From assembly GCF_900091625.1 (NCBI RefSeq), contig NZ_FMIC01000002.1, forward strand, positions 5,456,001-5,520,000: a DNA stretch of 64,000 nucleotides, read 5' to 3'. The notes under the pieces are model-generated. The model worked only from the letters and a program-made list of their open reading frames with translations, did not search any database and had not been told where the DNA came from. A program made the translations under genes and the position numbers. This document shows, piece after piece, positions 1-64,000 of this stretch. Source of the DNA: Micromonospora peucetia. GTDB taxonomy: Bacteria > Actinomycetota > Actinomycetes > Mycobacteriales > Micromonosporaceae. The first letter of the stretch is position 1; the number at the start of each line of letters is the position of its first letter.

Positions 1-576
1 CAGATCCATCCGGGCGGGTCGCTGGTCAGCGAGGGGGAGATCGCCGAAGCCACCGGGGTCTCCCGTACCCCGGTGCGGGAGGCGCTGCTGCGCCTGGAGG
101 CGGAGGGGCTGGTTCGGCTCTATCCCAAACGGGGCGCGTTGATCCGCCCGGTCTCCGCCCGCGAGATCACCGACGTCATCGAGGCACGGCGGCTGGTCGA
201 GCTGCACGCCGCCGAGCAGGTCTGGCCTCGGCGCGCGGCGCTGCGGGGCGACCTCGCCGCCCGGCTGGCCGAGATGCGCGACGCGCACGCCGCCGGCGAC
301 CTGACCGCGCTGATGCAGGCCGACCGGGCGTTCCACGCCACCGTGGTGGACGCGGCCGGCAACGAGATCCTCGCCGAGCTGTACCAGCGACTGCGCGACC
401 GGCAGCTGCGAATGGGGGAGGCCAGCTTCCGGCTCTCGCCCGGCTGGGCCGAGATGGCGCTCACCGAGCACGCCGACCAGCTCGCTGCGCTCGACTCCGA
501 CGACCCCGGGCGCTGGCTCGCCGCCGTCGCCGCGCACATCGACAATGCCGCGGCCGTGCTGCGGGCCCTACGGTGA
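1..576 (+). CDS. GntR/FCD-family transcriptional regulator (5' end cut by window)
   Basis: Reading frame 1 is open from the first base, so the start codon lies outside the window. The visible 191 residues begin inside the winged helix-turn-helix (the segment VSRTPVREALLRLEAEGL is a typical GntR recognition helix), followed by an all-helical FCD ligand-binding domain. Asp108, His112, His157 and His179 (numbered from the window edge) fit the FCD metal-binding set. FCD regulators usually sense small carboxylates. The stop overlaps the GTG of the next gene (GTGA), so the regulator is probably translationally coupled to the MFS transporter and may control uptake of its own effector. The effector cannot be inferred from sequence. 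Confidence 0.9.
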   Translation, partial: QIHPGGSLVSEGEIAEATGVSRTPVREALLRLEAEGLVRLYPKRGALIRPVSAREITDVIEARRLVELHAAEQVWPRRAALRGDLAARLAEMRDAHAAGDLTALMQADRAFHATVVDAAGNEILAELYQRLRDRQLRMGEASFRLSPGWAEMALTEHADQLAALDSDDPGRWLAAVAAHIDNAAAVLRALR

Positions 577-1871
577 CGGTGCTGACCGCGCCGGTCGCCT
601 CGCGCCGGTCGGCAGGCGGGCTCGTCTGGGGCGTGGCCGTGGCCGCGTACGTGGCCGCCATCTTCCACCGCAGCTCGCTCGGTGTCACCGGCGTCGACGC
701 GGCGCACCGTTTCGACGTCAACGCCTCGGCGCTGGCCACCTTCTCCGTCGCCCAGCTCGCCGTGTACGCGGCGATGCAGGTCCCGGTCGGCGTGCTGCTC
801 GACCGGTTCGGATCCCGCCGGCTGCTCATCCTTGGCGGCGTGTTGATGGTCGCCGGTCAGCTCTGCTTCGCCCTCGCCACCGACGTGCCCCTCGCCATCG
901 CCGCCCGGGTGCTGATCGGGCTCGGCGACGCGATGACCTTCATCAGCGTGCTGCGGCTCGTGGCGGTGTGGTTCCCGGGCCGGCGCTACCCGATGATGAC
1001 CCAGCTCACCGGCACGCTCGGCCAGTTCGGGGCGCTCCTCGGCGCCGTGCCGCTGGTGGCGTTGCTGCACTGGGCGGGCTGGACCCCCGCCTTCCTCACC
1101 GCTGCGGCGGTGGGTGCGACCACGCTGCTGATGGTCGTCGTCGCCGTCCGGGACACCCCGGGCGGGCAGGTCCCCACCGGCGCGGCGCCCACTCTCGCCG
1201 ACGTCCGCCGGGAACTCGCCGCCGCGTGGGCCCAGCCGGGCACCCGGCTGGGGCTCTGGACGCATTTCGTCACCCAGTTCTCCGGCGCGGTGTTCGCCCT
1301 GCTCTGGGGGTACCCGTTCCTGGTGCAGGGGCAGGGGCTCAGCCCGACCACAGCGGCGTCACTGCTCACCCTGATGACCGCCGCCATGCTGCTGACCGGG
1401 CCGATGATCGCGCACTTCTGTGCCCGGCACCCGTTCCACCGCTCGGTGCTGGTCTTCGCGATCACCGGCGCCACCGCCGTCGTCTGGGCGGTCGTGCTCG
1501 CCTGGCCGGGACGCGCGCCGGGCTGGCTGCTGGTCACGCTGGTGCTGGTGCTGGCGGTCAACGGCCCGGCCTCCCTCATCGGGTTCGACTACGCGCGTAG
1601 CTTCAACCCGGTCAACCGGATCGGCAGCGCCACCGGCGTCGTCAACGTCGGCGGCTTCGTCGCCTCGATCGTGCTGGTGCTGGCCGTCGGTGTGGTGCTC
1701 GATCTGGCCACTCCCGCAGGTCAGGCCGCCCCGGACCTGACCGCCTTCCGGTGGGCCTTCGCCGTGCAGTACGTCCTGTGGGCACTCGGCGCGGTCCAGG
1801 TGCTGCGCTACCGCAACGCGGCCCGCCGCGAGATCGCCGCGCGTACGCCCGTCGCCGCGACGCCCGCCTGA
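573..1871 (+). CDS. MFS transporter, 12-TM type
   Basis: This 432-residue protein is almost entirely hydrophobic helices with short charged loops. The loop DRFGSRRLL after the second helix is the MFS signature between TM2 and TM3. The start is the GTG overlapping the stop of the upstream GntR gene; the next in-frame start candidates fall inside the first helix region. As partner of a GntR/FCD regulator it most likely carries an organic anion or similar nutrient, but the substrate cannot be read from the sequence. The C-terminal tail after the last helix is short and cytoplasmic-looking (RYRNAARREI). Confidence 0.85.
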   Translation: MTVLTAPVASRRSAGGLVWGVAVAAYVAAIFHRSSLGVTGVDAAHRFDVNASALATFSVAQLAVYAAMQVPVGVLLDRFGSRRLLILGGVLMVAGQLCFALATDVPLAIAARVLIGLGDAMTFISVLRLVAVWFPGRRYPMMTQLTGTLGQFGALLGAVPLVALLHWAGWTPAFLTAAAVGATTLLMVVVAVRDTPGGQVPTGAAPTLADVRRELAAAWAQPGTRLGLWTHFVTQFSGAVFALLWGYPFLVQGQGLSPTTAASLLTLMTAAMLLTGPMIAHFCARHPFHRSVLVFAITGATAVVWAVVLAWPGRAPGWLLVTLVLVLAVNGPASLIGFDYARSFNPVNRIGSATGVVNVGGFVASIVLVLAVGVVLDLATPAGQAAPDLTAFRWAFAVQYVLWALGAVQVLRYRNAARREIAARTPVAATPA

Positions 1872-1975
1872 CCCTGCCGCCACGCCCGCCTGACCACCCG
1901 CGACGCCCGCCCGAACCCGCCGACGGCGGTCCCCGACCCGGCCGCGGTGGAACCCGGCCCGGCCGGCCCGGGAAC

Positions 1976-2395
1976 TCAGCGGCGGTGGCGGCCGTGGGTG
2001 AGGTCGTCCAGCACCAGGGTCAGGCCGGCACCGAGCAGCCAGACGTCCTTGGCCAGGCCGATGCCCTGCTGCGTGGGCCGGAGGCTGCCCGGCTCGCGCA
2101 TCCCCGGTGTCTTGAGGTAGAGCTGCACGAGGCCCGCGCCGAATGCGGCCAGCCCCAGACCGGCCAGCGCCGACGGGACGAACGGTGCGAGCAGCGTGGC
2201 GCCCAGGGCGATCTCGGCCCGGGAGAGCAGCCGGGCGAACCGGTCCGGGTCGAGCTGCCGGAGTTGCGGGACGGCGCCGACGGCCATTCCGTGCACGCCC
2301 TGCGCGGCCTCGCCCTCCAGCGACCGCTTGCCGATCCCCGAGTTGAGGACGAACGCGCCGATACTGACCCGCAGCGGCAGATGGCTGATCTTCAT
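1976..2395 (-). CDS. DoxX-like small membrane protein
   Basis: The protein is about 139 residues from the internal ATG (an alternative ATG lies three codons upstream). It has about four hydrophobic segments and a tail ending GRHRR. The start (MKISHLPLRVSIGAFVLNSG) and the overall pattern resemble the DoxX/SURF4-like family of integral membrane proteins. Members are tied loosely to thiosulfate or redox functions, but no catalytic residues are visible here. It stands alone, converging with the MFS gene and divergent from the mycothiol dehydrogenase gene. Confidence 0.6.
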   Translation of the reverse strand: MKISHLPLRVSIGAFVLNSGIGKRSLEGEAAQGVHGMAVGAVPQLRQLDPDRFARLLSRAEIALGATLLAPFVPSALAGLGLAAFGAGLVQLYLKTPGMREPGSLRPTQQGIGLAKDVWLLGAGLTLVLDDLTHGRHRR

Positions 2396-2496
2396 TTGGC
2401 GCACTCCCGTCCGACCGTCGAACCGTGCCCCCGCCTACCCCTCGCCGCCCGGGATAACCGCCCGCCGGCCCCGGGTCGTCCGCGACGATCGGGGTA

Positions 2497-2502
2497 GGTT
2501 CG
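2497..2502 (+). promoter_or_regulatory. -10-like box TAGGTT upstream of the mycothiol dehydrogenase gene
   Basis: TAGGTT fits the actinobacterial -10 consensus TANNNT and lies about 80 nt upstream of the GTG start. No convincing -35 hexamer is visible. Confidence 0.35.
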
Positions 2503-2582
2503 CCCGAGGAACATGATCGAGGTGCCGTGTCAGCGCACCGACGGACGGCGGCGCGACGCGTCGGCCTGGAGCAGGAGGAACC

Positions 2583-3668
2583 GTGAGCCAGCAGGTCAGG
2601 GGAGTCATCTCCCGCAGCAAGGGCGCGCCGGTCGAGGTGACCACGATCGTGCTGCCGGATCCGGGTCCGGGCGAGGCGATCGTGCGGATCCAGTCCTGCG
2701 GGGTCTGCCACACCGACCTGCACTACCGGGAGGGCGGCATCAACGACGACTACCCGTTCCTGCTCGGGCACGAGGCGGCCGGTGTGGTCGAGCAGGTCGG
2801 GCAGGGGGTGGACGCCGTCGCGCCGGGCGACTTCGTGGTGCTCAACTGGCGGGCTGTCTGCGGGGTGTGCCGGGCCTGCCGCCGGGGCCGGCCGTGGTAC
2901 TGCTTCGCCACCCACAACGCGGCGCAGAAGATGACCCTCACCGACGGCACCGAGCTCACGCCGGCGCTGGGCATCGGCGCCTTCGCGGAGAAGACCCTGG
3001 TCCACGCCGGTCAGTGCACCAAGGTCGACCCGGCGGCCCGGCCCGCCGCCGTCGGGCTGCTCGGCTGCGGCGTGATGGCCGGTCTCGGCGCCGCCATGAA
3101 CACCGGCGGGGTCACCCGGGGTGACTCGGTGGCCGTGATCGGCTGTGGCGGTGTCGGCGACGCGGCCGTCGCCGGCGCCGCGCTGGCCGGCGCGACGACG
3201 ATCATCGCGGTGGACACCGACCCCCGCAAGCTCGACTGGGCGCGCAAGTTCGGCGCCACCCACACGGTCAACGCCAGGCAGGACGACCCGGTCGAGGCGA
3301 TCCGCGCCGCCACCGGCGGCTTCGGCGCCGACGTGGTGATCGACGCGGTCGGCCGCCCCGAAACCTGGAAGCAGGCCTTCTACGCCCGCGACCTGGCCGG
3401 CACCGTCGTGCTGGTCGGCGTGCCGACCCCGGAGATGACCGTCGACGTGCCGCTGCTCGACGTCTTCGGCCGCGGCGGCTCGCTGAAGTCGAGCTGGTAC
3501 GGCGACTGCCTGCCCAGCCGGGACTTCCCGATGCTCACCGAGCTCTACCTGCAGGGCCGGCTCGACCTCGACGCCTTCGTCACCGAGGAGATCGCCCTGG
3601 ACCAGGTCGAGGAGGCGTTCGCCCGGATGCACCGCGGCGACGTGCTGCGTTCGGTGGTGGTCCTGTGA
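2583..3668 (+). CDS. mscR: S-(hydroxymethyl)mycothiol dehydrogenase
   Basis: This zinc-dependent medium-chain dehydrogenase has 361 residues. The catalytic zinc ligands are Cys39 (SCGVCH) and His63 (GHE). The structural zinc lobe is Cys93, Cys96, Cys99 and Cys107. A Rossmann motif ([12 protein letters not shown]) lies near residue 180. The family oxidises the spontaneous adduct of formaldehyde and mycothiol with NAD, giving S-formylmycothiol and then formate; the substrate cannot be proved from motifs alone. The GTG start follows AGGAGG by 4 nt. The next gene, an MBL hydrolase, overlaps by GTGA, the arrangement seen for this enzyme in other actinobacteria. The formate produced could feed the formate dehydrogenase encoded 16 kb away. 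Confidence 0.88.
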
Positions 3669-4297
3669 CGGCGGCCCGGGTCGACCACGCCGTCACCTCC
3701 GGCACGTTCTCCCTCGACGGCCAGACCTTCGAGGTGGACAACAACGTGTGGGTGATCGGCGACGACGCCGAGTGCGTCGTCGTCGACGCCCCGCACGACG
3801 TCGAGGCGATCCTGGCCACTGTCGGCGACCGGCGGGTCCGGGCGATTCTCGCCACCCACGCGCACGACGACCACGTCCGGGTGGCCCCGGAGTTGGCCCG
3901 GGCCACCGGCGCGCCGGTGCTGCTGCACCCCGCTGACCGGGTGCTGTGGGACATGGTGCACCCCGACGAGGCACCGGGCGGGGAGCTGCGCGACGGGCAG
4001 ACCGTCGAGGTGGCCGGCACCACGCTGACCGTGTTGCACACGCCCGGCCACAGCCCCGGCGCGTGCAGCTTCCACGCGCCGCAGCTCGGCGTGGTGTTCA
4101 CCGGCGACACCCTCTTCGCCGGCGGGCCGGGGGCGACGGGACGCTCGTACAGCGACTTCGGCACGATCGTCGCCTCGATCCGGGACCGGCTGCTCACCCT
4201 CCCGCCGGAGACGGTCGTGCACACCGGGCACGGGGAGAGCAGCACGGTGGGCGCGGAGGCTCCCCACCTCGACGAGTGGCTGGCCCGCGGGCACTGA
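3665..4297 (+). CDS. Metallo-beta-lactamase-fold hydrolase
   Basis: This 210-residue MBL-fold protein has the metal motif THAHDDH at residues 64-70, a downstream His in HTPGHSPG and the Asp of FTGDTLFAG. The GTG start overlaps the stop of mscR, so the two are cotranslated. In actinobacteria an MBL protein of this size accompanies the mycothiol-dependent formaldehyde dehydrogenase. A plausible role, inferred from context and the glyoxalase-II-like fold, is hydrolysis of S-formylmycothiol to formate and mycothiol. That assignment is not proven by the sequence. Confidence 0.85.
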
Positions 4298-4353
4298 CCC
4301 GTACCCGCAGCCGCGCGGTGCCCCGGACCGGTCAACGTCGGTCCGGGGCACGG

Positions 4354-5298
4354 TCAGGCCTGGCGCCGCACGTACAGCCGGATGGTCGTTCCGGCGGCCG
4401 TGCTGTGCACGCGGACCAGGTCGCACAGCGCCTGGACGATCACCAGCCCACGGCCACCGATGCCGTCCGTGGCCGGGGCCAGCCGCCCGGCCAGCGGGTC
4501 GGCCAGCCAGCCGTCGTCCTGGATCTCGCAGACCAGGTGCTCGGCGGTGTGCCACACGCGCAGCACCCCGCTGCCGGCGGCGTGCGCGACGCTGTTCGCC
4601 GCCAGTTCGGTCACCGCGATCCGCAGGTCGGCCAGCCGGTCCTCGTCCAGCCCCACGGCCTGGCCGTGCCCGGTCACGAACCGGCGCACGGCCGGCAGAC
4701 TGTCGAACCGGTAGGCCAGCGCCGAAACCGGCTCAGTCGGGGTCGACAGGGGCGTGTTGTAGCGGGCGACCACCTCCGCCGGGGCGTACTGCGCGCTCGG
4801 GCGTCGCCCGGCGTCGTCGACGAGGACCGGGTGCGTGGCGCACGCGTCGGCCAGCACGTCGGCGTCGAGCCGCCCGGCGTCGTACGGGCAGAGGATGGTC
4901 GCGTCGCGGCCGGCGAACGCCATGTTGATCAGCGCCTCGTGCTGGGCGCACGCCGGATACTCCGTCGCGCTGCGCCCGGCCCAGATCGGCTCGCCGATGA
5001 TCCGCACCCGGCGGCCGGCGTGCTGCTCGATGAACGCCTGCAGCACCCAGGGGATGATCCGGCCCGGGTTCCGGCCGGCCTGCGTCATGTCGGCCCAGCG
5101 CACCGCGTCCGTGGGACCGACCGTGGCGCGGACCAGCCGCAGGTTGGCACCGGGCATCGCGACCAGCACGGGCTCCCCGGCGGCGAGCCCGCCGGTGACG
5201 AACGGCACGGTACCCGCGAGCAGGCCGTCCGGATCGCGGTAGAAGAGCCCCTCGTGTACGAAGGAGTCAGCCGTCTCCGCGTGTCGCACCCCGGTCAT
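4354..5298 (-). CDS. MEDS-domain plus HATPase (anti-sigma-type kinase) regulator
   Basis: The 314-residue protein has two parts. Residues about 15-170 resemble the MEDS (DcmR-like sensory) domain, seen in LFYRDPDGLLAG and the later LCPYDAGRLDADVLADA. Residues about 185-310 are an RsbW-like HATPase with the N-box AVTELAANSVAHA and the G-box GIGGRGLVIVQ. Such proteins in actinomycetes are thought to be switch kinases in partner-swapping sigma-factor control. The start overlaps the stop of a small upstream ORF (ATGA). No sigma factor or STAS antagonist gene lies next to it. Confidence 0.8.
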   Translation of the reverse strand: MTGVRHAETADSFVHEGLFYRDPDGLLAGTVPFVTGGLAAGEPVLVAMPGANLRLVRATVGPTDAVRWADMTQAGRNPGRIIPWVLQAFIEQHAGRRVRIIGEPIWAGRSATEYPACAQHEALINMAFAGRDATILCPYDAGRLDADVLADACATHPVLVDDAGRRPSAQYAPAEVVARYNTPLSTPTEPVSALAYRFDSLPAVRRFVTGHGQAVGLDEDRLADLRIAVTELAANSVAHAAGSGVLRVWHTAEHLVCEIQDDGWLADPLAGRLAPATDGIGGRGLVIVQALCDLVRVHSTAAGTTIRLYVRRQA

Positions 5299-5420
5299 GC
5301 CGGCTCTCCCATGGTGCCGGAGAACCCGGTGCCGCGCACCAGGTCGCCTGGACGACGCACCATCCGGCAGCGGACGTGGTCTCCCAGCGCCACCTGCGCG
5401 ACCACGGCACCACCAGTCAT
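5295..5420 (-). CDS. Small ORF coupled to the MEDS-kinase gene (41 aa)
   Basis: A 41-codon ORF (MTGGAVVAQVALGDHVRCRM...) ends in a TGA that overlaps the ATG of the MEDS/HATPase gene. The overlap and direction support real translation, but the product has no domain I recognise. It could be a small partner protein or just a translation-coupling leader. A longer in-frame version starting near 5501 is possible. Confidence 0.4.
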   Translation of the reverse strand: MTGGAVVAQVALGDHVRCRMVRRPGDLVRGTGFSGTMGEPA

Positions 5421-5554
5421 TCGTCGTCTTTCACTTGGCGTCTGACTGTAGTCGCCGGTCCCGACGCCGGCCCACCGGCCGCCCATGGCCATGATGCCCA
5501 CTGTCGCCGAAAACGGAATGCGTCCCGGCCTGTGCCTGGGGGAGATTCGTCGCT

Positions 5555-6679
5555 GTGCGACCCGCTACCGAACCTGCCGCCGTACCCGCGGCGCAGGCAC
5601 TCACCCCCGCCCAGCACGCCGCCCTCGCGCACGTCCGCGCGACGGCGCTGCGCGACCGTCCCGCCGCCCTGGCCGCCATCGCCCGGGCGTTCGCCGGCTC
5701 GGGCGTCACCCACCGACCGGAGCGGCTGATCGCGGCGGTCGGCCGGCACGGCCGGCTCACCCTCAACTTCCACCCCGACCGGCTGCTCGCCGACGGGCGT
5801 ACGGTCGTCGACGCCCTCGCCGCCGAGGGCGTCTACCGCAGCCAGTTCGAGACCGGCATCTCCAACGGCGGGCTGACCGCCTTTCCCGGCGGCGACCGGG
5901 ACCGCTGGGAGAAGGTGCTCTTCGGCGGCGCCTACCAGACACCCGGCGTACGCCCCGGCGACCGGCCGAAGTACGGCGGCCTGAACCTGCTCGACCATCC
6001 GGACGGTGCCTGCCCCCGGTTCGGCTCCTGCCACCTGCGGCTGCGTCCGCAGGTGCTCGCACGGGCGACGTTCTGCTTCGGCGACAGCCATCTCGGCCCC
6101 AGGGACACCGGCACCGTCGACGTCTTCGAGCCGGTGCTGGCGGCGCTGCTGGCCGCGACCGACGGCACCGGGGTCAGCCTCGGCGTGCCGGGCGACGTCG
6201 TGGCCCTGGCCCGGACGTTGCTGCGTCGCCGTGCGGACACCGTGTGGGCACCCGGCGCGGCGGGTCGCGCGCTCGACGACTACATCGAGGCGCAGGTGCA
6301 CGGCGAGCTGAGCCTCGCCCGGGACGTGGAGGCGATGGTCGTCGACCCGTCCTTCCGGGGCACGGGGTCCGGGGCGACGCTCGTCGCACTCGCCCGCCGG
6401 CACGGCTTCGCCCTGCGCTGGCACGCCGGGTTCACGCTTCCCGTCGACCGGATCGACGCCGAGTTCCGGGGGCCGGACATCCCGCCGCTGGCCGCCCGGG
6501 TGCACGCCGAGTTCGCCCGGCCGGGCGAACCGGTCGACGCCGCCCTGATCGGCCGTGCGGCGGTCTCGGTGGTCACCGAACCGTCCCGCTGGGCCGACCG
6601 TGGGCCGACGGCGGTCACCCTCCAGCACCTCAAGCAGCTCTGGCACGTCCTGGTCCGGTTCGGCGCTCCGCACGCCTGA
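5555..6679 (+). CDS. DUF3626 family protein
   Basis: This 374-residue soluble protein has conserved-looking blocks: LNFHPDR near residue 72, VYRSQFETGISNGGLTA near residue 95, KYGGLNLL and GSCHLRLRP. I recall these as hallmarks of DUF3626, a family of unknown function seen across bacteria. The many His/Asp/Arg residues in those blocks suggest an enzyme, but no reaction is known to me. The GTG start is preceded by GGGGGAG about 10 nt upstream. It is monocistronic, between a minus-strand regulator gene and a secreted-protein gene. Confidence 0.65.
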   Translation: MRPATEPAAVPAAQALTPAQHAALAHVRATALRDRPAALAAIARAFAGSGVTHRPERLIAAVGRHGRLTLNFHPDRLLADGRTVVDALAAEGVYRSQFETGISNGGLTAFPGGDRDRWEKVLFGGAYQTPGVRPGDRPKYGGLNLLDHPDGACPRFGSCHLRLRPQVLARATFCFGDSHLGPRDTGTVDVFEPVLAALLAATDGTGVSLGVPGDVVALARTLLRRRADTVWAPGAAGRALDDYIEAQVHGELSLARDVEAMVVDPSFRGTGSGATLVALARRHGFALRWHAGFTLPVDRIDAEFRGPDIPPLAARVHAEFARPGEPVDAALIGRAAVSVVTEPSRWADRGPTAVTLQHLKQLWHVLVRFGAPHA

Positions 6680-6771
6680 ACGACCGGACCGGCGGGACTG
6701 GGGCTTCCGGGGTGCCGCGTCCCGACCGTCGAGTGACCTGGGTCGCAGCCCGCCGGGACCGGGTCATATCC

Positions 6772-6797
6772 GGAATGACCGACAGGTCAGGCTGGTT
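6772..6797 (+). promoter_or_regulatory. ECF-like promoter GGAAT-N17-GGTT before the first lysozyme-like gene
   Basis: GGAAT is followed after exactly 17 nt by GGTT, about 105 nt upstream of the GTG. The same spacing is seen in both paralogous genes at 8.3 and 17.8 kb. Their boxes are GGAAT and CGTT, so this is probably a weaker member of the same promoter class. Confidence 0.4.
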
Positions 6798-6900
6798 GTG
6801 TCCCCCGTATCGCCGGAACCGAAACCCCGTCCGGCGCGGCAGTTTCCCCCGAGGAGTGCTCATCCAGGGAGCGCTTCGCCTGACCGAAAGGGCAACCATC

Positions 6901-7608
6901 GTGAAGTACGACTTCACTCGATGGCTCCCGGCCATCGCGAAGGACTCGAAGGACCCGAAACGCAAGATCGCGCTGAGCGTGGTGGGTGTCGCCGCCCTCG
7001 GTGGCCTCGCCTTGGCACCGACGGCCGTCGCCGCCCCGGTCACGACCACACCCCACGAGGGTGCCGTGGCGGCGATCGAGCAGGCCACCGGCATGGGCAG
7101 GCCAGGAGCAGCCGAGGAGTCGGCCCTGACGACGGGTGGCACCACCACCAAGCCGGCCGCCGACAAGCCCAGTCGCGAGGAGCTCATCCCGCACGGCGTG
7201 CAGGGCGCCCAGTCGCGCGTTCCGCTCGACGACGCGCAGCTCGCCAACGCCAAGGCCATCATCCAGGAGGCCAAGGACACCGGCGTGGGTGAGCGGGGTG
7301 CCGTCATCGGCATCGCCACCTCGCTACAGGAGTCGAAGCTCTACAACCTCGGCCACCTGGGCGCGTACAACGACCACGACTCGCAGGGCCTGTTCCAGCA
7401 GCGCCCGTCGTCGGGTTGGGGTTCGCCCGACGAGATCACCGACCCCGAGTACGCCTCGCAGGCGTTCTTCCAGGCGCTCAAGAACGTGGGCGGCTGGCAG
7501 AACCTGCCGCTGACCTCCGCCGCGCAGACGGTGCAGGTCTCGGCCTACCCGTTCGCGTACGCGCAGTGGGAGGAGCAGGCGGCGGACGTCGTCTCCCAGC
7601 TCTGGTGA
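6901..7608 (+). CDS. Secreted lysozyme-like (lytic transglycosylase-like) protein, paralog 1
   Basis: The 235-residue product has a basic N-terminus, a hydrophobic signal segment (residues about 20-40, likely cut near AVAAP), a low-complexity Thr/Ala stretch and a C-terminal domain. That domain begins PHGVQGAQSRV and contains LQESKL, SQGLFQQRPSSGWG and SAYPFAYAQWE. The Glu of LQESKL is the natural candidate for the catalytic acid of a lysozyme-like fold. It is exported to the wall and probably acts on peptidoglycan. About two-thirds of the domain matches the two shorter paralogs. The GTG start lies after GAAAGGGCAACC. Substrate specificity is unknown. Confidence 0.7.
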   Translation: MKYDFTRWLPAIAKDSKDPKRKIALSVVGVAALGGLALAPTAVAAPVTTTPHEGAVAAIEQATGMGRPGAAEESALTTGGTTTKPAADKPSREELIPHGVQGAQSRVPLDDAQLANAKAIIQEAKDTGVGERGAVIGIATSLQESKLYNLGHLGAYNDHDSQGLFQQRPSSGWGSPDEITDPEYASQAFFQALKNVGGWQNLPLTSAAQTVQVSAYPFAYAQWEEQAADVVSQLW

Positions 7609-7625
7609 CACCCGCGTGACGCCGT

Positions 7626-7696
7626 CCGGCCGGTCCTCACCAGGGGCCGGCCGGGCTGCGTCACGCCCGCCGGCCGGTCCCACCGGGGCCGGCCGG
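7626..7696 (+). terminator. Tandem GC-rich hairpins after lysozyme-like paralog 1
   Basis: Two successive inverted repeats built on CCGGCC/GGCCGG (about 7626-7653 and 7670-7696) follow the stop codon within 20-90 nt. They lack a T tract, as is common for actinobacterial intrinsic-like terminators. Confidence 0.4.
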
Positions 7697-7758
7697 TTAC
7701 CGCCGGCTGTGTCCAAACCAGGTGCCCCCATCCCGCCCGCACCCGACCCACCCCTACG

Positions 7759-7808
7759 AGATCTTGGTACGAATACGCCCCTCCAAAGGCCGTCTCGTAC
7801 CAAGATCT
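7759..7808. repeat. 50-bp palindromic element, copy A
   Basis: A perfect 14-bp inverted repeat (AGATCTTGGTACGA and its complement) flanks a 22-nt GC-rich centre containing CGCCCCTCC. A related 50-bp element of identical length is at 17303-17352. It lies about 190 bp upstream of the first promoter box in both places. Confidence 0.75.
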
Positions 7809-7951
7809 AGCCCGCTCACCTGCGTGTCCGTGTGCGCCTGTTGTTCGGTTCGTCGTGGTTGTCCCGGTGCGGTGTCGGCCCAGCGGGTGGCATCGGGCCT
7901 CGGGTGGGGCGGGTGACCGTTTCGGGGTGTGACCGGGGGCATCGTGGGGGC

Positions 7952-7980
7952 GGAATCGTGGCCGGCCCGGGGCCGTTACA
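7952..7980 (+). promoter_or_regulatory. Promoter P1 of lysozyme-like paralog 2 (GGAAT-N17-CGTTACA)
   Basis: GGAAT at 7952-7956, a 17-nt spacer, then CGTTACA. This fits ECF-type (sigma-E-like) recognition, GGAAC-N16/17-CGTT. The element is conserved in the duplicate at 17494. Confidence 0.55.
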
Positions 7981-8066
7981 CCATGCGTACGACCGAGTAA
8001 GGGCGCGCCGCAGGTTGGTGTGGGCGCTGGACGTGGGTGACTGCCACGGCGTCTGTGCCGGGCCCC

Positions 8067-8095
8067 GGAATGATGGCGGGCCGCCGGTCGTTACA
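8067..8095 (+). promoter_or_regulatory. Promoter P2 of lysozyme-like paralog 2 (GGAAT-N17-CGTTACA)
   Basis: A second GGAAT, 17-nt spacer and CGTTACA lie 115 bp after P1. Transcription from here would give a leader of roughly 190 nt. The same tandem arrangement is at 17580 in the duplicate. Confidence 0.55.
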
Positions 8096-8175
8096 CATGG
8101 TCCCGGCCGGTGTGAGGGCATCCCCCGCCCCGTCCGAGAGCCCCTCTCCGACCCACACGGTCGGCCTGATCTTTC

Positions 8176-8289
8176 CTTCGGCGAGACGCCGGAGATCCCC
8201 AGTTTGTTGAGCGCCGGACGGTGCTTGCATCCCGCACGAGCCGATCCCCCTCGGGTGTGTGGGTGCCAACCCCCGAATGGAGCGTCCTC
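8176..8289 (+). promoter_or_regulatory. Conserved 5' leader of lysozyme-like paralog 2
   Basis: About 110 nt before the ATG are nearly identical to the leader at about 17709-17828. Conserved blocks include AGTTTGTTGAGCGCCGGACG, GGTGCTTGCATCC and GGTGCCAACCCCCGAATGG, while sequence nearer the promoters has diverged. Conservation of a non-coding leader suggests a structured RNA or binding site. I do not recognise a known riboswitch class in it. Confidence 0.4.
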
Positions 8290-8877
8290 ATGAACTCGTT
8301 CATTCGTAACAGTGTTCTTGGTATCGCCGGTCTCGCGTTCGCTGGTGGTGTGGCTGCTGGCCCGCTGACCGACACCCCTACCCCCGTCGACGCCGCGCCG
8401 GTCGCGGCGGTGCAGGCTGACAAGCCGGCCGTCGACACCGGCAAGCTGATCCCGCATGGTGTGCAGGGCGCGCAGTCGCGGATCGACCTGTCGGACGAGC
8501 AGGTCGCCAACACGAAGGCGATCATCGCGGCGACGAAGAAGGCCGGCATGGACGAGCGGGCCGCCGTGGTGTCGATCGCGACGGCGTTGCAGGAGTCGAA
8601 GCTGGAGAACCTGGGTCATCTGGGTGACCGTAACGACCACGACTCGCAGGGTCTGTTCCAGCAGCGTCCGTCCTCGGGTTGGGGCACGGTCGAGCAGATC
8701 ACCGACCCGGAGTACTCGACGACGGCGTTCCTGAAGGGTCTGAAGCAGGTCGACGGCTGGCAGGACATGCCGCTGACCAAGGCCGCCCAGACCGTGCAGG
8801 TGTCGGCCTACCCCGACCACTACGCGCAGTGGGAGCAGCAGGCCGCCGACCTCGTCGCCAAGCACTGGAACAGCTGA
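8290..8877 (+). CDS. Secreted lysozyme-like (lytic transglycosylase-like) protein, paralog 2
   Basis: The 195-residue protein has a signal segment at residues about 6-26 (SVLGIAGLAFAGGVAAG), a short linker and a ~130-residue catalytic-looking domain. The domain carries LQESKLENLGH, NDHDSQGLFQQRPSSGWG and YPDHYAQWE. It is almost identical to paralog 3 (17829) and clearly related to paralog 1 (6901). The ATG is preceded by GGAG at a spacing of 8 nt. It is probably exported and acts on the cell wall; the tandem ECF-like promoters suggest envelope-stress control (inference). A strong hairpin terminator follows 21 nt after the stop. Confidence 0.75.
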   Translation: MNSFIRNSVLGIAGLAFAGGVAAGPLTDTPTPVDAAPVAAVQADKPAVDTGKLIPHGVQGAQSRIDLSDEQVANTKAIIAATKKAGMDERAAVVSIATALQESKLENLGHLGDRNDHDSQGLFQQRPSSGWGTVEQITDPEYSTTAFLKGLKQVDGWQDMPLTKAAQTVQVSAYPDHYAQWEQQAADLVAKHWNS

Positions 8878-8898
8878 CAGCAGCAGATGAACAACCTC

Positions 8899-8932
8899 GC
8901 TGGCCGGCACCCGATCCCGGGTGCCGGCCAGC
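8899..8932 (+). terminator. Hairpin terminator of lysozyme-like paralog 2
   Basis: A perfect 15-bp stem (GCTGGCCGGCACCCG and its complement) with a 4-nt loop. There is no T tract. A related hairpin follows paralog 3. Confidence 0.7.
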
Positions 8933-9045
8933 GGCGTCCTCGCCGGAGCCCAGGCAAGCCCGTACGACATCCCACGCATTCGATTCGACCCCGCCGGGAC
9001 GAGAGCGGGCGGCGGCTCGGTAGCCGAGGAGGATGGCCCGGCAGG

Positions 9046-10485
9046 TCAGCGACGATGGCCGAGGGTGACGTCGAACAGGGCCGCGAGCAGCGCGAGCGTG
9101 ATCACCCCGGCAGCCAACAGCAGTGAGTGCCGGAAGGCGAGCGAGAAGTCTCCACCGCTGGCGGCCAACGAGGAGAAGAAGAGCGAGCCGACGGCCGCGA
9201 TCCCGGCGGCGGAACCGATCCGCTGGCCGGTCTGGAGCATGCCGGCGCCGCTGCCGGCCTGCCGTACCGGCACCTGGGACAGGGTCAGGGTCTGGTTCGG
9301 CGCGATCACCAGGCCGCTGCCCAGCCCGGCGACCAGCAGCGGCGCCGCGGTCAGCCACGGCACGGCGGCCCCGCTCGGTGCCCGGTCGAGCACGACCACC
9401 ACCGCGACGAGCCCGACCACCACGGTGAGCAGCCCGACGGCGACCAGGGGACGACCGTAGCGGTTGACGATCCGGCCGCCGAGCGCGGACGCCGCCGCCG
9501 AGCCCAGCGCGAACGGGGTGATGGCCAGGCCGGCGACCAGCGCGCTGTATCCGAGGCCGTTCTGCAGGTAGAGCGTGAAGATGAAGAAGATCGCGGTGAA
9601 CCCGCCGAAGTAGACCAGCGCGATCAGCGAACCCAGGGCGTACGACCGGAAGCCGAACAGTCGCAGGTCGAACAGGGGTTCCTGGCGCCGGGCGTACCGT
9701 CGTTCCCATGCCCCGAAGCCGACCAGGGTGAGCAGCCCGGCCGGCACGAGTAGCCACTTCGTCGGGCCCCGCCAGTCCTGCTGTACCAGCGGCAGCAGTA
9801 CCAGCAGCACGCCGACGCCGAGCAGCAGCACCCCGACAGGGTCCAGCCGGTGGTTCCGTGGGCCGGCCGGACGGGTGGGGATCAGCCGCCAGCCGAGGAC
9901 CACCGCGAGAACGCCGACCGGCACGTTGACGAAGAACACCCACCGCCAGCCGTGCTCCTCCCCGCCGATGGCGATGAGCAGACCGCCGAGCAGCGGGCCG
10001 ACGGCCGTGGAGATGCCGATGGTGGCCCCGAGCAGCCCGAACGGGCGGCCCCGCTCGGGCCCCTGGAAGAGCTCCTGGATCAGCCCGGTCACCTGTGGGT
10101 TGACCACCCCGGCGGCGGCACCCTGGAGCAGTCGGGCCGCGATCAGCCACGTGGGGGAGGGTGCCAGCCCGGCCAGCGCGCTGGCCAGCGTGAACAGGGC
10201 GATCCCGAAGACGAACGCGTTACGCCGGCCGCGAGCGTCGCCGAAGCGGCCGGCGGAGACCAGTATCAGCCCGAACGTCAGGGCGTACCCGGAGAGCACC
10301 CACTGCAGATCGCTGGGGGAGGCCCCGAGGGCGCGGTCCATCGACGGGACGGCGACGTTGACGATGCTCACGTCGAGCAGCGTCATGAAGGCGGCGACCA
10401 GCCCCACCGAGAGGGCCTGCCAGCGGCGTCGGTCGTCCGGCGACGCGGTGGCGTCGGCCGGTGGCGGCGTACCCGCCGTGCTCAT
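9046..10485 (-). CDS. MFS drug exporter, DHA2 (EmrB/QacA) type
   Basis: The product has 479 residues and about 14 hydrophobic helices. TM1 carries LLDVSIVNVAVP, the DHA2 hallmark, and the TM2-3 loop is GRFGDARGRR. This family exports cationic drugs and amphiphiles by proton antiport at the cytoplasmic membrane. The ATG at 10485 has GGGAGG just upstream on the minus strand, so I prefer it over an ATG ten codons earlier. No regulator gene is adjacent; the neighbouring 78-aa winged-helix-like protein is upstream in the same orientation and could be a candidate. Confidence 0.9.
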   Translation of the reverse strand: MSTAGTPPPADATASPDDRRRWQALSVGLVAAFMTLLDVSIVNVAVPSMDRALGASPSDLQWVLSGYALTFGLILVSAGRFGDARGRRNAFVFGIALFTLASALAGLAPSPTWLIAARLLQGAAAGVVNPQVTGLIQELFQGPERGRPFGLLGATIGISTAVGPLLGGLLIAIGGEEHGWRWVFFVNVPVGVLAVVLGWRLIPTRPAGPRNHRLDPVGVLLLGVGVLLVLLPLVQQDWRGPTKWLLVPAGLLTLVGFGAWERRYARRQEPLFDLRLFGFRSYALGSLIALVYFGGFTAIFFIFTLYLQNGLGYSALVAGLAITPFALGSAAASALGGRIVNRYGRPLVAVGLLTVVVGLVAVVVVLDRAPSGAAVPWLTAAPLLVAGLGSGLVIAPNQTLTLSQVPVRQAGSGAGMLQTGQRIGSAAGIAAVGSLFFSSLAASGGDFSLAFRHSLLLAAGVITLALLAALFDVTLGHRR

Positions 10486-10570
10486 CGTGCCTCCCGTGGA
10501 CCGGTGACCGGGCATCTCCGAGCGCTACCCCGGTCCCCGGGAGGCGAACCATCACGCCGCGCCCGGCGGC

Positions 10571-10807
10571 TCACGCCATCTGGCGCGCGCAGAACCGGGG
10601 TCCGAAGTCCAGCCCGGCCATCGGCGAGTCCTCCCGGTGCAACAGGTTCTTCTCCGTGAGTTGGTGCAACGGCGCGCGCAACTGCTCCTCGGTGAGTCCT
10701 GCCTCCTCGGCGATCAGGTCTGGATACGGCACCTGCCCCCGGGCCTCCAGCGCCGCGACCGCGTCGTACACCTGCTCCTCGACATCCGACAGCTGCACCT
10801 GCCGCAT
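10571..10807 (-). CDS. Small winged-helix-like protein (78 aa)
   Basis: A 78-residue soluble protein with a helix-turn-helix-like pattern: YDAVAALEARG, YPDLIAEEAGLTEEQLRAPL, then a wing-like NLLHRED. An AAGGAGG Shine-Dalgarno sequence precedes the ATG. It may be a small DNA-binding protein upstream of the exporter gene, from which it is separated by about 85 bp. No family name can be given with confidence. Confidence 0.65.
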   Translation of the reverse strand: MRQVQLSDVEEQVYDAVAALEARGQVPYPDLIAEEAGLTEEQLRAPLHQLTEKNLLHREDSPMAGLDFGPRFCARQMA

Positions 10808-10944
10808 CGCCTTTTCCTCCTTCGTCTTTCCCGCCCATGGCGGGCGGTCACGCCGCGCGGTTACCCGGTGGGGGACCGAAGATGCCGACCCGATCGGGCG
10901 GTTGCCCCGGCCGCGCCAGCCGCGCCGGCCGCCGCGGACTGCCC

Positions 10945-10959
10945 TAGGCTTGCCCGGTG
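10945..10959 (+). promoter_or_regulatory. Leaderless-type promoter TAGGCT, 6 nt before GTG
   Basis: The -10 box TAGGCT ends 6 nt before the GTG of the reductase gene, so transcription should begin at or next to the start codon. Confidence 0.5.
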
Positions 10960-12087
10960 ATCGTCTGGGATCTGGCCGTCGTCGGCGCCGGCCCCGCCGG
11001 GCTCTCCGCAGCCCACGCCGCCGCCCGCGCGGGCGCGCGCACCCTGGTCGTGGAGCGCGCCGCGCACCCGCGCTACAAGACCTGCGGGGGCGGTCTGATC
11101 GGCACCTCGCTCGCGGCGGTGGCCGGCCGGATCGAGGTGCCCGCGCACGACCGGGTCGACCGGGTGACGTTCACCCGGGACGGGCGACGTCGGTTCACCC
11201 GCCGCCATCCGGGCGGTCCGCTGGTGACCATGGTGCGCCGGGAGGAGTTCGACGACCGGCTGCGTGCCGCCGCGGTCGCCGCCGGCGCCGAGGTCCGCGA
11301 GCGCGTCGCGGTCCGCGCGGTCGAGCAGGACCCCGACGTCGTACGCCTCAGGCTGGCCGACGGGGACACGGTCCACGCGCGGACGGTGATCGGGGCGGAC
11401 GGGTCCTCGGGCGTGACCGCCCGGCACGTGGGGGTCCGCCACCGGCAGGTCGACCTGGGGTTGGAGCTGGAGCTGCCCGTTGCACCCGACGAACAGGCCC
11501 GCTGGCGGGGCCGCCTGCTGCTGGACTGGGGTCCGCTGCCCGGCTCGTACGCCTGGGTGTTCCCGAAGGGTGACCGGCTGACGGTCGGTGTGATCGCGGC
11601 GCGGGGCGAGGGCGAACGGACCAGGGCCTACCTGCGCGGGTTCGTCGACCGGCTGGGCCTGTCCGGGGTGGAGCCGGCGCACGACTCCGGCCACCTGACC
11701 CGCTGCCGGGCCGAGGATTCCCCGCTGCGTCGGGGGCGGGTGCTGGTCGCGGGCGACGCGGCGGGGCTGTTGGAGCCGTGGAGCCGGGAGGGGATCAGCT
11801 ACGCGCTGCGTTCCGGCGAGTTGGCCGGTGCGGCGGTGGCCACCGGTGACCTCGCCGGCTACGACCGCGCCGTCACCCGGGACCTGGTGCCGTCGATGCG
11901 CGCCGGGCACCGGCTGCTCGACGTGTTCGCCCGGCGGCCGGGGGTCTTCCACGCGTTGCTGGCCACTCCGCCGGGCTGGCGGATGTTCGTCCGGTTCTGC
12001 CAGGGGCGGGCCGGCTTCGACGAGACGTTGCACCGCGCCCCGGTGCGGGCGGCGCTGGCGCTGCTGGACCGGCTGCCGGCCGGCTGA
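10957..12087 (+). CDS. Geranylgeranyl-reductase-family FAD-dependent oxidoreductase
   Basis: The 376-residue flavoprotein has an N-terminal dinucleotide-binding motif (VGAGPAGLSAAHAAARAG, residues about 8-25), the YKTCGGGLIG block near residue 46 and the second FAD motif VAGDAAGLLEPWSREG near residue 265. These are typical of the geranylgeranyl reductase family, which saturates isoprenoid chains of lipids, quinones or carotenoids. The true substrate is unknown: menaquinone side-chain reduction is one possibility in actinobacteria. It stands alone with its own leaderless promoter. Confidence 0.82.
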   Translation: MIVWDLAVVGAGPAGLSAAHAAARAGARTLVVERAAHPRYKTCGGGLIGTSLAAVAGRIEVPAHDRVDRVTFTRDGRRRFTRRHPGGPLVTMVRREEFDDRLRAAAVAAGAEVRERVAVRAVEQDPDVVRLRLADGDTVHARTVIGADGSSGVTARHVGVRHRQVDLGLELELPVAPDEQARWRGRLLLDWGPLPGSYAWVFPKGDRLTVGVIAARGEGERTRAYLRGFVDRLGLSGVEPAHDSGHLTRCRAEDSPLRRGRVLVAGDAAGLLEPWSREGISYALRSGELAGAAVATGDLAGYDRAVTRDLVPSMRAGHRLLDVFARRPGVFHALLATPPGWRMFVRFCQGRAGFDETLHRAPVRAALALLDRLPAG

Positions 12088-12212
12088 CCCCGACCGGTCC
12101 GTCGAGGAACGGCCCGCGTCGCCCCCCGGACCTGGCGCCGAGCCGGGGGGCGACGCGTGGGGAGCCGGCGCACCGCCTTTCACCCAGGATCCTAGGATGC
12201 TTTAGGGGTAGT

Positions 12213-12253
12213 GTCCGGCCCCCGCCCAAGCCAGCCGATGTCGGGGGCCGGAC
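12213..12253 (+). terminator. GC-rich hairpin between the reductase gene and the ABC-F leader
   Basis: A perfect 12-bp inverted repeat (GTCCGGCCCCCG and its complement) encloses a 17-nt loop, about 125 nt after the reductase stop. The upstream stretch includes CCTAGGATGC, which recurs at 34664 and resembles a -10 region. Confidence 0.5.
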
Positions 12254-12302
12254 AACCTCACCCGACCGAACAAACCCGGACGGGTGAAAGCGCCGCCGCT
12301 GC

Positions 12303-12308
12303 TAATGT
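12303..12308 (+). promoter_or_regulatory. -10-like box upstream of the ABC-F leader peptide
   Basis: The hexamer at this position lies inside the segment GCTAATGTGG (TAATGT), seven or eight nt before the ATG of the leader ORF. The leader ORF would therefore be translated from a leaderless or near-leaderless transcript. No clear -35 box is seen. Confidence 0.35.
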
Positions 12309-12315
12309 GGCCGTC

Positions 12316-12360
12316 ATGGCACGAGGTATCTGGTCGCAGAAGGTCCGCTCCGCCCGCTGA
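12316..12360 (+). CDS. Leader peptide (uORF) of the ABC-F gene, 14 aa
   Basis: A short ORF encodes [14 protein letters not shown] and ends in TGA 127 nt before the ABC-F start. Its second half (GCAGAAGG and CCGCC, 12336-12354) can pair with sequence just downstream (GGCGG and CCTTTCTGC, 12362-12380). A second hairpin follows. Ribosome stalling on such leaders induces several ABC-F antibiotic-resistance genes (msrD, vmlR and lmrC are examples). That this peptide works the same way is an inference from the layout. Confidence 0.55.
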
Positions 12361-12393
12361 CGGCGGCGCTTCCTTTCTGCTGAATCCGCGCTC

Positions 12394-12427
12394 GCCGTCC
12401 CGGTTCCCGCCGGGCGGCCGTTTGCTG
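12394..12427 (+). promoter_or_regulatory. Attenuator-like hairpin upstream of the ABC-F gene
   Basis: GCCGTCCCGG (12394-12403) pairs with CCGGGCGGC (12410-12418) around a 6-nt loop with one bulge, followed by CGTTTGCTG. It is placed after the uORF hairpin and before the coding region, as expected for a terminator that is bypassed when a ribosome stalls upstream. Confidence 0.45.
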
Positions 12428-12487
12428 CTGCCCGGCTCCACCACGAGCTGCGGAGCACCGTTGAACCTAACCCCGACCTCCGAAACC

Positions 12488-14137
<1,650 letters not shown>

Positions 14138-14221
14138 CCTAGCCCACCAGTTGCGTCGAGGCGGGCACGGACCGGACGGGCCGCAGGCGATTTGCCCCAC
14201 GGCCCGTCCGGTGTTCGGGGA

Positions 14222-16012
14222 TCAGAAGACCGGGACGCCCTCGCGCACCAGCCTCCAGTTCGGCTGGTAGAAGTCCGCCGGGTCGATGGTGCCTCTGGCC
14301 TGCGCCCAGTCGATCAGCAGCTGACGGATCTCCTGCTGCTCGTTGTAGACCTGGGTCTTCACGATGCCGGGGAAGTTGCCGCCGCCACTGCGCCGGTAGT
14401 TGTTCACCGCCACCACGAACTGCGCGTTGTCCGGCACCGGCGTGTCGGTGCCGGACAACACCAGGCGGGTGACGCGCTGGCCCACCGGCTTGGAGATGTC
14501 GATGTCGTAGTCCAGGCCGGAGATGACGTCGTAGTTGTAGTCCGGCACGGCCGGGTCGCTGATCGCCGCCGGGTCGACCGGGGCGCCCGGGGCGAGGGTC
14601 CGGAAGTACTTCGCCGAGTACTCCAGGTAGGCGCGCACCTCGGCGCCGCTGAGTACGACCGCCTCGAGGGTGTTGTCGAAGACGTACAGCCCGGCCACGT
14701 CGCGGATCTTCACGTCGCCGGCGGGGAAGACCGCGGTCCGGCTGAACGGTGCCGCGATCGACAGCACCGGCAGGTCCGCGTACGGCGTGCCGGCCAGCGC
14801 CTGGCCGACCACCTCGGTCTGGACGTGGTTGATGAAGTCCAGGATCGGGGTGTCCTTGTATCGGCTCTCCGCCGCCGAGAGTTCCACGGTGGAGCGGGCC
14901 ACGACCTGGTTCACGTACGCGACGGTCTTGCGGTGCTGCGCCCGCACGGCGGCGAGAACCTTCGGGTCCTCGACCACGGTGTTGGTGTTCAGCAGGGCGG
15001 CGGACTTCTTGGTGATCTTCCAACGGCCCCTTTCGCGGGCCAGGGTGAAGTCCATCCGGCTCAGCCGCTGGCCCCACTTCGACGGCTCGGTGAGCAGCAC
15101 CTGCTCGCCGGTCCGCTCGTTGGTCACGAACTTCTCGGCCACCTCGGCGTGGGCGTGGCCGAAGAGGATCGCGTCGATGCCGGGGACCTGCTGGGCGATC
15201 AGCGCCGTCGGGTTCTCGATCGGCAGCTCCGGCCCGTAGCTGGAGGTGCCGCTGTCGCCGCCGTGCGCGGAGATCAGCACGATGTCGGCGCCGCGCGCCC
15301 GCATGATCGGCACGTACCGCGCGGCGGTGGCGATCATGTCGTCGAACCGTAGCCGGCCCTCGACGTTGGCCTTGTCCCAGATCGCGCTGCCCGGGTTGGT
15401 CAGGCCGAGGATGCCGACGCGCAGGGGAGGCGCGGCGAAGCCGACGGAGACCTTCTTGATGACGTACGGCAGGAAGGCCGGCTTGCCGGTGGCGACGTTG
15501 ACGGCGTTGGCGGCCAGCGCCGGGAAGCCCAGCTGCGAGATCCACTTGGCCAGCAGCGGCAGGCCGTAGTTGAACTCGTGGTTGCCCAGCGTCACGGCGT
15601 CGTAGCCGAGCACGTTCATCGCGTTGGCCATCGGGTGCGTCTCACCGGTGACGGTGATCGGCTCCTGCTTGGCGTAGAAAGTCGCCAGTGGGGTGCCCTG
15701 GATGGTGTCGCCGGCGTCCAGCACCAGCGTCGCCCGGCCTCGCCGCTCGGCGCGGATCTGCTTGACGAGGGCGGCCAGCTTGGCGACTCCGACGTCGTTG
15801 TGCCTGCTGTCGTCGTACTCGGCGTCGGAGTAGTAGTCCCAGTTGTAGACGTTGCCGTGGGTGTCCGAGGTGCCGAGGACCGTGAGGTCCCAGGTCCGCG
15901 TCCGGGCCGCGCCGGCCGCCTGGGCGGGGGTGGCGGCGATCAGCGGGACGCTCGCCGCCACGGCTGCGGCGGCGAGCATCGTCCGACGCGACGGGCCGGA
16001 GGGAGAGGTCAT
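14222..16012 (-). CDS. Tat-exported bifunctional metallophosphatase / 5'-nucleotidase
   Basis: The 596-residue protein starts with a twin-arginine signal (SRRTMLAAAAVAAS, cleavage near TPAQA). The N-terminal calcineurin-like metallophosphatase domain has GTSDTHGN, LDAGDTIQG, GNHEFNYG and GHAHAE metal motifs. The C-terminal 5'-nucleotidase domain includes NNYRRSGGG. The family hydrolyses 2',3'-cyclic nucleotides and 5'-nucleotides outside the membrane, scavenging phosphate and nucleosides. The ATG with GGAAAGG upstream is chosen over one five codons earlier. It forms a single-gene unit. Confidence 0.9.
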   Translation of the reverse strand: MTSPSGPSRRTMLAAAAVAASVPLIAATPAQAAGAARTRTWDLTVLGTSDTHGNVYNWDYYSDAEYDDSRHNDVGVAKLAALVKQIRAERRGRATLVLDAGDTIQGTPLATFYAKQEPITVTGETHPMANAMNVLGYDAVTLGNHEFNYGLPLLAKWISQLGFPALAANAVNVATGKPAFLPYVIKKVSVGFAAPPLRVGILGLTNPGSAIWDKANVEGRLRFDDMIATAARYVPIMRARGADIVLISAHGGDSGTSSYGPELPIENPTALIAQQVPGIDAILFGHAHAEVAEKFVTNERTGEQVLLTEPSKWGQRLSRMDFTLARERGRWKITKKSAALLNTNTVVEDPKVLAAVRAQHRKTVAYVNQVVARSTVELSAAESRYKDTPILDFINHVQTEVVGQALAGTPYADLPVLSIAAPFSRTAVFPAGDVKIRDVAGLYVFDNTLEAVVLSGAEVRAYLEYSAKYFRTLAPGAPVDPAAISDPAVPDYNYDVISGLDYDIDISKPVGQRVTRLVLSGTDTPVPDNAQFVVAVNNYRRSGGGNFPGIVKTQVYNEQQEIRQLLIDWAQARGTIDPADFYQPNWRLVREGVPVF

Positions 16013-16202
16013 GAGATGCCTTTCCATGGGGGTTCGGGACGCCCGGTGAGCGCCGAGCGCACCATAAACGAGTGGCCGTCACTCCTGCCACAGCGGCCCG
16101 CTTCATCACAGCGTGCGCACAGTCCCGCGTGAGCCCCGGCTGCCGGGCGTGCCCGAGAGGGGCAGCGGGGCCAGGGGCGAGGGGTGGGCGCTCTCGGAAC
16201 GG

Positions 16203-16862
16203 TCAGCGTGGCCAGGGGGCGAGGCGGGCGCGAAGGTGGGCGACGGCGTCGGGGGCCAGGCCGTAGCGGGCGAAGCGGCGGTCGGGCAGCCGGTCCAGGT
16301 AGCGGCCGGCCGCCCGGACGTCCACCTCGTCCAGGGCCGGGTCGAGCTGGCGGGCCAGTTCCAGCAGCTCCACCACGTCGTGGTGTTCCAGGGCCGCCGC
16401 GACGTCGATGTAGTCCCGGACCTCCCGCCGGTTGACCAGAGCGGCGGTCTTGTTCGCCATCAGGTCGCGCACGTCCATCACCGGCCCGAGGTCCATCACC
16501 ACCGGGCTGCGGTGCCGGTCGAGGCGGGCCAGGCTGAGCCGGATGAGCCGCCCGTCCCGGCCCACCACGAAGTCCCTCAGGTCCCGGTCGAACCCGTCGA
16601 ACAGCTCGGCCAACTCGCTGTCCGGATCGGCGTCGGTGACCTCGAACCCGGCGCGCTCCAACGCCGCCCGCACTCCGTCCGCCGCCGCGGCGGCAGCCCC
16701 CTCCACGTCGGCGAACAGGTCCACGTCCTCCGTCGGGCGGGTCACCAGCCCGTGCGCCGCCCAGGCCACCCCGCCCCCGAGCACGAACCGGTACGGCCCG
16801 GCGGCGGACAGGGCCACCCGGGCCACCTCGCGATAGAACTCGTGCGGGTGGGCGGTGCTCAC
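16203..16862 (-). CDS. Nucleotidyltransferase-fold protein (AbiEii-like)
   Basis: This 219-residue protein carries the nucleotidyltransferase pattern: LGGGVAWAAHGL near residue 26 followed by RPTEDVDLF, whose Asp-X-Asp pair would bind metal. A later KTAALVNRREVRDYIDVA resembles the lysine/arginine helix of AbiEii/MenA-type enzymes. Such proteins act as toxins, for example by modifying tRNA 3' ends, or have unknown roles. The GTG start overlaps the stop of the upstream 113-aa gene (GTGA). A two-gene toxin-antitoxin or defence unit is possible, but the partner is not a recognised AbiEi antitoxin. Confidence 0.65.
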   Translation of the reverse strand: MSTAHPHEFYREVARVALSAAGPYRFVLGGGVAWAAHGLVTRPTEDVDLFADVEGAAAAAADGVRAALERAGFEVTDADPDSELAELFDGFDRDLRDFVVGRDGRLIRLSLARLDRHRSPVVMDLGPVMDVRDLMANKTAALVNRREVRDYIDVAAALEHHDVVELLELARQLDPALDEVDVRAAGRYLDRLPDRRFARYGLAPDAVAHLRARLAPWPR

Positions 16863-17200
16863 GCCGTACGCAGCCCCCGGTGGCGGCTCTCCCACGCCTG
16901 GCGTACGCCCCGGGGCAGGTTGAGCAGCCGCCACACCCGGCGCAGTGTGCGCCCGTTGATGAGCAGCCGGAGATCCTCCCCGCGGGTGGTCTCCCGCAGG
17001 ACGTTCTCGTACATCCAGAGCAGATCGTCCGGATCGGCCAGGTCGAAGGTGCGGTCGGCGTTCCACATCAGCCGCACCGGCAACTCCACCACGCCATGGG
17101 TGGGGCCGGTGAGTTCGGCGAGCGTGCGGGCCACCACGGCAGGCCGACCCGGGCGGGCCAGGTGGGCCGCGCGGGTCGGAGCGGGGGAGAGGGCCTGCAT
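16859..17200 (-). CDS. Hypothetical protein coupled to the nucleotidyltransferase gene (113 aa)
   Basis: A 113-residue soluble basic protein (MQALSPAPTRAAHL...) with a central acidic segment (DLADPDDLLWMYENVL) and an Arg-rich C-terminus. Its last codon overlaps the GTG of the nucleotidyltransferase gene, so both are made together. I do not recognise the family. It could be the cognate antitoxin or a substrate-binding partner; this is only suggested by position. A longer ORF extends upstream into the 50-bp palindromic element and is unlikely to be the real start. Confidence 0.55.
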   Translation of the reverse strand: MQALSPAPTRAAHLARPGRPAVVARTLAELTGPTHGVVELPVRLMWNADRTFDLADPDDLLWMYENVLRETTRGEDLRLLINGRTLRRVWRLLNLPRGVRQAWESRHRGLRTA

Positions 17201-17302
17201 GCTGTCAGGGTAACCCCAGGTCGGGCCGCACGGGATCGCGGTTTCGCCAGTGTCGCGGCGGGCCGGCGTACGCCCGTGGGTCCTCAGCCTCGCCCCACTT
17301 CG

Positions 17303-17352
17303 AGATCTTGGCGCGAAACGGCCCCTCCAGGGGCGACTTCTCACCAAGATTT
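17303..17352. repeat. 50-bp palindromic element, copy B
   Basis: This copy has the same length and outer arms (AGATCTTGG ... CCAAGAT) as copy A at 7759, but imperfect inner pairing. The core reads GGCCCCTCCAGGGGC. Confidence 0.7.
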
Positions 17353-17493
17353 CGCCCGTCACTCGTGCACCGTGTGGTGCCCGTTGCCTGGTTCGTCACG
17401 GTTGTCCGGTGCGGTGTCGGCCGGCGGGTGGCATCGGGTCGCGGATGGGGCGGGTGTCCGGTTTCGGGGTGTGACCGGGGGCATCGTGGGGGC

Positions 17494-17522
17494 GGAATCG
17501 TGGCCGGCCCGGGGCCGTTACA
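17494..17522 (+). promoter_or_regulatory. Promoter P1 of lysozyme-like paralog 3 (GGAAT-N17-CGTTACA)
   Basis: GGAAT, a 17-nt spacer and CGTTACA. The flanking sequence is almost identical to the P1 region at 7952. Confidence 0.55.
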
Positions 17523-17579
17523 CCATGCGTACGGCTGAGTAAGGGCACATCGCCCCGGCAGGTTGGTGTGCCGGGCCTC

Positions 17580-17608
17580 GGAATGATGGTGGGCCGCCGG
17601 TCGTTACA
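17580..17608 (+). promoter_or_regulatory. Promoter P2 of lysozyme-like paralog 3 (GGAAT-N17-CGTTACA)
   Basis: A second copy with the same boxes and spacer length, 86 bp after P1. It would give a leader of about 215 nt. Confidence 0.55.
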
Positions 17609-17708
17609 CATGGTCGCGGCCGACGTGCGGGCATCCCCCCGCCCCGCGCAGCCCGGACCGTCGGGCCACCCGGCCTGAACCTCCCGGCCCACCCGGCCGG
17701 TCCTGAAC

Positions 17709-17828
17709 TTTCCGGTGGCAGACGCCGGAGATCCCCCAGTTTGTTGAGCGCCGGACGGTGCTTGCATCCGCGCGTGTACCCGGTCCCCCTCGGGTGTGCG
17801 GGTGCCAACCCCCGAATGGAGCATCCTC
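17709..17828 (+). promoter_or_regulatory. Conserved 5' leader of lysozyme-like paralog 3
   Basis: This leader shares AGTTTGTTGAGCGCCGGACG, GGTGCTTGCATCC and GGTGCCAACCCCCGAATGG with the leader at 8176-8289, while the sequence between P2 and this block is unrelated. It is a candidate structured or protein-bound leader. Confidence 0.4.
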
Positions 17829-18422
17829 ATGAACTCGATCATTCGTAACAGTGTTCTTGGTATCGCCGGTCTCGCGTTCGCTGGTGGTGTGGCTGCTGGC
17901 CCGCTGACCGACGCCCACACCCCGGCCGTGGACGCCGCGCCCGTCGCGGCGGCGGTGCAGGCTGACAAGCCGGCCGTCGACACCGGCAAGCTGGTTCCGC
18001 ATGGTGTGCAGGGCGCGCAGTCGCGGATCGACCTGTCGGACGAGCAGGTCGCCAGCACGAAGGCGATCATCGCGGCGACGAAGAAGGCCGGTATGGACGA
18101 GCGGGCTGCGGTGGTGTCGATCGCGACGGCGTTGCAGGAGTCGAAGCTGGAGAACCTGGGTCATCTGGGTGACCGTAACGATCACGACTCGCAGGGTCTG
18201 TTCCAGCAGCGCCCGTCCTCGGGTTGGGGCACGGTCGAGCAGATCACCGACCCGGAGTACTCGACGACGGCGTTCCTGAAGGGTCTGAAGCAGGTCGACG
18301 GCTGGCAGGACATGCCGCTGACCAAGGCCGCCCAGACCGTGCAGGTGTCGGCGTACCCCGACCACTACGCGCAGTGGGAGCAGCTGGCCGCCGATCTGGT
18401 CGCCAAGCACTGGAACAGCTGA
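17829..18422 (+). CDS. Secreted lysozyme-like (lytic transglycosylase-like) protein, paralog 3
   Basis: The 197-residue protein differs from paralog 2 at only a handful of residues, mostly in the linker after the signal segment (two extra residues, Ala-rich). The signal peptide, LQESKLENLGH, SQGLFQQRPSSGWG and YPDHYAQWE blocks are unchanged. The nearly identical coding region, against a diverged promoter-proximal leader, suggests recent gene conversion or strong purifying selection. It is exported and probably remodels peptidoglycan. Confidence 0.75.
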   Translation: MNSIIRNSVLGIAGLAFAGGVAAGPLTDAHTPAVDAAPVAAAVQADKPAVDTGKLVPHGVQGAQSRIDLSDEQVASTKAIIAATKKAGMDERAAVVSIATALQESKLENLGHLGDRNDHDSQGLFQQRPSSGWGTVEQITDPEYSTTAFLKGLKQVDGWQDMPLTKAAQTVQVSAYPDHYAQWEQLAADLVAKHWNS

Positions 18423-18454
18423 CAACCCAACACAGACCTTCCACGCAAGGGGGA

Positions 18455-18491
18455 CCGCTGGCCGGCACCGAACTCGGGTGCCGGCCAGCGG
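18455..18491 (+). terminator. Hairpin terminator of lysozyme-like paralog 3
   Basis: A perfect 15-bp stem (CCGCTGGCCGGCACC and complement) with a 7-nt loop, 33 nt after the stop. It matches the terminator of paralog 2 in sequence. Confidence 0.7.
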
Positions 18492-18655
18492 CATCGAAAC
18501 GACCGTCGGCGGGAACATCGCGTCCCGTCGGCTGGTTGAATGAGGTGTCGGTGTGTCCAGTGTCCCCGGGCCTCACCAAATTGCCTTCGCGGAATTCCGT
18601 CCGGCTGGAGCCGCGTCGCGCCACTCGCCGAGAGGCGACCTGCACACCGACACCG

Positions 18656-18691
18656 GCGCCGCCCCCGAGCCTCTGGGCTCGGGGGCGGCGC
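18656..18691 (+). terminator. Strong intrinsic-type terminator upstream of the formate dehydrogenase genes
   Basis: A perfect 15-bp inverted repeat (GCGCCGCCCCCGAGC and complement) with a 6-nt loop is followed by TGTCTCTTC, a rare partial T tract for this genome. It insulates the formate dehydrogenase operon from upstream transcription. I see no convincing gene between 18423 and 18860. Confidence 0.65.
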
Positions 18692-18849
18692 TGTCTCTTC
18701 GCGCCCGAGCCCTGAGGCGAACGCCGCCCGACTGAGTGCCGGGCTCGGGCCGCTGTCGCGCGTACGCGATGGGCTACGCCGTGGGGTGCGGGCGGTGACC
18801 ATCGGGTGGTGATCGGGCGACGCGGGTCGCGGTCCCGCGCGGCCTGGCC

Positions 18850-18863
18850 TATGTTCAGGGGTG
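18850..18863 (+). promoter_or_regulatory. -10-like TATGTT directly before the formate dehydrogenase GTG
   Basis: TATGTT ends 5 nt before the GTG at 18861, a leaderless-type arrangement seen several times in the window. It supports that GTG as start. No clear -35 box is present. Confidence 0.35.
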
Positions 18864-21800
18864 GCGACGTCGGACGGGTCGGGAGAGGGGGTGTCGCGGG
18901 TGGGCCTGCGGACCTTCATCCAGGGCTGGCCGGTCTATCGGCAACTCACCGGCACCGACCCGCTGGGCCGGGGCACCGCGGCGCAGTCCACCCGCTCGGC
19001 GGAGTTGACCGCCCGCACCGAGACCGCCGACAGCGTGGCCCGCTCGGTCTGTCCCTACTGCGCGGTCGGCTGCGGCCAGCGCGTCTTCGTCAAGGACAAC
19101 GAGGTCGTCCAGATCGAGGGCGATCCGGACAGCCCGATCTCCCGGGGCCGGCTGTGCCCGAAGGGGTCGGCAAGCAAGAGCCTGGTCACCAGCCCGCTGC
19201 GGCAGACGAAGGTCCGCTACCGGCGGCCCTACGCCACCGACTGGGAGGATCTGGACCTCGACGTCGCGCTCGACATGATCGCCGACCGGATCCTCGCCGC
19301 CCGCGCGGAGACCTGGGAGGACGTCGACGCGCAGGGCCGGCCGCTCAACCGCACGCTGGGCATCTCCAGCCTGGGCGGGGCGACGCTGGACAACGAGGAG
19401 AACTACCTCATCAAGAAGCTGTTCACGGCGATGGGGGCGCTCCAGATCGAGAACCAGGCGCGCATTTGACACTCCGCCACCGTCCCCGGTCTGGGGCCAG
19501 CTTCGGTCGCGGTGGCGCGACGGATTTCCAACAGGACGTCGCCAACGCTGACGTCATCGTGATCCAGGGCTCGAACATGGCCGAGGCCCACCCGGTGGGC
19601 TTCCAGTGGGTGATGGAGGCCAAGCGGCGCGGCGCCAGGGTGTTCCACGTCGACCCGCGGTTCACCCGCACCAGCGCGCTGGCCGACAGCTACCTGCCGA
19701 TCCGGGCGGGCTCCGACATCGCGCTGCTCGGTGGCGTGGTGCGCTACATCCTGGAGAACGAGCTCGACTTCCGGGAGTACGTGCTGGCCTACACCAACGC
19801 CGCGACGATCGTCAGCGATCGGTTCGTCGACACCGAGGACGGCGACGGCTTCTTCTCCGGCTTCGACCCGGAGACGGGCAGCTACGTCCAGGACTCCTGG
19901 CAGTACGCGGGCCACGAGTCGGACTCCGGCAGCGGGCACACCGCGCAGGAGCGGGACACCGCAGCCGGGCTGCGCCACGAATCGCACGGCGCGCAGGTGG
20001 GCGGTCAGACCGAGCGGGACGAGACGTTGCAGCACCCGCGCTGCGTCTACCAGATCCTCAAGCGGCACTTCGCCCGCTACACGCCGGAGATGGTGGAGCG
20101 GGTCTGCGGCATCCCGCAGGAGAAGTTCCTGGAACTCGCCCAGGCCTGGACACAGAACTCGGGCCGGGAGCGTACCGGCGTGCTGATCTACTCCGTCGGG
20201 TGGACGCAGCACAGCGTCGGCGTGCAGTACATCCGCACCGGCGCGATCATCCAGCTGCTGCTGGGCAACATGGGCCGTCCCGGCGGGGGCATCCTGGCGC
20301 TGCGCGGGCACGCCAGCATCCAGGGCTCCACCGACATCCCGACGCTGTTCAACCTGCTCCCCGGCTATCTGCCGATGCCGCACCACGCCGACCACCCCAC
20401 CTTCGACGAGTGGGTGGACAGCATCCGCCACCCGGGCCAGAAGGGCTTCTGGGGCAACGCCCGCGCCTATGCGGCGAGCCTGCTGAAGGCGTACTGGGGG
20501 GACGCGGCGACGCCGGAGAACGACTTCTGCTACGGCTACCTGCCCCGGATGACCGGCGACCACGGGACGTACCAACAGGTGTTGAACATGATCGACGGGA
20601 AGGTGCGGGGTTACTTCCTGCTCGGTCAGAACCCGGCGGTCGGGTCGGCGCACGGCCGGGCACAGCGCCTCGGCATGGCCAACCTGGACTGGCTGGTGGT
20701 CCGCGACCTGTTCATGATCGAGAGCGCCACGTTCTGGCGCAACGGTCCCGAGGTCGCCACCGGCGAGATCGTGCCGGCCGAGTGCCGGACCGAGGTGTTC
20801 TTCCTGCCGGCCGCCTCGCACGTGGAGAAGGACGGCACCTTCACCCAGACCCAGCGGCTGCTCCAGTGGCGGGAGAAGGCCGTCGACCCGCCGGGCGACG
20901 CCCGCTCCGAACTGTGGTTCTTCTACCACCTCGGGCTCCGGCTGCGGGAGAAACTGGCCGGCTCCGACCTGCCACGCGACCGGGCGCTGCTCGACCTGGC
21001 CTGGGACTACCCCACGCACGGCCCGCACGCGGAGCCGAGCGCCGACGCGGTGCTGCGCGAGATCAACGGGTACGAGGTGGCGACCGGTCGCCCGCTGTCC
21101 ACGTTCGCCGAGGCCCGCGACGACGGTTCCACCGCCGTCGGCTGTTGGATCTACTCCGGGGTGTACGCCGACGGCGTCAACCAGGCGGCCCGGCGCAAGT
21201 CCCGGCACGAGCAGGACTGGGTGGCCGCCGAGTGGGGCTGGGCGTGGCCAGCGAACCGGCGCATCCTCTACAACCGGGCCTCCGCCGACCCGCAGGGCCG
21301 GCCGTGGAGCGAGCGCAAGCGCTACGTCTGGTGGGATCCGGACGCCGGGGAGTGGACCGGCTACGACGTGCCGGACTTCGAGCGGACCAAGCCGCCGACG
21401 TACCGGCCGCCGCGGGGCGCGTCCGGTCCGGAGGGGATCGCCGGTGACGACCCGTTCGTCATGCAGGGCGACGGCAAGGGCTGGCTGTACGCGCCCAGCG
21501 GGGTGCTCGACGGACCCCTGCCGACGCACTACGAGCCGGCCGAGTCGCCGGTGCGCAACCCGTTCTACCGGCAGCAGGCCAACCCGACCCGCAAGGTGTA
21601 CGCGCACCCGGTGAACTCGGTGAACCCGAGCCCACCGCAGGAGCACAGCCAGGTGTTCCCGTACGTGTTCACGGTCAGCCGGCTCACCGAGCACCACACG
21701 GCGGGCGGGATGAGCCGTACGGTGCGGCCGCTGGCGGAGTTGCAACCGGAGATGTTCGTCGAGGTGTCGCCGGAGTTGGCCGCCCAGGTGGGCCTGGCGC

Positions 21801-22180
21801 ACCTGGGCTGGGCGCATCTCGTCAGCGGGCGGGCGGTGATCGAGGCGAAGGTGCTGGTAACCGACCGGCTCACCCCGCTGCGGGTGGACGGCCGGGTGAT
21901 CCACCAGCTGTGGCTGCCGTACCACTTCGGGTTCGAGGGCCTGGTGACGGGCGACTCGGCCAACGACCTGTTCGGGATCACCCTGGACCCGAACGTGCTG
22001 ATCCAGGAGAGCAAGATCGGTACCTGTGACGTGCGCCCGGGGCGGCGGCCCACCGGCCCGGCCCTGCTGGACCTGGTGGCCGACTACCAGCGGCGGGCGG
22101 GCATCGTCCCCGGCCGTTCGGCCCCGACGATCACTCCCGGGGCGGCACCGCCCCCACGGACGACGCCGGGGAGGGCCGTG
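18861..22180 (+). CDS. fdhG: Formate dehydrogenase, selenocysteine-containing molybdopterin alpha subunit (frameshifted in this sequence)
   Basis: This is the catalytic subunit that oxidises formate at a molybdenum/tungsten bis-MGD centre. An N-terminal [4Fe-4S] site (Cys64, Cys67, Cys71 in CPYCAVGC, then RLCPKG) is followed by codon 203, an in-frame TGA at 19467 in the context NQARI-U-HSATV. This is the position of selenocysteine in FdhF/FdnG. A 1-nt deletion in the G run 19493-19496 moves the frame; restoring one G gives the expected GLGASFGRGG. The rest reads through to the beta subunit without a stop. Downstream blocks include IVIQGSNMAEAHPVGFQW, RAGSDIALLGG and the C-terminal molydopterin-binding region ending near LVADYQRR. 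I see no twin-arginine signal. GTG at 18900 is an alternative start. Confidence 0.85.
19467..19498 (+). promoter_or_regulatory. SECIS-like element at the selenocysteine UGA
   Basis: The UGA at 19467-19469 is followed, after 18 nt, by a hairpin with stem CCCC/GGGG (19484-19487 with 19493-19496) and apical loop GGTCT (19488-19492). The loop sequence and the 18-nt distance match what I remember of the E. coli fdhF SECIS. Adding the missing G in the 3' arm would extend the stem to six pairs (GTCCCC with GGGGGC). Confidence 0.75.
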
Positions 22181-23131
22181 ATGCTTCCTGACCCGAACAG
22201 CCTGTCCGGGCCGTTGGATCCCGCCCCGGACGCCGGCTGGACCGACGCCCCGCCCCGGATGGGTTTCTTCACCGACACCAGCGTCTGCATCGGCTGCAAG
22301 GCGTGCGAGGTGGCCTGCAAGGAGTGGAACGACGTCCCCGGTTCGGGGCTGGACCTGCTCGGCATGTCGTACGACAACACCGGCGCGTTGACCGCGAACT
22401 CGTGGCGGCACGTGGCGTTCGTCGAGCAGCCCCGCCCGGCCGGACACCGCACGCCACCGTTCGCCGGCACCCCGACGGGCGGGCGGAGCGCCACCGGACC
22501 GGAGTTCCTGGGAATGCCCGGGGCACAGCCGCCGGGGCGTGGTGGCGACGCGCAGGGTCGCACCGACTTCCGCTGGCTGATGATGTCCGACGTCTGCAAG
22601 CACTGCACCCACGCGGCCTGCCTCGACGTCTGCCCCACCGGCTCGCTGTTCCGCACCGAGTTCGGCACGGTGGTGGTGCAGGAGGACATCTGCAACGGCT
22701 GCGGCTACTGCATCTCCGCCTGCCCGTACGGCGTCATCGACCAGCGCAAGGGTGACGGCCGGGCGTGGAAGTGCACGCTGTGCTACGACCGGATCGGTGT
22801 CGGGCAGACCCCCGCCTGCGCGCAGGCCTGCCCCACCGAGTCCATCCAGTACGGCCCCCTCGACGAGCTGCGGGAGCGGGCCGCGGCCCGGGTGGCGACG
22901 CTGCACGAGCGGGGCGTGCCCGAGGCGCGGCTCTACGGGCACGACCCGGACGACGGGGTCGGTGGCGACGGCGCGTTCTTCCTGCTGCTCGACGAGCCTG
23001 AGGTGTACGGGCTGCCCCCGGACCCGGTGGTCACCACCCGGGACCTGCCGAAGATGTGGAAGCGGGCCGGCCTGGCCGCCCTGGCCATGACGGCGGCGGC
23101 CGTGGCGGCGTTCGTGGGAGGTTCCTCATGA
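22181..23131 (+). CDS. Formate dehydrogenase iron-sulfur (beta) subunit
   Basis: From the ATG preceded by GGGGAGGG, this 316-residue protein has four cysteine clusters typical of FdnH/HybA-type 4Fe-4S ferredoxin subunits: CIGCKACEVACKEW, CKHCTHAACLDVCPTG, CNGCGYCISACPYG and CTLCYDRIG...ACAQACPTES. It carries electrons from the alpha subunit to the membrane partner. A single hydrophobic segment near the C-terminus (LAALAMTAAAVAAFVGG) could anchor it. The reading frame is open back into the alpha subunit with no stop, so either the two are fused or this ATG re-initiates. The stop overlaps the next ATG (ATGA). Confidence 0.85.
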   Translation: MLPDPNSLSGPLDPAPDAGWTDAPPRMGFFTDTSVCIGCKACEVACKEWNDVPGSGLDLLGMSYDNTGALTANSWRHVAFVEQPRPAGHRTPPFAGTPTGGRSATGPEFLGMPGAQPPGRGGDAQGRTDFRWLMMSDVCKHCTHAACLDVCPTGSLFRTEFGTVVVQEDICNGCGYCISACPYGVIDQRKGDGRAWKCTLCYDRIGVGQTPACAQACPTESIQYGPLDELRERAAARVATLHERGVPEARLYGHDPDDGVGGDGAFFLLLDEPEVYGLPPDPVVTTRDLPKMWKRAGLAALAMTAAAVAAFVGGSS

Positions 23132-24117
23132 GTTCGGACCGGCGGGGCAGGCGGCGGCGCGGCGGCGAGGAGTTGACCGTCCCGGAGGCCGAGTTCACCT
23201 CCTACTACGGCCGGCCGATCCTCAAGGCGCCGGTCTGGAAGTGGGACATCGCCGCTTACCTGTTCACCGGCGGGCTGGCCGCCGGTTCGTCGCTGCTCGC
23301 GGCGGGCGGGCAGCTCACCGGCCGGCCCGCGCTGCGCCGGGCCGGCCGGGTCACCTCGCTGGCGGCGGTCACCGCCAGCACCGTCTTCCTGATCAGGGAT
23401 CTGGGCCGGCCCGCCCGGTTCCACCACATGCTGCGGGTGGCCAAACCCACCTCGCCGATGTCCGTGGGCACCTGGATCCTCAGCGCGTTCGGCCCGGCCG
23501 CCGGGATCGCGGCGGTCGCCGAGGGCGCGTCGTTGCTGCCCGAGCGCGGTCTGCCGGGGCTCGTCCGCCGGGCGCTGCCGTCGGTCGGACACGCCGCCGG
23601 GTTGGCCGCCGCGGCGACGGCGCCGGCGCTGGCCACGTACACCGGGGTGCTGCTCGCCGGCACGGCCGTGCCGTCCTGGCACGAGGCGTACCCGGAGCTG
23701 CCGACCATCTTCGCGGGCAGCGCGCTGGCCAGCGGCGCCGGTGTGGGACTGATCGCCGCGCCCACCGCGCAGGCCGGGCCCGCCCGCCGGATGGCGGTGG
23801 CCGGCGCGGCCCTGGAGCTGTACGGCTCGCACCGCGTGGAGACCCGGCTCGGGCTGCTCAGCGAGCCCTACCGCACCGGGCACGCCGGTCGGCTGCTGCG
23901 CGTCGGGCGGGCGCTGACCGCGGTGGGGGTGGCCGGCGCGCTGCTGGGCCGGCGCAGCCGGACGCTCTCCGCGCTGTCCGGGGCGGCCCTGCTGGGCGCG
24001 TCGGTGGCGACCCGGTTCGGCATCTTCCACGGCGGTGTCGCCTCGGCGAAGGATCCGAAGTACACGGTGGTGCCGCAGCGGGAGCGCCTCGAGCGGCGGC
24101 GTGCCGACGCGGGTTGA
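23128..24117 (+). CDS. nrfD: NrfD/PsrC-type polysulfide-reductase-like membrane subunit
   Basis: The 329-residue product has a basic N-terminus (RRGRRRRGGEE), the segment YYGRPILKAPVWKWDIAAYLFTGG, typical of NrfD proteins, and about eight hydrophobic helices. NrfD proteins pass electrons between an FeS subunit and the quinone pool without heme. It is translationally coupled to the beta subunit by an ATGA overlap, so it should be the membrane anchor of this formate dehydrogenase, taking the place of a cytochrome b gamma subunit. The upstream in-frame ATG at 23056 lies within the beta gene and is not needed. Confidence 0.82.
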   Translation: MSSDRRGRRRRGGEELTVPEAEFTSYYGRPILKAPVWKWDIAAYLFTGGLAAGSSLLAAGGQLTGRPALRRAGRVTSLAAVTASTVFLIRDLGRPARFHHMLRVAKPTSPMSVGTWILSAFGPAAGIAAVAEGASLLPERGLPGLVRRALPSVGHAAGLAAAATAPALATYTGVLLAGTAVPSWHEAYPELPTIFAGSALASGAGVGLIAAPTAQAGPARRMAVAGAALELYGSHRVETRLGLLSEPYRTGHAGRLLRVGRALTAVGVAGALLGRRSRTLSALSGAALLGASVATRFGIFHGGVASAKDPKYTVVPQRERLERRRADAG

Positions 24118-24163
24118 CGCCTGGCCGCACCCGCCCGCCGGGGCGTGTGGTTCACTGCTGCGT

Positions 24164-24259
24164 GGAGGCGTTCAGTGGGCTGGTGCCCCTCCCGGTCTTC
24201 AAAACCGGTGTGGTCCGGGATCCGGGCCAGGCGGGTTCGATTCCCGTCCGTCTCCGCCA
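24164..24259 (+). tRNA. selC: tRNA-Sec, anticodon UCA
   Basis: The 96-nt gene folds as a long class II tRNA. The anticodon stem CCGGT/ACCGG carries the loop CTTCAAA with anticodon TCA at 24199-24201, which reads UGA. The acceptor stem pairs GGAGGCG with the 3' strand (one G-U pair), giving an eight-position stem whose innermost pair is mismatched. The variable arm is very long and GC-rich (about 24209-24230). The T arm is GCGGG-TTCGATT-CCCGT. The discriminator G and CCA are encoded. It lies 46 nt after the NrfD gene and 19 nt before selA. Confidence 0.9.
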
Positions 24260-24278
24260 GGCTGTGGAAGAGGGGACC

Positions 24279-25583
24279 ATGGGGGACGTCGCGGCCGATC
24301 CGCGCCGGCGGGTGCCACGCACCGACACGCTGCTCGCCGATCCCCGGTTGGCCGCCGCGACGACCACCCTGGGCCGGGAACGGGTCAAGGCCGCCGTCCA
24401 CCGCGCGCAGGAGCAGGCCCGTCGGGGCGAGATCACCCCCGAGGCGGTACCCGACGCCGCGCTGGCCGCCCTGCCCGCGCTGACGCCCCGGGCGGTGCTC
24501 AACGCGACCGGGGTGGTGCTGCACACCAACCTGGGCCGGGCCGCGCTGTCGCCGGCCGCTGTCGCGGCGGTCACCGCCGCCGCCGGACACACCGACGTCG
24601 AGCTGGACCTGGGCACCGGGCGGCGGGCCCGGCGTGGACGCGACGCCCTGGACGCCCTCGCCGCCGCGGTGCCCGACGCGGGCGCGGTGCACGTGGTCAA
24701 CAACGGCGCCGCCGCGCTGGTGCTCGCCGCCACCGCGCTGGCCGCCGACGCCGAGATCGTCGTCAGCCGGGGCGAGCTGGTGGAGATCGGCGACGGGTTC
24801 CGCCTGCCCGACCTGCTGGCGAGCACCGGCGCCCGGCTGCGCGAGGTCGGCACCACCAACCGCACCACGCTCGACGACTACGCCGCCGCCCTCGGCCCCC
24901 GGACCGGCTTCGTGCTGAAGGTGCACCCGTCGAACTTCCAGGTCACCGGCTTCACCTCGGCGGTGCCCGTGCGGCGGCTGGCCGGCCTCGGTGTCCCCGT
25001 GGTCGCCGACATCGGCTCCGGGCTGCTCACGCCCGACCCGCTGCTGCCCGCCGAGCCCGACGCCGCCGGCACCCTGCGGGCCGGGGCGGCGCTGGTCACC
25101 GCCAGCGGCGACAAGCTGCTCGGCGGCCCGCAGGCCGGGCTGCTGCTCGGCGCCGCCGACCTGGTCGACCGGCTGCGCCGGCACCCGCTGGCCCGGGCGT
25201 TGCGGGTGGACAAGCTGACCCTCGCCGCGCTCGCCGCCACCCTAGGCGACCCGGCCACCCCCACCCGGGCCGCGCTGCACGCCGACCCGGGCGTGCTGCG
25301 GGCCCGCACCGAGCGGCTGCGCGACGCCCTCGCCGCCGACGGCTGCAAGGCGGAGGTGGTGCCGGCCAGCGCGGTCGTCGGTGGCGGCGGGGCACCCGGC
25401 GTGGAGTTGGACTCGTGGGCGCTCAGCCTGCCCGAGCGGTACGCCCGGCCGCTGCGCGTCGGCGACCCGCCGGTGCTCGGCCGGGTGGTGCGCGGACGAC
25501 TGCTGCTGGACCTGCGTTGTATGCCCGCCGACGCCGACGCGACGGTCCGCGCCGCCGTGCTGCGCGTGCCCGGGGAGGGCTGA
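24279..25583 (+). CDS. selA: L-seryl-tRNA(Sec) selenium transferase
   Basis: This PLP enzyme of 434 residues converts Ser-tRNA(Sec) to Sec-tRNA(Sec) using selenophosphate. The N-terminal RVPRTDTLLADPRL, the motif NATGVVLHTNLGRA near residue 75, the block VNNGAAALVLAATALA and the PLP lysine Lys279 in ASGDKLLGGPQAG are all typical. Length fits the bacterial family. The ATG has GGAAGAGGGG upstream. It sits between tRNA-Sec and selB and, together with the UGA-containing formate dehydrogenase gene, forms a compact module. selD, needed to make selenophosphate, is not in this window. Confidence 0.93.
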   Translation: MGDVAADPRRRVPRTDTLLADPRLAAATTTLGRERVKAAVHRAQEQARRGEITPEAVPDAALAALPALTPRAVLNATGVVLHTNLGRAALSPAAVAAVTAAAGHTDVELDLGTGRRARRGRDALDALAAAVPDAGAVHVVNNGAAALVLAATALAADAEIVVSRGELVEIGDGFRLPDLLASTGARLREVGTTNRTTLDDYAAALGPRTGFVLKVHPSNFQVTGFTSAVPVRRLAGLGVPVVADIGSGLLTPDPLLPAEPDAAGTLRAGAALVTASGDKLLGGPQAGLLLGAADLVDRLRRHPLARALRVDKLTLAALAATLGDPATPTRAALHADPGVLRARTERLRDALAADGCKAEVVPASAVVGGGGAPGVELDSWALSLPERYARPLRVGDPPVLGRVVRGRLLLDLRCMPADADATVRAAVLRVPGEG

Positions 25584-25585
25584 GC

Positions 25586-27394
25586 GTGTTCGTGGTGGCC
25601 ACCGCCGGGCACGTCGACCACGGCAAGTCGACTCTGGTGCGGGCGTTGACCGGGATGGAACCCGACCGGTGGGCCGAGGAACGCCGCCGGGGCATGACCA
25701 TCGACCTCGGTTTCGCCTGGACCACGCTGCCCTCCGGCGCGACGGTCGCGTTCGTCGACGTGCCCGGCCACGAGCGGTTCGTACCGAACATGCTCGCCGG
25801 CGTCGGCCCGGTGCCCGCCGCGCTGGTCGTGGTGGCCGCCGACGAGGGCTGGATGCCGCAGTCGGCCGAGCACCTGGCCGCGTTGGACGCGCTCGGGGTG
25901 TCGTACGGCCTGCTGGTGGTGACCCGCGCGGACCTGGCGGACCCGGGGCCGGCGATGGCCCGGGCCCGCTCGGAGCTGGCCGCCACCTCCCTCGGCGCCC
26001 TCGACGCGGTCGCGGTCAGCGCGGTCACCGGGGCCGGCCTGCCGCAGCTGCGGGCGGCCCTGGACCGGCTCGCCGTCCGGCTGCCCGCACCGCAGGCCGA
26101 CGCCCCGGTGCGGCTCTGGGTGGATCGCGCCTTCACCGTCCGGGGCGCCGGCACCGTGGTCACCGGCACCCTCGGCGCCGGCCGGCTGCGTGTCGGCGAC
26201 GAGCTGGAACTCGCCGGTGCGCAGCCGGTGCGGGTACGCGGCCTGCACTGCCTCGGCGTGGCCCGGTCCGAGGCCGCCGCGGTCGCCCGGGTGGCGGTGA
26301 ACCTGCGCGGCACGCCCCGGGACCGCATCGGGCGCGGCGACGCGCTGCTCACCCCCGGCCGGTTCCACCGCACGGACCTGCTGGACGTCCGGCTGGCCGG
26401 CGACCCGACGGCGCAGCTGCCGGCCACCCTGACCCTGCACATCGGCTCGGCGGCGGTTCCGGTGCGGGTCCGGCCACTCGGCCCGGACACCGCCCGGCTG
26501 CGGCTGGCCCGGCCGCTGCCGCTGCTGGTCGGGGACCGGGCACTGCTGCGTGACCCGGGCCGGCACCACGTCGCCGGCGGCGTGACCGTGCTGGACGTCG
26601 CGCCGCCGCCGCTGACCCGCCGGGGCGCGGCGGCGGCCCGCGCCGCAGTGCTGGCGACGGTGGACGGCCGCCCCGACCTGGCCGGCGAGCTGCGCCGACG
26701 GCGGCTGGCCCGGGCCGCCGACCTGGTCCGCACCGGCGTCGAGATCACCGGCCAGCCGGTCGCCGGCGACTGGCTGGCCGACCCGGAGCACTGGCGGGGC
26801 CTCGGCGCCCGGCTGGTCGACGAGGTCGCCCGGCACGCCCGGGAGCACCCCCTCGAGTCGGGCGCGCCGGTCGAGCTGCTCCGCCAGCGCCTCGACCTGC
26901 CCGAGCGTGCGCTGGTCGAGGCGCTGGTCCGGCCACCCCTGCGGCTGTATGCCGGCCGGGTCACCGCGTCGGCGGCCGACGCGCTGCCGGAACCGGTGGC
27001 CCGTGCCGTGGCCCGGGTCCGCGCCGGCTACGCCGGCCGCCCGTTTCGGGCACCCGAGGCCGAGCACCTCGCCGAGCTGGGGCTGGGCCCCCGGGAGATC
27101 GGGGCGGCCGTGCGCGCGGGAGCGCTGCTGCGGCTCGCCGAGAACGTGGTGCTGCTGCCCGGCGCGGCCGACGACGCCGTGCGGGTGCTGGTCGGGCTGC
27201 CGCAGCCGTTCACGCTCAGCGCCGCCCGGCGGGCGCTGGACACCACCCGCCGGGTCGCGGTGCCGCTGCTGGAACTTCTGGACCGCCGGGGTGTCACCCG
27301 GCGGTTGCCCGACGACGCCCGGATCGTGGTCGACCGGACGGTCGGGTCGCGGCCGGCGGACGAACCCGGCGACCCGGTCCCGGCCCGGCGCTGA
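25586..27394 (+). CDS. selB: Selenocysteine-specific elongation factor
   Basis: This 602-residue GTPase delivers Sec-tRNA(Sec) to UGA and binds the SECIS hairpin through its C-terminal winged helices. Residues 8-16 are the P-loop GHVDHGKST, the G3 motif DVPGHERF is at 58-65 and the G4 motif is TRAD. Beta-barrel domains 2 and 3 follow, then a long C-terminal region with repeated winged-helix-like segments (about residues 340-600). The GTG start is two bases after the selA stop, with GGGGAGGG inside the selA end as Shine-Dalgarno. Length matches E. coli SelB (614). Confidence 0.93.
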   Translation: MFVVATAGHVDHGKSTLVRALTGMEPDRWAEERRRGMTIDLGFAWTTLPSGATVAFVDVPGHERFVPNMLAGVGPVPAALVVVAADEGWMPQSAEHLAALDALGVSYGLLVVTRADLADPGPAMARARSELAATSLGALDAVAVSAVTGAGLPQLRAALDRLAVRLPAPQADAPVRLWVDRAFTVRGAGTVVTGTLGAGRLRVGDELELAGAQPVRVRGLHCLGVARSEAAAVARVAVNLRGTPRDRIGRGDALLTPGRFHRTDLLDVRLAGDPTAQLPATLTLHIGSAAVPVRVRPLGPDTARLRLARPLPLLVGDRALLRDPGRHHVAGGVTVLDVAPPPLTRRGAAAARAAVLATVDGRPDLAGELRRRRLARAADLVRTGVEITGQPVAGDWLADPEHWRGLGARLVDEVARHAREHPLESGAPVELLRQRLDLPERALVEALVRPPLRLYAGRVTASAADALPEPVARAVARVRAGYAGRPFRAPEAEHLAELGLGPREIGAAVRAGALLRLAENVVLLPGAADDAVRVLVGLPQPFTLSAARRALDTTRRVAVPLLELLDRRGVTRRLPDDARIVVDRTVGSRPADEPGDPVPARR

Positions 27395-27422
27395 AGCCGC
27401 CCCGGCGGGGCCGGTGGTCGCC

Positions 27423-27437
27423 TAGCGTGGCGCCATG
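27423..27437 (+). promoter_or_regulatory. Leaderless-type promoter TAGCGT before the 65-aa gene
   Basis: TAGCGT ends 6 nt before the ATG at 27435, the same spacing as in other leaderless-looking starts here. Confidence 0.45.
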
Positions 27438-27632
27438 GACCCTTCCGCGGTCTGGCGGGACAGGCAGCACAAGTGGCGGATCGAGGCGTACCGGGCGCCT
27501 GACCTGCGCTTCGCGATCTTCGCCACCAACGGCCCCACCGAGTCCGCGCCGTTGTGGCTGTTCGGAATGTCGGCGCTGGCCCGATGGCTGATGACGCACA
27601 AGATCTCCCTCGACGACCTGGAGGTCGACTGA
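27435..27632 (+). CDS. Hypothetical protein, 65 aa
   Basis: A 65-residue soluble protein (MDPSAVWRDRQHKWRIEAYR...) with a central aromatic segment and an acidic C-terminal tail (SLDDLEVD). It has a leaderless promoter and is followed 1 nt later by the CorC-like gene, so the two may be cotranscribed. I do not recognise a family. The small size and its own promoter make a regulatory or adaptor role possible, without evidence. Confidence 0.55.
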   Translation: MDPSAVWRDRQHKWRIEAYRAPDLRFAIFATNGPTESAPLWLFGMSALARWLMTHKISLDDLEVD

Positions 27633-27633
27633 C

Positions 27634-28911
27634 ATGGGGTCGCAACTCGGTCAGCTCGCGCTGGTGGTGGTGCTGGTGCTGGTCAACGCGGCCCTGTCGG
27701 GCAGTGAGATGGCGCTGGTGACGTTGCGCGAGGGGCAGGTGCGGCAGCTGAGCCGGCGCAGCCGCTCCGGGGAGCGGCTGGCCCGGCTGGTCCGCGACCC
27801 CAACCGGTACCTGGCCACCATCCAGCTCGGCATCACCCTCGCCGGGTTCCTGGCCTCCGCCGCCGCCGCGGTCTCCCTGGCCGAGCCGCTGGTCGGGCCA
27901 CTGGGCTTTCTCGGCGGGGCCGCGCGCGGCGTCGCGGTCGTCCTGGTCACCATGCTGCTGACGTTCGTCACCCTGGTCGTCGGCGAGTTGGCCCCCAAGC
28001 GGCTGGCGATGCAGCGCGCGGAACGTTGGGGGCTGGTCAGCGCCGGCCCGCTGGACCTGCTGGCCCGGCTGTCCCGGCCGGTGGTGTGGCTACTCAGCCG
28101 GACCACCGACGTGGTGGTGCGGCTCGCCGGTGGTGACCCGCAGGCCAGCAGGACGGAGATGAGCGAGGACGAACTGCGGGAGATGCTGGTCAGCCAGCGG
28201 GGCCTGTCCGCGCAGCAGCGGGAGATCCTCACCGGCGCGTTCGACATCGCCGGCCGGACGCTGCGGGAGATCCTGGTGCCCCGGCTGGACGTGACGGTGC
28301 TGCCCGCGGCGCTGCCCGCCGCCGACGGGCTGCGGCGGCTCGCCGCCGCCGACCGTTCCCGCGCCCCGGTCGTCGGGCCGGGCGGGCTCGACGAGGTGTG
28401 CGGCGTGGTGCACATCCGCGAGCTGGTCGAGGCGGGCACGGCGACGGTCGCCGACCGGGCCCGTCCGCCGTTGCTGCTGCCCGACACGCTGCCGGTCGCC
28501 GACGCGCTGCGCCAACTGCGGCTGTGTCACCAGCAGCTCGCCCTCGTCGTCGACGAGCACGGCGGGGTCGACGGCATGATCACCATGGAGGACCTGCTGG
28601 CGGAGGTCGTCGGGGAGTTGTACGACGAGACCGACCGGGACGTGACCGCGGTGACCCGGGAACCGGACGGCTCGCTGCTGCTGCCCGGCGACTTCCCGCT
28701 GCACGACCTGGCCGACGTCGGCGTGCGCCTGCACTTCCGGCCGTCGCGGGAGTACACGACGGTGGCCGGGCTGGTGCTGGCCGGGCTGGGGCACCTGCCG
28801 ACCGGCCCGGGCGAGACCGTGCGCCTGCCGGGGCTGACCGTCGAGGTGGTGGAGGTGTCCGGCCGGGTCATCCGGCGGGTCCGGCTGCGCGGCTTCTCGA
28901 CCGGCCCCTGA
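27634..28911 (+). CDS. CorC/HlyC-family transporter-like protein (DUF21, CBS pair, CorC domain)
   Basis: The 425-residue protein has an N-terminal DUF21 transmembrane region (about residues 1-190 with the first helix QLALVVVLVLVNAALSGSEM). Two CBS domains follow (about residues 205-335, with VDEHGGVDGMITMEDLLAEV). The C-terminal CorC/HlyC nucleotide-binding-like domain holds GSLLLPGDFPLHDLADVG. Relatives are implicated in magnesium/cobalt efflux or resistance. Spacing to the upstream 65-aa gene is 1 nt, and the start ATG is preceded by GGAGGTCGACTG. Confidence 0.85.
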   Translation: MGSQLGQLALVVVLVLVNAALSGSEMALVTLREGQVRQLSRRSRSGERLARLVRDPNRYLATIQLGITLAGFLASAAAAVSLAEPLVGPLGFLGGAARGVAVVLVTMLLTFVTLVVGELAPKRLAMQRAERWGLVSAGPLDLLARLSRPVVWLLSRTTDVVVRLAGGDPQASRTEMSEDELREMLVSQRGLSAQQREILTGAFDIAGRTLREILVPRLDVTVLPAALPAADGLRRLAAADRSRAPVVGPGGLDEVCGVVHIRELVEAGTATVADRARPPLLLPDTLPVADALRQLRLCHQQLALVVDEHGGVDGMITMEDLLAEVVGELYDETDRDVTAVTREPDGSLLLPGDFPLHDLADVGVRLHFRPSREYTTVAGLVLAGLGHLPTGPGETVRLPGLTVEVVEVSGRVIRRVRLRGFSTGP

Positions 28912-28998
28912 CCTGACACTCGGCCGGGTGAAAACGGATGAAACGGCTGCGACCGGTGCGGTCCAGGTCGTACCGTGCGATATGTGAAGGACCGAGGG

Positions 28999-29169
28999 AT
29001 GCGGACGTTCGTCACCGTGCTGGCCGGCCTCGCGGTGATCTACTTCGGCACCACCGGCCGCAGCGAGGAGGACGGCCGCGGTGTGTCCGGCGGCCTCGTC
29101 GTGCTCGCGCTGCTGGCGGCGCTGCTGGTGTGGCACCTGACCAGGCCGGGCGACAAGACGGTCAAGTAG
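28999..29169 (+). CDS. Small membrane protein, 56 aa
   Basis: Two hydrophobic segments (FVTVLAGLAVIYFG and GGLVVLALLAALLVWHL) are separated by a charged loop (RSEEDGRG), and the tail ends GDKTVK. The ATG at 28999 has AAGGA at a 7-nt spacing, which I prefer over GTG at 28975. The function is unknown. Confidence 0.55.
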   Translation: MRTFVTVLAGLAVIYFGTTGRSEEDGRGVSGGLVVLALLAALLVWHLTRPGDKTVK

Positions 29170-29175
29170 GTCGGG

Positions 29176-29826
29176 TCACCCGGCGGCGGCGCGGGTGACC
29201 TCACCGGCGGACTCCTCGCCGAGGGCCACCCGGACCAACGCCGAGGCGAGCCGGCCGAAATCGGCCGGGCCGACCAGCCCGGCCAGCCGGTCCGCCGAGC
29301 CGGGCAGGCCGAGACGTTCCGCCCCGGCCAGGGCCCGCCGGTCGACGAACGGGCGCAGGCCCGGCCAGACCACCTGCGCCTCGCGCAGGAAGATGTCGGC
29401 TCCGGTGGGGCCGATGCCGGGGAACTCCGTCAACAGCCGGCGCAGGGCGGCCGGTTCGTCACCGGCGTCGCGGTGCAGCCGGCGCAGGTCCCCACGCCAG
29501 CGGTCCAGGCACAGCCGGGCCCCGGTGCCGAGCATGGTGGAGGTCCGTTCGTCGTAGCGGCGGTAGTGGCCCCGGCCCAGCGCGTCGACCCGGTCCTGCC
29601 AGCTCGCCGCCTCCATCGACTGCGGGGTCCGGTAACCGGCGACGAAGAGTTCCCGGGCGGCGGCCACGGCCACCCGGGCCCGGATTCGGGTGCTCAGCAG
29701 CGTGGCGAGCACCAGCAGCTGGTAGAGCGGGGCGGGCCGGTCGGCGAGCGTGATTCCCGCCTCCTCGGCGTACGTGCGGCCCTGCCGGTCCAGCAGGACC
29801 CGCGCCACCTTCCGGTCGTCGCCCAT
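29176..29826 (-). CDS. HhH-GPD base-excision DNA glycosylase-like protein
   Basis: The 216-residue protein has the endonuclease-III-like core. The helix-hairpin-helix LLTEFPGIGPTGADIFLRE lies near residues 130-150, followed by a PFVDRRA segment where the catalytic Asp should lie. The Lys/Asp pair and the C-terminal four-cysteine iron-sulfur site of Nth are absent (no Cys cluster at the end), so it belongs to the FeS-free subgroup. Such enzymes remove damaged bases. It is a solitary gene with no nearby repair operon. Confidence 0.7.
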   Translation of the reverse strand: MGDDRKVARVLLDRQGRTYAEEAGITLADRPAPLYQLLVLATLLSTRIRARVAVAAARELFVAGYRTPQSMEAASWQDRVDALGRGHYRRYDERTSTMLGTGARLCLDRWRGDLRRLHRDAGDEPAALRRLLTEFPGIGPTGADIFLREAQVVWPGLRPFVDRRALAGAERLGLPGSADRLAGLVGPADFGRLASALVRVALGEESAGEVTRAAAG

Positions 29827-29946
29827 TCTCGGGAGATACCCGCCCCGCGCCCGGTCACCCCTGTGGCCGTCCGGCTCACCGGGTATGCCGTCGGGGCGGG
29901 CGGGTAACCGACGTCGGACACGGTCGAACCCCGAAAGGAGAGACCC

Positions 29947-30150
29947 GTGGTGAACCCGCAGCAGGAGGAGTTGCGCCGCAACGACAAGGGCGCCACCAGC
30001 CAGGACAGCAAGGGCCCCAACCCCGGCGGACAGGTGCGTAGCCGTGGCTCGTCGCGGGGCGACCAGGGGCGGCCGGTGCCCCGGGGGCAGGTGTCCCCGT
30101 ACGGCCCGGCCACCGAGCCCGTCGCCGAGGACGAGAGCATGCGCCGCTAA
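29947..30150 (+). CDS. Hypothetical low-complexity protein, 67 aa
   Basis: A hydrophilic, likely disordered protein rich in Gly, Gln, Arg and Pro (VNPQQEELRRNDKGATSQDS...). The GTG has GAAAGGAGA upstream, a good ribosome site, so it is probably expressed. There is no domain and the function is unknown. Confidence 0.5.
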   Translation: MVNPQQEELRRNDKGATSQDSKGPNPGGQVRSRGSSRGDQGRPVPRGQVSPYGPATEPVAEDESMRR

Positions 30151-30626
30151 CCACCCCGACCCGAGGCGGGTGGCCGCAGCCGGTTCCAGGTGGCTGCGGC
30201 CGCCACGCCGTACGCGAGGTGCGGCACGATGTCGGCCAACCAGTCCGACCGGCGCCAGGAGCGTGGGTCGGTCACCCCGAGCAGGGTCATCGACCCGTCG
30301 GACATCGTCATCACACCGCCGCCGAGCACCCCCGCGGCCAGCGGCAGCGGCATCCGCCGGCCCCGGGCGAGCAGGGCGTACCCGAGTCCCGCCGCGACGC
30401 CGATGCCATAGCCGAGCAGGGGCCCGAGGCCCGAGCGGCGGTTCGCCGCCCGGTCCTCGGGCCCCAGGTCAACGTGCGCCACCCCGGCCAGTCGTCCGGC
30501 GGTCTTCTCCGGGGTGCTGCTGGCCGGCCGCGCGCGCACCACCATGTCCAGGTAGCTGACCATGTTCAGGGCGACGCTGCCGACCGCGCCGGCGATGGCT
30601 CCGTCGGCCAGGCCCGTCGCCCTCAC
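30147..30626 (-). CDS. Hypothetical membrane protein, 159 aa
   Basis: A 159-residue protein with about four hydrophobic segments (GAIAGAVGSVALNMVSYL, LLGYGIGVAAGLGYALLA, LAAGVLGGGVMTM, PHLAYGVAAAATW). The GTG overlaps the stop of the upstream 70-aa gene (GTGA), so the pair is cotranslated. The pattern of conserved-looking Gly and Asp residues resembles small actinobacterial membrane proteins of unknown function; no specific family is claimed. Confidence 0.6.
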   Translation of the reverse strand: MRATGLADGAIAGAVGSVALNMVSYLDMVVRARPASSTPEKTAGRLAGVAHVDLGPEDRAANRRSGLGPLLGYGIGVAAGLGYALLARGRRMPLPLAAGVLGGGVMTMSDGSMTLLGVTDPRSWRRSDWLADIVPHLAYGVAAAATWNRLRPPASGRGG

Positions 30627-30835
30627 TTCGGGTCGCCCGGTTCGCGCTCGCCCTTGGGGCCGTAGCCGCGCTCGCCGCGCACGACGCCCCGCTGCCCGCG
30701 ATCGGACTGCAGGATCCGGTTGGCCACGTCGTTGGCCTTGTCGTCCGGCACCCGTCGTCCCGAATCGTCGATCACGTCCCGGATGCGTGCCCGCTGCTTG
30801 TCGTACGCGTTGCTGCCCGGCCGTGGTCCTGGCAT
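30623..30835 (-). CDS. Hypothetical protein, 70 aa
   Basis: A charged 70-residue protein (MPGPRPGSNAYDKQRARIRDVI...) with a conserved-looking helix VPDDKANDVANRIL and a Gly/Arg-rich tail. GGAGGAGG lies 5 nt before the ATG at 30835, which decides this start over GTG at 30838. It is cotranslated with the following membrane protein gene. Confidence 0.55.
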   Translation of the reverse strand: MPGPRPGSNAYDKQRARIRDVIDDSGRRVPDDKANDVANRILQSDRGQRGVVRGERGYGPKGEREPGDPK

Positions 30836-30913
30836 CACTGCCTCCTCCGGTCGTCGCCGTTGGCGTGCCGGGCTCGTCTACCCGCCTGCGCCGGGGCCAA
30901 CCCCGTGACCGGT

Positions 30914-31795
30914 TCAGCGCGGCGCGTGGATCACCGCGACGGGGCAGTCGGCGTGGTGCAGCAGCGACTGGCTCACCGAGCCCAGCAGCAGGCCGGTCAG
31001 CTCGCCGCGGCCCTGCCGGCCGACCACCAGCAGCTGGGCCCGCCGGGACGCCTCGGCGAGCACGGTGCGGGGGCGACCTCGTGTGGTCTCCCGGCTGACC
31101 GCCACGTCCGGCCACCGCTCGGTCAGCCCGGCCATCGACTCGGCGACCACCCGCTCCTCCTCGGAGCGCAGTTCGGTCTCGTCGTACACCAGGGGGCGCA
31201 TGTCGCCGGGGCCGGTGGAGGTCGGATGTCGGTAGGCGTGCAGCGCGACCAGCGGTGCGCCGCGCACCGAGGCCTCCTCGATGGCGAACTCCGCGGCCAG
31301 GCGGGCCGTCTCGGAGCCATCCACCCCGACGATCACCGGCCCGTCGGGGTGGTCGGTGCCACGGGCGACCAGCACCGGACAGTCGGCGTACGCGGCGACC
31401 TGCACCGCGACGGAGCCGACGACCAGGGCGGAGAACCCGCCGAGCCCCCGGTCGCCGAGCACGATCATCGCGGCGGCCGGCGACTCGCCGAGCAGCACCG
31501 CGGCGGCCTCGCCGTCGATGATCTCGCCGGAGACCCGCAACCCGGGCACAGTCGCGTCGGCCTCTTCAGTCGCGGCGGCGACGGTCTGTTCCGCCTGGTG
31601 CCGCAGGCCCGCGCCGGGTGGGCTGCCGGCGGGCGCGTCCACCGGCACCCGCAGCAGGGGCCAGATGAAGCCGTGCACGATCCGCAGCGGCCGGTGACGC
31701 CGGGCCGCCTCGACGGCGGCGAGCCGCACGGCACGCAGCGCCGCTTCCGAGCCGTCAACGCCGACGACCACCGCCGCGCCGTTCGCCGAGTTCAC
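30914..31795 (-). CDS. Tandem universal stress protein (UspA, two domains)
   Basis: A 293-residue protein made of two Usp domains (about residues 1-145 and 150-293). Each begins with a VVGVDGSE-type strand (VVVGVDGSEAALRAV; VIVGVDGSETARLAA) and ends with the ATP-binding G-2X-G-9X-G(S/T) pattern (GDRGLGGFSALVVGS; GRQGRGELTGLLLGS). Both motifs are intact, so both halves should bind ATP. Such tandem proteins are induced by hypoxia, stress or stationary phase in actinobacteria. It stands alone. Confidence 0.9.
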   Translation of the reverse strand: MNSANGAAVVVGVDGSEAALRAVRLAAVEAARRHRPLRIVHGFIWPLLRVPVDAPAGSPPGAGLRHQAEQTVAAATEEADATVPGLRVSGEIIDGEAAAVLLGESPAAAMIVLGDRGLGGFSALVVGSVAVQVAAYADCPVLVARGTDHPDGPVIVGVDGSETARLAAEFAIEEASVRGAPLVALHAYRHPTSTGPGDMRPLVYDETELRSEEERVVAESMAGLTERWPDVAVSRETTRGRPRTVLAEASRRAQLLVVGRQGRGELTGLLLGSVSQSLLHHADCPVAVIHAPR

Positions 31796-31914
31796 CGCCC
31801 ACCTCCCGCCGGTTCCCGGCCAGTATCGCGGCCGGCCGCCTATCGGCGGGCCGATACCGCGCAGGCCGACCGGTGGGTACGCTGTCCACGGCCACCGGGG
31901 AGGGAGCGTCGTCG

Positions 31915-32661
31915 ATGGTTGAGCCGGACCAGCCGAGCACCGCGCGAATGATCGATTTCTGGCTCGGTGGGGAGCACCACTTCCCGGTCGACGTGGCGGC
32001 TGCCAGCGCCTTCGAGCAGGCGTACGGGCCGTGCCCGCCGGTCTTCCGCGAGCTGCGCGCCTTTCTCGGCCGGGCGGTGCGGGCGATGGCCGCGCAGGGG
32101 ATGGAGAGTTTCCTCGTCTTCGGTGCCGGGGTGCCCACCATGGGCAATGTGCACGAGGCCGCCCCGGAGGCCACCGTGCTCTACACCGACGTCGACCCGG
32201 TCACCATCCGCCTCGGCCAGCGCCTGCTGACCGGCAGCGACCGGGCCGGCTACGGCTACGGCGATGCCACCGACATGGGTACGGTCGATCGCGCCCAGCT
32301 GCACCGGTTCGTGCCGGGGTGGGGGAGAAGGCCGGTCGGCGTGGTCTTCCTGGGTCTGGCGGCGTTCCTGGACGACGTGACGCTGGCCCGCACCCTCGAC
32401 GAGCTCTACCAGGCGACCGCGCCGGGCAGCCTACTCGCGGTCGACTTCGACACCGAGGAGCTGGCCGGTTTCCCGGAGGCCCTCGCGATGATGGGTCCGG
32501 CGTTCCGGATGCGCCCGCCGACTGCGTTCCTGCCGCTGCTGGGCCGCTGGACGCCCACCGACGACGGCATCGTCCCGATCACGCGGTGGCGTCCGGACGG
32601 CCCACCGGCGCAGGTGCCGGACGCCTTCCACGGCGGGGTCGCCGTCCGCTCGGCGGGCTGA
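31915..32661 (+). CDS. SAM-dependent methyltransferase (DUF574-type)
   Basis: A 248-residue protein containing ARMIDFWLGGEHHFPVD near the N-terminus, the signature of a large actinobacterial family (DUF574) predicted to be S-adenosylmethionine-dependent methyltransferases. Later VLYTDVDPVTIRLGQ and VVFLGLAAFLDDV fit the Rossmann-like strands. The substrate is unknown; several actinomycete paralogs exist. The ATG has GGGGAGGG about 10 nt upstream, and a TACGCT -10-like box lies about 30 nt ahead of it. Confidence 0.75.
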   Translation: MVEPDQPSTARMIDFWLGGEHHFPVDVAAASAFEQAYGPCPPVFRELRAFLGRAVRAMAAQGMESFLVFGAGVPTMGNVHEAAPEATVLYTDVDPVTIRLGQRLLTGSDRAGYGYGDATDMGTVDRAQLHRFVPGWGRRPVGVVFLGLAAFLDDVTLARTLDELYQATAPGSLLAVDFDTEELAGFPEALAMMGPAFRMRPPTAFLPLLGRWTPTDDGIVPITRWRPDGPPAQVPDAFHGGVAVRSAG

Positions 32662-32875
32662 GCGCCCGCCCACCGCAGCGCCCGCCCCGAGCTTCCGGGG
32701 CACCCTTGGCGGCACCGGCCCAACCCCTTTGCCGACGGCTTCGCGCCCAGCCACCGGGCGCGCGGGCAGGGGCGGCGCGGTGCGCCGTGCACCCGCGCAG
32801 GCACCGGCGTGAGACGTGGCCTGGCGCCTCCGGGCCGCACCCCCGCCCGCCCGGTGGGCGGGGAAGGGGCCTCCG

Positions 32876-32900
32876 TATGATGCTTGCCCTACGGCAAGCA
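32876..32900 (+). promoter_or_regulatory. -10 box TATGAT overlapping an 8+8 bp inverted repeat before the PP2C gene
   Basis: TATGAT (32876-32881) is followed immediately by TGCTTGCC-CTAC-GGCAAGCA (32881-32900), a perfect inverted repeat at the expected transcription start. It lies just before the GGAGG ribosome site. It could be an operator or a leader hairpin controlling translation. Confidence 0.45.
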
Positions 32901-32914
32901 TCCGGAGGATGATC

Positions 32915-34093
32915 ATGTTGGAGGCACCGGGCCAGGTCTCGCGTGTGCTTCGTGCGGCCCCGCCCGACCAGGTGGTGGAGGCGGCGGACCGGGCCATCCG
33001 GTCCGTTCTGGGCGCCTCGCGGACGGACGTGTTCATCGCCGACTACCGGATCAGCGGGCTCTGGCCGGTGCTGGACGCAAACCTCGCCGGCGGCGGCTCG
33101 CTCGCCTGCCACAACATGGCACAGCGCTGCTTCAGCAGCCAACAGCCGGTGACCGACACCGACGACGAGGGCCGGTGCCGGCTCTACCTGCCACTGTCGG
33201 TGTGGGGGGAGCGGCTGGGTGTGCTCCTCGTCGAGCTGCCCGACCCGCCCGACCCGGGCACCGTCGAGCGGGCCACGGACATCGCCGGCGAACTGGCCGT
33301 CGTGCTGCGCGCGGCGGACCGGGAGACCGACCGGTACCGCCGTCTCCGCCGGCGGGAACGGCTCAGCATGGCCGCGGAGATGCAGTGGGAGCTGCTGCCG
33401 GGGCGCGGCGTCAGCCACACCGCGTTCGAGCTCGCCGGCCAGCTGGAGCCCGCGTACACGGTGGGTGGGGATCACTTCGACTGGTCCGTGGACGACAACC
33501 GGCTCGCCGTGACGGTGCTCAACGGCGCCGGCATCGGGCTGACGGCGGCGCTGCTGACCGCCGTCACCGTGAACGCGCTGCGCAACGCCCGGCGTTCCGG
33601 TGGCAGTCTCGTCGAACAGGCCGAGCTGGCCTCCGACACGGTCTTCTACCAGCACCGCGGCCGTCGGTACGTGGCCACGCTGCTGCTCGAACTGGACACC
33701 GTCACCGGCCGGGTGCGGGCGGTGGACGCCGGCTCCCCGCACCTGCTGCGGCTGCGCGGCGGCACGGTGACGCCCATCGACCTCGAGCAGCAGCTGCCGC
33801 TGGGCATGTTCGCGGAGGCCCGCTACGACGTCCAGGAGTTCGACCTGGAACCGGGGGACCGCCTCTTCGTGGTCAGCGACGGGGTGTGGGCCGCCGACCC
33901 CGGTGACCGTGGGGCGTACGGCGAACGGGCGATGGCGCGGGCGATGCGATCCACGCGCCTGCAACCGCCGGCGGAGGCAGTTGGTACGGTGATGCGCGAA
34001 CTGCACGCCTGGCATGCGGATGCCGACCTGCGCGACGACGCGGTCGTCGTCTGCCTGGACTGGCGTGGTTCCGCCGGGCGGGACGACGGGTGA
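32915..34093 (+). CDS. PP2C-type (SpoIIE) phosphatase
   Basis: A 392-residue soluble protein with a GAF-like sensor region (about residues 10-140) and a C-terminal SpoIIE/PP2C phosphatase domain (VGGDHFDW near residue 190, NGAGIGLTAALLTA, VDAGSPHLLRL, VVSDGVW). The start is set by GGAGG, 6 nt before the second ATG (32915) but directly abutting the first at 32909. Such phosphatases dephosphorylate STAS anti-anti-sigma factors. The stop overlaps the MarR gene GTG. Confidence 0.82.
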   Translation: MLEAPGQVSRVLRAAPPDQVVEAADRAIRSVLGASRTDVFIADYRISGLWPVLDANLAGGGSLACHNMAQRCFSSQQPVTDTDDEGRCRLYLPLSVWGERLGVLLVELPDPPDPGTVERATDIAGELAVVLRAADRETDRYRRLRRRERLSMAAEMQWELLPGRGVSHTAFELAGQLEPAYTVGGDHFDWSVDDNRLAVTVLNGAGIGLTAALLTAVTVNALRNARRSGGSLVEQAELASDTVFYQHRGRRYVATLLLELDTVTGRVRAVDAGSPHLLRLRGGTVTPIDLEQQLPLGMFAEARYDVQEFDLEPGDRLFVVSDGVWAADPGDRGAYGERAMARAMRSTRLQPPAEAVGTVMRELHAWHADADLRDDAVVVCLDWRGSAGRDDG

Positions 34094-34617
34094 GAGCCGT
34101 CGCCGCGACGGCAGGACAAGAGCGGGACGATCGCAGGGGACACCGGGTGGAGCGACCTCCGAATCTCGCCACGGCGATCGACGCCGCCGCCGAGGCGCTT
34201 GTCGGTGTGCTCGATTCGGCGGTGTCCCGGCACCAGATGGCCGTCTCGCCGACCCAACTGCGCGTGCTGTCGCTGATCAGTGGCCGGCCGGAGACCAACG
34301 TCAACGGCCTGGCCGAGCTGCTGGACGTCGTACCGTCCTCGGCGAGCCGGCTCTGCGACCGGTTGGAGGCCATCGGGCTGCTGCGTCGGGTGCCCGATCC
34401 CCGTGACCGGCGGGAGGTGCGGCTGATGCTGACGGCAGCCGCTGAGAGGTTGCTGCGCGAGTTGCAGGAGCGTCGTCACCGGGCGGTGCAGGCCGTGCTG
34501 GACCGGATGCCCGGCCGGGCGCAGCACGAGCTGCTGCTGGCGCTGCTGGCCTTCGAGCAGGCGGCCACCGCCGCGCCGCTCGATACTCCGGCCGACTCCT
34601 CGGTCCGCACCGCCTGA
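34090..34617 (+). CDS. MarR-family regulator coupled to the PP2C gene
   Basis: A 175-residue winged-helix protein: SPTQLRVLSLISG, VNGLAELLDVVPSSASRLCDRLEAIGLL (recognition helix and wing, shown in part) and the DPRDRREVRLMLT wing. The GTG overlaps the PP2C stop; GTG at 34147 is an alternative start. Ligand and operator are not evident. Co-translation with a SpoIIE phosphatase suggests a role in the same stress circuit. Confidence 0.8.
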   Translation: MRAVAATAGQERDDRRGHRVERPPNLATAIDAAAEALVGVLDSAVSRHQMAVSPTQLRVLSLISGRPETNVNGLAELLDVVPSSASRLCDRLEAIGLLRRVPDPRDRREVRLMLTAAAERLLRELQERRHRAVQAVLDRMPGRAQHELLLALLAFEQAATAAPLDTPADSSVRTA

Positions 34618-34679
34618 CAGGGCTTCCCGCCGCGCGCATAGCCGGCAACCGCTCCACTAGTGTCCTAGGATGCCCTACG

Positions 34680-34718
34680 CGTGGTGACCCGTCACACACC
34701 ACGGCAACGGTCACCACG
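34680..34718 (+). terminator. Hairpin after the PP2C-MarR operon
   Basis: A perfect 10-bp inverted repeat (CGTGGTGACC and complement) with a 19-nt loop and no T tract. Confidence 0.4.
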
Positions 34719-34759
34719 CACCCGGCCGGCTGAGCCCGGAGTAGACCTGGGCAGCCCGA

Positions 34760-34765
34760 TATAGT
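34760..34765 (+). promoter_or_regulatory. -10 box TATAGT of the pgsA-like operon
   Basis: TATAGT matches the -10 consensus closely, in a locally AT-richer stretch about 170 nt before the GTG at 34934. Confidence 0.45.
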
Positions 34766-34933
34766 GGCAGCGCAATCAGCCGGCCCGTGATCGCGACGAT
34801 CGCGGGCCGTGTCAGGGGAGGGTCCCGTCCGGGGGCCACAGGGGTGCCGGCGTCAGCCGGCCCGACAGCGCCCACGTTCTCCGCGCCGCCCGTCCTCGGC
34901 CGGGGCGGCTGAGCGTGCCGCGGAGGAGGTTCG

Positions 34934-35575
34934 GTGTCGCGTCCGCCGGCTCGGGAAGATCGCCCGGGGGCCACCGCCGGCACGAGCGGGTCGCCCGTGG
35001 GTGACCGGATCCTCACGCTGCCGAACGCCATCAGCTTCGTCCGGCTGCTCGGCGTACCGCTCTTCCTCTACCTGCTGCTCGTCGCGCGCGCCGACGTGGC
35101 CGCGCTCGTGGTGCTGGCCATCGGCGGCACCACGGACTGGGTGGACGGTTGGATCGCGCGTCGGATGCATCAGGTCAGCCGGCTGGGGGAGCTGCTCGAC
35201 CCGCTCGCCGACCGGCTCTACATCCTCGCCACCCTGCTCGGGTTCACCGCCCGCGACGTGGTGCCCTGGCAGTTCACTGCGGCCCTGCTGGCCCGGGAGC
35301 TGCTCCTGCTCGGTTCGCTGGGGGTGCTGCGTCGGCACGGGTACGGGCCGCCGCCGGTGCACTACGTCGGGAAGACCGCCACGTTCCTGTTGCTGGCCGC
35401 CTTCCCGGTCCTGCTGCTCGCCGCCGCGGTGCCGGGCGCCGCGGCGGTGGCCGGGGCGATCGGCTGGGGCCTGGCCTGGTGGGGCCTGGTGCTCTACTGG
35501 GTGGCCGGCGCGCTCTACGTCGTGCAGGCCGGCCGCCTGGTCAGGGCGGTGCGGACCGGGGGAGCGTCGGCATGA
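34934..35575 (+). CDS. CDP-alcohol phosphatidyltransferase (PgsA2-like)
   Basis: A 213-residue membrane enzyme. It contains the complete CDP-alcohol phosphotransferase pattern D-x2-DG-x2-AR-x8-G-x3-D-x3-D, starting DWVDGWIARR near residue 73 and ending DPLAD. About five hydrophobic helices follow. It makes a phospholipid such as phosphatidylglycerophosphate or cardiolipin at the membrane. It starts the conserved block corresponding to Rv1822 of M. tuberculosis. The stop overlaps the next gene. Confidence 0.85.
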   Translation: MSRPPAREDRPGATAGTSGSPVGDRILTLPNAISFVRLLGVPLFLYLLLVARADVAALVVLAIGGTTDWVDGWIARRMHQVSRLGELLDPLADRLYILATLLGFTARDVVPWQFTAALLARELLLLGSLGVLRRHGYGPPPVHYVGKTATFLLLAAFPVLLLAAAVPGAAAVAGAIGWGLAWWGLVLYWVAGALYVVQAGRLVRAVRTGGASA

Positions 35576-36516
35576 CGGGCACGCCGGGCGACAGCCAGGG
35601 ACGCGCCGACCGGGTGTACGCCCCGGACTTCCTCACCGAACTGTTCCGCAACCCGTTGGATCCCGGGTACGCCGACGCCGCGGCCCGGCGCCGGGAGCGG
35701 CAGGCTCCGCCTTCGGGATGGCGGCACTGGTCGGCGCGGTCGGTGAGTCTGGTCGTGGCGGTGACCCTGGGTTTCCTGTTCGCGGTGGCGTACCGGCAGA
35801 CGCTGGAGGCCGAGCCGGGGCGCAGCCAGGCCCGTTCCGGCCTGGTCGAGCAGATCAAGCAGCGGGAGACCGAGACCGACCGGTTGTCGGTGCGGGCCGA
35901 CGAGCTGCGGGCGGAGGTGGCACGGCAGCGGGAGGCGGCGCTGGGTGGTTCGGAGGCGGCGCGGTTGCGCACCCTGGAGGCGGGCACCGGCCTGGGGCCG
36001 GTGCGCGGTGACGGCGTGGTGGTACGCCTGGCGGACGCGCCGCAGAAACCGGACGCGGTGACCGGCGCGGACGTGGGTCCGTCCCGGGTGATCTACAGCG
36101 ATCTGCAGGGTGTGGCCAACGACCTGTGGGCGGCGGGGGCGGAGGCGATCGCGATCAACGGTCAGCGGTTGACGGCGATGTCGACGATCCGGTCGGCGGG
36201 GCAGGCGATTCTGGTGGACTACCGGCCGGTGAGCGGGCCGTACGAGGTGTCGGCGATCGGCCCGAGGTCGATGCGGGACCGGTACGAGGACAGTCGCAGC
36301 GCGTTGACGATGCGGAAGGTGGCCGAGGACACCGGGCTGTCGTTCGGGGTACGCAGGGCCGAGGACCTCACCTTGCCGGCCGCTCCGGACCCGCGGCTAC
36401 GCTACGCGCAGCCCTCGGTGAGCCCGACGCCGTCGCCGTCGGGGGCTGATCGTTCCGTCAGTCCTGGACCGCCCGGTTCGAGGACGTCTCCCAGTCCCTC
36501 CGGAGGTGGTCGATGA
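35572..36516 (+). CDS. DUF881 protein (Rv1823-like)
   Basis: A 314-residue protein with one transmembrane segment (VSLVVAVTLGFLFAVAYR, about residues 58-75), a coiled region (QIKQRETETDRLSVRADEL), the DUF881 core (VRGDGVVVRLAD, VIYSDLQGVANDLWAAGAEAIAINGQR) and a Ser/Pro-rich tail. DUF881 proteins have an unknown, probably cell-envelope function and occur as a pair flanking the small basic protein. ATG overlaps the preceding TGA. Confidence 0.8.
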   Translation: MTGTPGDSQGRADRVYAPDFLTELFRNPLDPGYADAAARRRERQAPPSGWRHWSARSVSLVVAVTLGFLFAVAYRQTLEAEPGRSQARSGLVEQIKQRETETDRLSVRADELRAEVARQREAALGGSEAARLRTLEAGTGLGPVRGDGVVVRLADAPQKPDAVTGADVGPSRVIYSDLQGVANDLWAAGAEAIAINGQRLTAMSTIRSAGQAILVDYRPVSGPYEVSAIGPRSMRDRYEDSRSALTMRKVAEDTGLSFGVRRAEDLTLPAAPDPRLRYAQPSVSPTPSPSGADRSVSPGPPGSRTSPSPSGGGR

Positions 36517-36845
36517 TCGCGGTGCTGGCGTTGCTCGCCGGTGTGGTCCTCGGGGTGTGGCTCGACCCCACGGTCCCCACGGCGTTGCAGCCGTACCTGC
36601 CGATCGCGGTGGTGGCCGCGTTGGACGCGGTGTTCGGCGGGGTGCGGGCGAAGCTCGACCGGATCTTCGACGACAAGCAGTTCGTGGTGTCGTTCATCTC
36701 GAACGTGTTGGTGGCGGGTCTGATCGTGTATCTGGGTGACCAGTTGGGGGTGGGTGGTCAGCTCTCCACCGGCGTGGTGGTCGTGCTCGGAGTGCGGATC
36801 TTCGGAAACGTGGCGGCGATCCGTCGGCACCTGTTCCGGGCGTAG
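36513..36845 (+). CDS. sbp: Small basic protein, DUF1290 (Rv1824-like)
   Basis: A 110-residue membrane protein with hydrophobic helices at the N-terminus (IAVLALLAGVVLGVWL) and C-terminal half (FISNVLVAGLIVYLGD, GVVVVLGVRIF). It matches the small basic protein family located between two DUF881 genes. The ATG overlaps the preceding stop. The function is unknown; it is likely part of the same membrane complex as the DUF881 proteins. Confidence 0.8.
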   Translation: MIAVLALLAGVVLGVWLDPTVPTALQPYLPIAVVAALDAVFGGVRAKLDRIFDDKQFVVSFISNVLVAGLIVYLGDQLGVGGQLSTGVVVVLGVRIFGNVAAIRRHLFRA

Positions 36846-36855
36846 GTTGGTGGCG

Positions 36856-37854
36856 ATGAGCAGCGACGAGCACACCGAGACGGGTACGGGTTGGCCGCAG
36901 CCGGCGGGTCCTGGGCGGCCGTCGGGTCCGGCGGGCGAGCCCGATCCGCGGCCGGACTCGCCGGATCCGGACGAGTTGAGCCCGTTGGCGCCGGAGCGTT
37001 CCGTGCCACCGGCGGAGCCGGTCGTGCAGGAGCCGGACGACGGCGCGACGGTGGATCTGAGCCGTGCCGCCGGTGAGGCTTCCGCCGCGTCGGCGTCGGT
37101 CCGGGGCGATGAGGCTTCCGCCCGGTCGACGTCGGTCCGGGGCGGCGGGGCGCGGTGGCGTCGGCTGAGTTCGGCCGGGGTGATGATCGCGGTGCTGTTG
37201 GCGTTGCTGGGTTTCACCCTGGTGGTGCAGTTCAAGTCGACGTCGACGGATCCGACGGTGGGTGCGACGCGGCAGGAGGACCTGGTCCGGATCCTGTACG
37301 ACCTGAACTCGCGGGAGGTTCGGCTGCGGCAGGACATCGCGACGCTGGAGGAGAGTCAGCGGCAGTTGCGTTCGGGTCAGCAGGGGCGGCAGGCGGCGTT
37401 GGAGGAGGCGACGCGGCGGGCCGACGAGTTGGGCATCCTGGCGGGGACGTTGCCGGCGACCGGGCCGGGGTTGTCGGTGCGGTTCGAGGCGGGTGAGAAG
37501 CCGATCTCGGCGTCGCGGGTGTTGGACGCGGTGCAGGAGTTGCGGGGCGCGGGCGCGGAGGCGATGCAGATCTCCGGTGGCGACCGGGCGACGGTGCGGA
37601 TCATCGCGTCGACGTTCTTCCTGGACGGGGAGAACGGGTCGTTGGTGGTGGACGGGCGTCGGTTGACGGGCCCGTTCACGATCACGGTGATCGGTGATCC
37701 GGCGACGATGCGTACGGCCTTGAACATTCCCGGCGGGGTGGTGGCGTCGGTGACGGGTGACGGCGGTAAGTTGATCGTTGAGGATCGTGAGGCTGCCGAG
37801 GTTTCGGCGCTGCACGCGCCGATCAAGCTGGAACACGCCCGTCCGGTCTCCTGA
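36856..37854 (+). CDS. DUF881 protein (Rv1825-like)
   Basis: A 332-residue protein. A long hydrophilic, Pro/Ser/Asp-rich N-terminus (about 100 residues) precedes one transmembrane helix (VMIAVLLALLGFTLVVQF). A coiled segment and a DUF881 core follow (GAEAMQISGGDRATVRIIA, DGRRLTGPFTITVIGD). Together with the first DUF881 protein and the small basic protein it likely forms a membrane assembly, with the core outside the cytoplasm. The ATG is 10 nt after the previous stop. Confidence 0.8.
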   Translation: MSSDEHTETGTGWPQPAGPGRPSGPAGEPDPRPDSPDPDELSPLAPERSVPPAEPVVQEPDDGATVDLSRAAGEASAASASVRGDEASARSTSVRGGGARWRRLSSAGVMIAVLLALLGFTLVVQFKSTSTDPTVGATRQEDLVRILYDLNSREVRLRQDIATLEESQRQLRSGQQGRQAALEEATRRADELGILAGTLPATGPGLSVRFEAGEKPISASRVLDAVQELRGAGAEAMQISGGDRATVRIIASTFFLDGENGSLVVDGRRLTGPFTITVIGDPATMRTALNIPGGVVASVTGDGGKLIVEDREAAEVSALHAPIKLEHARPVS

Positions 37855-37908
37855 CCGGCGCGGCTCGCACCGGGTTTCCGGTGCGCCGATGGATGAAGGA
37901 CGCGTCTG

Positions 37909-38289
37909 GTGATTCCTGAGGATCTGCGGTATACCGCCGAGCACGAGTGGGTGGCGGGTGACGGCGGCGGCACTGTCCGGGTCGGCATCACGCACTTCGC
38001 GCAGGACGCCCTGGGCGACATCGTGTACGTCCAGCTGCCCGATTCCGGTGCGGTGGTGGCGGCCGGTGAGTCGTTGGGTGAGATCGAGTCGACCAAGAGT
38101 GTGTCGGAGATCTACGCCCCGCTCGGCGGTACGGTGGCGGCGCGCAACGAGGCGCTCGGCGACACCCCTGAGATGATCAACACTGATCCGTACGGTGCGG
38201 GTTGGTTGGTGGAGATCCGGCTGGACGATCCGGCGGCGGTCGACGGCCTGCTGTCCGCGGACGCGTATCGTGAGCTCACCGAGAGCTGA
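37909..38289 (+). CDS. gcvH: Glycine cleavage system H protein
   Basis: A 126-residue lipoyl carrier. Lys63 in EIESTKSVSEIYAP is the lipoylation site, with the family pattern YTAEHEWV at the start and PYGAGWLVEI at the end. It shuttles the aminomethyl group from GcvP to the T protein. GcvP is 8 kb downstream, while gcvT is not in the window. The GTG start follows GGACGCGTCTG. Confidence 0.93.
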   Translation: MIPEDLRYTAEHEWVAGDGGGTVRVGITHFAQDALGDIVYVQLPDSGAVVAAGESLGEIESTKSVSEIYAPLGGTVAARNEALGDTPEMINTDPYGAGWLVEIRLDDPAAVDGLLSADAYRELTES

Positions 38290-38330
38290 GTACGTCCCCT
38301 CCGGGCGTGGCGGGTGTTCCGCGCGTCCGG

Positions 38331-38359
38331 TTGCCCTGCATTTCGGCGCTGGCTAGGCT
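38331..38359 (+). promoter_or_regulatory. Promoter TTGCCC-N17-TAGGCT upstream of garA
   Basis: A good -35/-10 pair with 17-nt spacing sits in the intergenic region. It would produce a leader of about 140 nt before the GarA ATG. Confidence 0.5.
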
Positions 38360-38503
38360 CGCCCAGTCGACCGAGAACCCAATAGTTGAGCGTTGCGGAA
38401 TTGCCTTTCCGGGCACGGGGAGCCAGCCGCCGGGTGTTGGAGTGCCCGGCGGCCAGACCCGCCATTACCCGACGCCGACCGAACAGATCCGTGAGGTGGT
38501 CCC

Positions 38504-38956
38504 ATGACGCGCCCAGACGACGAGTTCCCCCCACTCGACGTCACTTCGACGCTCAATCTCGGTTCGCTCGACGAAGTGCTGGAAGGGCCGGACACCGATG
38601 TGGTGCCGAGCCGGATGTCCGGTTCGTTGCCGGCGGGTATGGCGTTGCTGGTGGTTCGCCGGGGTCCGAACGCGGGTGCCCGGTTCCTGTTGGATCACGA
38701 TGTGACGACCAGCGGCCGTCATCCGGACAGTGACATCTTCCTCGACGACGTGACGGTGTCGCGGCGGCATGCCGAGTTCCACCGTGACGGTGGGACGTTC
38801 ACGGTGCGGGATGTGGGCAGCCTGAACGGCACGTACGTGAACCGGGAGCGGGTCGAGGCGGCCACGTTGAGCAATGGTGACGAGGTGCAGATCGGCAAGT
38901 TCCGGGTGGTGTTCATCGCCGGTCCGCGCCCGGAGGAGGGGGCCGGCCGGGGGTGA
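38504..38956 (+). CDS. garA: FHA-domain metabolic regulator (GarA/OdhI-like)
   Basis: A 150-residue protein with an FHA domain (SGRHPDSDI, SRRHAEF, GSLNGTYVN). The flexible N-terminus DVTSTLNLGSL carries Thr14 and Thr16, in place of the ETTSVFRADLL phosphorylation motif of GarA/OdhI. In actinobacteria PknB/PknG phosphorylation of such a Thr switches inhibition of 2-oxoglutarate dehydrogenase and activation of glutamate synthesis. Its position between gcvH and the FtsR regulator matches Rv1827. Kinase genes are not in the window. Confidence 0.88.
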   Translation: MTRPDDEFPPLDVTSTLNLGSLDEVLEGPDTDVVPSRMSGSLPAGMALLVVRRGPNAGARFLLDHDVTTSGRHPDSDIFLDDVTVSRRHAEFHRDGGTFTVRDVGSLNGTYVNRERVEAATLSNGDEVQIGKFRVVFIAGPRPEEGAGRG

Positions 38957-39708
38957 ACGAGCCTGCCGCCTCCATGCCGCCCGAGGTGGCCCGTGCCCAA
39001 CCGTTGATGAGTATCGGTGAGGTGCTGGGTCAGCTGCGGGTTGATTTTCCGGACGTGACCATTTCGAAGTTGCGGTTTCTCGAGGCCGAGGGTCTGGTGG
39101 AGCCGCAGCGGACGGCGGCGGGTTACCGGAAGTACAGCTGGGACGATGTGGCGCGGTTGCGGTTCGTGCTGTCCGCGCAGCGGGACCAGTATCTGCCTTT
39201 GCGGGTGATCCGCGATCAGTTGGCGCAGTGGGACGCGTCCGGGGAGTCGCCGGGTCGGCAGCGGCCGACGTTGGTGGCGGTGGGCCCGGACGGTGAGGTT
39301 CCGGGGCGGGTGCCGGAGGAGTCGGTCGGGTCGCCGCAGGTGCGGCTCGGCCGGCTCGATCTGGTGGCGCGTAGCGGGATCGACGAGTCGACGCTGGGCG
39401 AGTTGGAGCGGCTCGGTGTGGTGGTGTCGGATCCGCCGGGTTGGTATGACGACGACGCGTTGATCATCGCGCGGGCGGTGGCGGGTCTGGCGGCGTACGG
39501 GTTGGAGCCGCGGCATCTGCGTGCTTTCCGGACGGCGGCGGATCGGGAGGTCGGTCTGTTCGCGCAGTTGCTGGCGCCGTTGGCGCGGCAGAGTGATCCG
39601 GCGGCGCGGGCGCGGGCGGCGGAGACGGCGCGGGAGTTGGTGGCGTTGTCTCAGCAGTTGCACGCGGCGTTGGTGCGGGTGGGGTTGCGGTCGACGTTGG
39701 GTCGGTGA
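38953..39708 (+). CDS. ftsR: MerR-family regulator, FtsR-like (Rv1828-like)
   Basis: A 251-residue regulator. The N-terminal MerR helix-turn-helix (SIGEVLGQLRVDFPDVTISKL, shown in part; then GLVEPQRTAAGYRKYSWDDVARLRF) is followed by a long C-terminal effector-type domain rich in helices. FtsR in relatives controls ftsZ and other division genes. The GTG overlaps the garA stop (GTGA), so it is cotranslated, as in the Rv1827-Rv1828 pair. Confidence 0.85.
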   Translation: MNEPAASMPPEVARAQPLMSIGEVLGQLRVDFPDVTISKLRFLEAEGLVEPQRTAAGYRKYSWDDVARLRFVLSAQRDQYLPLRVIRDQLAQWDASGESPGRQRPTLVAVGPDGEVPGRVPEESVGSPQVRLGRLDLVARSGIDESTLGELERLGVVVSDPPGWYDDDALIIARAVAGLAAYGLEPRHLRAFRTAADREVGLFAQLLAPLARQSDPAARARAAETARELVALSQQLHAALVRVGLRSTLGR

Positions 39709-39754
39709 TCCGGCGGGGGGCCGTGCGGAAGGATCTTCCCCGGGAAGCGTGTCG

Positions 39755-39760
39755 TAGGCT
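39755..39760 (+). promoter_or_regulatory. -10-like TAGGCT upstream of the DUF151 gene
   Basis: TAGGCT lies 127 nt before the chosen GTG start in a stretch with an AGGATCTTCC inverted repeat; no good -35 is visible. Confidence 0.35.
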
Positions 39761-39886
39761 TGCCGGGGTAACCCCTTTCTGGCGCGGTCGTGGTGCGGGT
39801 AGCGCATGGGACGGCCGTGTCGCGGTCCGTGTACCGTGCAGGGAAGGGCGCGGTGCGGCGTAGGTGACAACGACACGGAGGCGGCG

Positions 39887-40351
39887 GTGCGCGAGCTGAG
39901 CGTGGTCGGAGTTCGGGTGGAGCTGCCCAGCAACCAGCCGATCGTCCTGCTCAGGGAGGTCGAGGGGGACCGCTATCTGCCGATCTGGATCGGTGCGGTC
40001 GAGGCGACGGCGATCGCTTATGAGCAGCAGGGGGTCAAGCCGGCCCGGCCGCTGACCCATGATCTTCTGCGGGACGTGTTGGCGGCGTTGAAGGCGCCGT
40101 TGCAGGCGGTGGAGATCATCGAGTTGAAAGAGAACGTCTTCTACGCGGATCTGTTGCTGGGTGACGGGGTGCGGGTGTCGGCCCGGCCGAGTGATTCCAT
40201 CGCGTTGGCGTTGCGGGTCGGTGCGCCGATTCGTTGTGCCGAGGAGGTCCTCAGCGAGGCGGGGATCGTGATCCCGGACGAGCAGGAGGACGAGGTGGAG
40301 AAGTTCCGCGAGTTCCTCGACCAGGTGCGTCCGGAGGACTTCGCCGGCTGA
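39887..40351 (+). CDS. DUF151 bifunctional nuclease-like protein (Rv1829-like)
   Basis: A 154-residue protein with the DUF151 pattern (LSVVGVRVELPSNQPIVLLREVEGDRYLPIWIG, quoted here only to its first 20 characters in practice: LSVVGVRVELPSNQPIVLLR), ADLLLGDGVRVSARPSDSI and the RCAEEVL segment. Family members have DNase/RNase activity. The start is fixed by GGAGG 5 nt before GTG at 39887, with MerR genes on both sides as in M. tuberculosis. An acidic C-terminal tail (DEQEDEVEKF) is present. Confidence 0.82.
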   Translation: MRELSVVGVRVELPSNQPIVLLREVEGDRYLPIWIGAVEATAIAYEQQGVKPARPLTHDLLRDVLAALKAPLQAVEIIELKENVFYADLLLGDGVRVSARPSDSIALALRVGAPIRCAEEVLSEAGIVIPDEQEDEVEKFREFLDQVRPEDFAG

Positions 40352-40540
40352 TTCCAGCCCTTTCCGGGATGTCACGTGCGGTGACCGTCCCGATGCTGTG
40401 GGTGATCTTCGTTTGTCGTGGCGCGGCGTGTCGCGACGGTTCCTGCGGGGCAATTCCTGAAGGCGGCTATAGGGTTGCCGTGTCGAGGGGTGCGCGTCCC
40501 GGAAACGACGTGTCACCGCACTGGCGGGGAGGTTGTCCGG

Positions 40541-41125
40541 ATGCACGAGTCGCGAGATCCTGATCCGGGTACGGAGCTGGACGAGCCGGGTGTGACGCCG
40601 TCGGGGTGGGCGACTGAGGGTGACGGTGCCGTCGGATATCGGGGTGTGACGGCCTGCCACGCGGTGGGGATCAGCTACCGCCAGTTGGACTACTGGGCGC
40701 GTACCGCGCTGGTGCTGCCGAGTGTGCGCGATGCGTCGGGTTCGGGCACGCATCGGTTGTATTCGTTCCGGGATCTGGTGGTCCTGAAGGTGGTGAAGCG
40801 CCTGCTGGACGCCGGGGTGTCGTTGCAGAACATCCGCAAGGCGATCGAGGCGCTGCGGTCCCGTGGGGTGGAGGATCTGGCGGGCATCACGTTGATCTCC
40901 GACGGTACGACCGTGTATGAGTGCCGGTCGCCGGAGGAGGTGGTCGACCTGTTGCAGGGTGGCCAGGGCGTGTTCGGCATCGCGATCGGTGGGGCGTTCA
41001 AGGAGATCCAGGGTTCCCTGTCGCACCTGCCGTCGGAGCCGGCGATGTCGGCTGAGCCGCCGGTGGTGGCGGATCCGGTGGGTGACGAGTTGGCGGCGCG
41101 TCGGGCGCGGCGTCGGGCGGGTTGA
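40541..41125 (+). CDS. MerR-family regulator (Rv1830-like)
   Basis: A 194-residue protein. A 35-residue disordered N-terminus precedes a MerR-type helix-turn-helix (GVTACHAVGISYRQLDYWAR, then GSGTHRLYSFRDLVVLK) and a helical tail (LQNIRKAIEALRSRG). The ATG has GGGGAGG 8 nt upstream. It is the last gene of the conserved block before the NOS-like insertion; in the reference order the next gene is gcvP. It could regulate the adjacent nos promoter (speculative). Confidence 0.83.
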   Translation: MHESRDPDPGTELDEPGVTPSGWATEGDGAVGYRGVTACHAVGISYRQLDYWARTALVLPSVRDASGSGTHRLYSFRDLVVLKVVKRLLDAGVSLQNIRKAIEALRSRGVEDLAGITLISDGTTVYECRSPEEVVDLLQGGQGVFGIAIGGAFKEIQGSLSHLPSEPAMSAEPPVVADPVGDELAARRARRRAG

Positions 41126-41171
41126 TCCGTACGAGCGGAGTGTGGGTGTCCCCTTCCGATCTGTCAGCTTG

Positions 41172-41235
41172 TTGACATTCTTATCGATCATGTGAATCCT
41201 GTGCGGTGTTCCGCCGTGTTCCGCCGTGTTCCGCA
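41172..41235 (+). promoter_or_regulatory. Promoter-like TTGACA and triple 10-bp repeat before the NOS-like gene
   Basis: A perfect TTGACA at 41172-41177 has AATCCT 17 nt later as a weak -10. Three head-to-tail copies of GTGTTCCGCC(A) follow at 41206-41235, around the expected transcription start. The region between merR and the NOS-like gene (190 bp) holds no gene. Confidence 0.5.
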
Positions 41236-41315
41236 CGGATGTCGCCGTTCGTCGTGTACGGGCGGGGCTGCTGGCCGGGACGACGCCAGTTCTCGACGAT
41301 CGGATTTGAACAACT

Positions 41316-42599
41316 GTGCAGACGGACCTGGATGCCGCTGCGGCGGCGGTTGCCCCAGTGCGTGCCGCAGGTGAGGGCGGGTCTGGGTGCCCGGTGACGC
41401 ACTCTTCGGACTCGTATTCCCCGGACTCGCAGGCCCCGACGGCCGGGGACGTGGCGGTGGAGGCGGTGGAGTTCCTGCATCTGTTCCACGAGGAGCGGCG
41501 GCTGTCGGGTGTGGCCGCGCGGGTGGCGCAGGTGCGGGAGGAGATCGCGGTGACCGGTACGTACCGGCACACCGGCGAGGAGTTGGTTTACGGGGCGAAG
41601 GTGGCGTGGCGGCAGTCGGCGCGCTGCGTGGGACGGGTCCGGTGGGCGGGGTTGAAGGTCCGGGACCGCCGTGATGTGACGACGGTGGCGGGGATCGCGC
41701 AGGAGTTGGCGCGGCATCTGGCGTTGGCGGACAACGGCGGGCAGATCCGGTCGGTGATGACGGTGTTCGCGCCGGACCGGCCGCGGGTGGGTCCGCGGGC
41801 GCGGATCTGGAACGACCAGTTGATCCGCTACTGCGGGCATCGGGCGGACGACGGGTCGGTGCGGGGTGATCCGGCGCAGGTGGCGATGACGGACGCGGCG
41901 CGGGGTCTGGGATGGCATCCGCCGGTGGCGCCGGGGCGGTTCGATCTGCTGCCGTGGGTGGTCGAGACGGCGTACGAGGATCCGACGCTGGTGGAGGTGC
42001 CCCGCGATCTCGTACGGGAGGTGGCCCTGACGCATCCGGCGTACCCGTGGTTCGAGGAGTTGCGGTTGCGTTGGCACGCCCTGCCGGTGATCAGCAACAT
42101 GCGGTTGCGGGTGGGTGGGGTGGACTACAGCTGTGCCCCGTTCAACGGGCACTACCTGAGTGACGAGATCGGCACCCGGAACATGGGTGACGGGGCCCGG
42201 TACGACCAGTTGTTGCCGGTGGCGCGGGGGTTGGGGTTGGACACCTCGCGGGAGGACACGCTGTGGCGGGAGCACGCGGTTCTGGTCATCAACCAGGCGG
42301 TGTTGCACTCGTTCCGTTTGGCGGGGGTGCGGATGTCGGATCCGCACACGGAGTCGGAGTTGTTCATGACGTTCTGCGCGCAGGAGGAGCGGGCGGGTCG
42401 GCCGGTGCACGGTGACTGGTCGTGGCTCAACGGCAGTGTGGGGTGGGCGGCGTTGCACGCGGTGCATCACCGCTACTACGACACCCGGGTGCCGAACCCC
42501 AACCTGTGGCAGACCGATCGTGTGTACGGTTCGGCGGGCGCTGCGCCGTTGACGCTGCGGCAGCGGCACGATGTGGCCCGTCTGCGGGAGGCTTACTGA
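41316..42599 (+). CDS. Nitric oxide synthase oxygenase-like protein (divergent)
   Basis: A 427-residue NOS-oxygenase-fold protein that aligns by motif with bacterial NOS. The proximal heme cysteine is Cys104 in ARCVGR. Further motifs are WNDQLIRYCGH, GDPAQV, RFDLLPWVV and the substrate-site segment CAPFNGHYLSDEIGTRN with its Glu. The usual NGWYM Trp is His, and the C-terminal block reads DWSWLNGSVGWAAL where the family has DWSW followed by PP and SG residues near the pterin site. The enzyme may therefore have altered substrate or cofactor use. It has no reductase domain and is followed 3 nt later by a flavohemoglobin gene. The GTG start is uncertain; GTG at 41394 is possible. Confidence 0.8.
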   Translation: MQTDLDAAAAAVAPVRAAGEGGSGCPVTHSSDSYSPDSQAPTAGDVAVEAVEFLHLFHEERRLSGVAARVAQVREEIAVTGTYRHTGEELVYGAKVAWRQSARCVGRVRWAGLKVRDRRDVTTVAGIAQELARHLALADNGGQIRSVMTVFAPDRPRVGPRARIWNDQLIRYCGHRADDGSVRGDPAQVAMTDAARGLGWHPPVAPGRFDLLPWVVETAYEDPTLVEVPRDLVREVALTHPAYPWFEELRLRWHALPVISNMRLRVGGVDYSCAPFNGHYLSDEIGTRNMGDGARYDQLLPVARGLGLDTSREDTLWREHAVLVINQAVLHSFRLAGVRMSDPHTESELFMTFCAQEERAGRPVHGDWSWLNGSVGWAALHAVHHRYYDTRVPNPNLWQTDRVYGSAGAAPLTLRQRHDVARLREAY

Positions 42600-42602
42600 G
42601 GC

Positions 42603-43826
42603 ATGGATGTCGTGGCGTTGCGCCAGAGCTGGGCCCAGTTCTCGGTCGCCGGTGCAGAGGCGGCGAAGTATTTCTATGCGACGTTGTTTCTGATCGCGCC
42701 CGAGACGCGCGCGATGTTCCCGACGAACATGCAGTACCAGCAGGACAAGTTACTGGCGGCGTTGGGGCATATGGTCACCCACGTCGATGACGAGCGGGTG
42801 GTGACGGCGTTCGCACAGCGGTTGGGTGCCGATCATCGGCGGTTCCAGGGTGAGGACGGGCAGGGCCGGCCGGTGCCGTTGGCGCAGTGCCACTACGTCT
42901 GGGTCGGGCAGGCGTTGCTGGCGACGTTGGAGCGGTTCCTGGGTCCACGGTGGACGCCGGGGCTGCGGGACGAGTGGGCTGCGGCGTACGAGTTGGTGGC
43001 GCGGTTGATGCTCACCGGTGCGGCGGAGGCGGAGCAGACGTCGCCGCCGTACTGGGAGGCGGAGGTCCTGGCGGTGTGGCGGCGACGGGCCGACGTGTGT
43101 GTGTTCACGGTCCGTCCGAACTATCTGTGCGAGTACCTGCCGGGGCAGTCGCTGCCGGTGCAGGTGCCGCAGTTGCGGACGTGGCGGTATCTGTCGCCGG
43201 CGAACGCGCCGCGCACGGACGGGACGATCGAGTTCCATGTGCGGGCGGCGGGTCGGTTCTCCACGCATCTGGTCCGAAAGCTGCGTGAGGGTGACCGGGT
43301 GCTGCTGGGCTCGCCGGTGGGCACGGCGTTGTCGTCGTACGACCGGTCGCCGGATTTGCCGTTGCTGCTGGTGGCGGGGGGCACGGGGGTGGCGCCGCTG
43401 CGGGCGGTGGTGGAGGCGTTGCGGCGGGGGCCGGGTCGGGCGACGACGTTGGTGGTGGGGGGAAGGACCCCGGACGACCTGTACGACGACTGGGCGTTGC
43501 GGGAGTTGGTTTCGACCGCGCCGGGGCAGTCGTGGCAGCCTGGTGGGTGGCTGCGGTACGTCCCGACGGTGGAGTCGGGCTGGCAGTGGCAGGGGGCGGT
43601 GGGCACAGCCGGTGACACGGCGGTGCGGTTGGGTCCGTGGCGGGACACCGATGTGCTGGTGTGCGGCAGTCCGGAGATGACCAGGGCGACGGTTGCCATC
43701 CTGACGGTGTCGGGGGTGCCGCCGGAGCGGATCCTGGCGGAGAGTTTCCACCATTCCCTCTATCCCCCTCTGGCAGGTGCGGCTGTCGCCGCGCCGGACG
43801 ACTTCAGTTGGACGGGTGCCCGATGA
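42603..43826 (+). CDS. Flavohemoglobin-like protein (globin plus FAD/NAD reductase)
   Basis: A 407-residue protein with an N-terminal globin (about residues 1-140, proximal His in LGADHRRF, distal-side Tyr in FYATLF) and a C-terminal ferredoxin-reductase-like region (FAD motif WRYLSP, NAD motif GGTGVAPLR, CGSPEM). Flavohemoglobins convert NO plus O2 to nitrate with NAD(P)H. Located 3 nt after the NOS-like gene, it could detoxify its NO or deliver electrons to it. The stop overlaps the next ATG. Confidence 0.88.
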   Translation: MDVVALRQSWAQFSVAGAEAAKYFYATLFLIAPETRAMFPTNMQYQQDKLLAALGHMVTHVDDERVVTAFAQRLGADHRRFQGEDGQGRPVPLAQCHYVWVGQALLATLERFLGPRWTPGLRDEWAAAYELVARLMLTGAAEAEQTSPPYWEAEVLAVWRRRADVCVFTVRPNYLCEYLPGQSLPVQVPQLRTWRYLSPANAPRTDGTIEFHVRAAGRFSTHLVRKLREGDRVLLGSPVGTALSSYDRSPDLPLLLVAGGTGVAPLRAVVEALRRGPGRATTLVVGGRTPDDLYDDWALRELVSTAPGQSWQPGGWLRYVPTVESGWQWQGAVGTAGDTAVRLGPWRDTDVLVCGSPEMTRATVAILTVSGVPPERILAESFHHSLYPPLAGAAVAAPDDFSWTGAR

Positions 43827-44446
43827 GCATCGATCACGGTGACCGGGTCGCCGATGCGCACGGTGAGTTGAGCCGGGCGGTGGGTGCGTTGGAGGCGCGC
43901 CGGTTCCGGGGTGGCTGGTGGTTGTCCGCCGACGAGGTCGCCGGCCTGGCCCGGTCGGCTGGCGAGCGGGCGGCGTTGCTGGACGGTGAGGTGGATCGGC
44001 TGCGGCGGGAGAATGAGGGCCTGGCGCGGCAGGTGGAGATGTTGCGTCACGGCGCGTTGCCCAGCACTGCCCCGCAGGGCCCGGACCCGATGATGATCGA
44101 GTTGGCGGTGCGGGCGCAGGACGAGGCGAACCGGACGATCGGTGAGGCCAGCGTGGAGGGCGCGGAGATCATCGCCGAGGCGCGGCGGCAGGCCGACGAG
44201 ATCATCGCCGAGGCGCAGGCAGCGGCCGGGGGCGTCGGCCCGCAGGGGGCGCGGGGCGGGGAGTTGCCGCGGCAGGTACGGGAGTTGGAGGACCGGCACG
44301 CGGCGTTGGTGTCTGCGGTGGCGACGGCCCAACAGCATCTGGAACGGTGGCAGGTGTATCTGTCGGAGCAGTCGGAGCAGTTGCGGGCCGACGCGGCGGC
44401 GGCCGGGGCGGTCGGCGCGCAACTGCGCGCCGTGCTCGGCGGGTAG
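43823..44446 (+). CDS. DivIVA-like coiled-coil protein
   Basis: A 207-residue protein, mostly heptad-rich coiled coil. The start FRGGWWLSADEVAGLARSAG resembles the DivIVA N-terminal segment, and EIIAEARRQADEIIAEAQ forms a repeated helix later. The ATG overlaps the flavohemoglobin stop, so it belongs to the same translational unit. Its job in a NOS/flavohemoglobin operon is unknown; a scaffold or polar-localisation role is one possibility. Confidence 0.6.
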   Translation: MSIDHGDRVADAHGELSRAVGALEARRFRGGWWLSADEVAGLARSAGERAALLDGEVDRLRRENEGLARQVEMLRHGALPSTAPQGPDPMMIELAVRAQDEANRTIGEASVEGAEIIAEARRQADEIIAEAQAAAGGVGPQGARGGELPRQVRELEDRHAALVSAVATAQQHLERWQVYLSEQSEQLRADAAAAGAVGAQLRAVLGG

Positions 44447-44457
44447 CGGCGCCGGGG

Positions 44458-45120
44458 TCAGCGCCGGTCGACGGCGGCGATGGCGTCGGCGATGGTGGTG
44501 TCGCCGTCGACGAGTTCCAGGATCCGGCCGGCGGTGCCCGGGTGGTAGAGCAGGGCGACCAGTACCCGGGCGACGTCGGTGCGGGTGACGGCGGCGCCCG
44601 CTGGGGCGTGCCGGGTGAGGGTGATGCGCCCGGTGGGCGGGTCGTCGGTGAGTCGGCCGGGGCGCAGGATCGTCCAGTCGAGGTCGCGGCCGGTCAGGTC
44701 GTCCTCGGCGGCTTTTTTCGCCCGCAGGTACGCGGCGAACACCTCGTCGGTGCCGGCGGGTGCTTCGCCCTCGACTCCCACGGACGACAGCAGCAGGTAG
44801 CGGCGGACGTCGGCGCGCTCGGCGGCGTCGGCGAGCAGGACGGCGGCGGCCCGGTCGACGGTGTCCTTGCGGGCGGCACCGCTGCCGGGGCCGGCGCCGG
44901 CGGCGAAGAGGACTGCGTCGGCGCCGTGGAGGTGGTCGGCGAGTTCGTCGACGCCGACGTGTTCGAGGTCGGCCACGACGGGGTGGGCGCCGGCGGCACG
45001 CAGCGCGGCGGCGTGGTCGGGGTTGCGGATCAGGCCGACGGCGGTGTCGCCACGTCCGGCGAGTTCGCGGTGGGTCAGCTGGGCGATCTTGCCGTGTCCT
45101 CCGGCGGTGACGACGCGCAT
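44458..45120 (-). CDS. NAD(P)-binding, NmrA/SDR-like protein
   Basis: A 220-residue Rossmann-fold protein (MRVVTAGGHGKIAQLTHREL, then VVADLEHVGVDELADHL, LLLSSVGVE, WTILRPGRLTD) of the atypical short-chain dehydrogenase/NmrA group, often acting as redox sensors or epimerase-like enzymes. It converges with the NOS cassette and is divergent from the sirtuin gene. Start ATG at 45120 follows GGGCAGT. Confidence 0.78.
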   Translation of the reverse strand: MRVVTAGGHGKIAQLTHRELAGRGDTAVGLIRNPDHAAALRAAGAHPVVADLEHVGVDELADHLHGADAVLFAAGAGPGSGAARKDTVDRAAAVLLADAAERADVRRYLLLSSVGVEGEAPAGTDEVFAAYLRAKKAAEDDLTGRDLDWTILRPGRLTDDPPTGRITLTRHAPAGAAVTRTDVARVLVALLYHPGTAGRILELVDGDTTIADAIAAVDRR

Positions 45121-45233
45121 ACTGCCCAACCTAGCTGCCGCGCCGGTGCGGTGCGGACGGTCGGCGGCAGCCGTCGGTGTTCGCCGGTGGGCGGTGTTCG
45201 CCGTGGGGCGGTGGCCTGAGGCAGCATGGACGG

Positions 45234-46100
45234 GTGACGGAGACGGTCGACGCGGTGGCCCGCCTGGTGGCCGGCGGTGGTGTCGTGGTGTTGAGCGGGG
45301 CGGGCCTGTCCACCGAATCGGGCATCCCGGACTACCGGGGGCCCAGTGGCGTGGCGCGGCGGCACACCCCGATGACGTACCAGGTGTTCACGCGGGACGC
45401 GCAGGCGCGGCGGCGCTACTGGGCGCGTAGCCATCTGGGGTGGCGGGTGATCGCGCGGTCGGCCCCGAACGAGGGACACCGGGCGGTGGCGCGGCTGCAA
45501 CGTGGCGGGCTGGTCGACGGGATCATCACGCAGAACGTGGACGGGCTGCACACCGCTGCGGGCAGCCCTCAGGTGGTGGAGTTGCACGGGCGTCTCGACG
45601 AGGTGGTGTGCCTGGGCTGCGGCAACCGGACGTCGCGGGAGGAGTTGGACCGGCGGCTGCGGGAGGCGAACCCGACGTTCGGCGCGCGGGTCACGGCGGT
45701 CAACCCGGACGGTGACGTGGATCTCGCCGACGACGAGGTGGCCGGGTTCCGTACGGTCGACTGCACGTTCTGCTGTGGCGGCATGCTGAAGCCGGACGTG
45801 GTGTTCTTCGGCGAGACGGTGCCGGCGCAGCGGGTGGCCCGCTGTTTCGGCCTGGTGGCGGGGGCGCGGCTGCTGCTGGTGCTGGGGTCGTCGTTGACGG
45901 TGCTGTCGGGTCGCCGGTTCGTGCTGCGCGCGGCGAAGCTGGGTATTCCGGTGGTGATCGTCAACCAGGGGCCGACCCGGGGCGACGGGTATGCGATGTT
46001 GACCGTCGACGCGCCGCTGGGCCGGCTGCTGCCGGCGCTGGCCGATCGGGCGGTCGGTGGGGGTGAGGTGCCGGTGGGGCTGATGGGCGTCGGCCGGTAG
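45234..46100 (+). CDS. NAD-dependent protein deacetylase (sirtuin)
   Basis: A 288-residue sirtuin. NAD motif GAGLSTESGIPDYRG near residue 22, TQNVDGLH, the catalytic His in VELHGRLDE and a four-Cys zinc site (CLGCG and CTFCCGG) are intact. It removes acyl groups from proteins using NAD. It precedes gcvP by about 240 bp, which hold the glycine riboswitch. Regulation by metabolic state is likely but not shown here. Confidence 0.88.
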   Translation: MTETVDAVARLVAGGGVVVLSGAGLSTESGIPDYRGPSGVARRHTPMTYQVFTRDAQARRRYWARSHLGWRVIARSAPNEGHRAVARLQRGGLVDGIITQNVDGLHTAAGSPQVVELHGRLDEVVCLGCGNRTSREELDRRLREANPTFGARVTAVNPDGDVDLADDEVAGFRTVDCTFCCGGMLKPDVVFFGETVPAQRVARCFGLVAGARLLLVLGSSLTVLSGRRFVLRAAKLGIPVVIVNQGPTRGDGYAMLTVDAPLGRLLPALADRAVGGGEVPVGLMGVGR

Positions 46101-46149
46101 CGGCCCCGGCGTCGGGGGGTAGGACCTTCGGCGGGCGACCCGGCGCTGG

Positions 46150-46155
46150 TAGCGT
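46150..46155 (+). promoter_or_regulatory. -10-like TAGCGT of the gcvP riboswitch transcript
   Basis: TAGCGT lies about 18 nt before the first riboswitch helix, consistent with a transcription start just upstream of it. Confidence 0.4.
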
Positions 46156-46172
46156 TGACCATGCCGGTAGTA

Positions 46173-46263
46173 CCCACGTGGGAGAGACCGCCCAGCAGCA
46201 TCTCAGGCGGCGCCGAAGGGGCAAATCCTCCCCGGAACCTCTCAGGCAAAAGGACCTCGTGGG
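46173..46263 (+). promoter_or_regulatory. Glycine riboswitch upstream of gcvP
   Basis: P1 is CCCACG (46173-46178) with CGTGGG (46258-46263). Between them are GGGAGAGACC, GCCGAAGGGGCAAA and CTCTCAGGCAAAAGGACC, matching the glycine aptamer consensus. Only one aptamer is clearly seen. A second CCCACG at 46324-46329 next to the GGGAG ribosome site can pair with the same P1 strand, suggesting a glycine-ON switch. A hairpin CGACAG/CTGTCG sits in between. Confidence 0.88.
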
Positions 46264-46341
46264 CAGGCACTGTGGAGCGCCTCGCGGGTGCGACAGAGGG
46301 GGAGGCCGACCTGTCGACCTCGCCCCACGGGAGCGCCGCCC

Positions 46342-49200
46342 ATGACCACAGAGCAGTTCGCCGCCCGCCACATCGGTCCCGATCCGGACGACGAGCGCCG
46401 GATGTTGGAGATCGTCGGTTACGGCTCGATCGACGAGCTGATGGATGCGGCGATCCCCGAGGTGATCCGCTGGCACGGCACGCTGGATCTGCCGGAGCCG
46501 GCCAGCGAGCACGACGCCCTCGCCGAGCTGCGGGCCCTGGCGGCCCGTAACGCCGTCGCGGTGTCGATGATCGGTCTGGGTTACCACGGCACCCACACTC
46601 CGGCGGTGATCCGCCGCAACGTGCTGGAGGATCCGGCCTGGTATACGGCGTACACGCCGTACCAGCCGGAGATCAGCCAGGGCCGGCTGGAGGCGTTGCT
46701 GAACTTCCAGACCATGGTCACCGACCTGACCGGGCTGGCCACCGCGAACGCGTCGATGCTCGACGAGGGCACCGCGGCGGCCGAGGCGATGACCCTGGCC
46801 CGTCGGGCGTCGAAGAGCCGGAGTCCGGTGTACGTGGTCGACGCCGACACCCTGCCGCAGACCATCGCGGTGATCGCCAGCCGGGCCGAGCCGCTCGGTA
46901 TCGACGTGCGGATCGTCGACGTCGAGCGCGACGAGTTGCCGGCGGAGTTCTTCGGTCTGCACCTGCAGTACCCGGGGGCGTCCGGGGCGGTGCGCGACCA
47001 GGCGGGTCTGGTCGCCGCGGCGCACGCCGTCGGGGCGCTGGTGACCGTCGCGGCGGACCTGCTGGCCCTGACGTTGCTGCGGGCGCCGGGGGAGGTCGGC
47101 GCCGACATCGCCGCCGGCACCACGCAGCGGTTCGGCGTACCGATGGGCTTCGGTGGGCCGCACGCCGGTTATCTGGCGGTACGGGCGGGGTTGGAGCGGA
47201 TGCTGCCCGGCCGGCTGGTCGGGGTGTCGCGCGACGCGGACGGCAACCCGGCGTACCGGCTGGCGTTGCAGACCCGTGAGCAGCACATCCGGCGGGAGAA
47301 GGCGACCAGCAACATCTGCACCGCGCAGGTGCTGCTCGCCGTGATGGCCGGCATGTACGCCGTCTACCACGGTCCGGACGGGCTGCGGGAGATCGCCCGC
47401 CGTACCCATGACATGGCGGCCCGGTTGGCGGCGGCGCTGCGGGGTGTGGACGGCGTCGAGGTGGTCCACGACGCGTTCTTCGACACCGTCCTGGTGCGGG
47501 TTGCCGGTGGCGCCGAGGCGGTCGTCGCCGAGGCCGCCGCGCGGGGCGTGAACCTGCGGCTGGTCGACGCCGACCATGTGGGGGTGTCGTGCGACGAGAC
47601 GACCACCCCCGCCCACCTGCGCAAGGTGCTCGACGCGTTCGGGGCCACGACCGGTGGGCGGCCGGTGGGTGTGGCGCCGGCGTGGTGGGACGCGCCGGTC
47701 GGGGGCGCGTTGCCGGCGGCGCTGGCCCGCACGTCGGATTTCCTCACCCACGTGGTGTTCCGCAGCCACCATTCGGAGACGGCGATGCTGCGCTACCTGC
47801 GGCGGTTGTCGGACTTCGACTACGCCCTGGACCGGGGAATGATTCCGCTCGGTTCGTGCACGATGAAGCTCAACGCCACCACCGAGATGGAGCCGGTGAG
47901 TTGGCCGGAGTTCGCCCACGTGCACCCGTTCGCGCCGGACGCGCAGACCACCGGCTACCGGGAGATGATCGCCCAGTTGGAGGGGTGGCTGGCGGAGGTG
48001 ACCGGCTACGACGCGGTCAGCGTGCAGCCCAACGCCGGTTCGCAGGGTGAGTTGGCGGGTCTGCTGGCGATCCGCGCCTATCACCGGGACCGGGGTGAGG
48101 GGCACCGGGACGTGTGCCTGATCCCGTCGTCGGCGCACGGCACCAACGCGGCCAGCGCGGTGATGGCCGGCATGCGGGTCGTCGTGGTGGGCTGTGACGA
48201 CGGGGGCAACGTCGACCTGGTGGACCTCGACGCGAAGATCGACAAGCATCGGGACGCCCTCGCGGCGATCATGGTGACGTATCCGTCGACGCACGGGGTG
48301 TACGAGACGGGCATCGCGTCGCTGTGCGCGAAGGTCCACGACGCCGGCGGTCAGGTGTACGTCGACGGGGCGAACCTCAACGCGCTGGTCGGGTTCGCCA
48401 AGCCGGGGAAGTTCGGGGCGGACGTGTCGCATCTGAACCTGCACAAGACGTTCTGCATTCCGCACGGCGGTGGCGGGCCGGGGGTGGGTCCGGTGGCGGT
48501 GCGGGCGCATCTGGCGCCGTTCCTGCCGGGCGATCCGCTGGGCGTGCACGTCGATGGCCGGCCGGCGATCTCGGCGGCGAAGTACGGGTCGGCGGGGATC
48601 CTGCCGATTCCGTGGGCGTACCTGCGGATGATGGGTGCGGCGGGGCTGGCCCGGGCCACCGGGGTGGCGGTGCTGGCGGCGAACTACGTGGCCGCGCGGC
48701 TGCGTGGGCACTTCCCGGTGCTGTACGCGGGCAACAAGGGCCTGGTGGCGCACGAGTGCATCCTGGACCTGCGGCCGTTGGCGAAGGCGACCGGGGTGAG
48801 CGTGGACGACGTGGCGAAGCGGTTGATCGACTACGGGTTCCACGCGCCGACGATGTCGTTCCCGGTGGCGGGGACGCTGATGGTGGAGCCCACCGAGAGC
48901 GAGGACCTGGCCGAGCTGGACCGGTTCTGCGACGCGATGATCGCCATCCGGGCGGAGATCGACGCGGTGGGGTCGGGGCAGTGGCCGGCCGGCGACAACC
49001 CTCTCGCCAACGCCCCGCACACGGCGGCGATGGTGTCGGCCGACGAGTGGGCGCACCCGTACCCGCGGTCGGTGGGCGCGTACCCGGGTGGGGTGGATCG
49101 GGCCGGGAAGTACTGGCCGCCGGTGCGGCGGGTCGACGGCGCGTACGGCGACCGGAACCTGGTGTGTTCCTGCCCGGCGCCGGAGGCGTTCGAGAGCTGA
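46342..49200 (+). CDS. gcvP: Glycine dehydrogenase (decarboxylating), P protein
   Basis: A 952-residue homolog of the homodimeric GcvP. N- and C-terminal halves are both present. The PLP lysine Lys702 lies in [17 protein letters not shown]. Other family blocks are GYHGTHTP near residue 85, [12 protein letters not shown] and [11 protein letters not shown]. It decarboxylates glycine and transfers the aminomethyl group to GcvH. The ATG is chosen over an upstream in-frame GTG because it has GGGAG 8 nt before it and [12 protein letters not shown] matches GcvP N-termini. Glycine control is expected from the riboswitch. Confidence 0.93.
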
Positions 49201-49327
49201 CGTGGCGTGACGCCGGGGCGGGTCGTGGTGCCGCCCCGGCGGGTGCGCCGACCTGGGCGGGGGGTGTCCCGACCGGGGGACTAGCCTGGATCGACGCGGA
49301 TAGAAGTGCGTTACGGAGCGTTACAGG

Positions 49328-49528
49328 TTAGGCGACGAGGGCGTGTCGGGCCGGGCCGCGGTGCGGGGCGATGCTGCTGCCGTCGGGGAGTAGTTCGCCG
49401 GTGTCCTCGAAGACGATGACACCGTTGCAGAGCAGGCTCCAGCCCTGTTCAGGGAAGCAGGCGAGGACTCGGGCGGCTTCCCGGTCGGTCATTTCGGCGG
49501 AGGGGCAGGTGGGTTGGTGCTGGCACAT
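49328..49528 (-). CDS. DUF5999 family protein (66 aa)
   Basis: A small actinomycete protein starting MCQHQPTCPSAE, with GWSLLCNGVIVFEDTGELLPDG and a HRGPARHALVA end. It matches the DUF5999 family as I recall it; no role is known. The cysteines and His near the N-terminus may bind metal. A GGAGA site 6 nt before ATG at 49528 supports this start over one eleven codons earlier. Confidence 0.75.
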   Translation of the reverse strand: MCQHQPTCPSAEMTDREAARVLACFPEQGWSLLCNGVIVFEDTGELLPDGSSIAPHRGPARHALVA

Positions 49529-49559
49529 CGGGATCTCCGGACTGTGGGGGCACTGTGTC

Positions 49560-49655
49560 ATGGTTCACATGACCAGTGACGCACAGTACCAAGCGAAAGT
49601 GGCCTGCATCGAGCAGGTATACGCATGGTTTATTGGAAATCCACTGAACGGATGA
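49560..49655 (+). CDS. Small ORF overlapping the pabB start (31 aa)
   Basis: MVHMTSDAQYQAKVACIEQV..., 31 codons, ends in a TGA overlapping the ATG of pabB (ATGA). The ORF lies in a locally AT-richer stretch, unlike its neighbours, and has one Trp near the end. It could be a leader peptide that couples or regulates pabB translation. Confidence 0.4.
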   Translation: MVHMTSDAQYQAKVACIEQVYAWFIGNPLNG

Positions 49656-50890
49656 GGGCGAATGGGCCGGACGGTGTGGAAGCGCTCCCAGGGCTAGGGG
49701 TCGACCCGCCGGGGGCGCCGGCCGGCTGCCGCCGCGTCCGCGTCGAGCGGGCCCGGTGGGAGTGGCGCCCCACCGACGGCGGGGACCCGGCAGTACGGGT
49801 CGAGGAGTTCCTCGCCGCGTACGGCCTGCCGCTGCACGACCTGGCCCGCCCCGCCCCCGGCCACGACCCGGCCGGGGTGTGCGGGGCCGCCCTCTACGTC
49901 TCCGCCGCCGCCGGCGCGGCCCTGGTCGGCGCGCCGGCCGGCGCGGCCAACCCCGCCCCCGCGCTGCCGGAGGTGGCCGTGGTCGTCTACGGCCACGGCC
50001 CGGCCGCGCCGCAGCCGGCCGCACCGCCCGGCGCGCCGTGGTGGCTCGGTGACTGGGCGGAGAGCTGGACACCCCGCCAGCACGCCGACGCCGTGGCGTC
50101 GGTCCGCGCGGCGATCGGCCGCGGCGACGTCTACCAGGTCAACGTCGTCGGCCATGCCCGCGCCCGCTACGCCGGCGACCCGCTGCCGGCCCTGGGCCGG
50201 CTGGCCGCGCTGCCCGGTGCCCGCTACGGCGGCACCCTCACCGGAGCGGGCTGGGCGATCGGTTGCGCGAGCCCGGAAACCCTGGTGGAGCTGGCCGCCG
50301 GGCGGCTGATCACCAGACCGATCAAGGGCACCCGGCCGGCCACCGTCGCCGGCCGCGCCGAGTTGCTCGCCTCGGCCAAGGAACGCGCCGAGCACGTGAT
50401 GATCGTCGACCTGGAGCGCAACGACCTGGCCCGCGTCGCCCGCACCGGCAGCGTGCGGGTCGACGAACTGTTCGCCGTACGCCGGTGGTGCGACCTGTGG
50501 CAGGCGGAGTCGACGGTGTCCGCGGCGGTCGCCGAGGGGCTCGGTCTGGCGGACCTGCTGCGGGCGGTCTGCCCCGGTGGCTCGGTCACCGGCGCCCCGA
50601 AGCTCGCCGCCCTGGACCGGATCGCCGCGCTGGAGCCGATCGGGCGGGGCGCCAGCATGGGCGCGCTCGGCTGGATCGCCCCGGGGCGCATCGACCTGGG
50701 CCTGACCATCCGCACCGCGGCGGTGGACGCCGACCGGGTGCACGTGTGGGCCGGTGGGGGCATCACCTGGGGCAGCGATCCCGACGCCGAGGTCGCCGAG
50801 GCGGCTGCGAAGAGCGCCCCGGTGCGCGCCGCGCTGGCAGCTCACCGGATGCCGGCCGCGGATGCCTCGGCGCCCACCGCGACGGATTGA
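49652..50890 (+). CDS. pabB: Aminodeoxychorismate synthase component I-like (PabB)
   Basis: A 412-residue chorismate-utilising enzyme. Typical TrpE/PabB motifs: RGDVYQVNVVGHAR near residue 155, PIKGTRPAT near residue 220, LIVDLERNDL-type block (IVDLERNDLARVA) and GGSVTGAPKLAAL. It makes aminodeoxychorismate for folate or for p-aminobenzoate-derived metabolites. The ATG overlaps the stop of the small upstream ORF. No pabA or pabC lies adjacent. Confidence 0.85.
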   Translation: MRANGPDGVEALPGLGVDPPGAPAGCRRVRVERARWEWRPTDGGDPAVRVEEFLAAYGLPLHDLARPAPGHDPAGVCGAALYVSAAAGAALVGAPAGAANPAPALPEVAVVVYGHGPAAPQPAAPPGAPWWLGDWAESWTPRQHADAVASVRAAIGRGDVYQVNVVGHARARYAGDPLPALGRLAALPGARYGGTLTGAGWAIGCASPETLVELAAGRLITRPIKGTRPATVAGRAELLASAKERAEHVMIVDLERNDLARVARTGSVRVDELFAVRRWCDLWQAESTVSAAVAEGLGLADLLRAVCPGGSVTGAPKLAALDRIAALEPIGRGASMGALGWIAPGRIDLGLTIRTAAVDADRVHVWAGGGITWGSDPDAEVAEAAAKSAPVRAALAAHRMPAADASAPTATD

Positions 50891-51209
50891 ACGCCGGCTG
50901 CCAGCCGGCCGACCCCGTGGTCCGGCCGGCCGCCCGGCGCCGTGGTGGTGCCCCTCTTGTTCAGCTCCGCGTCGACCCTGGTGAGCGCCTGCGAAGGAAC
51001 AAGGCTGCGGTGATCCTGCCCTCGGCCAGCATGGCCTGCGACCCCCGCGCGGGGCATCCGTCGACCCTGGCGAACTAGCCGACGAGAGTGTTTGTCTTGA
51101 CAAGATAATCTGTCGGTAGGAGGCTTCAGGTGTGCGGTGCTCCTCTGGAGGTACCCACACCGCATTCGTGGGTTGCGCGATGGCGCGGACCTTTCAGGGA
51201 GGGGCAGTC
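50891..51209. other. Intergenic region between pabB and the RibD/DHFR-like gene
   Basis: No gene is supported. It has a GCCGGCC-type weak hairpin after pabB (50904-50930), two copies of CGTCGACCCTGG (near 50968 and 51058) and a TTGTC-TT-GACAA palindrome (51092-51103) upstream of the next gene. Confidence 0.5.
51092..51103. promoter_or_regulatory. TTGTC-TT-GACAA palindrome upstream of the RibD-like gene
   Basis: A short perfect inverted repeat containing a TTGACA -35-like hexamer, about 110 nt before the ATG at 51210. A candidate operator/promoter. Confidence 0.3.
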
Positions 51210-51860
51210 ATGGAGATCAGCGTCCACACCTTCGTTAGCCTCGACGGGGTCATGCAGGGCCCGGGCGGGGCCGAGGAGGACACCAGCAGCGGCTTCACGC
51301 GCGGGGGCTGGCTCGTGCCGCACAGCGGAGACGGTCAGCTCGACGCCGTCGACGGGTGGTTCCGGCAGGCCGACGCCTTCCTGCTGGGACGCCGCACCTT
51401 CGACATGATGCGCGGCTACTGGACGCAGGTCACCGACCCCGACAACCTGGTGGCCACCGCCCTCAACACCTGGCCGAAGTACGTCGTCAGCAACACCCTC
51501 TCCGACGCCGACGCGGCCTGGGGGAACACCACCGTGCTGCGCGGCGGCGACATCGTCGAGCAGGTGCGACGGCTCAAGGGCCAGCCGGGTGGCGAGCTCC
51601 AGGTGCACGGCAGCTGGCAGTTGGCGCGAGCCCTGCACGACGCGGGGCTCGTCGACACCTACCGGCTGCTGCAGTTTCCCGTCGTCGTCGGCGACGGCAA
51701 GCGCCTGTTCGCCGACGGTGCCGCCCCGGCGACCTACCGGATCACCGGGTCGGAGGTGTTGGGCGGGGGCGCGGTCTCCCTCACCCTGCGCCAGGCCGGG
51801 TTCGACACCACCGGCGCCGGCGAGTTTGTCGTGCGCGACGGCAGGGAGGCCGTCGCGTGA
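51210..51860 (+). CDS. Dihydrofolate reductase-family (RibD C-terminal-like) protein
   Basis: A 216-residue protein with the RibD_C/DHFR-like fold: TFVSLDGVMQGPGG at the start, FLLGRRTFDMM, LQVHGSWQLARAL and FPVVVGDGKRLF near the end. Relatives are NADPH-dependent reductases of unknown or varied substrates. GGGAGGGG precedes the ATG. It is monocistronic, and an adjacent regulator is not seen. Confidence 0.85.
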   Translation: MEISVHTFVSLDGVMQGPGGAEEDTSSGFTRGGWLVPHSGDGQLDAVDGWFRQADAFLLGRRTFDMMRGYWTQVTDPDNLVATALNTWPKYVVSNTLSDADAAWGNTTVLRGGDIVEQVRRLKGQPGGELQVHGSWQLARALHDAGLVDTYRLLQFPVVVGDGKRLFADGAAPATYRITGSEVLGGGAVSLTLRQAGFDTTGAGEFVVRDGREAVA

Positions 51861-51965
51861 ACCGGGCACGCCGGTCGCCGGCCACCTGAGGGCTGGGGCA
51901 ACCGGCGTCCGGGGCAGGGCATCGCCACCGGGGCCGGCCGAGGGGTGGCGCCGCCGGGCGCGCAC

Positions 51966-52925
51966 TCAGCGGCGGTCGGCGAAGTCGTCCAGTGCCGCCA
52001 CGACCCGCTCGGCCATGCCGTTGCCGGAGCCGTGCCCGGCGGCGTTCAGCAACTCCAGGCGGGCGTCGGGCCACGCCTGCGCCAGTTGCCATGGAATGTC
52101 CGACGGGCTGCTGATGTCGAGGCGACCGTGCAGCAGCACGCCGGGAATCCCGGCCAGTCGTCCCGCGTCGCGCAGCACCTGCCCCTCCGGCAGGAAGGAC
52201 CCGTGCCGCCAGTAGTGGGTGACCAGCCGGGCGAACACCATCCGGAACACCGGGTCGTCGTAGCGGGGGTCGGGCCGGTGTCCGGGAGCGGTGGCGACGT
52301 GGGTGTCCTCCCACACGCACCACTGCCGGGCCGCCTCGTCGCGTACCGCCGGGTCCGGGTCGGTCAGCAGCCGGGCGTACGCGTCGGCCAGGTCGCCGTC
52401 ACGGTCGGCCGACGGCACGCCGTCACGGAACCGGGCCCACTCGGCCGGAAAGACCCGCCCCATGTCCCGGGTGATCCACTCGGTTTCCCGGCGGGTGCCG
52501 GCGGTGACGCTGAACAGCACCAGCTCGCTGACCCGCTGCGGGTGCCGCTGCGCGTACGCCAGGCCGAGGGCGGAGCCCCAGGAGGCGCCGAGCACCAGCC
52601 AACGCTGCACGCCGAGGTGTGCGCGTAGCAGTTCGATGTCGGTGATCAAATGGTCGGTGGTGTTGGTGGACAGGTCCACATCCGGGTCGGCGGCATGCGG
52701 GGTGCTGCGACCGCAGCCCCGCTGGTCGAACAGGACCATTCGGTAGCGGGCCGGGTCGAACATGCTCCGCCAGCCGGGCGTGCAGCCGGAGCCGGGCCCG
52801 CCGTGCAGCACCACGGCGGGCTTGCCGTCCGGGTTACCGCAGGTCTCCCAGTACACGAGCTGGCCGTCGCCGACGTCGAGCATCCCGTGTGCGTACGGCT
52901 CGACCGGGGGGTACCGCTGCGCCAT
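51966..52925 (-). CDS. pip: Prolyl aminopeptidase (alpha/beta hydrolase)
   Basis: A 319-residue alpha/beta hydrolase. The oxyanion region HGGPGSGC is near residue 42, the nucleophile elbow is GASWGSALGLAYAQ (Ser of GxSxG) and DIPWQLAQAWPDARLELLNAAGHG holds the catalytic His. This fits proline iminopeptidases, which release N-terminal proline. It is divergent from a MarR gene with a shared palindromic operator in the 51-bp gap. The start ATG follows GAGGAGAGG. Confidence 0.86.
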   Translation of the reverse strand: MAQRYPPVEPYAHGMLDVGDGQLVYWETCGNPDGKPAVVLHGGPGSGCTPGWRSMFDPARYRMVLFDQRGCGRSTPHAADPDVDLSTNTTDHLITDIELLRAHLGVQRWLVLGASWGSALGLAYAQRHPQRVSELVLFSVTAGTRRETEWITRDMGRVFPAEWARFRDGVPSADRDGDLADAYARLLTDPDPAVRDEAARQWCVWEDTHVATAPGHRPDPRYDDPVFRMVFARLVTHYWRHGSFLPEGQVLRDAGRLAGIPGVLLHGRLDISSPSDIPWQLAQAWPDARLELLNAAGHGSGNGMAERVVAALDDFADRR

Positions 52926-52953
52926 CGACCTCTCCTCACCTCGCCACCGATAC

Positions 52954-52970
52954 AACAGCGCTGTTACATT
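52954..52970. promoter_or_regulatory. Palindromic operator AACAGC-GCTGTT between pip and the MarR gene
   Basis: A perfect 12-bp palindrome at 52954-52965 overlaps the likely -10 TACATT (52965-52970) of the MarR gene, whose GTG follows 6 nt later. It also lies at the promoter of pip on the other strand. A likely MarR binding site. Confidence 0.5.
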
Positions 52971-52976
52971 AGTGGG

Positions 52977-53492
52977 GTGACGAACGCACCGGAACGGGAG
53001 GCCCTCGGGACGCTGCTGCGGCACGTCCTCGACGTGCTCGACGGCGACGTCGCCGCGGTCTACGCCGAGCGGGGCCTGGCCGACTACCGGCCCCGGTTCT
53101 CGCCGCCGCTGCGGGTGCTGGTCGCCGACGGGCCGCTGCCCATCCGTGACCTGGCCCGCCGGGTCGGGGTCACCCACTCGGCGGCCAGCCAGACCGTCGC
53201 GCAGATGGCCCGCGCCGGCCTGGTCGAGCTGACCCCCGGGGCGGACGCCCGGCAACGCATCGTGCACCTGAGCGACCGGGCTCGCGAGCTGCTGCCGCTG
53301 ATCGAGGCGGAGTGGGCGGCGACGACCGCCGCGATGCGCGAGCTGGATGCGGAGTTGCCCGTGCCGCTGGCCGACCTGCTGCACGAGGTGCTCGCCGCGG
53401 TGGGCAGGCGGTCGGTACGCCAGCGCATCGCCGACGCGGGACTGCCGTCTTCTCCGAGCCCCGGGCAGCCTCAGGTCGCACCGCACCGGTGA
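52977..53492 (+). CDS. MarR-family regulator
   Basis: A 171-residue winged-helix regulator (PIRDLARRVGVTHSAASQTV recognition helix, then the wing DARQRIVHLSD). The -10 box TACATT ends 6 nt before the GTG, giving a leaderless mRNA. It probably autoregulates and represses the divergent aminopeptidase gene through the shared palindrome. The ligand is unknown. Confidence 0.82.
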   Translation: MTNAPEREALGTLLRHVLDVLDGDVAAVYAERGLADYRPRFSPPLRVLVADGPLPIRDLARRVGVTHSAASQTVAQMARAGLVELTPGADARQRIVHLSDRARELLPLIEAEWAATTAAMRELDAELPVPLADLLHEVLAAVGRRSVRQRIADAGLPSSPSPGQPQVAPHR

Positions 53493-53527
53493 GGGCTGGT
53501 CGGCACCGGCACCTCAGTTGCGGGGCC

Positions 53528-54298
53528 TCACCGCCCGGCCAGCAGCGCCGCCGCACGACCGGCCGCCACCGCCACGGCCGACCGCACCGCCTCGACGTCC
53601 ACGTCCGGGCCGGACGGCAGCAGCGGCAACGTGGGCGCGTCCAGCACCGGCCCCGGCCCGGGCGGCAGTGCCGGCACCGCCCGGGTGTACGCCTCGGCGG
53701 CGGCCGTGCCCGTCCCGGTGGTGTCGGCCGCCGGTGGCGGCACGTCACCGCCGGGTGCGGCGGCGACGTCGGGCACGAGTGTGTGGACGTCGCGGCCCCG
53801 GATCAGCAGCAGCAGGGCCGGGTCGGTGTCCAGCAGCCAGGACACCTGGTGGCACAGCGCGGCGGCGTGCCGACACGGGTGGTCCCACTGCGGGCAGTCG
53901 CACTCCGGGGTGACCTCGCCCAGCCCCGGCAGCAGCCGCACCCCGGCCACGTCGGCCAGGTCGCGGGGAAGTTGTCCGGCCAGCAGCGCAGCCTGGTGCC
54001 CGGCGCGGGCGGCCACCTCGCCGGTCAACCGGTCCCAGTCGTCGGCGTCCAGCGCGGTGACACGCACCCGGGTGGCGTACGCCTGCTCGGTGTCGCCGTC
54101 GTGCACGGCCGCAGCGAGCCGGCCGGGACTGACGGTGATCGCACCGACGTGCCCGGCGGCGGCCAGCCGGCGGCCGGCGCGCAGCGGCCCGGCGTCCAGG
54201 GCGTCGGCCTCCCACGCCCGATTCCACGCGATGCCCCACCAGGTGCGGGGCCGGCGGGCCCGGCCGGGCGGAAAGGCGGGGAAGCCGCGCGGGGTCAT
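53528..54298 (-). CDS. SWIM zinc-finger protein
   Basis: A 256-residue protein with the SWIM motif CDCPQWDHPCRHAAALCHQV (C-x-C...C-x-H), which binds zinc and often DNA or protein. The N-terminal half resembles SWIM proteins that partner SNF2 ATPases. The ATG overlaps the helicase gene stop on the same strand (ATGA), and both are read from the minus strand, so they form one unit with the helicase upstream. Confidence 0.82.
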   Translation of the reverse strand: MTPRGFPAFPPGRARRPRTWWGIAWNRAWEADALDAGPLRAGRRLAAAGHVGAITVSPGRLAAAVHDGDTEQAYATRVRVTALDADDWDRLTGEVAARAGHQAALLAGQLPRDLADVAGVRLLPGLGEVTPECDCPQWDHPCRHAAALCHQVSWLLDTDPALLLLIRGRDVHTLVPDVAAAPGGDVPPPAADTTGTGTAAAEAYTRAVPALPPGPGPVLDAPTLPLLPSGPDVDVEAVRSAVAVAAGRAAALLAGR

Positions 54299-57030
54299 CG
54301 ATCGCCTCCGAGGGTCACCAGATCGGCCAGTTCGGTGTCGTCGAGCGCGGTCAGCGCCGCCGCCCCGGCGTCGAGGACCGCCTCGGCGAGTTCCCGCTTG
54401 CCGGCGAGCAGCGCGGCGACGCGGTCCTCGACGGTGCCCTCGGCGATGAGCCGGTGCACCTGCACCGGCCGGGTCTGCCCGATCCGGTACGCCCGGTCGG
54501 TGGCCTGGTCCTCCACCGCCGGGTTCCACCACCGGTCGTAGTGCACGACGTGGTCGGCGCGGGTGAGGTTCAGGCCGGTGCCGGCGGCCCGCAGCGACAG
54601 CAGGAACACGGGGGCCTCGCCGGCGTCGAAACGGCGGACCAGATCGTCGCGGGCGGCGACGGGCAGCCCACCGTGCAGCAGCAGCGCGCCGACACCCCGG
54701 TCGGTCAGGTGCCGGTGCAGCAGCCGGGCCATCGCCACATACTGGGTGAAGACCAGCACGGCGCCGCCGCCGGGGATGATCGTGTCGAGCAGTTCGTCGA
54801 GCAGGTCCAGCTTGCCGGAGCGCCCGGCCAGCCGCGGCGCGGTCTCCCGCAGGTAGTGGGCGGGGTGGTTGCAGATCTGCTTGAGCGCGGTGAGCAGCTT
54901 GACCACCAGGCCGTGCCGGGCGAAGCCGTCGGTGTCGGCGATCGTGTCGAGCAGTTCGGCGACGCAGGCCTGGTAGAGGGCGGCCTGTTCGGCGGTGAGC
55001 GCGACCGGCTGGTCGGTCTCGGTCTTGGCGGGCAGTTCGGGGGCGATGCCGGGGTCGCTCTTGCGTCGGCGCAGCAGGAACGGCCCGACCAGCCGGGCGA
55101 GGTCCCGGCCCGCGTCGGGGTCACGGTCGGTCTGCACCGGCCCCACCCAGCGGGCCCGGAATTCGGTGAGGGTGCCGAGCAGCCCGGGGGTGGTCCAGTC
55201 CAGGATCGCCCACAGGTCGGTGAGGTCGTTCTCCACGGGGGTGCCGGTCAGGGCGACCCGGGCGGCGGCGGGGATCGCGCGCAGTGCCGTCGCGGTCTCC
55301 GAGTGCGCGTTCTTGACGTGCTGGGCCTCGTCGGCGACGAGCAGCGGCCACCGTCGGGCGGCGAGCCGGGCGGCGTCGCGGCGCAGGGTGGCCCAGGTGG
55401 TGAGCACGAACCCGCCGTCGAGCCCGTCGAGGCTGCGCCCGGGGCCGTGGAAGCGGCGTACGGGGGCGCCGGGCGCGAAGCGCCGGATCTCCCGTTCCCA
55501 GTTGCCGAGCAGCGACGCCGGACACAGCACCAGGGTTTCGCCGGCGGTGGCGGGGTCGGCCTGACGGTGCAGATGCAGGGCGATCAGCGTGACGGTCTTA
55601 CCCAGCCCCATGTCGTCGGCGAGGCAGCCGCCGAGGCCGAGGGCGGTCAGCCCGGCCAGCCAACGCAGCCCGTGCCGCTGGTAGTCACGCAGCGTCGCGG
55701 CCAGCCCGGCCGGTACGGGCACCGGGGGCATGCCGTCGCTGTCGGTGAGCCGTCGGGCGGTGTCGGCCAGCCAGCCCTCGGTGCGCACGTCGACGCGTTC
55801 GCCGTCGACGTGCGTCGCGCCGGTCAGCGCGGCGCGCAGGGCGGGCATCGCGGCCAGCGACCCGGCTCGCGGCTCGCGGGCGCGGCGGGCCAACTCCGGG
55901 GGCACCAGCACCCACCGCTCGCGCAGCCGCACCACGGGCCGGTGCGCGTCGGCGAGCAGGGCCAGCTCGGCGGGGGTGAGCGGGGTGCCGTGCAGGCTGA
56001 GCCGCCAGTGCAGCGTCAGGTCGCCCGGCTCGGCGAGCAGGCCGCCCCCGCCCGCGCGGGCCGGGGCGCGCAGCACCGCCGAGGTGGTGAGGTCCCGGTC
56101 GAGTCCGGCCGGCCAGTGCACGTCGACACCCTCGGCGGCGAGCCGGGTCGCCGCGCCGGTGGCCAGGTCGACGACCTGCGTGTCGGCCAGCGTCAACGCG
56201 TCGGGTACCGCCGCCTCCAGCAGCCCGGCCAGGGGCGGCCACACCCGTACGGCGTGCCGCAGGGCCAGCAGCGCGGCGTCACGGGACCCGGGCGGGAACC
56301 CGGGGGCGGTGGCCCGCCACAGCGCGGCGGTGTCGGTGAGCAGTCCCGGCGTGGTGCGGCGGTGCACCTGCGCCACCAGCAGCCACGGCGCGTCGGGGGT
56401 GTCGCGGTGTTCCAGGCGCAGCGACAGCCGTACCGCCGCGTCGGCGTCGGCGGCGACCCGGGCAGCCCAGTCGCGTAGCCGTCCGACCGGGGTGGGCGGT
56501 AGCGCCGACCAGGCGCAGGTGGCCGCGTCGTCGCGGGGCAGGGTGTCGGCGACCGCGTCGAGGAAGTCACGCAGCAGCCGCGCCGGGTCGGGCAGCCAGG
56601 CCGGGGTGCGCCCGGGCACCGGCGTGGCGCGTGCGGTGGCGGGCATCGCGGCGGCGAGCCGCGCCTGCCGGGCCTCGTCGTCGACGGTGAGCGGCCCGAC
56701 CCGCCAGGTGTCGTGCCCGGTGGGGGTGACCGCGGGCAGCAGCAGGCCGCGGGCGGCCAGGTGCAGGGCCTCGCGGGCCGCCGCGGCCCAGAACGCCGCC
56801 GCCGGGTCGGTGGCCGGCCCGGCCAGCAGCAGCGGTACGCCGGTGGCCACGCTCACCCGCCGCGCGGGCACCGACGCCGGCTGGCCGTGCGGCGGCGTCG
56901 CCAGGGTCACCTTCACGGGGTCGCCGGGCCCGCCGGGTGGGGCGTCGCCGTCGGGGGACCAGACGAGCAGCACCCCGGCGCGGGGCGGGTCGGCCGGGGT
57001 GAACGTGACGGCGTGGGAGCCGATCGTCAC
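54295..57030 (-). CDS. SNF2-family DNA helicase/ATPase
   Basis: A 911-residue protein. N-terminal ~430 residues are unrecognised and actinobacteria-specific. The C-terminal two-lobe ATPase has Walker A DDMGLGKT, DEAQ (LLVADEAQHVKN), TGTPVEND and motif VI QATDRAYRIGQTRP. SNF2 enzymes of this type with a SWIM partner are proposed to remodel or unwind DNA-protein complexes, possibly in repair. The start is GTG at 57030 with GGAAGGA about 5 nt before it. Confidence 0.9.
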   Translation of the reverse strand: MTIGSHAVTFTPADPPRAGVLLVWSPDGDAPPGGPGDPVKVTLATPPHGQPASVPARRVSVATGVPLLLAGPATDPAAAFWAAAAREALHLAARGLLLPAVTPTGHDTWRVGPLTVDDEARQARLAAAMPATARATPVPGRTPAWLPDPARLLRDFLDAVADTLPRDDAATCAWSALPPTPVGRLRDWAARVAADADAAVRLSLRLEHRDTPDAPWLLVAQVHRRTTPGLLTDTAALWRATAPGFPPGSRDAALLALRHAVRVWPPLAGLLEAAVPDALTLADTQVVDLATGAATRLAAEGVDVHWPAGLDRDLTTSAVLRAPARAGGGGLLAEPGDLTLHWRLSLHGTPLTPAELALLADAHRPVVRLRERWVLVPPELARRAREPRAGSLAAMPALRAALTGATHVDGERVDVRTEGWLADTARRLTDSDGMPPVPVPAGLAATLRDYQRHGLRWLAGLTALGLGGCLADDMGLGKTVTLIALHLHRQADPATAGETLVLCPASLLGNWEREIRRFAPGAPVRRFHGPGRSLDGLDGGFVLTTWATLRRDAARLAARRWPLLVADEAQHVKNAHSETATALRAIPAAARVALTGTPVENDLTDLWAILDWTTPGLLGTLTEFRARWVGPVQTDRDPDAGRDLARLVGPFLLRRRKSDPGIAPELPAKTETDQPVALTAEQAALYQACVAELLDTIADTDGFARHGLVVKLLTALKQICNHPAHYLRETAPRLAGRSGKLDLLDELLDTIIPGGGAVLVFTQYVAMARLLHRHLTDRGVGALLLHGGLPVAARDDLVRRFDAGEAPVFLLSLRAAGTGLNLTRADHVVHYDRWWNPAVEDQATDRAYRIGQTRPVQVHRLIAEGTVEDRVAALLAGKRELAEAVLDAGAAALTALDDTELADLVTLGGDR

Positions 57031-57116
57031 GGGTGTCCTTCCGGGTGCGGGTCGGCGGTCAGGTTCGCGGGCGTCGGGCTGCGCCGCGACGGGGGCGGGG
57101 GCGGGGGCCCGACGAC

Positions 57117-57935
57117 TCACTGGTCGAGACGCCGGTAGCGGCGCACCGCCAGGGGCAGGAACACGGCGATCAGCAGCAGCGGCCAGGCCACGGCGAGTGT
57201 GACGGCGTGCTGCGCGGCGAACGACTCGCCGCCCCAGCCGGGATTGCCGAACAGTTCCCGGCAGGCCGCGACGGTCGCCGACAACGGGTTCCACTCGGCG
57301 ATCACGGCGAGCCAGCCGGGCATGGTGTCGGGGGAGACGAACGCGTTGGAGGTGAACCCGAGCGGCCAGACCAGGATCTGCAGCACCACCACCGACTCGG
57401 GTTTGCGCAGCATCAACGCCAGGTGGATGCCGACCCAGATCAGCGCGAAGCGCAGCAGCAGGAGCAGCCCGATCGCGGCCAGCGCCGCCGGTGCCCCGGC
57501 CCGCCACTGCCAGCCGACGGCGACGCCGCAGGCGAACATGACGGCCAGACCGGCGGCGCAGTTCAGCAGGTCCGCGGCGGCCCGGCCGGTGAGCACCGCC
57601 GACGGCGTCATCGGCAGGGACCGGAACCGGTCGGTGACACCGCGCGCGGTGTCGGTGGCCACGGCCGCGTACGTCGACTCGATGCCGAAGACGACCGTCA
57701 TGGCGAACATGCCGGGCAGCAGGAACTCCCGGTAGTCGCCGCCGCCGGGCACGCTCATCGCGCCGCCGAACAGGTAGCCGAACATCAGCACCATCAGCAC
57801 CGGGAAGAGCAGCCCGACGACGAACTGCGCGGGTTGCCGGGCCCAGTGCGCCAGGGCCCGGCCGGTGAGGGTGGCACCGTCGGCGACGGCCCAGCGCAGG
57901 CGGTGCGGCCACGGGTGGACGGTGGTCGCGCTCAT
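57117..57935 (-). CDS. ABC-2 type permease (DrrB-like)
   Basis: A 272-residue integral membrane protein with about six hydrophobic helices and the ABC-2 pattern LLPGMFAMTVVFGIESTY and SLPMTPSAVLTGR. It pairs with the ATPase upstream, and its ATG overlaps the ATPase stop (ATGA). Together they should export a hydrophobic drug or lipid, with the divergent TetR as likely regulator. Confidence 0.88.
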   Translation of the reverse strand: MSATTVHPWPHRLRWAVADGATLTGRALAHWARQPAQFVVGLLFPVLMVLMFGYLFGGAMSVPGGGDYREFLLPGMFAMTVVFGIESTYAAVATDTARGVTDRFRSLPMTPSAVLTGRAAADLLNCAAGLAVMFACGVAVGWQWRAGAPAALAAIGLLLLLRFALIWVGIHLALMLRKPESVVVLQILVWPLGFTSNAFVSPDTMPGWLAVIAEWNPLSATVAACRELFGNPGWGGESFAAQHAVTLAVAWPLLLIAVFLPLAVRRYRRLDQ

Positions 57936-58903
57936 CGGCTCACCTTCTCTCTGGTGGGGGAGTCGTCGCCAGTGAGCCGCAGGAACACCTCGTCGAGGGT
58001 GGGGCGGCGTACCGCGACGTCGGCGGCGGTGAGGCCGGTGTCGTCCAGCGCCCGCAGCACGGCGGCCAGCGCGGCGACCCGCCCGGTGACGGGAACGCTG
58101 AGGCGCAGGCCCGCGGTGTCGACGGACGGGGTCGCGGCGACGGCGGCGCCGACGACGCGTACGGCCCGGTCAAGATCGTCGGTGCGGGTCAGCACGACGT
58201 CGACGCGGTCGCCGCCGAGCGCGGTCTTCAGCTGCTCGGGGGTGCCGTCGGCGATCACCCGGCCGGCGTCGACGACCCGGATGGTGTGGGCGAGCTGGTC
58301 GGCCTCCTCCAGGTACTGCGTGGTCAGCAGCACGGTGGTGCCGTCGGTGACGAGCCGCCGTACCGCCTCCCACACCTGCGCGCGGGCACGCGGGTCGAGG
58401 CCGGTGGTGGGCTCGTCGAGGAAGAGCACCGGCGGGTCGAGGATCAGGCTCGCCGCGAGGTCGAGTCGGCGGCGCATCCCACCGGAGTACGTGCCGACGG
58501 GCCTCTCGGCGGCGTCGGTCAGGTCGAAGCGGGCGAGCAGTTCGGCGGCCCGGGCGCGGGCCCGCGCGCCGCCGAGGTGGTGCAGCCGGCCGAACAGGAT
58601 GAGGTTCTGCCGGCCGCTGAGCACCTCGTCGAGCGCGGCGTGCTGGCCGACCAGTCCGATGCGGGCGCGGACCCGCTCGGGGTGGCGCAGCACGTCGGCT
58701 CCGGCCACCCGAGCCGTGCCGGCGTCGGGCCGCAGCAGGGCCGTCAGCACCCGCACGGCGGTCGTCTTACCCGCCCCGTTCGGGCCGAGCAGGCCGCAGA
58801 CGGTGCCGGCGGGCACCGTCAGATCGAGGCCGGCGAGGGCCTCGGTGTCGCCGTAGCGCTTGCGTAGTCCATCGGCCTCGATGGCCGGTCCGTCGTCGTG
58901 CAT
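57932..58903 (-). CDS. ABC exporter ATPase (DrrA-like)
   Basis: A 323-residue ATPase with Walker A GPNGAGKTT, signature YSGGMRRRLDLA, Walker B VLFLDEPTTGLD and a C-terminal DrrA-type extension. It drives export with the ABC-2 permease. The start ATG lies 26 nt from the palindromic operator shared with the TetR gene on the other side, so it is probably repressed by that regulator. Confidence 0.92.
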   Translation of the reverse strand: MHDDGPAIEADGLRKRYGDTEALAGLDLTVPAGTVCGLLGPNGAGKTTAVRVLTALLRPDAGTARVAGADVLRHPERVRARIGLVGQHAALDEVLSGRQNLILFGRLHHLGGARARARAAELLARFDLTDAAERPVGTYSGGMRRRLDLAASLILDPPVLFLDEPTTGLDPRARAQVWEAVRRLVTDGTTVLLTTQYLEEADQLAHTIRVVDAGRVIADGTPEQLKTALGGDRVDVVLTRTDDLDRAVRVVGAAVAATPSVDTAGLRLSVPVTGRVAALAAVLRALDDTGLTAADVAVRRPTLDEVFLRLTGDDSPTREKVSR

Positions 58904-58930
58904 CCGCCCCCCCGCCCGTCCGTTTCGTAC

Positions 58931-58957
58931 GCCGTACCGTACAGCATACGGTACGGC
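58931..58957. promoter_or_regulatory. Perfect TetR-type operator between the ABC exporter and TetR genes
   Basis: GCCGTACCGTA and its exact complement (11 bp each) flank a 5-nt centre (CAGCA). It lies between the two divergent starts, just upstream of the TAGAGT box of the TetR gene. Confidence 0.7.
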
Positions 58958-58963
58958 GCACGG

Positions 58964-58978
58964 TAGAGTGCCCGGATG
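58964..58978 (+). promoter_or_regulatory. Leaderless-type promoter TAGAGT of the TetR gene
   Basis: TAGAGT ends 6 nt before the ATG, so the mRNA is probably leaderless. The operator lies where the -35 should be. Confidence 0.5.
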
Positions 58979-59764
58979 ACGACCGAGTACAGCGGCACCG
59001 GCGACCCCGCGCGCAGCCTCGCCCTGCTCTGGCGCACCCGCGAACGCACCAGCCGCAAAGGTCGACCCGACCTGTCCGTGGACCGGATCGTGCGCGCCGC
59101 CATCGACGTGGCCGACGCCGAGGGCCTCGCCGCGCTGTCCATGCGCCGGGTCGCCGAACGCCTCGGCGTCGGCACCATGTCCCTCTACACCTATGTCCCC
59201 GGCAAGGGCGAACTGCTCGACGTCATGCTCGACACCGTCTACGGCGAGACCGCCCGCCCCGACGACGTGCCCGGCGGCTGGCGCGGCCGGCTCACCCACA
59301 TCGCCCGCGAGACCTGGGCGCTCTACCTGCGCCACCCCTGGCTGCTGCAGGTCGCCACCAACCGCCCCCCGCTGGGCCCCCACGTCATCGCCCGCTACGA
59401 GTACGAACTGCGCGCCGTCGACGGCATCGGCCTGACCGACCTGGAGATGGACGCCGTCGTCACCCTCATCTCCGGGTACGTCCACGGCGCCGTACGCAGC
59501 GCCGTGGAGGCCGCCCAGGCCGCCGCGCACACCGGCATGACCGAGCAGCAGTGGTGGCAGGCCCACGCCCCCTACCTGGAGAAGGCCCTCGACCCGCGCC
59601 GCTACCCCCTCGCGGCCCGCGTCGGCACCGCAGCCGGCCAGGAGCACCAGGCCGCCACCGACCCCCACGGCGCGTTCGACTTCGGCCTGGCCCGCATCCT
59701 CGACGGCATCGAGGTGCTCATCGCCGGCCGCCCGGACGCCACGACCACGACCGGCGACCGATAA
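58976..59764 (+). CDS. TetR-family regulator
   Basis: A 262-residue TetR regulator. The N-terminal helix-turn-helix is typical (LSMRRVAERLGVGTMSLYTY), following a short Arg-rich arm, and the C-terminal ligand-binding domain is TetR_C-like. The palindrome upstream is its presumed binding site, and the divergent DrrAB-like exporter its likely target. The ATG follows a leaderless -10 box. Confidence 0.88.
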   Translation: MTTEYSGTGDPARSLALLWRTRERTSRKGRPDLSVDRIVRAAIDVADAEGLAALSMRRVAERLGVGTMSLYTYVPGKGELLDVMLDTVYGETARPDDVPGGWRGRLTHIARETWALYLRHPWLLQVATNRPPLGPHVIARYEYELRAVDGIGLTDLEMDAVVTLISGYVHGAVRSAVEAAQAAAHTGMTEQQWWQAHAPYLEKALDPRRYPLAARVGTAAGQEHQAATDPHGAFDFGLARILDGIEVLIAGRPDATTTTGDR

Positions 59765-59777
59765 CCTTGCCGGCATG
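59762..59777 (+). promoter_or_regulatory. Leaderless-type promoter TAACCT of the peptide deformylase gene
   Basis: TAACCT (59762-59767) overlaps the TetR gene end and lies 7 nt before the deformylase ATG. Confidence 0.35.
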
Positions 59778-60284
59778 ACCATGCGCCCCATCAGGATCAT
59801 CGGTGACCCCGTGCTGCGCACCCCCAGCGAACCCGTCACCAGCTTCGACGACGAACTGCGCGCCCTGGTCACCGACCTGATGGACACCCTGCTCGGCGCA
59901 CCCGGTCGCGCCGGTGTCGCCGCCCCCCAGATCGGCGTCAACGCCCAGGTGTTCGTCTACGACGCCGGCGGCCACCGCGGCCACCTCGTCAACCCGACGC
60001 TTCAGGTGTCGGAGGAACTCCAGGACGACGACGAGGGCTGCCTGTCCATCCCCGGCCTCTACTTCCCGACCCCGCGCGCCCTGCACGCCACCGCCCACGG
60101 CTTCGACCAGCACGGCGAGCCGCTGACCATCTCCGGCAGCGGATTCCTCGCCCGGGCCCTGCAACACGAGACCGACCACCTGGCCGGGCGCCTCTACGTC
60201 GACACCCTGCGCGGGGACACCCGCCGCAAGGCGCTGCGGGAGATCCGCGCCGGCCGCTTCGACTCACCCAGCCGCCACGGCTGA
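59775..60284 (+). CDS. def: Peptide deformylase
   Basis: A 169-residue enzyme with all three motifs: GVAAPQIG, EGCLSIP and QHETDHLAG (metal-binding HExxH-type with the ligand Cys in EGCLS). It removes the N-formyl group from nascent proteins. It lies 10 nt after the TetR gene and may be expressed with it or from its own leaderless promoter. Paralogs are common in actinobacteria, so this may not be the only one. Confidence 0.93.
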   Translation: MTMRPIRIIGDPVLRTPSEPVTSFDDELRALVTDLMDTLLGAPGRAGVAAPQIGVNAQVFVYDAGGHRGHLVNPTLQVSEELQDDDEGCLSIPGLYFPTPRALHATAHGFDQHGEPLTISGSGFLARALQHETDHLAGRLYVDTLRGDTRRKALREIRAGRFDSPSRHG

Positions 60285-60380
60285 GGCGCGCACCCGCCCG
60301 GCTCACGTGCGGGTCATCCTGGCCGCCCAATGGCAGGCACGGCCTCGTCCTGCGCCCGGGTGGCGGCGGAGGGGACGTTG

Positions 60381-61157
60381 TCACCGTGGGTGGGCGCTCA
60401 GCGCGTACTCGCCGTAGTCGGCCACCCGGGTGAAGCCCAGCCGCCCGTAGAGCCGCAACGCCGCCGCATTGTCCGCCTTCACGTTGAGCGTGACGTGCGC
60501 GACCTGCTCGCGCAGCCGCCGGCACAGCGCGGCCACCACCGCGCCGGCCAGTCCCTGCCCACGCAGCCGGGGATGGGTGGTGACGTTGCCCAGCGCCGCC
60601 ACCCGGTACGCCGGCGAGAACACGTGCACCCCGGCGACCGCCACCAGCTCTCCGCCGTCGCGGACGCCCACGTACTGGCCGGTGTCCAGCATCCGGGGGT
60701 CGAACCAGTTGCCCGGGTAGGCGACGTCGTACAGCCGGCGCAGCGCCGGCAGGTCGCCCGCGTCCAGGACCGTCCCGGCGGGGGCCAGCGCGGCCAGCCG
60801 CTGCGGGTCGGTCAGCGCCATCCGGTGGTGCGGGCCGGCCTCGTCCATCCGGAACGCCCCGGTCAGGGCCGGCTCCAGCCCGGGGGACAGGTGCGCCCAC
60901 AGGCGCACCGGCAGCACCGGCGCCAACTCCCGCAGCAGCGCCGCCAGCCGGCTCACCCGGGACGGGGGAGCGAACGCCAGCAGGGTGGGCGGGTCGGCGC
61001 CGTGGTACAGCAACGCCACCTCCTCGTCACGACGGAACCAGGAGGTGTACGGCCAGAAGAAGTCGTCCAGGTCACCCAACTGGTACGCGTGCAGCACCGG
61101 GTCCCGCCCGAGCAGCGCGGCGAGGACGGCCCGGTCGTGTTCGGCGCGTACCGGCAT
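60381..61157 (-). CDS. GNAT-family acetyltransferase
   Basis: A 258-residue protein. The C-terminal GNAT domain has VTTHPRLRGQGLAGAVVAAL (the acetyl-CoA binding R/Q-x-x-G-x-G/A region) and NVKADNAAALRLYGRLGF. The N-terminal ~120 residues are an extra domain of the DUF4081 type in this family as I recall. The substrate is unknown. The start ATG at 61157 is chosen over an earlier one at 61175. Confidence 0.8.
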   Translation of the reverse strand: MPVRAEHDRAVLAALLGRDPVLHAYQLGDLDDFFWPYTSWFRRDEEVALLYHGADPPTLLAFAPPSRVSRLAALLRELAPVLPVRLWAHLSPGLEPALTGAFRMDEAGPHHRMALTDPQRLAALAPAGTVLDAGDLPALRRLYDVAYPGNWFDPRMLDTGQYVGVRDGGELVAVAGVHVFSPAYRVAALGNVTTHPRLRGQGLAGAVVAALCRRLREQVAHVTLNVKADNAAALRLYGRLGFTRVADYGEYALSAHPR

Positions 61158-61208
61158 CCGATGATGATCACACACCCGGCCGGGCCCGTCCCCGGGCGAT
61201 GGTGGTCC

Positions 61209-61577
61209 TCAGCAGCCCCGCGGCCCGATGGTCTCCGGCCCGGCGGGGAGGTTCTCGTGCGCCCACCGGCCCAGCGCGTCGAGGACCGGCAGCAGTGCGG
61301 CGCCCGGCCCGGTGAGCTCGTAGCTCACCCCCACCGGGGGACCCTGCCGGACCGTCCGGCTGACCAGACCGAGCCGGACGAGCTCGCCCAGCCGGTCGGA
61401 GAGCACCGACTCGCTGATCCCGGGCAGGGCGCGGGTCAGCTCGGCGAACCCGGCCGGCCCGTCGGCGAGAGTGCTCAGGAGCATGCCGTTCCACCGCTTG
61501 CCGAGGAACGCGAAGGCCCGAGCAATGCCCCCGTCACACGTACGGGGCGTGGCGTCTGCCTCCGGCCTGACCGTCAT
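61209..61577 (-). CDS. HxlR-family regulator
   Basis: A 122-residue HxlR winged-helix protein (FLGKRWNGMLLSTLADGPAG, ISESVLSDRLGELVRLGLV). A conserved Cys-containing N-terminal segment (TCDGGIARA) and C-terminal Cys may sense redox or electrophiles. It is divergent from the nitroreductase gene and probably controls it through the intergenic AT-rich repeats. Confidence 0.85.
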   Translation of the reverse strand: MTVRPEADATPRTCDGGIARAFAFLGKRWNGMLLSTLADGPAGFAELTRALPGISESVLSDRLGELVRLGLVSRTVRQGPPVGVSYELTGPGAALLPVLDALGRWAHENLPAGPETIGPRGC

Positions 61578-61610
61578 GTCCTCAGGATACGGGGAACACC
61601 CCGTGAGCAA

Positions 61611-61640
61611 CGAGCTACTAAAAAGCTAGCTGCTACTGTA
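61611..61640. promoter_or_regulatory. AT-rich CTA-containing region between HxlR and nitroreductase genes
   Basis: The gap has AGCTACTAAAAAGCTAGCT and a -10-like TACTGT (61634-61639) in a region much more AT-rich than its surroundings. Repeated GCTA/TAGC words may form the HxlR operator. Confidence 0.35.
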
Positions 61641-61677
61641 GCCGAAGCACGTTAGCCGACTTCATGGAGACGCCCCG

Positions 61678-62289
61678 ATGACCGACATCCACTCGCCCCT
61701 GATCAACCTCGACCCCGAGGCACAGGCGCTGCTGTTCACCGACGCCCGCACCGCCAACACCTTCACCGACGAACCGGTCACCGACGAGCAACTCCAGGCG
61801 ATCTACGAACTCGCCAAGTACCCGCCCACCGCAGCCAACACCCAGCCGCTACGCATCGTCTACGTCCACCCCGGCGAAGCCCGCACCCGCCTGACCGCCC
61901 ACATGAGCGAAGGCAACCGGGCCAAGACCGGCAGCGCCCCCATGGTCGCCGTGCTCGCCGCCGACACCGACTTCCACGAGTTCATCCCGCAGGTGTTCCC
62001 CATCCGACCCCAGATGCGCGACGACCTCGCCGGCAACCCCGAAGCACGCGAGGGCATGGCCCGCTTCAACGCCGCCCTGCAGATCGGCTACTTCCTGCTC
62101 GCCGTCCGCGCCGCCGGTCTGGCCGCCGGCCCCATGGCCGGCTTCGACGCCGCCGGCATCGACCGCGAGTTCTTCGCCGACAGCACCTGGAAGACCCTGC
62201 TCGTGGTCAACATCGGCCGCCCCGGCGAGAACGCCTGGTTCCCGCGCCTGCCCCGCCTCGACTACACCGACGTCGTCCGGCACGCCTGA
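61678..62289 (+). CDS. Nitroreductase-family protein (malonic semialdehyde reductase RutE-like)
   Basis: A 203-residue flavin-dependent nitroreductase-fold protein. PTAANTQPLRIVYV is the FMN-binding segment, followed by GYFLLAVRAAGLAAGPMAGFD and a late LLVVNIGRP. RutE homologs reduce malonic semialdehyde in pyrimidine degradation, but here the context is an HxlR regulator, common for nitroreductases responding to electrophiles. The exact substrate is undetermined. Confidence 0.82.
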   Translation: MTDIHSPLINLDPEAQALLFTDARTANTFTDEPVTDEQLQAIYELAKYPPTAANTQPLRIVYVHPGEARTRLTAHMSEGNRAKTGSAPMVAVLAADTDFHEFIPQVFPIRPQMRDDLAGNPEAREGMARFNAALQIGYFLLAVRAAGLAAGPMAGFDAAGIDREFFADSTWKTLLVVNIGRPGENAWFPRLPRLDYTDVVRHA

Positions 62290-62332
62290 GACGCCCCACC
62301 CACCAACAACCCGACCAGTGGGTGGCGACCCC

Positions 62333-63112
62333 TCAGGCCGCCACCCACTGGTCGAAGCCCAACCTGCCGACCAACGCCACCACCACGACCAACAACACGA
62401 CCCGCACAAAACCCGAACCACGCCGCAACGCCATCCGCGCCCCCAACGCGGCCCCGGCGATGTTGCACACCGCCATCGCCGCCCCGAGCAGCCACCACAC
62501 GTGCCCGGTCGCCGCGAACACCACCAACGCGCCCAGATTCGTGCCCACGTTCACGACCTTCGCCATCGCCGAACCATGCACGAAGTCCGCACCCACCAGC
62601 GCCGTGAACGCCACCACCAGAAACGTCCCCGTCCCCGGACCCACCAGCCCGTCGTACAACGCGATACCCACCCCGGCCACCAGCACCGCCACACCCACCC
62701 GCACCCGGGTCCGCCGATGCGGCAGCGACACCACCCCCAACCGCGGACGCAGCACCACGAACGCCGCCACACCCACCAGCACCACCAACACCACCGGCCG
62801 GTACGCCGACGCAGGCACCGCCCCCGCCAGCGCCGCACCCACCCCCGCACAACACATCGCCAACACCGCCGACGGCCCCGCCACCGCCCAGTCGATCTTC
62901 GTGGACCGCGCGTACGTCACCGCCGCCGTCGTCGTACCCGCGATCGCCGTCAGCTTGTTCGTGGCCAACGCCGACACCACCGGCATCCCCGGCACCGCCA
63001 CCATCAACACCGGCAACAGCAACAGGCCACCACCACCCACCACCGCGTCGATCCAACCGGCCATGGCGGCCACGGCGAGCAGGGTGGTCAGCGACAAAGG
63101 ATCCACATCCAC
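62333..63112 (-). CDS. TSUP (TauE/SafE-like) sulfite exporter-family permease
   Basis: A 259-residue integral membrane protein with about eight hydrophobic helices and the TSUP repeats (AGWIDAVVGGGGLLLLPVLM and a second GIALYDGLVGPGTGTFL). The family moves small sulfur-containing or organic anions. The protein is AT-poor and stands alone near the window end. Confidence 0.85.
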   Translation of the reverse strand: MDVDPLSLTTLLAVAAMAGWIDAVVGGGGLLLLPVLMVAVPGMPVVSALATNKLTAIAGTTTAAVTYARSTKIDWAVAGPSAVLAMCCAGVGAALAGAVPASAYRPVVLVVLVGVAAFVVLRPRLGVVSLPHRRTRVRVGVAVLVAGVGIALYDGLVGPGTGTFLVVAFTALVGADFVHGSAMAKVVNVGTNLGALVVFAATGHVWWLLGAAMAVCNIAGAALGARMALRRGSGFVRVVLLVVVVALVGRLGFDQWVAA

Positions 63113-63201
63113 GGGCCGTCATTCTTCCCACCGGCACCCGCCCCACGACCCCACCTGTGGCCAGCCTCACCAGCGCCGACCAGCACCACCACATCACATG
63201 C

Positions 63202-63288
63202 TCACCGACCCCGAACCCGCCGCAGCCACACACCCACCGCCCCCAACGCCACGAACAACAGCACCGAGCAGAACAACACCTTCAACAC
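63202..63288 (-). CDS. Small membrane protein, 28 aa (putative)
   Basis: VLKVLFCSVLLFVALGAVGV plus a RLRRVRGR tail, a single hydrophobic segment. GTG with GGGAGGG about 8 nt upstream supports translation. Confidence is limited by size; a longer frame upstream is less likely. Confidence 0.35.
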   Translation of the reverse strand: MLKVLFCSVLLFVALGAVGVWLRRVRGR

Positions 63289-63311
63289 CGGGTAACCCTC
63301 CCACCGCCACG

Positions 63312-63327
63312 TAGGGTGCAAAGCGTG
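63312..63327 (+). promoter_or_regulatory. Leaderless-type promoter TAGGGT of the EEP-family gene
   Basis: TAGGGT (63312-63317) ends 7 nt before the GTG at 63325, the same grammar as other leaderless starts in the window. Confidence 0.4.
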
Positions 63328-64000
63328 CGCCTGGCCACCTTCAACCTGCTGCACGGCCGATCCCTCACCGACGGACTCGTCGACCCCGACCGGCTCACCG
63401 CCGCCGTCACCGCACTCGACGCCGACGTCCTCGCCCTCCAAGAGGTCGACCGCGACCAGAGCCGCAGCGGCAAACTAGACCTCACCGCCATCGCCGCCCG
63501 CGCCCTCGACGCCAGCGAACACCGCTTCGCCGCCGCTGTCGTCGGCACCCCCGGCGAACAGTTCCGCCCCCTGACCCACGACGACGACGGACACGGCGAA
63601 CCCTGCTACGGCGTCGGCCTCGTCACCCGCCACCGCGTCCACACCTGGCAGGTCACCCGACTACGCCCCGCCCCCGTACGCTCACCCGTCTACGTCCCCG
63701 GCCCCGGCGGCGGACTCATCCTCCTACACGACGAACCCCGCGTCCTGCTCGCCGCCGTCCTCGACACCCCCCACGGCCGACTCACCGTCGCCGCCACCCA
63801 CCTGTCCTTCGTCCCCGGCTGGAACGCCCACCAACTCCGCCAGAGCGTCCGCGCCCTACGCACCCTGCCCGCCCCACGCATCCTCCTCGGCGACCTCAAC
63901 CTGCCCGCCGGCGCCGCCCGGCTCCTCACCGGCTGGCGCCCCCTCGGCCGCCGCCCCACCTACCCGGCGGGGCAACCCCGCGTCCAACTCGACCACATCC
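63325..64000 (+). CDS. Endonuclease/exonuclease/phosphatase-family protein (3' end cut by window)
   Basis: The frame opens with VRLATFNLLHGRSL and continues open to the last base, so the C-terminus is outside the window. Visible EEP motifs: TFNLLHG (metal-binding Asn), LALQEVDRD (Glu), ATHLSFVPG and LLGDLNLPAG (Asp-x-Asn). Missing from the window is the last SDH-type motif. The family cleaves phosphodiesters in DNA, lipids or other substrates, and which one applies here cannot be seen. Confidence 0.85.
   Translation, partial: MRLATFNLLHGRSLTDGLVDPDRLTAAVTALDADVLALQEVDRDQSRSGKLDLTAIAARALDASEHRFAAAVVGTPGEQFRPLTHDDDGHGEPCYGVGLVTRHRVHTWQVTRLRPAPVRSPVYVPGPGGGLILLHDEPRVLLAAVLDTPHGRLTVAATHLSFVPGWNAHQLRQSVRALRTLPAPRILLGDLNLPAGAARLLTGWRPLGRRPTYPAGQPRVQLDHI

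Follow-up and report, generated by a model that had tools for sequence, protein, structure and literature searches.

The fdhA gene of a selenocysteine formate dehydrogenase in the Micromonospora genome studied here lacks one base behind its selenocysteine codon, which we consider, with a probability of roughly 0.6, to be an error of sequencing or assembly, the locus in the cell itself being intact. The window analysed is a stretch of 64,000 nt (G000:C2:5456001-5520000, G000 being the handle of this genome) from a genome of 7.37 Mb in two contigs. As sequenced, fdhA would give about 233 residues instead of some 1,110, and the whole enzyme could not be made from it. The initial annotation had overlooked the frame break and had taken the locus as direct evidence for a selenoprotein formate dehydrogenase in this organism. 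The family, the selenocysteine codon, the hairpin and the machinery are supported, but the locus is no direct evidence that this strain makes a selenoprotein, because the gene, with one base missing and its frame ending at 19560, gives only the short product. The result is mostly a correction, and until the missing base has been checked, citing this copy as an expressed selenoprotein would be unwarranted.

The cluster itself is an ordinary actinobacterial selenocysteine formate dehydrogenase set in the order fdhA-fdhB-nrfD-tRNA-Sec-selA-selB, with all features on the forward strand. The 5' part of fdhA (18861..19466, 202 codons before the UGA from a predicted GTG start) carries the Fe4S4 domain (PF04879, 65.6 bits) and scores 335.1 bits against the actinobacterial formate dehydrogenase alpha family NF041513 (formate_DH_Act), and the 3' part (19497..22180), read in the -1 frame, exceeds the cut-off of that family (1400) on its own with 1560.7 bits. 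Scanned apart, the two pieces score 126.6 and 768.3 bits with TIGR01553 (FDH-N alpha; threshold 814.2 bits). Downstream follow fdhB for the 4Fe-4S beta subunit (22181..23131; Fer4_11, and TIGR01582 with 188.8 bits, below the cut-off of 334.7), an NrfD-like membrane subunit (23128..24117; PF03916, 75.3 bits), and, close together as had been annotated, tRNA-Sec with anticodon TCA (24164..24259), selA (24279..25583; TIGR00474, 403.2 bits) and selB (25586..27394; TIGR00475, 272.1 bits), the starts of both sel genes being set by eye. Each of fdhB, nrfD, selA and selB has an open frame, and tRNA-Sec is intact. With selD located elsewhere in the genome, far from the cluster (379.8 bits, cut-off 125), the full set of tRNA-Sec, SelA, SelB and SelD is present, and fdhD is likewise encoded elsewhere (153.5 bits, cut-off 140.9). 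A tRNA-Sec was found in 13 of 24 relative loci scanned, ten times downstream of fdhA on the same strand as here. Neither a DNA search nor a protein search at E <= 1e-100, in which two candidates were scored, turned up another fdhA copy in this genome. Two copies, both with TGA, occur in Micromonospora sp. U21 (L005, L031), M. foliorum (L009, L033) and M. noduli (L012, L034); no tRNA-Sec was detected in the scanned loci of the second type (L031, L033, L034), nor in the similar loci L035 and L040.

Selenocysteine formate dehydrogenases are already known from actinobacteria, and the locus described here is an ordinary member of the family in a disrupted copy. Both parts of fdhA match NF041513, whereas the single continuous frame of that family (the UGA apart) is interrupted here by the deletion of one base, and the stop of alpha is missing. 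FdhA and SelD are described as the most widespread bacterial selenoproteins in the accessible parts of two papers (PMC1794560, PMC5029168). In Actinomycetospora chiangmaiensis DSM 45062, the accessible text of PMC7176365 reports a membrane-bound FDH1 cluster with a selenocysteine-containing alpha subunit, beta and gamma subunits, SelA and SelB, where formate removal needed added selenite and the alpha subunit of 1,078 residues was detected in the proteome. The cluster described here is alike as far as that text goes, but its alpha gene is broken as sequenced. For Streptomyces incarnatus NRRL8089, a selenocysteine FDH-O with an in-frame UGA directly followed by the SECIS and with sel genes nearby is reported in the portion of PMC4498112 at hand; selD lies in the cluster there and far away here. 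Searches of titles and the beginnings of abstracts, with the subscription literature mostly outside their reach, returned nothing on point for selenocysteine in Micromonospora, and one on selenoproteins with frameshifts and homopolymers led nowhere.

The selenocysteine codon is the TGA at 19467-19469 in the context NQARI-U-HSATV, codon 203 if the GTG at 18861 is taken as the first, exactly as first annotated; E. coli fdhF and fdnG likewise have TGA at this site. We read the codon in 111 relatives, made up of 80 named loci (the best 23 of which all carry a Micromonospora label), 29 further loci of the genus, L117 and L118. A cysteine or sense codon in close relatives had been named in advance as the observation that would speak against selenocysteine. 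None was seen: all 111 have TGA, each followed by 600 or more codons without a stop (a measure limited by 29 loci that end after 610 codons) and with conserved protein on both sides. Such constancy indicates that the site is conserved beyond chance, and selenocysteine at this position is the ancestral state and an ordinary one among actinobacteria. A DNA match to fdhA was present in 141 of 151 Micromonospora genomes sampled (two of them weak, G043 and G048) and absent from ten, and no cysteine version occurred among the genus loci read. In a sample of the class, 109 of 394 genomes gave a match at E <= 1e-100, most of those listed with one in-frame TGA, and the codon itself was read in 40 of the 109. 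The 20 loci of the best class matches, one of them from this genome, all have TGA, and 20 loci fetched for showing no stop or TAG have TGC (18), TGT (1) and TAG (1). Cysteine versions therefore exist, 19 of these 20 chosen distant loci, at about 58-64% identity, having a cysteine codon. The locus with TAG (L209, G547:C7:181600-185900), from a genome of the same order, retains the GGTCT hairpin, and the same genome possesses a tRNA-Sec with a CTA anticodon (L257, around G547:C6:102862-102953), which ARAGORN labels tRNA-Pyl. Selenocysteine encoded by UAG has already been reported in Geodermatophilaceae, according to the accessible part of PMC5330540.

Bacterial selenoprotein genes carry a SECIS hairpin just behind the UGA, with a loop that bears G and U, and the E. 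coli fdhF SECIS has a bulged U. Here, an apical SECIS-like hairpin (19482..19498) consists of the 5' arm GUCCCC, the loop GGUCU (19488-19492) and a 3' arm, with five of six pairs remaining. The loop starts 18 nt after the UGA, as had been stated for E. coli fdhF and as we counted by eye in the K-12 gene; the UGA site and the 18-nt distance are common to FdhF and FdnG, the FdhF loop is identical and the fdnG loop reads AGTCT. GGTCT is present in 52 of the 53 distinct 54-nt sequences collected, with E. coli fdnG as the exception. In an alignment of 51 relatives from which this genome was left out, the six pairs GUNCCC/GGGNRY are kept in every sequence (126 of 126 cells over 21 distinct 33-nt rows), which, together with the loop and its distance, supports the annotated hairpin. 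The stem of these relatives has six continuous pairs, whereas the bulged U of fdhF has no clear counterpart. The covariation score of 0.266 exceeded that of shuffled alignments (0.132, sd 0.022; reached by 0 of 500) and of slid ones (at most 0.076), but it comes from one pair alone that joins two third codon positions, and 402 of 500 shuffles had at least as many pairs with changes on both sides. Free folding did not single out the hairpin (z between 0.64 and -1.51 over eight folds), and the stem was the best structure in only one of five 54-nt folds. The element in this genome is thus a hairpin that follows the UGA directly and bears G and U in its loop, one pair short and without significance in free folding: the missing base turns the fifth stem pair into U-C, the sole non-pair at that position among 52 sequences, and the local hairpin energy is -7.4 kcal/mol compared with -11.1 and -11.7 in two relatives.

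The frame break lies at 19493..19496, about 24 nt past the UGA, where GGTCT is followed by GGGGCC with one base fewer between the loop and CC than in the relatives. All 111 relatives share a single length at this point, with GGGGACC in 65, GGGGGCC in 33, GGGAACC in eight and five other forms that occur once or more, and none has the one-base-short form. An exact-pattern search for the 20-nt variant returned only this genome among 160 of the genus. Against G126, the alignment has a clean one-base gap with 20 identical flanking bases on either side, and since the nearest relatives, G126 and C31 (Micromonospora sp. C31), both have five G at the site, the loss of one G is the simplest reading. Frame 0 ends at the TGA 19560..19562, 30 codons after the selenocysteine codon. 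Third-position GC in the four tiles preceding the site is 0.94-1.00 in frame 0, and from 19611 to 23060 it is 0.88-1.00 in the -1 frame, the shift of frame falling within tile 19461-19610; the real fdhA therefore continues in the -1 frame, which stays open past the break and on into fdhB. In the ancestral gene, the UGA would be decoded by SelB and Sec-tRNA, aided by the hairpin behind it, and the molybdopterin alpha subunit, to judge from its family, would then bear selenocysteine at the active site. Because the 3' arm of the hairpin is one base short in this assembly, most simply by a G from the G5 run of the nearest relatives, a ribosome passing the UGA would stop at 19560 after about 233 residues.

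A further difference lies at the end of the gene. In the alpha-beta linker (22133..22180), a variable stretch, L003 and G126 have a net 7 nt more than this genome (from the alignment, the length difference being read by eye); the difference removes the alpha stop here, and the alpha frame passes straight into beta at 22181. In aligned relatives the stop codon of alpha abuts or overlaps the beta start, and alpha ends 870-961 codons after the UGA in 80 of 82 relatives. One of the 82, L026, reaches its contig end without an alpha stop, and none of the 81 in which a stop is reached has an alpha-beta fusion. The fdhA of the remaining one, L075 (Micromonospora tarensis contig_406, a fragmented draft), has a frame break of its own elsewhere in the gene: the TGA is kept, the frame stops at 3043 (codon 714) and the protein match continues in another frame.

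Whether the base is missing from the cell or only from the assembly can be weighed by the state of the gene and the quality of the surrounding sequence. Error is favoured over a very recent mutation because of the purifying selection on the 3' part, the intact selenocysteine kit and the location in a G run, G runs being a common site of sequencing and assembly errors. In the fdhA 3' part on the G000 branch, the changed codons (13 nonsynonymous, 55 synonymous) give a per-site ratio of 0.078, compared with 0.107 for G126 and 0.124 for C31, based on the best tblastn segment per relative only. The pattern of substitutions thus suggests purifying selection on this part, with no relaxation evident on the G000 branch. 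The 5' part, with three nonsynonymous and four synonymous changes (ratio 0.260), has too few to judge selection, and the somewhat higher selB ratio on this branch (0.217 vs 0.143 and 0.177) should not be over-read. A long-standing pseudogene was rejected in view of these selected-looking 3' substitutions and the stop-free -1 frame into fdhB. A real and very recent deletion, by which the strain would have just lost its selenocysteine formate dehydrogenase and retained the kit, perhaps without another client, is the less probable of the two readings; it has against it the lack of relaxed selection in the 3' part, the open fdhB, nrfD, selA and selB, and the intact tRNA-Sec, and in its favour the absence of a second fdhA copy and the second frame-changing difference in the linker that no relative with an alpha stop shares. 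It is nevertheless quite possible because the assembly is otherwise clean, with few coding indels in its aligned part and no overall homopolymer bias. Measured against one relative (G126) as the yardstick, 458,799 aligned columns, of which 2,972 of 5,003 tiles (about 267 kb) were coding-like, held two indels that break G000, namely the fdhA site and one doubtful site, and three that break G126, the search covering places where both flanks align cleanly and so missing divergent ones such as the linker near 22133-22180. Likewise, G/C runs in G000 were shorter than in G126 in 31 cases, longer in 31 and the same in 2,637, and in view of this overall match a general homopolymer fault of the assembly was rejected. 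Inside the window, 10 runs were shorter, six longer and 452 the same, with p 0.38 (shorter vs longer) and p 0.051 (shorter vs same) for window against outside, in tests that were chosen after seeing the data. The flank-aligned search for coding indels replaced a gene-level tblastn screen for frameshifts, which gave eight and nine candidates, many of them near ORF ends because ORFs had been taken from stop to stop. Should the deletion be real, this strain would show a selenoprotein caught in its loss ahead of the decay of the selenocysteine machinery.

Two further explanations leave the assembled sequence as it is and take the reading of the gene to differ. A double recoding, with UGA read as selenocysteine and a -1 slip about 24 nt on near the shortened G run in the hairpin, would yield an alpha-beta fusion and would agree with a -1 frame that is open and conserved over the rest of the gene and with a break that sits inside the hairpin. 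We regard it as very improbable, given that all 111 relatives cross the site in one frame and need no slip, that a canonical slippery heptamer is absent from the site by eye, and that only 1 of 160 genomes has the variant; the last of these, with the single frame of the relatives, led us to reject a programmed frameshift across the genus. Even more remote is the idea of a genuine termination codon at the UGA, with an independent small gene upstream of it; no positive evidence speaks for this, apart from the hairpin not being singled out by free folding. The TGA with conserved protein on either side in all 111 relatives, the cysteine at the same site in 19 of the 20 distant loci fetched and the adjoining selenocysteine machinery all stand against it. 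An error of sequencing or assembly over an intact gene remains our preferred reading.

In the comparison of the two genomes, G126:C1 probably carries a broken frame too, at eight consecutive G opposite G000:C2:5573532, where G000 reads GGGGCGG. Within the window, a glycine riboswitch aptamer was detected at 46169-46267 (68 bits).
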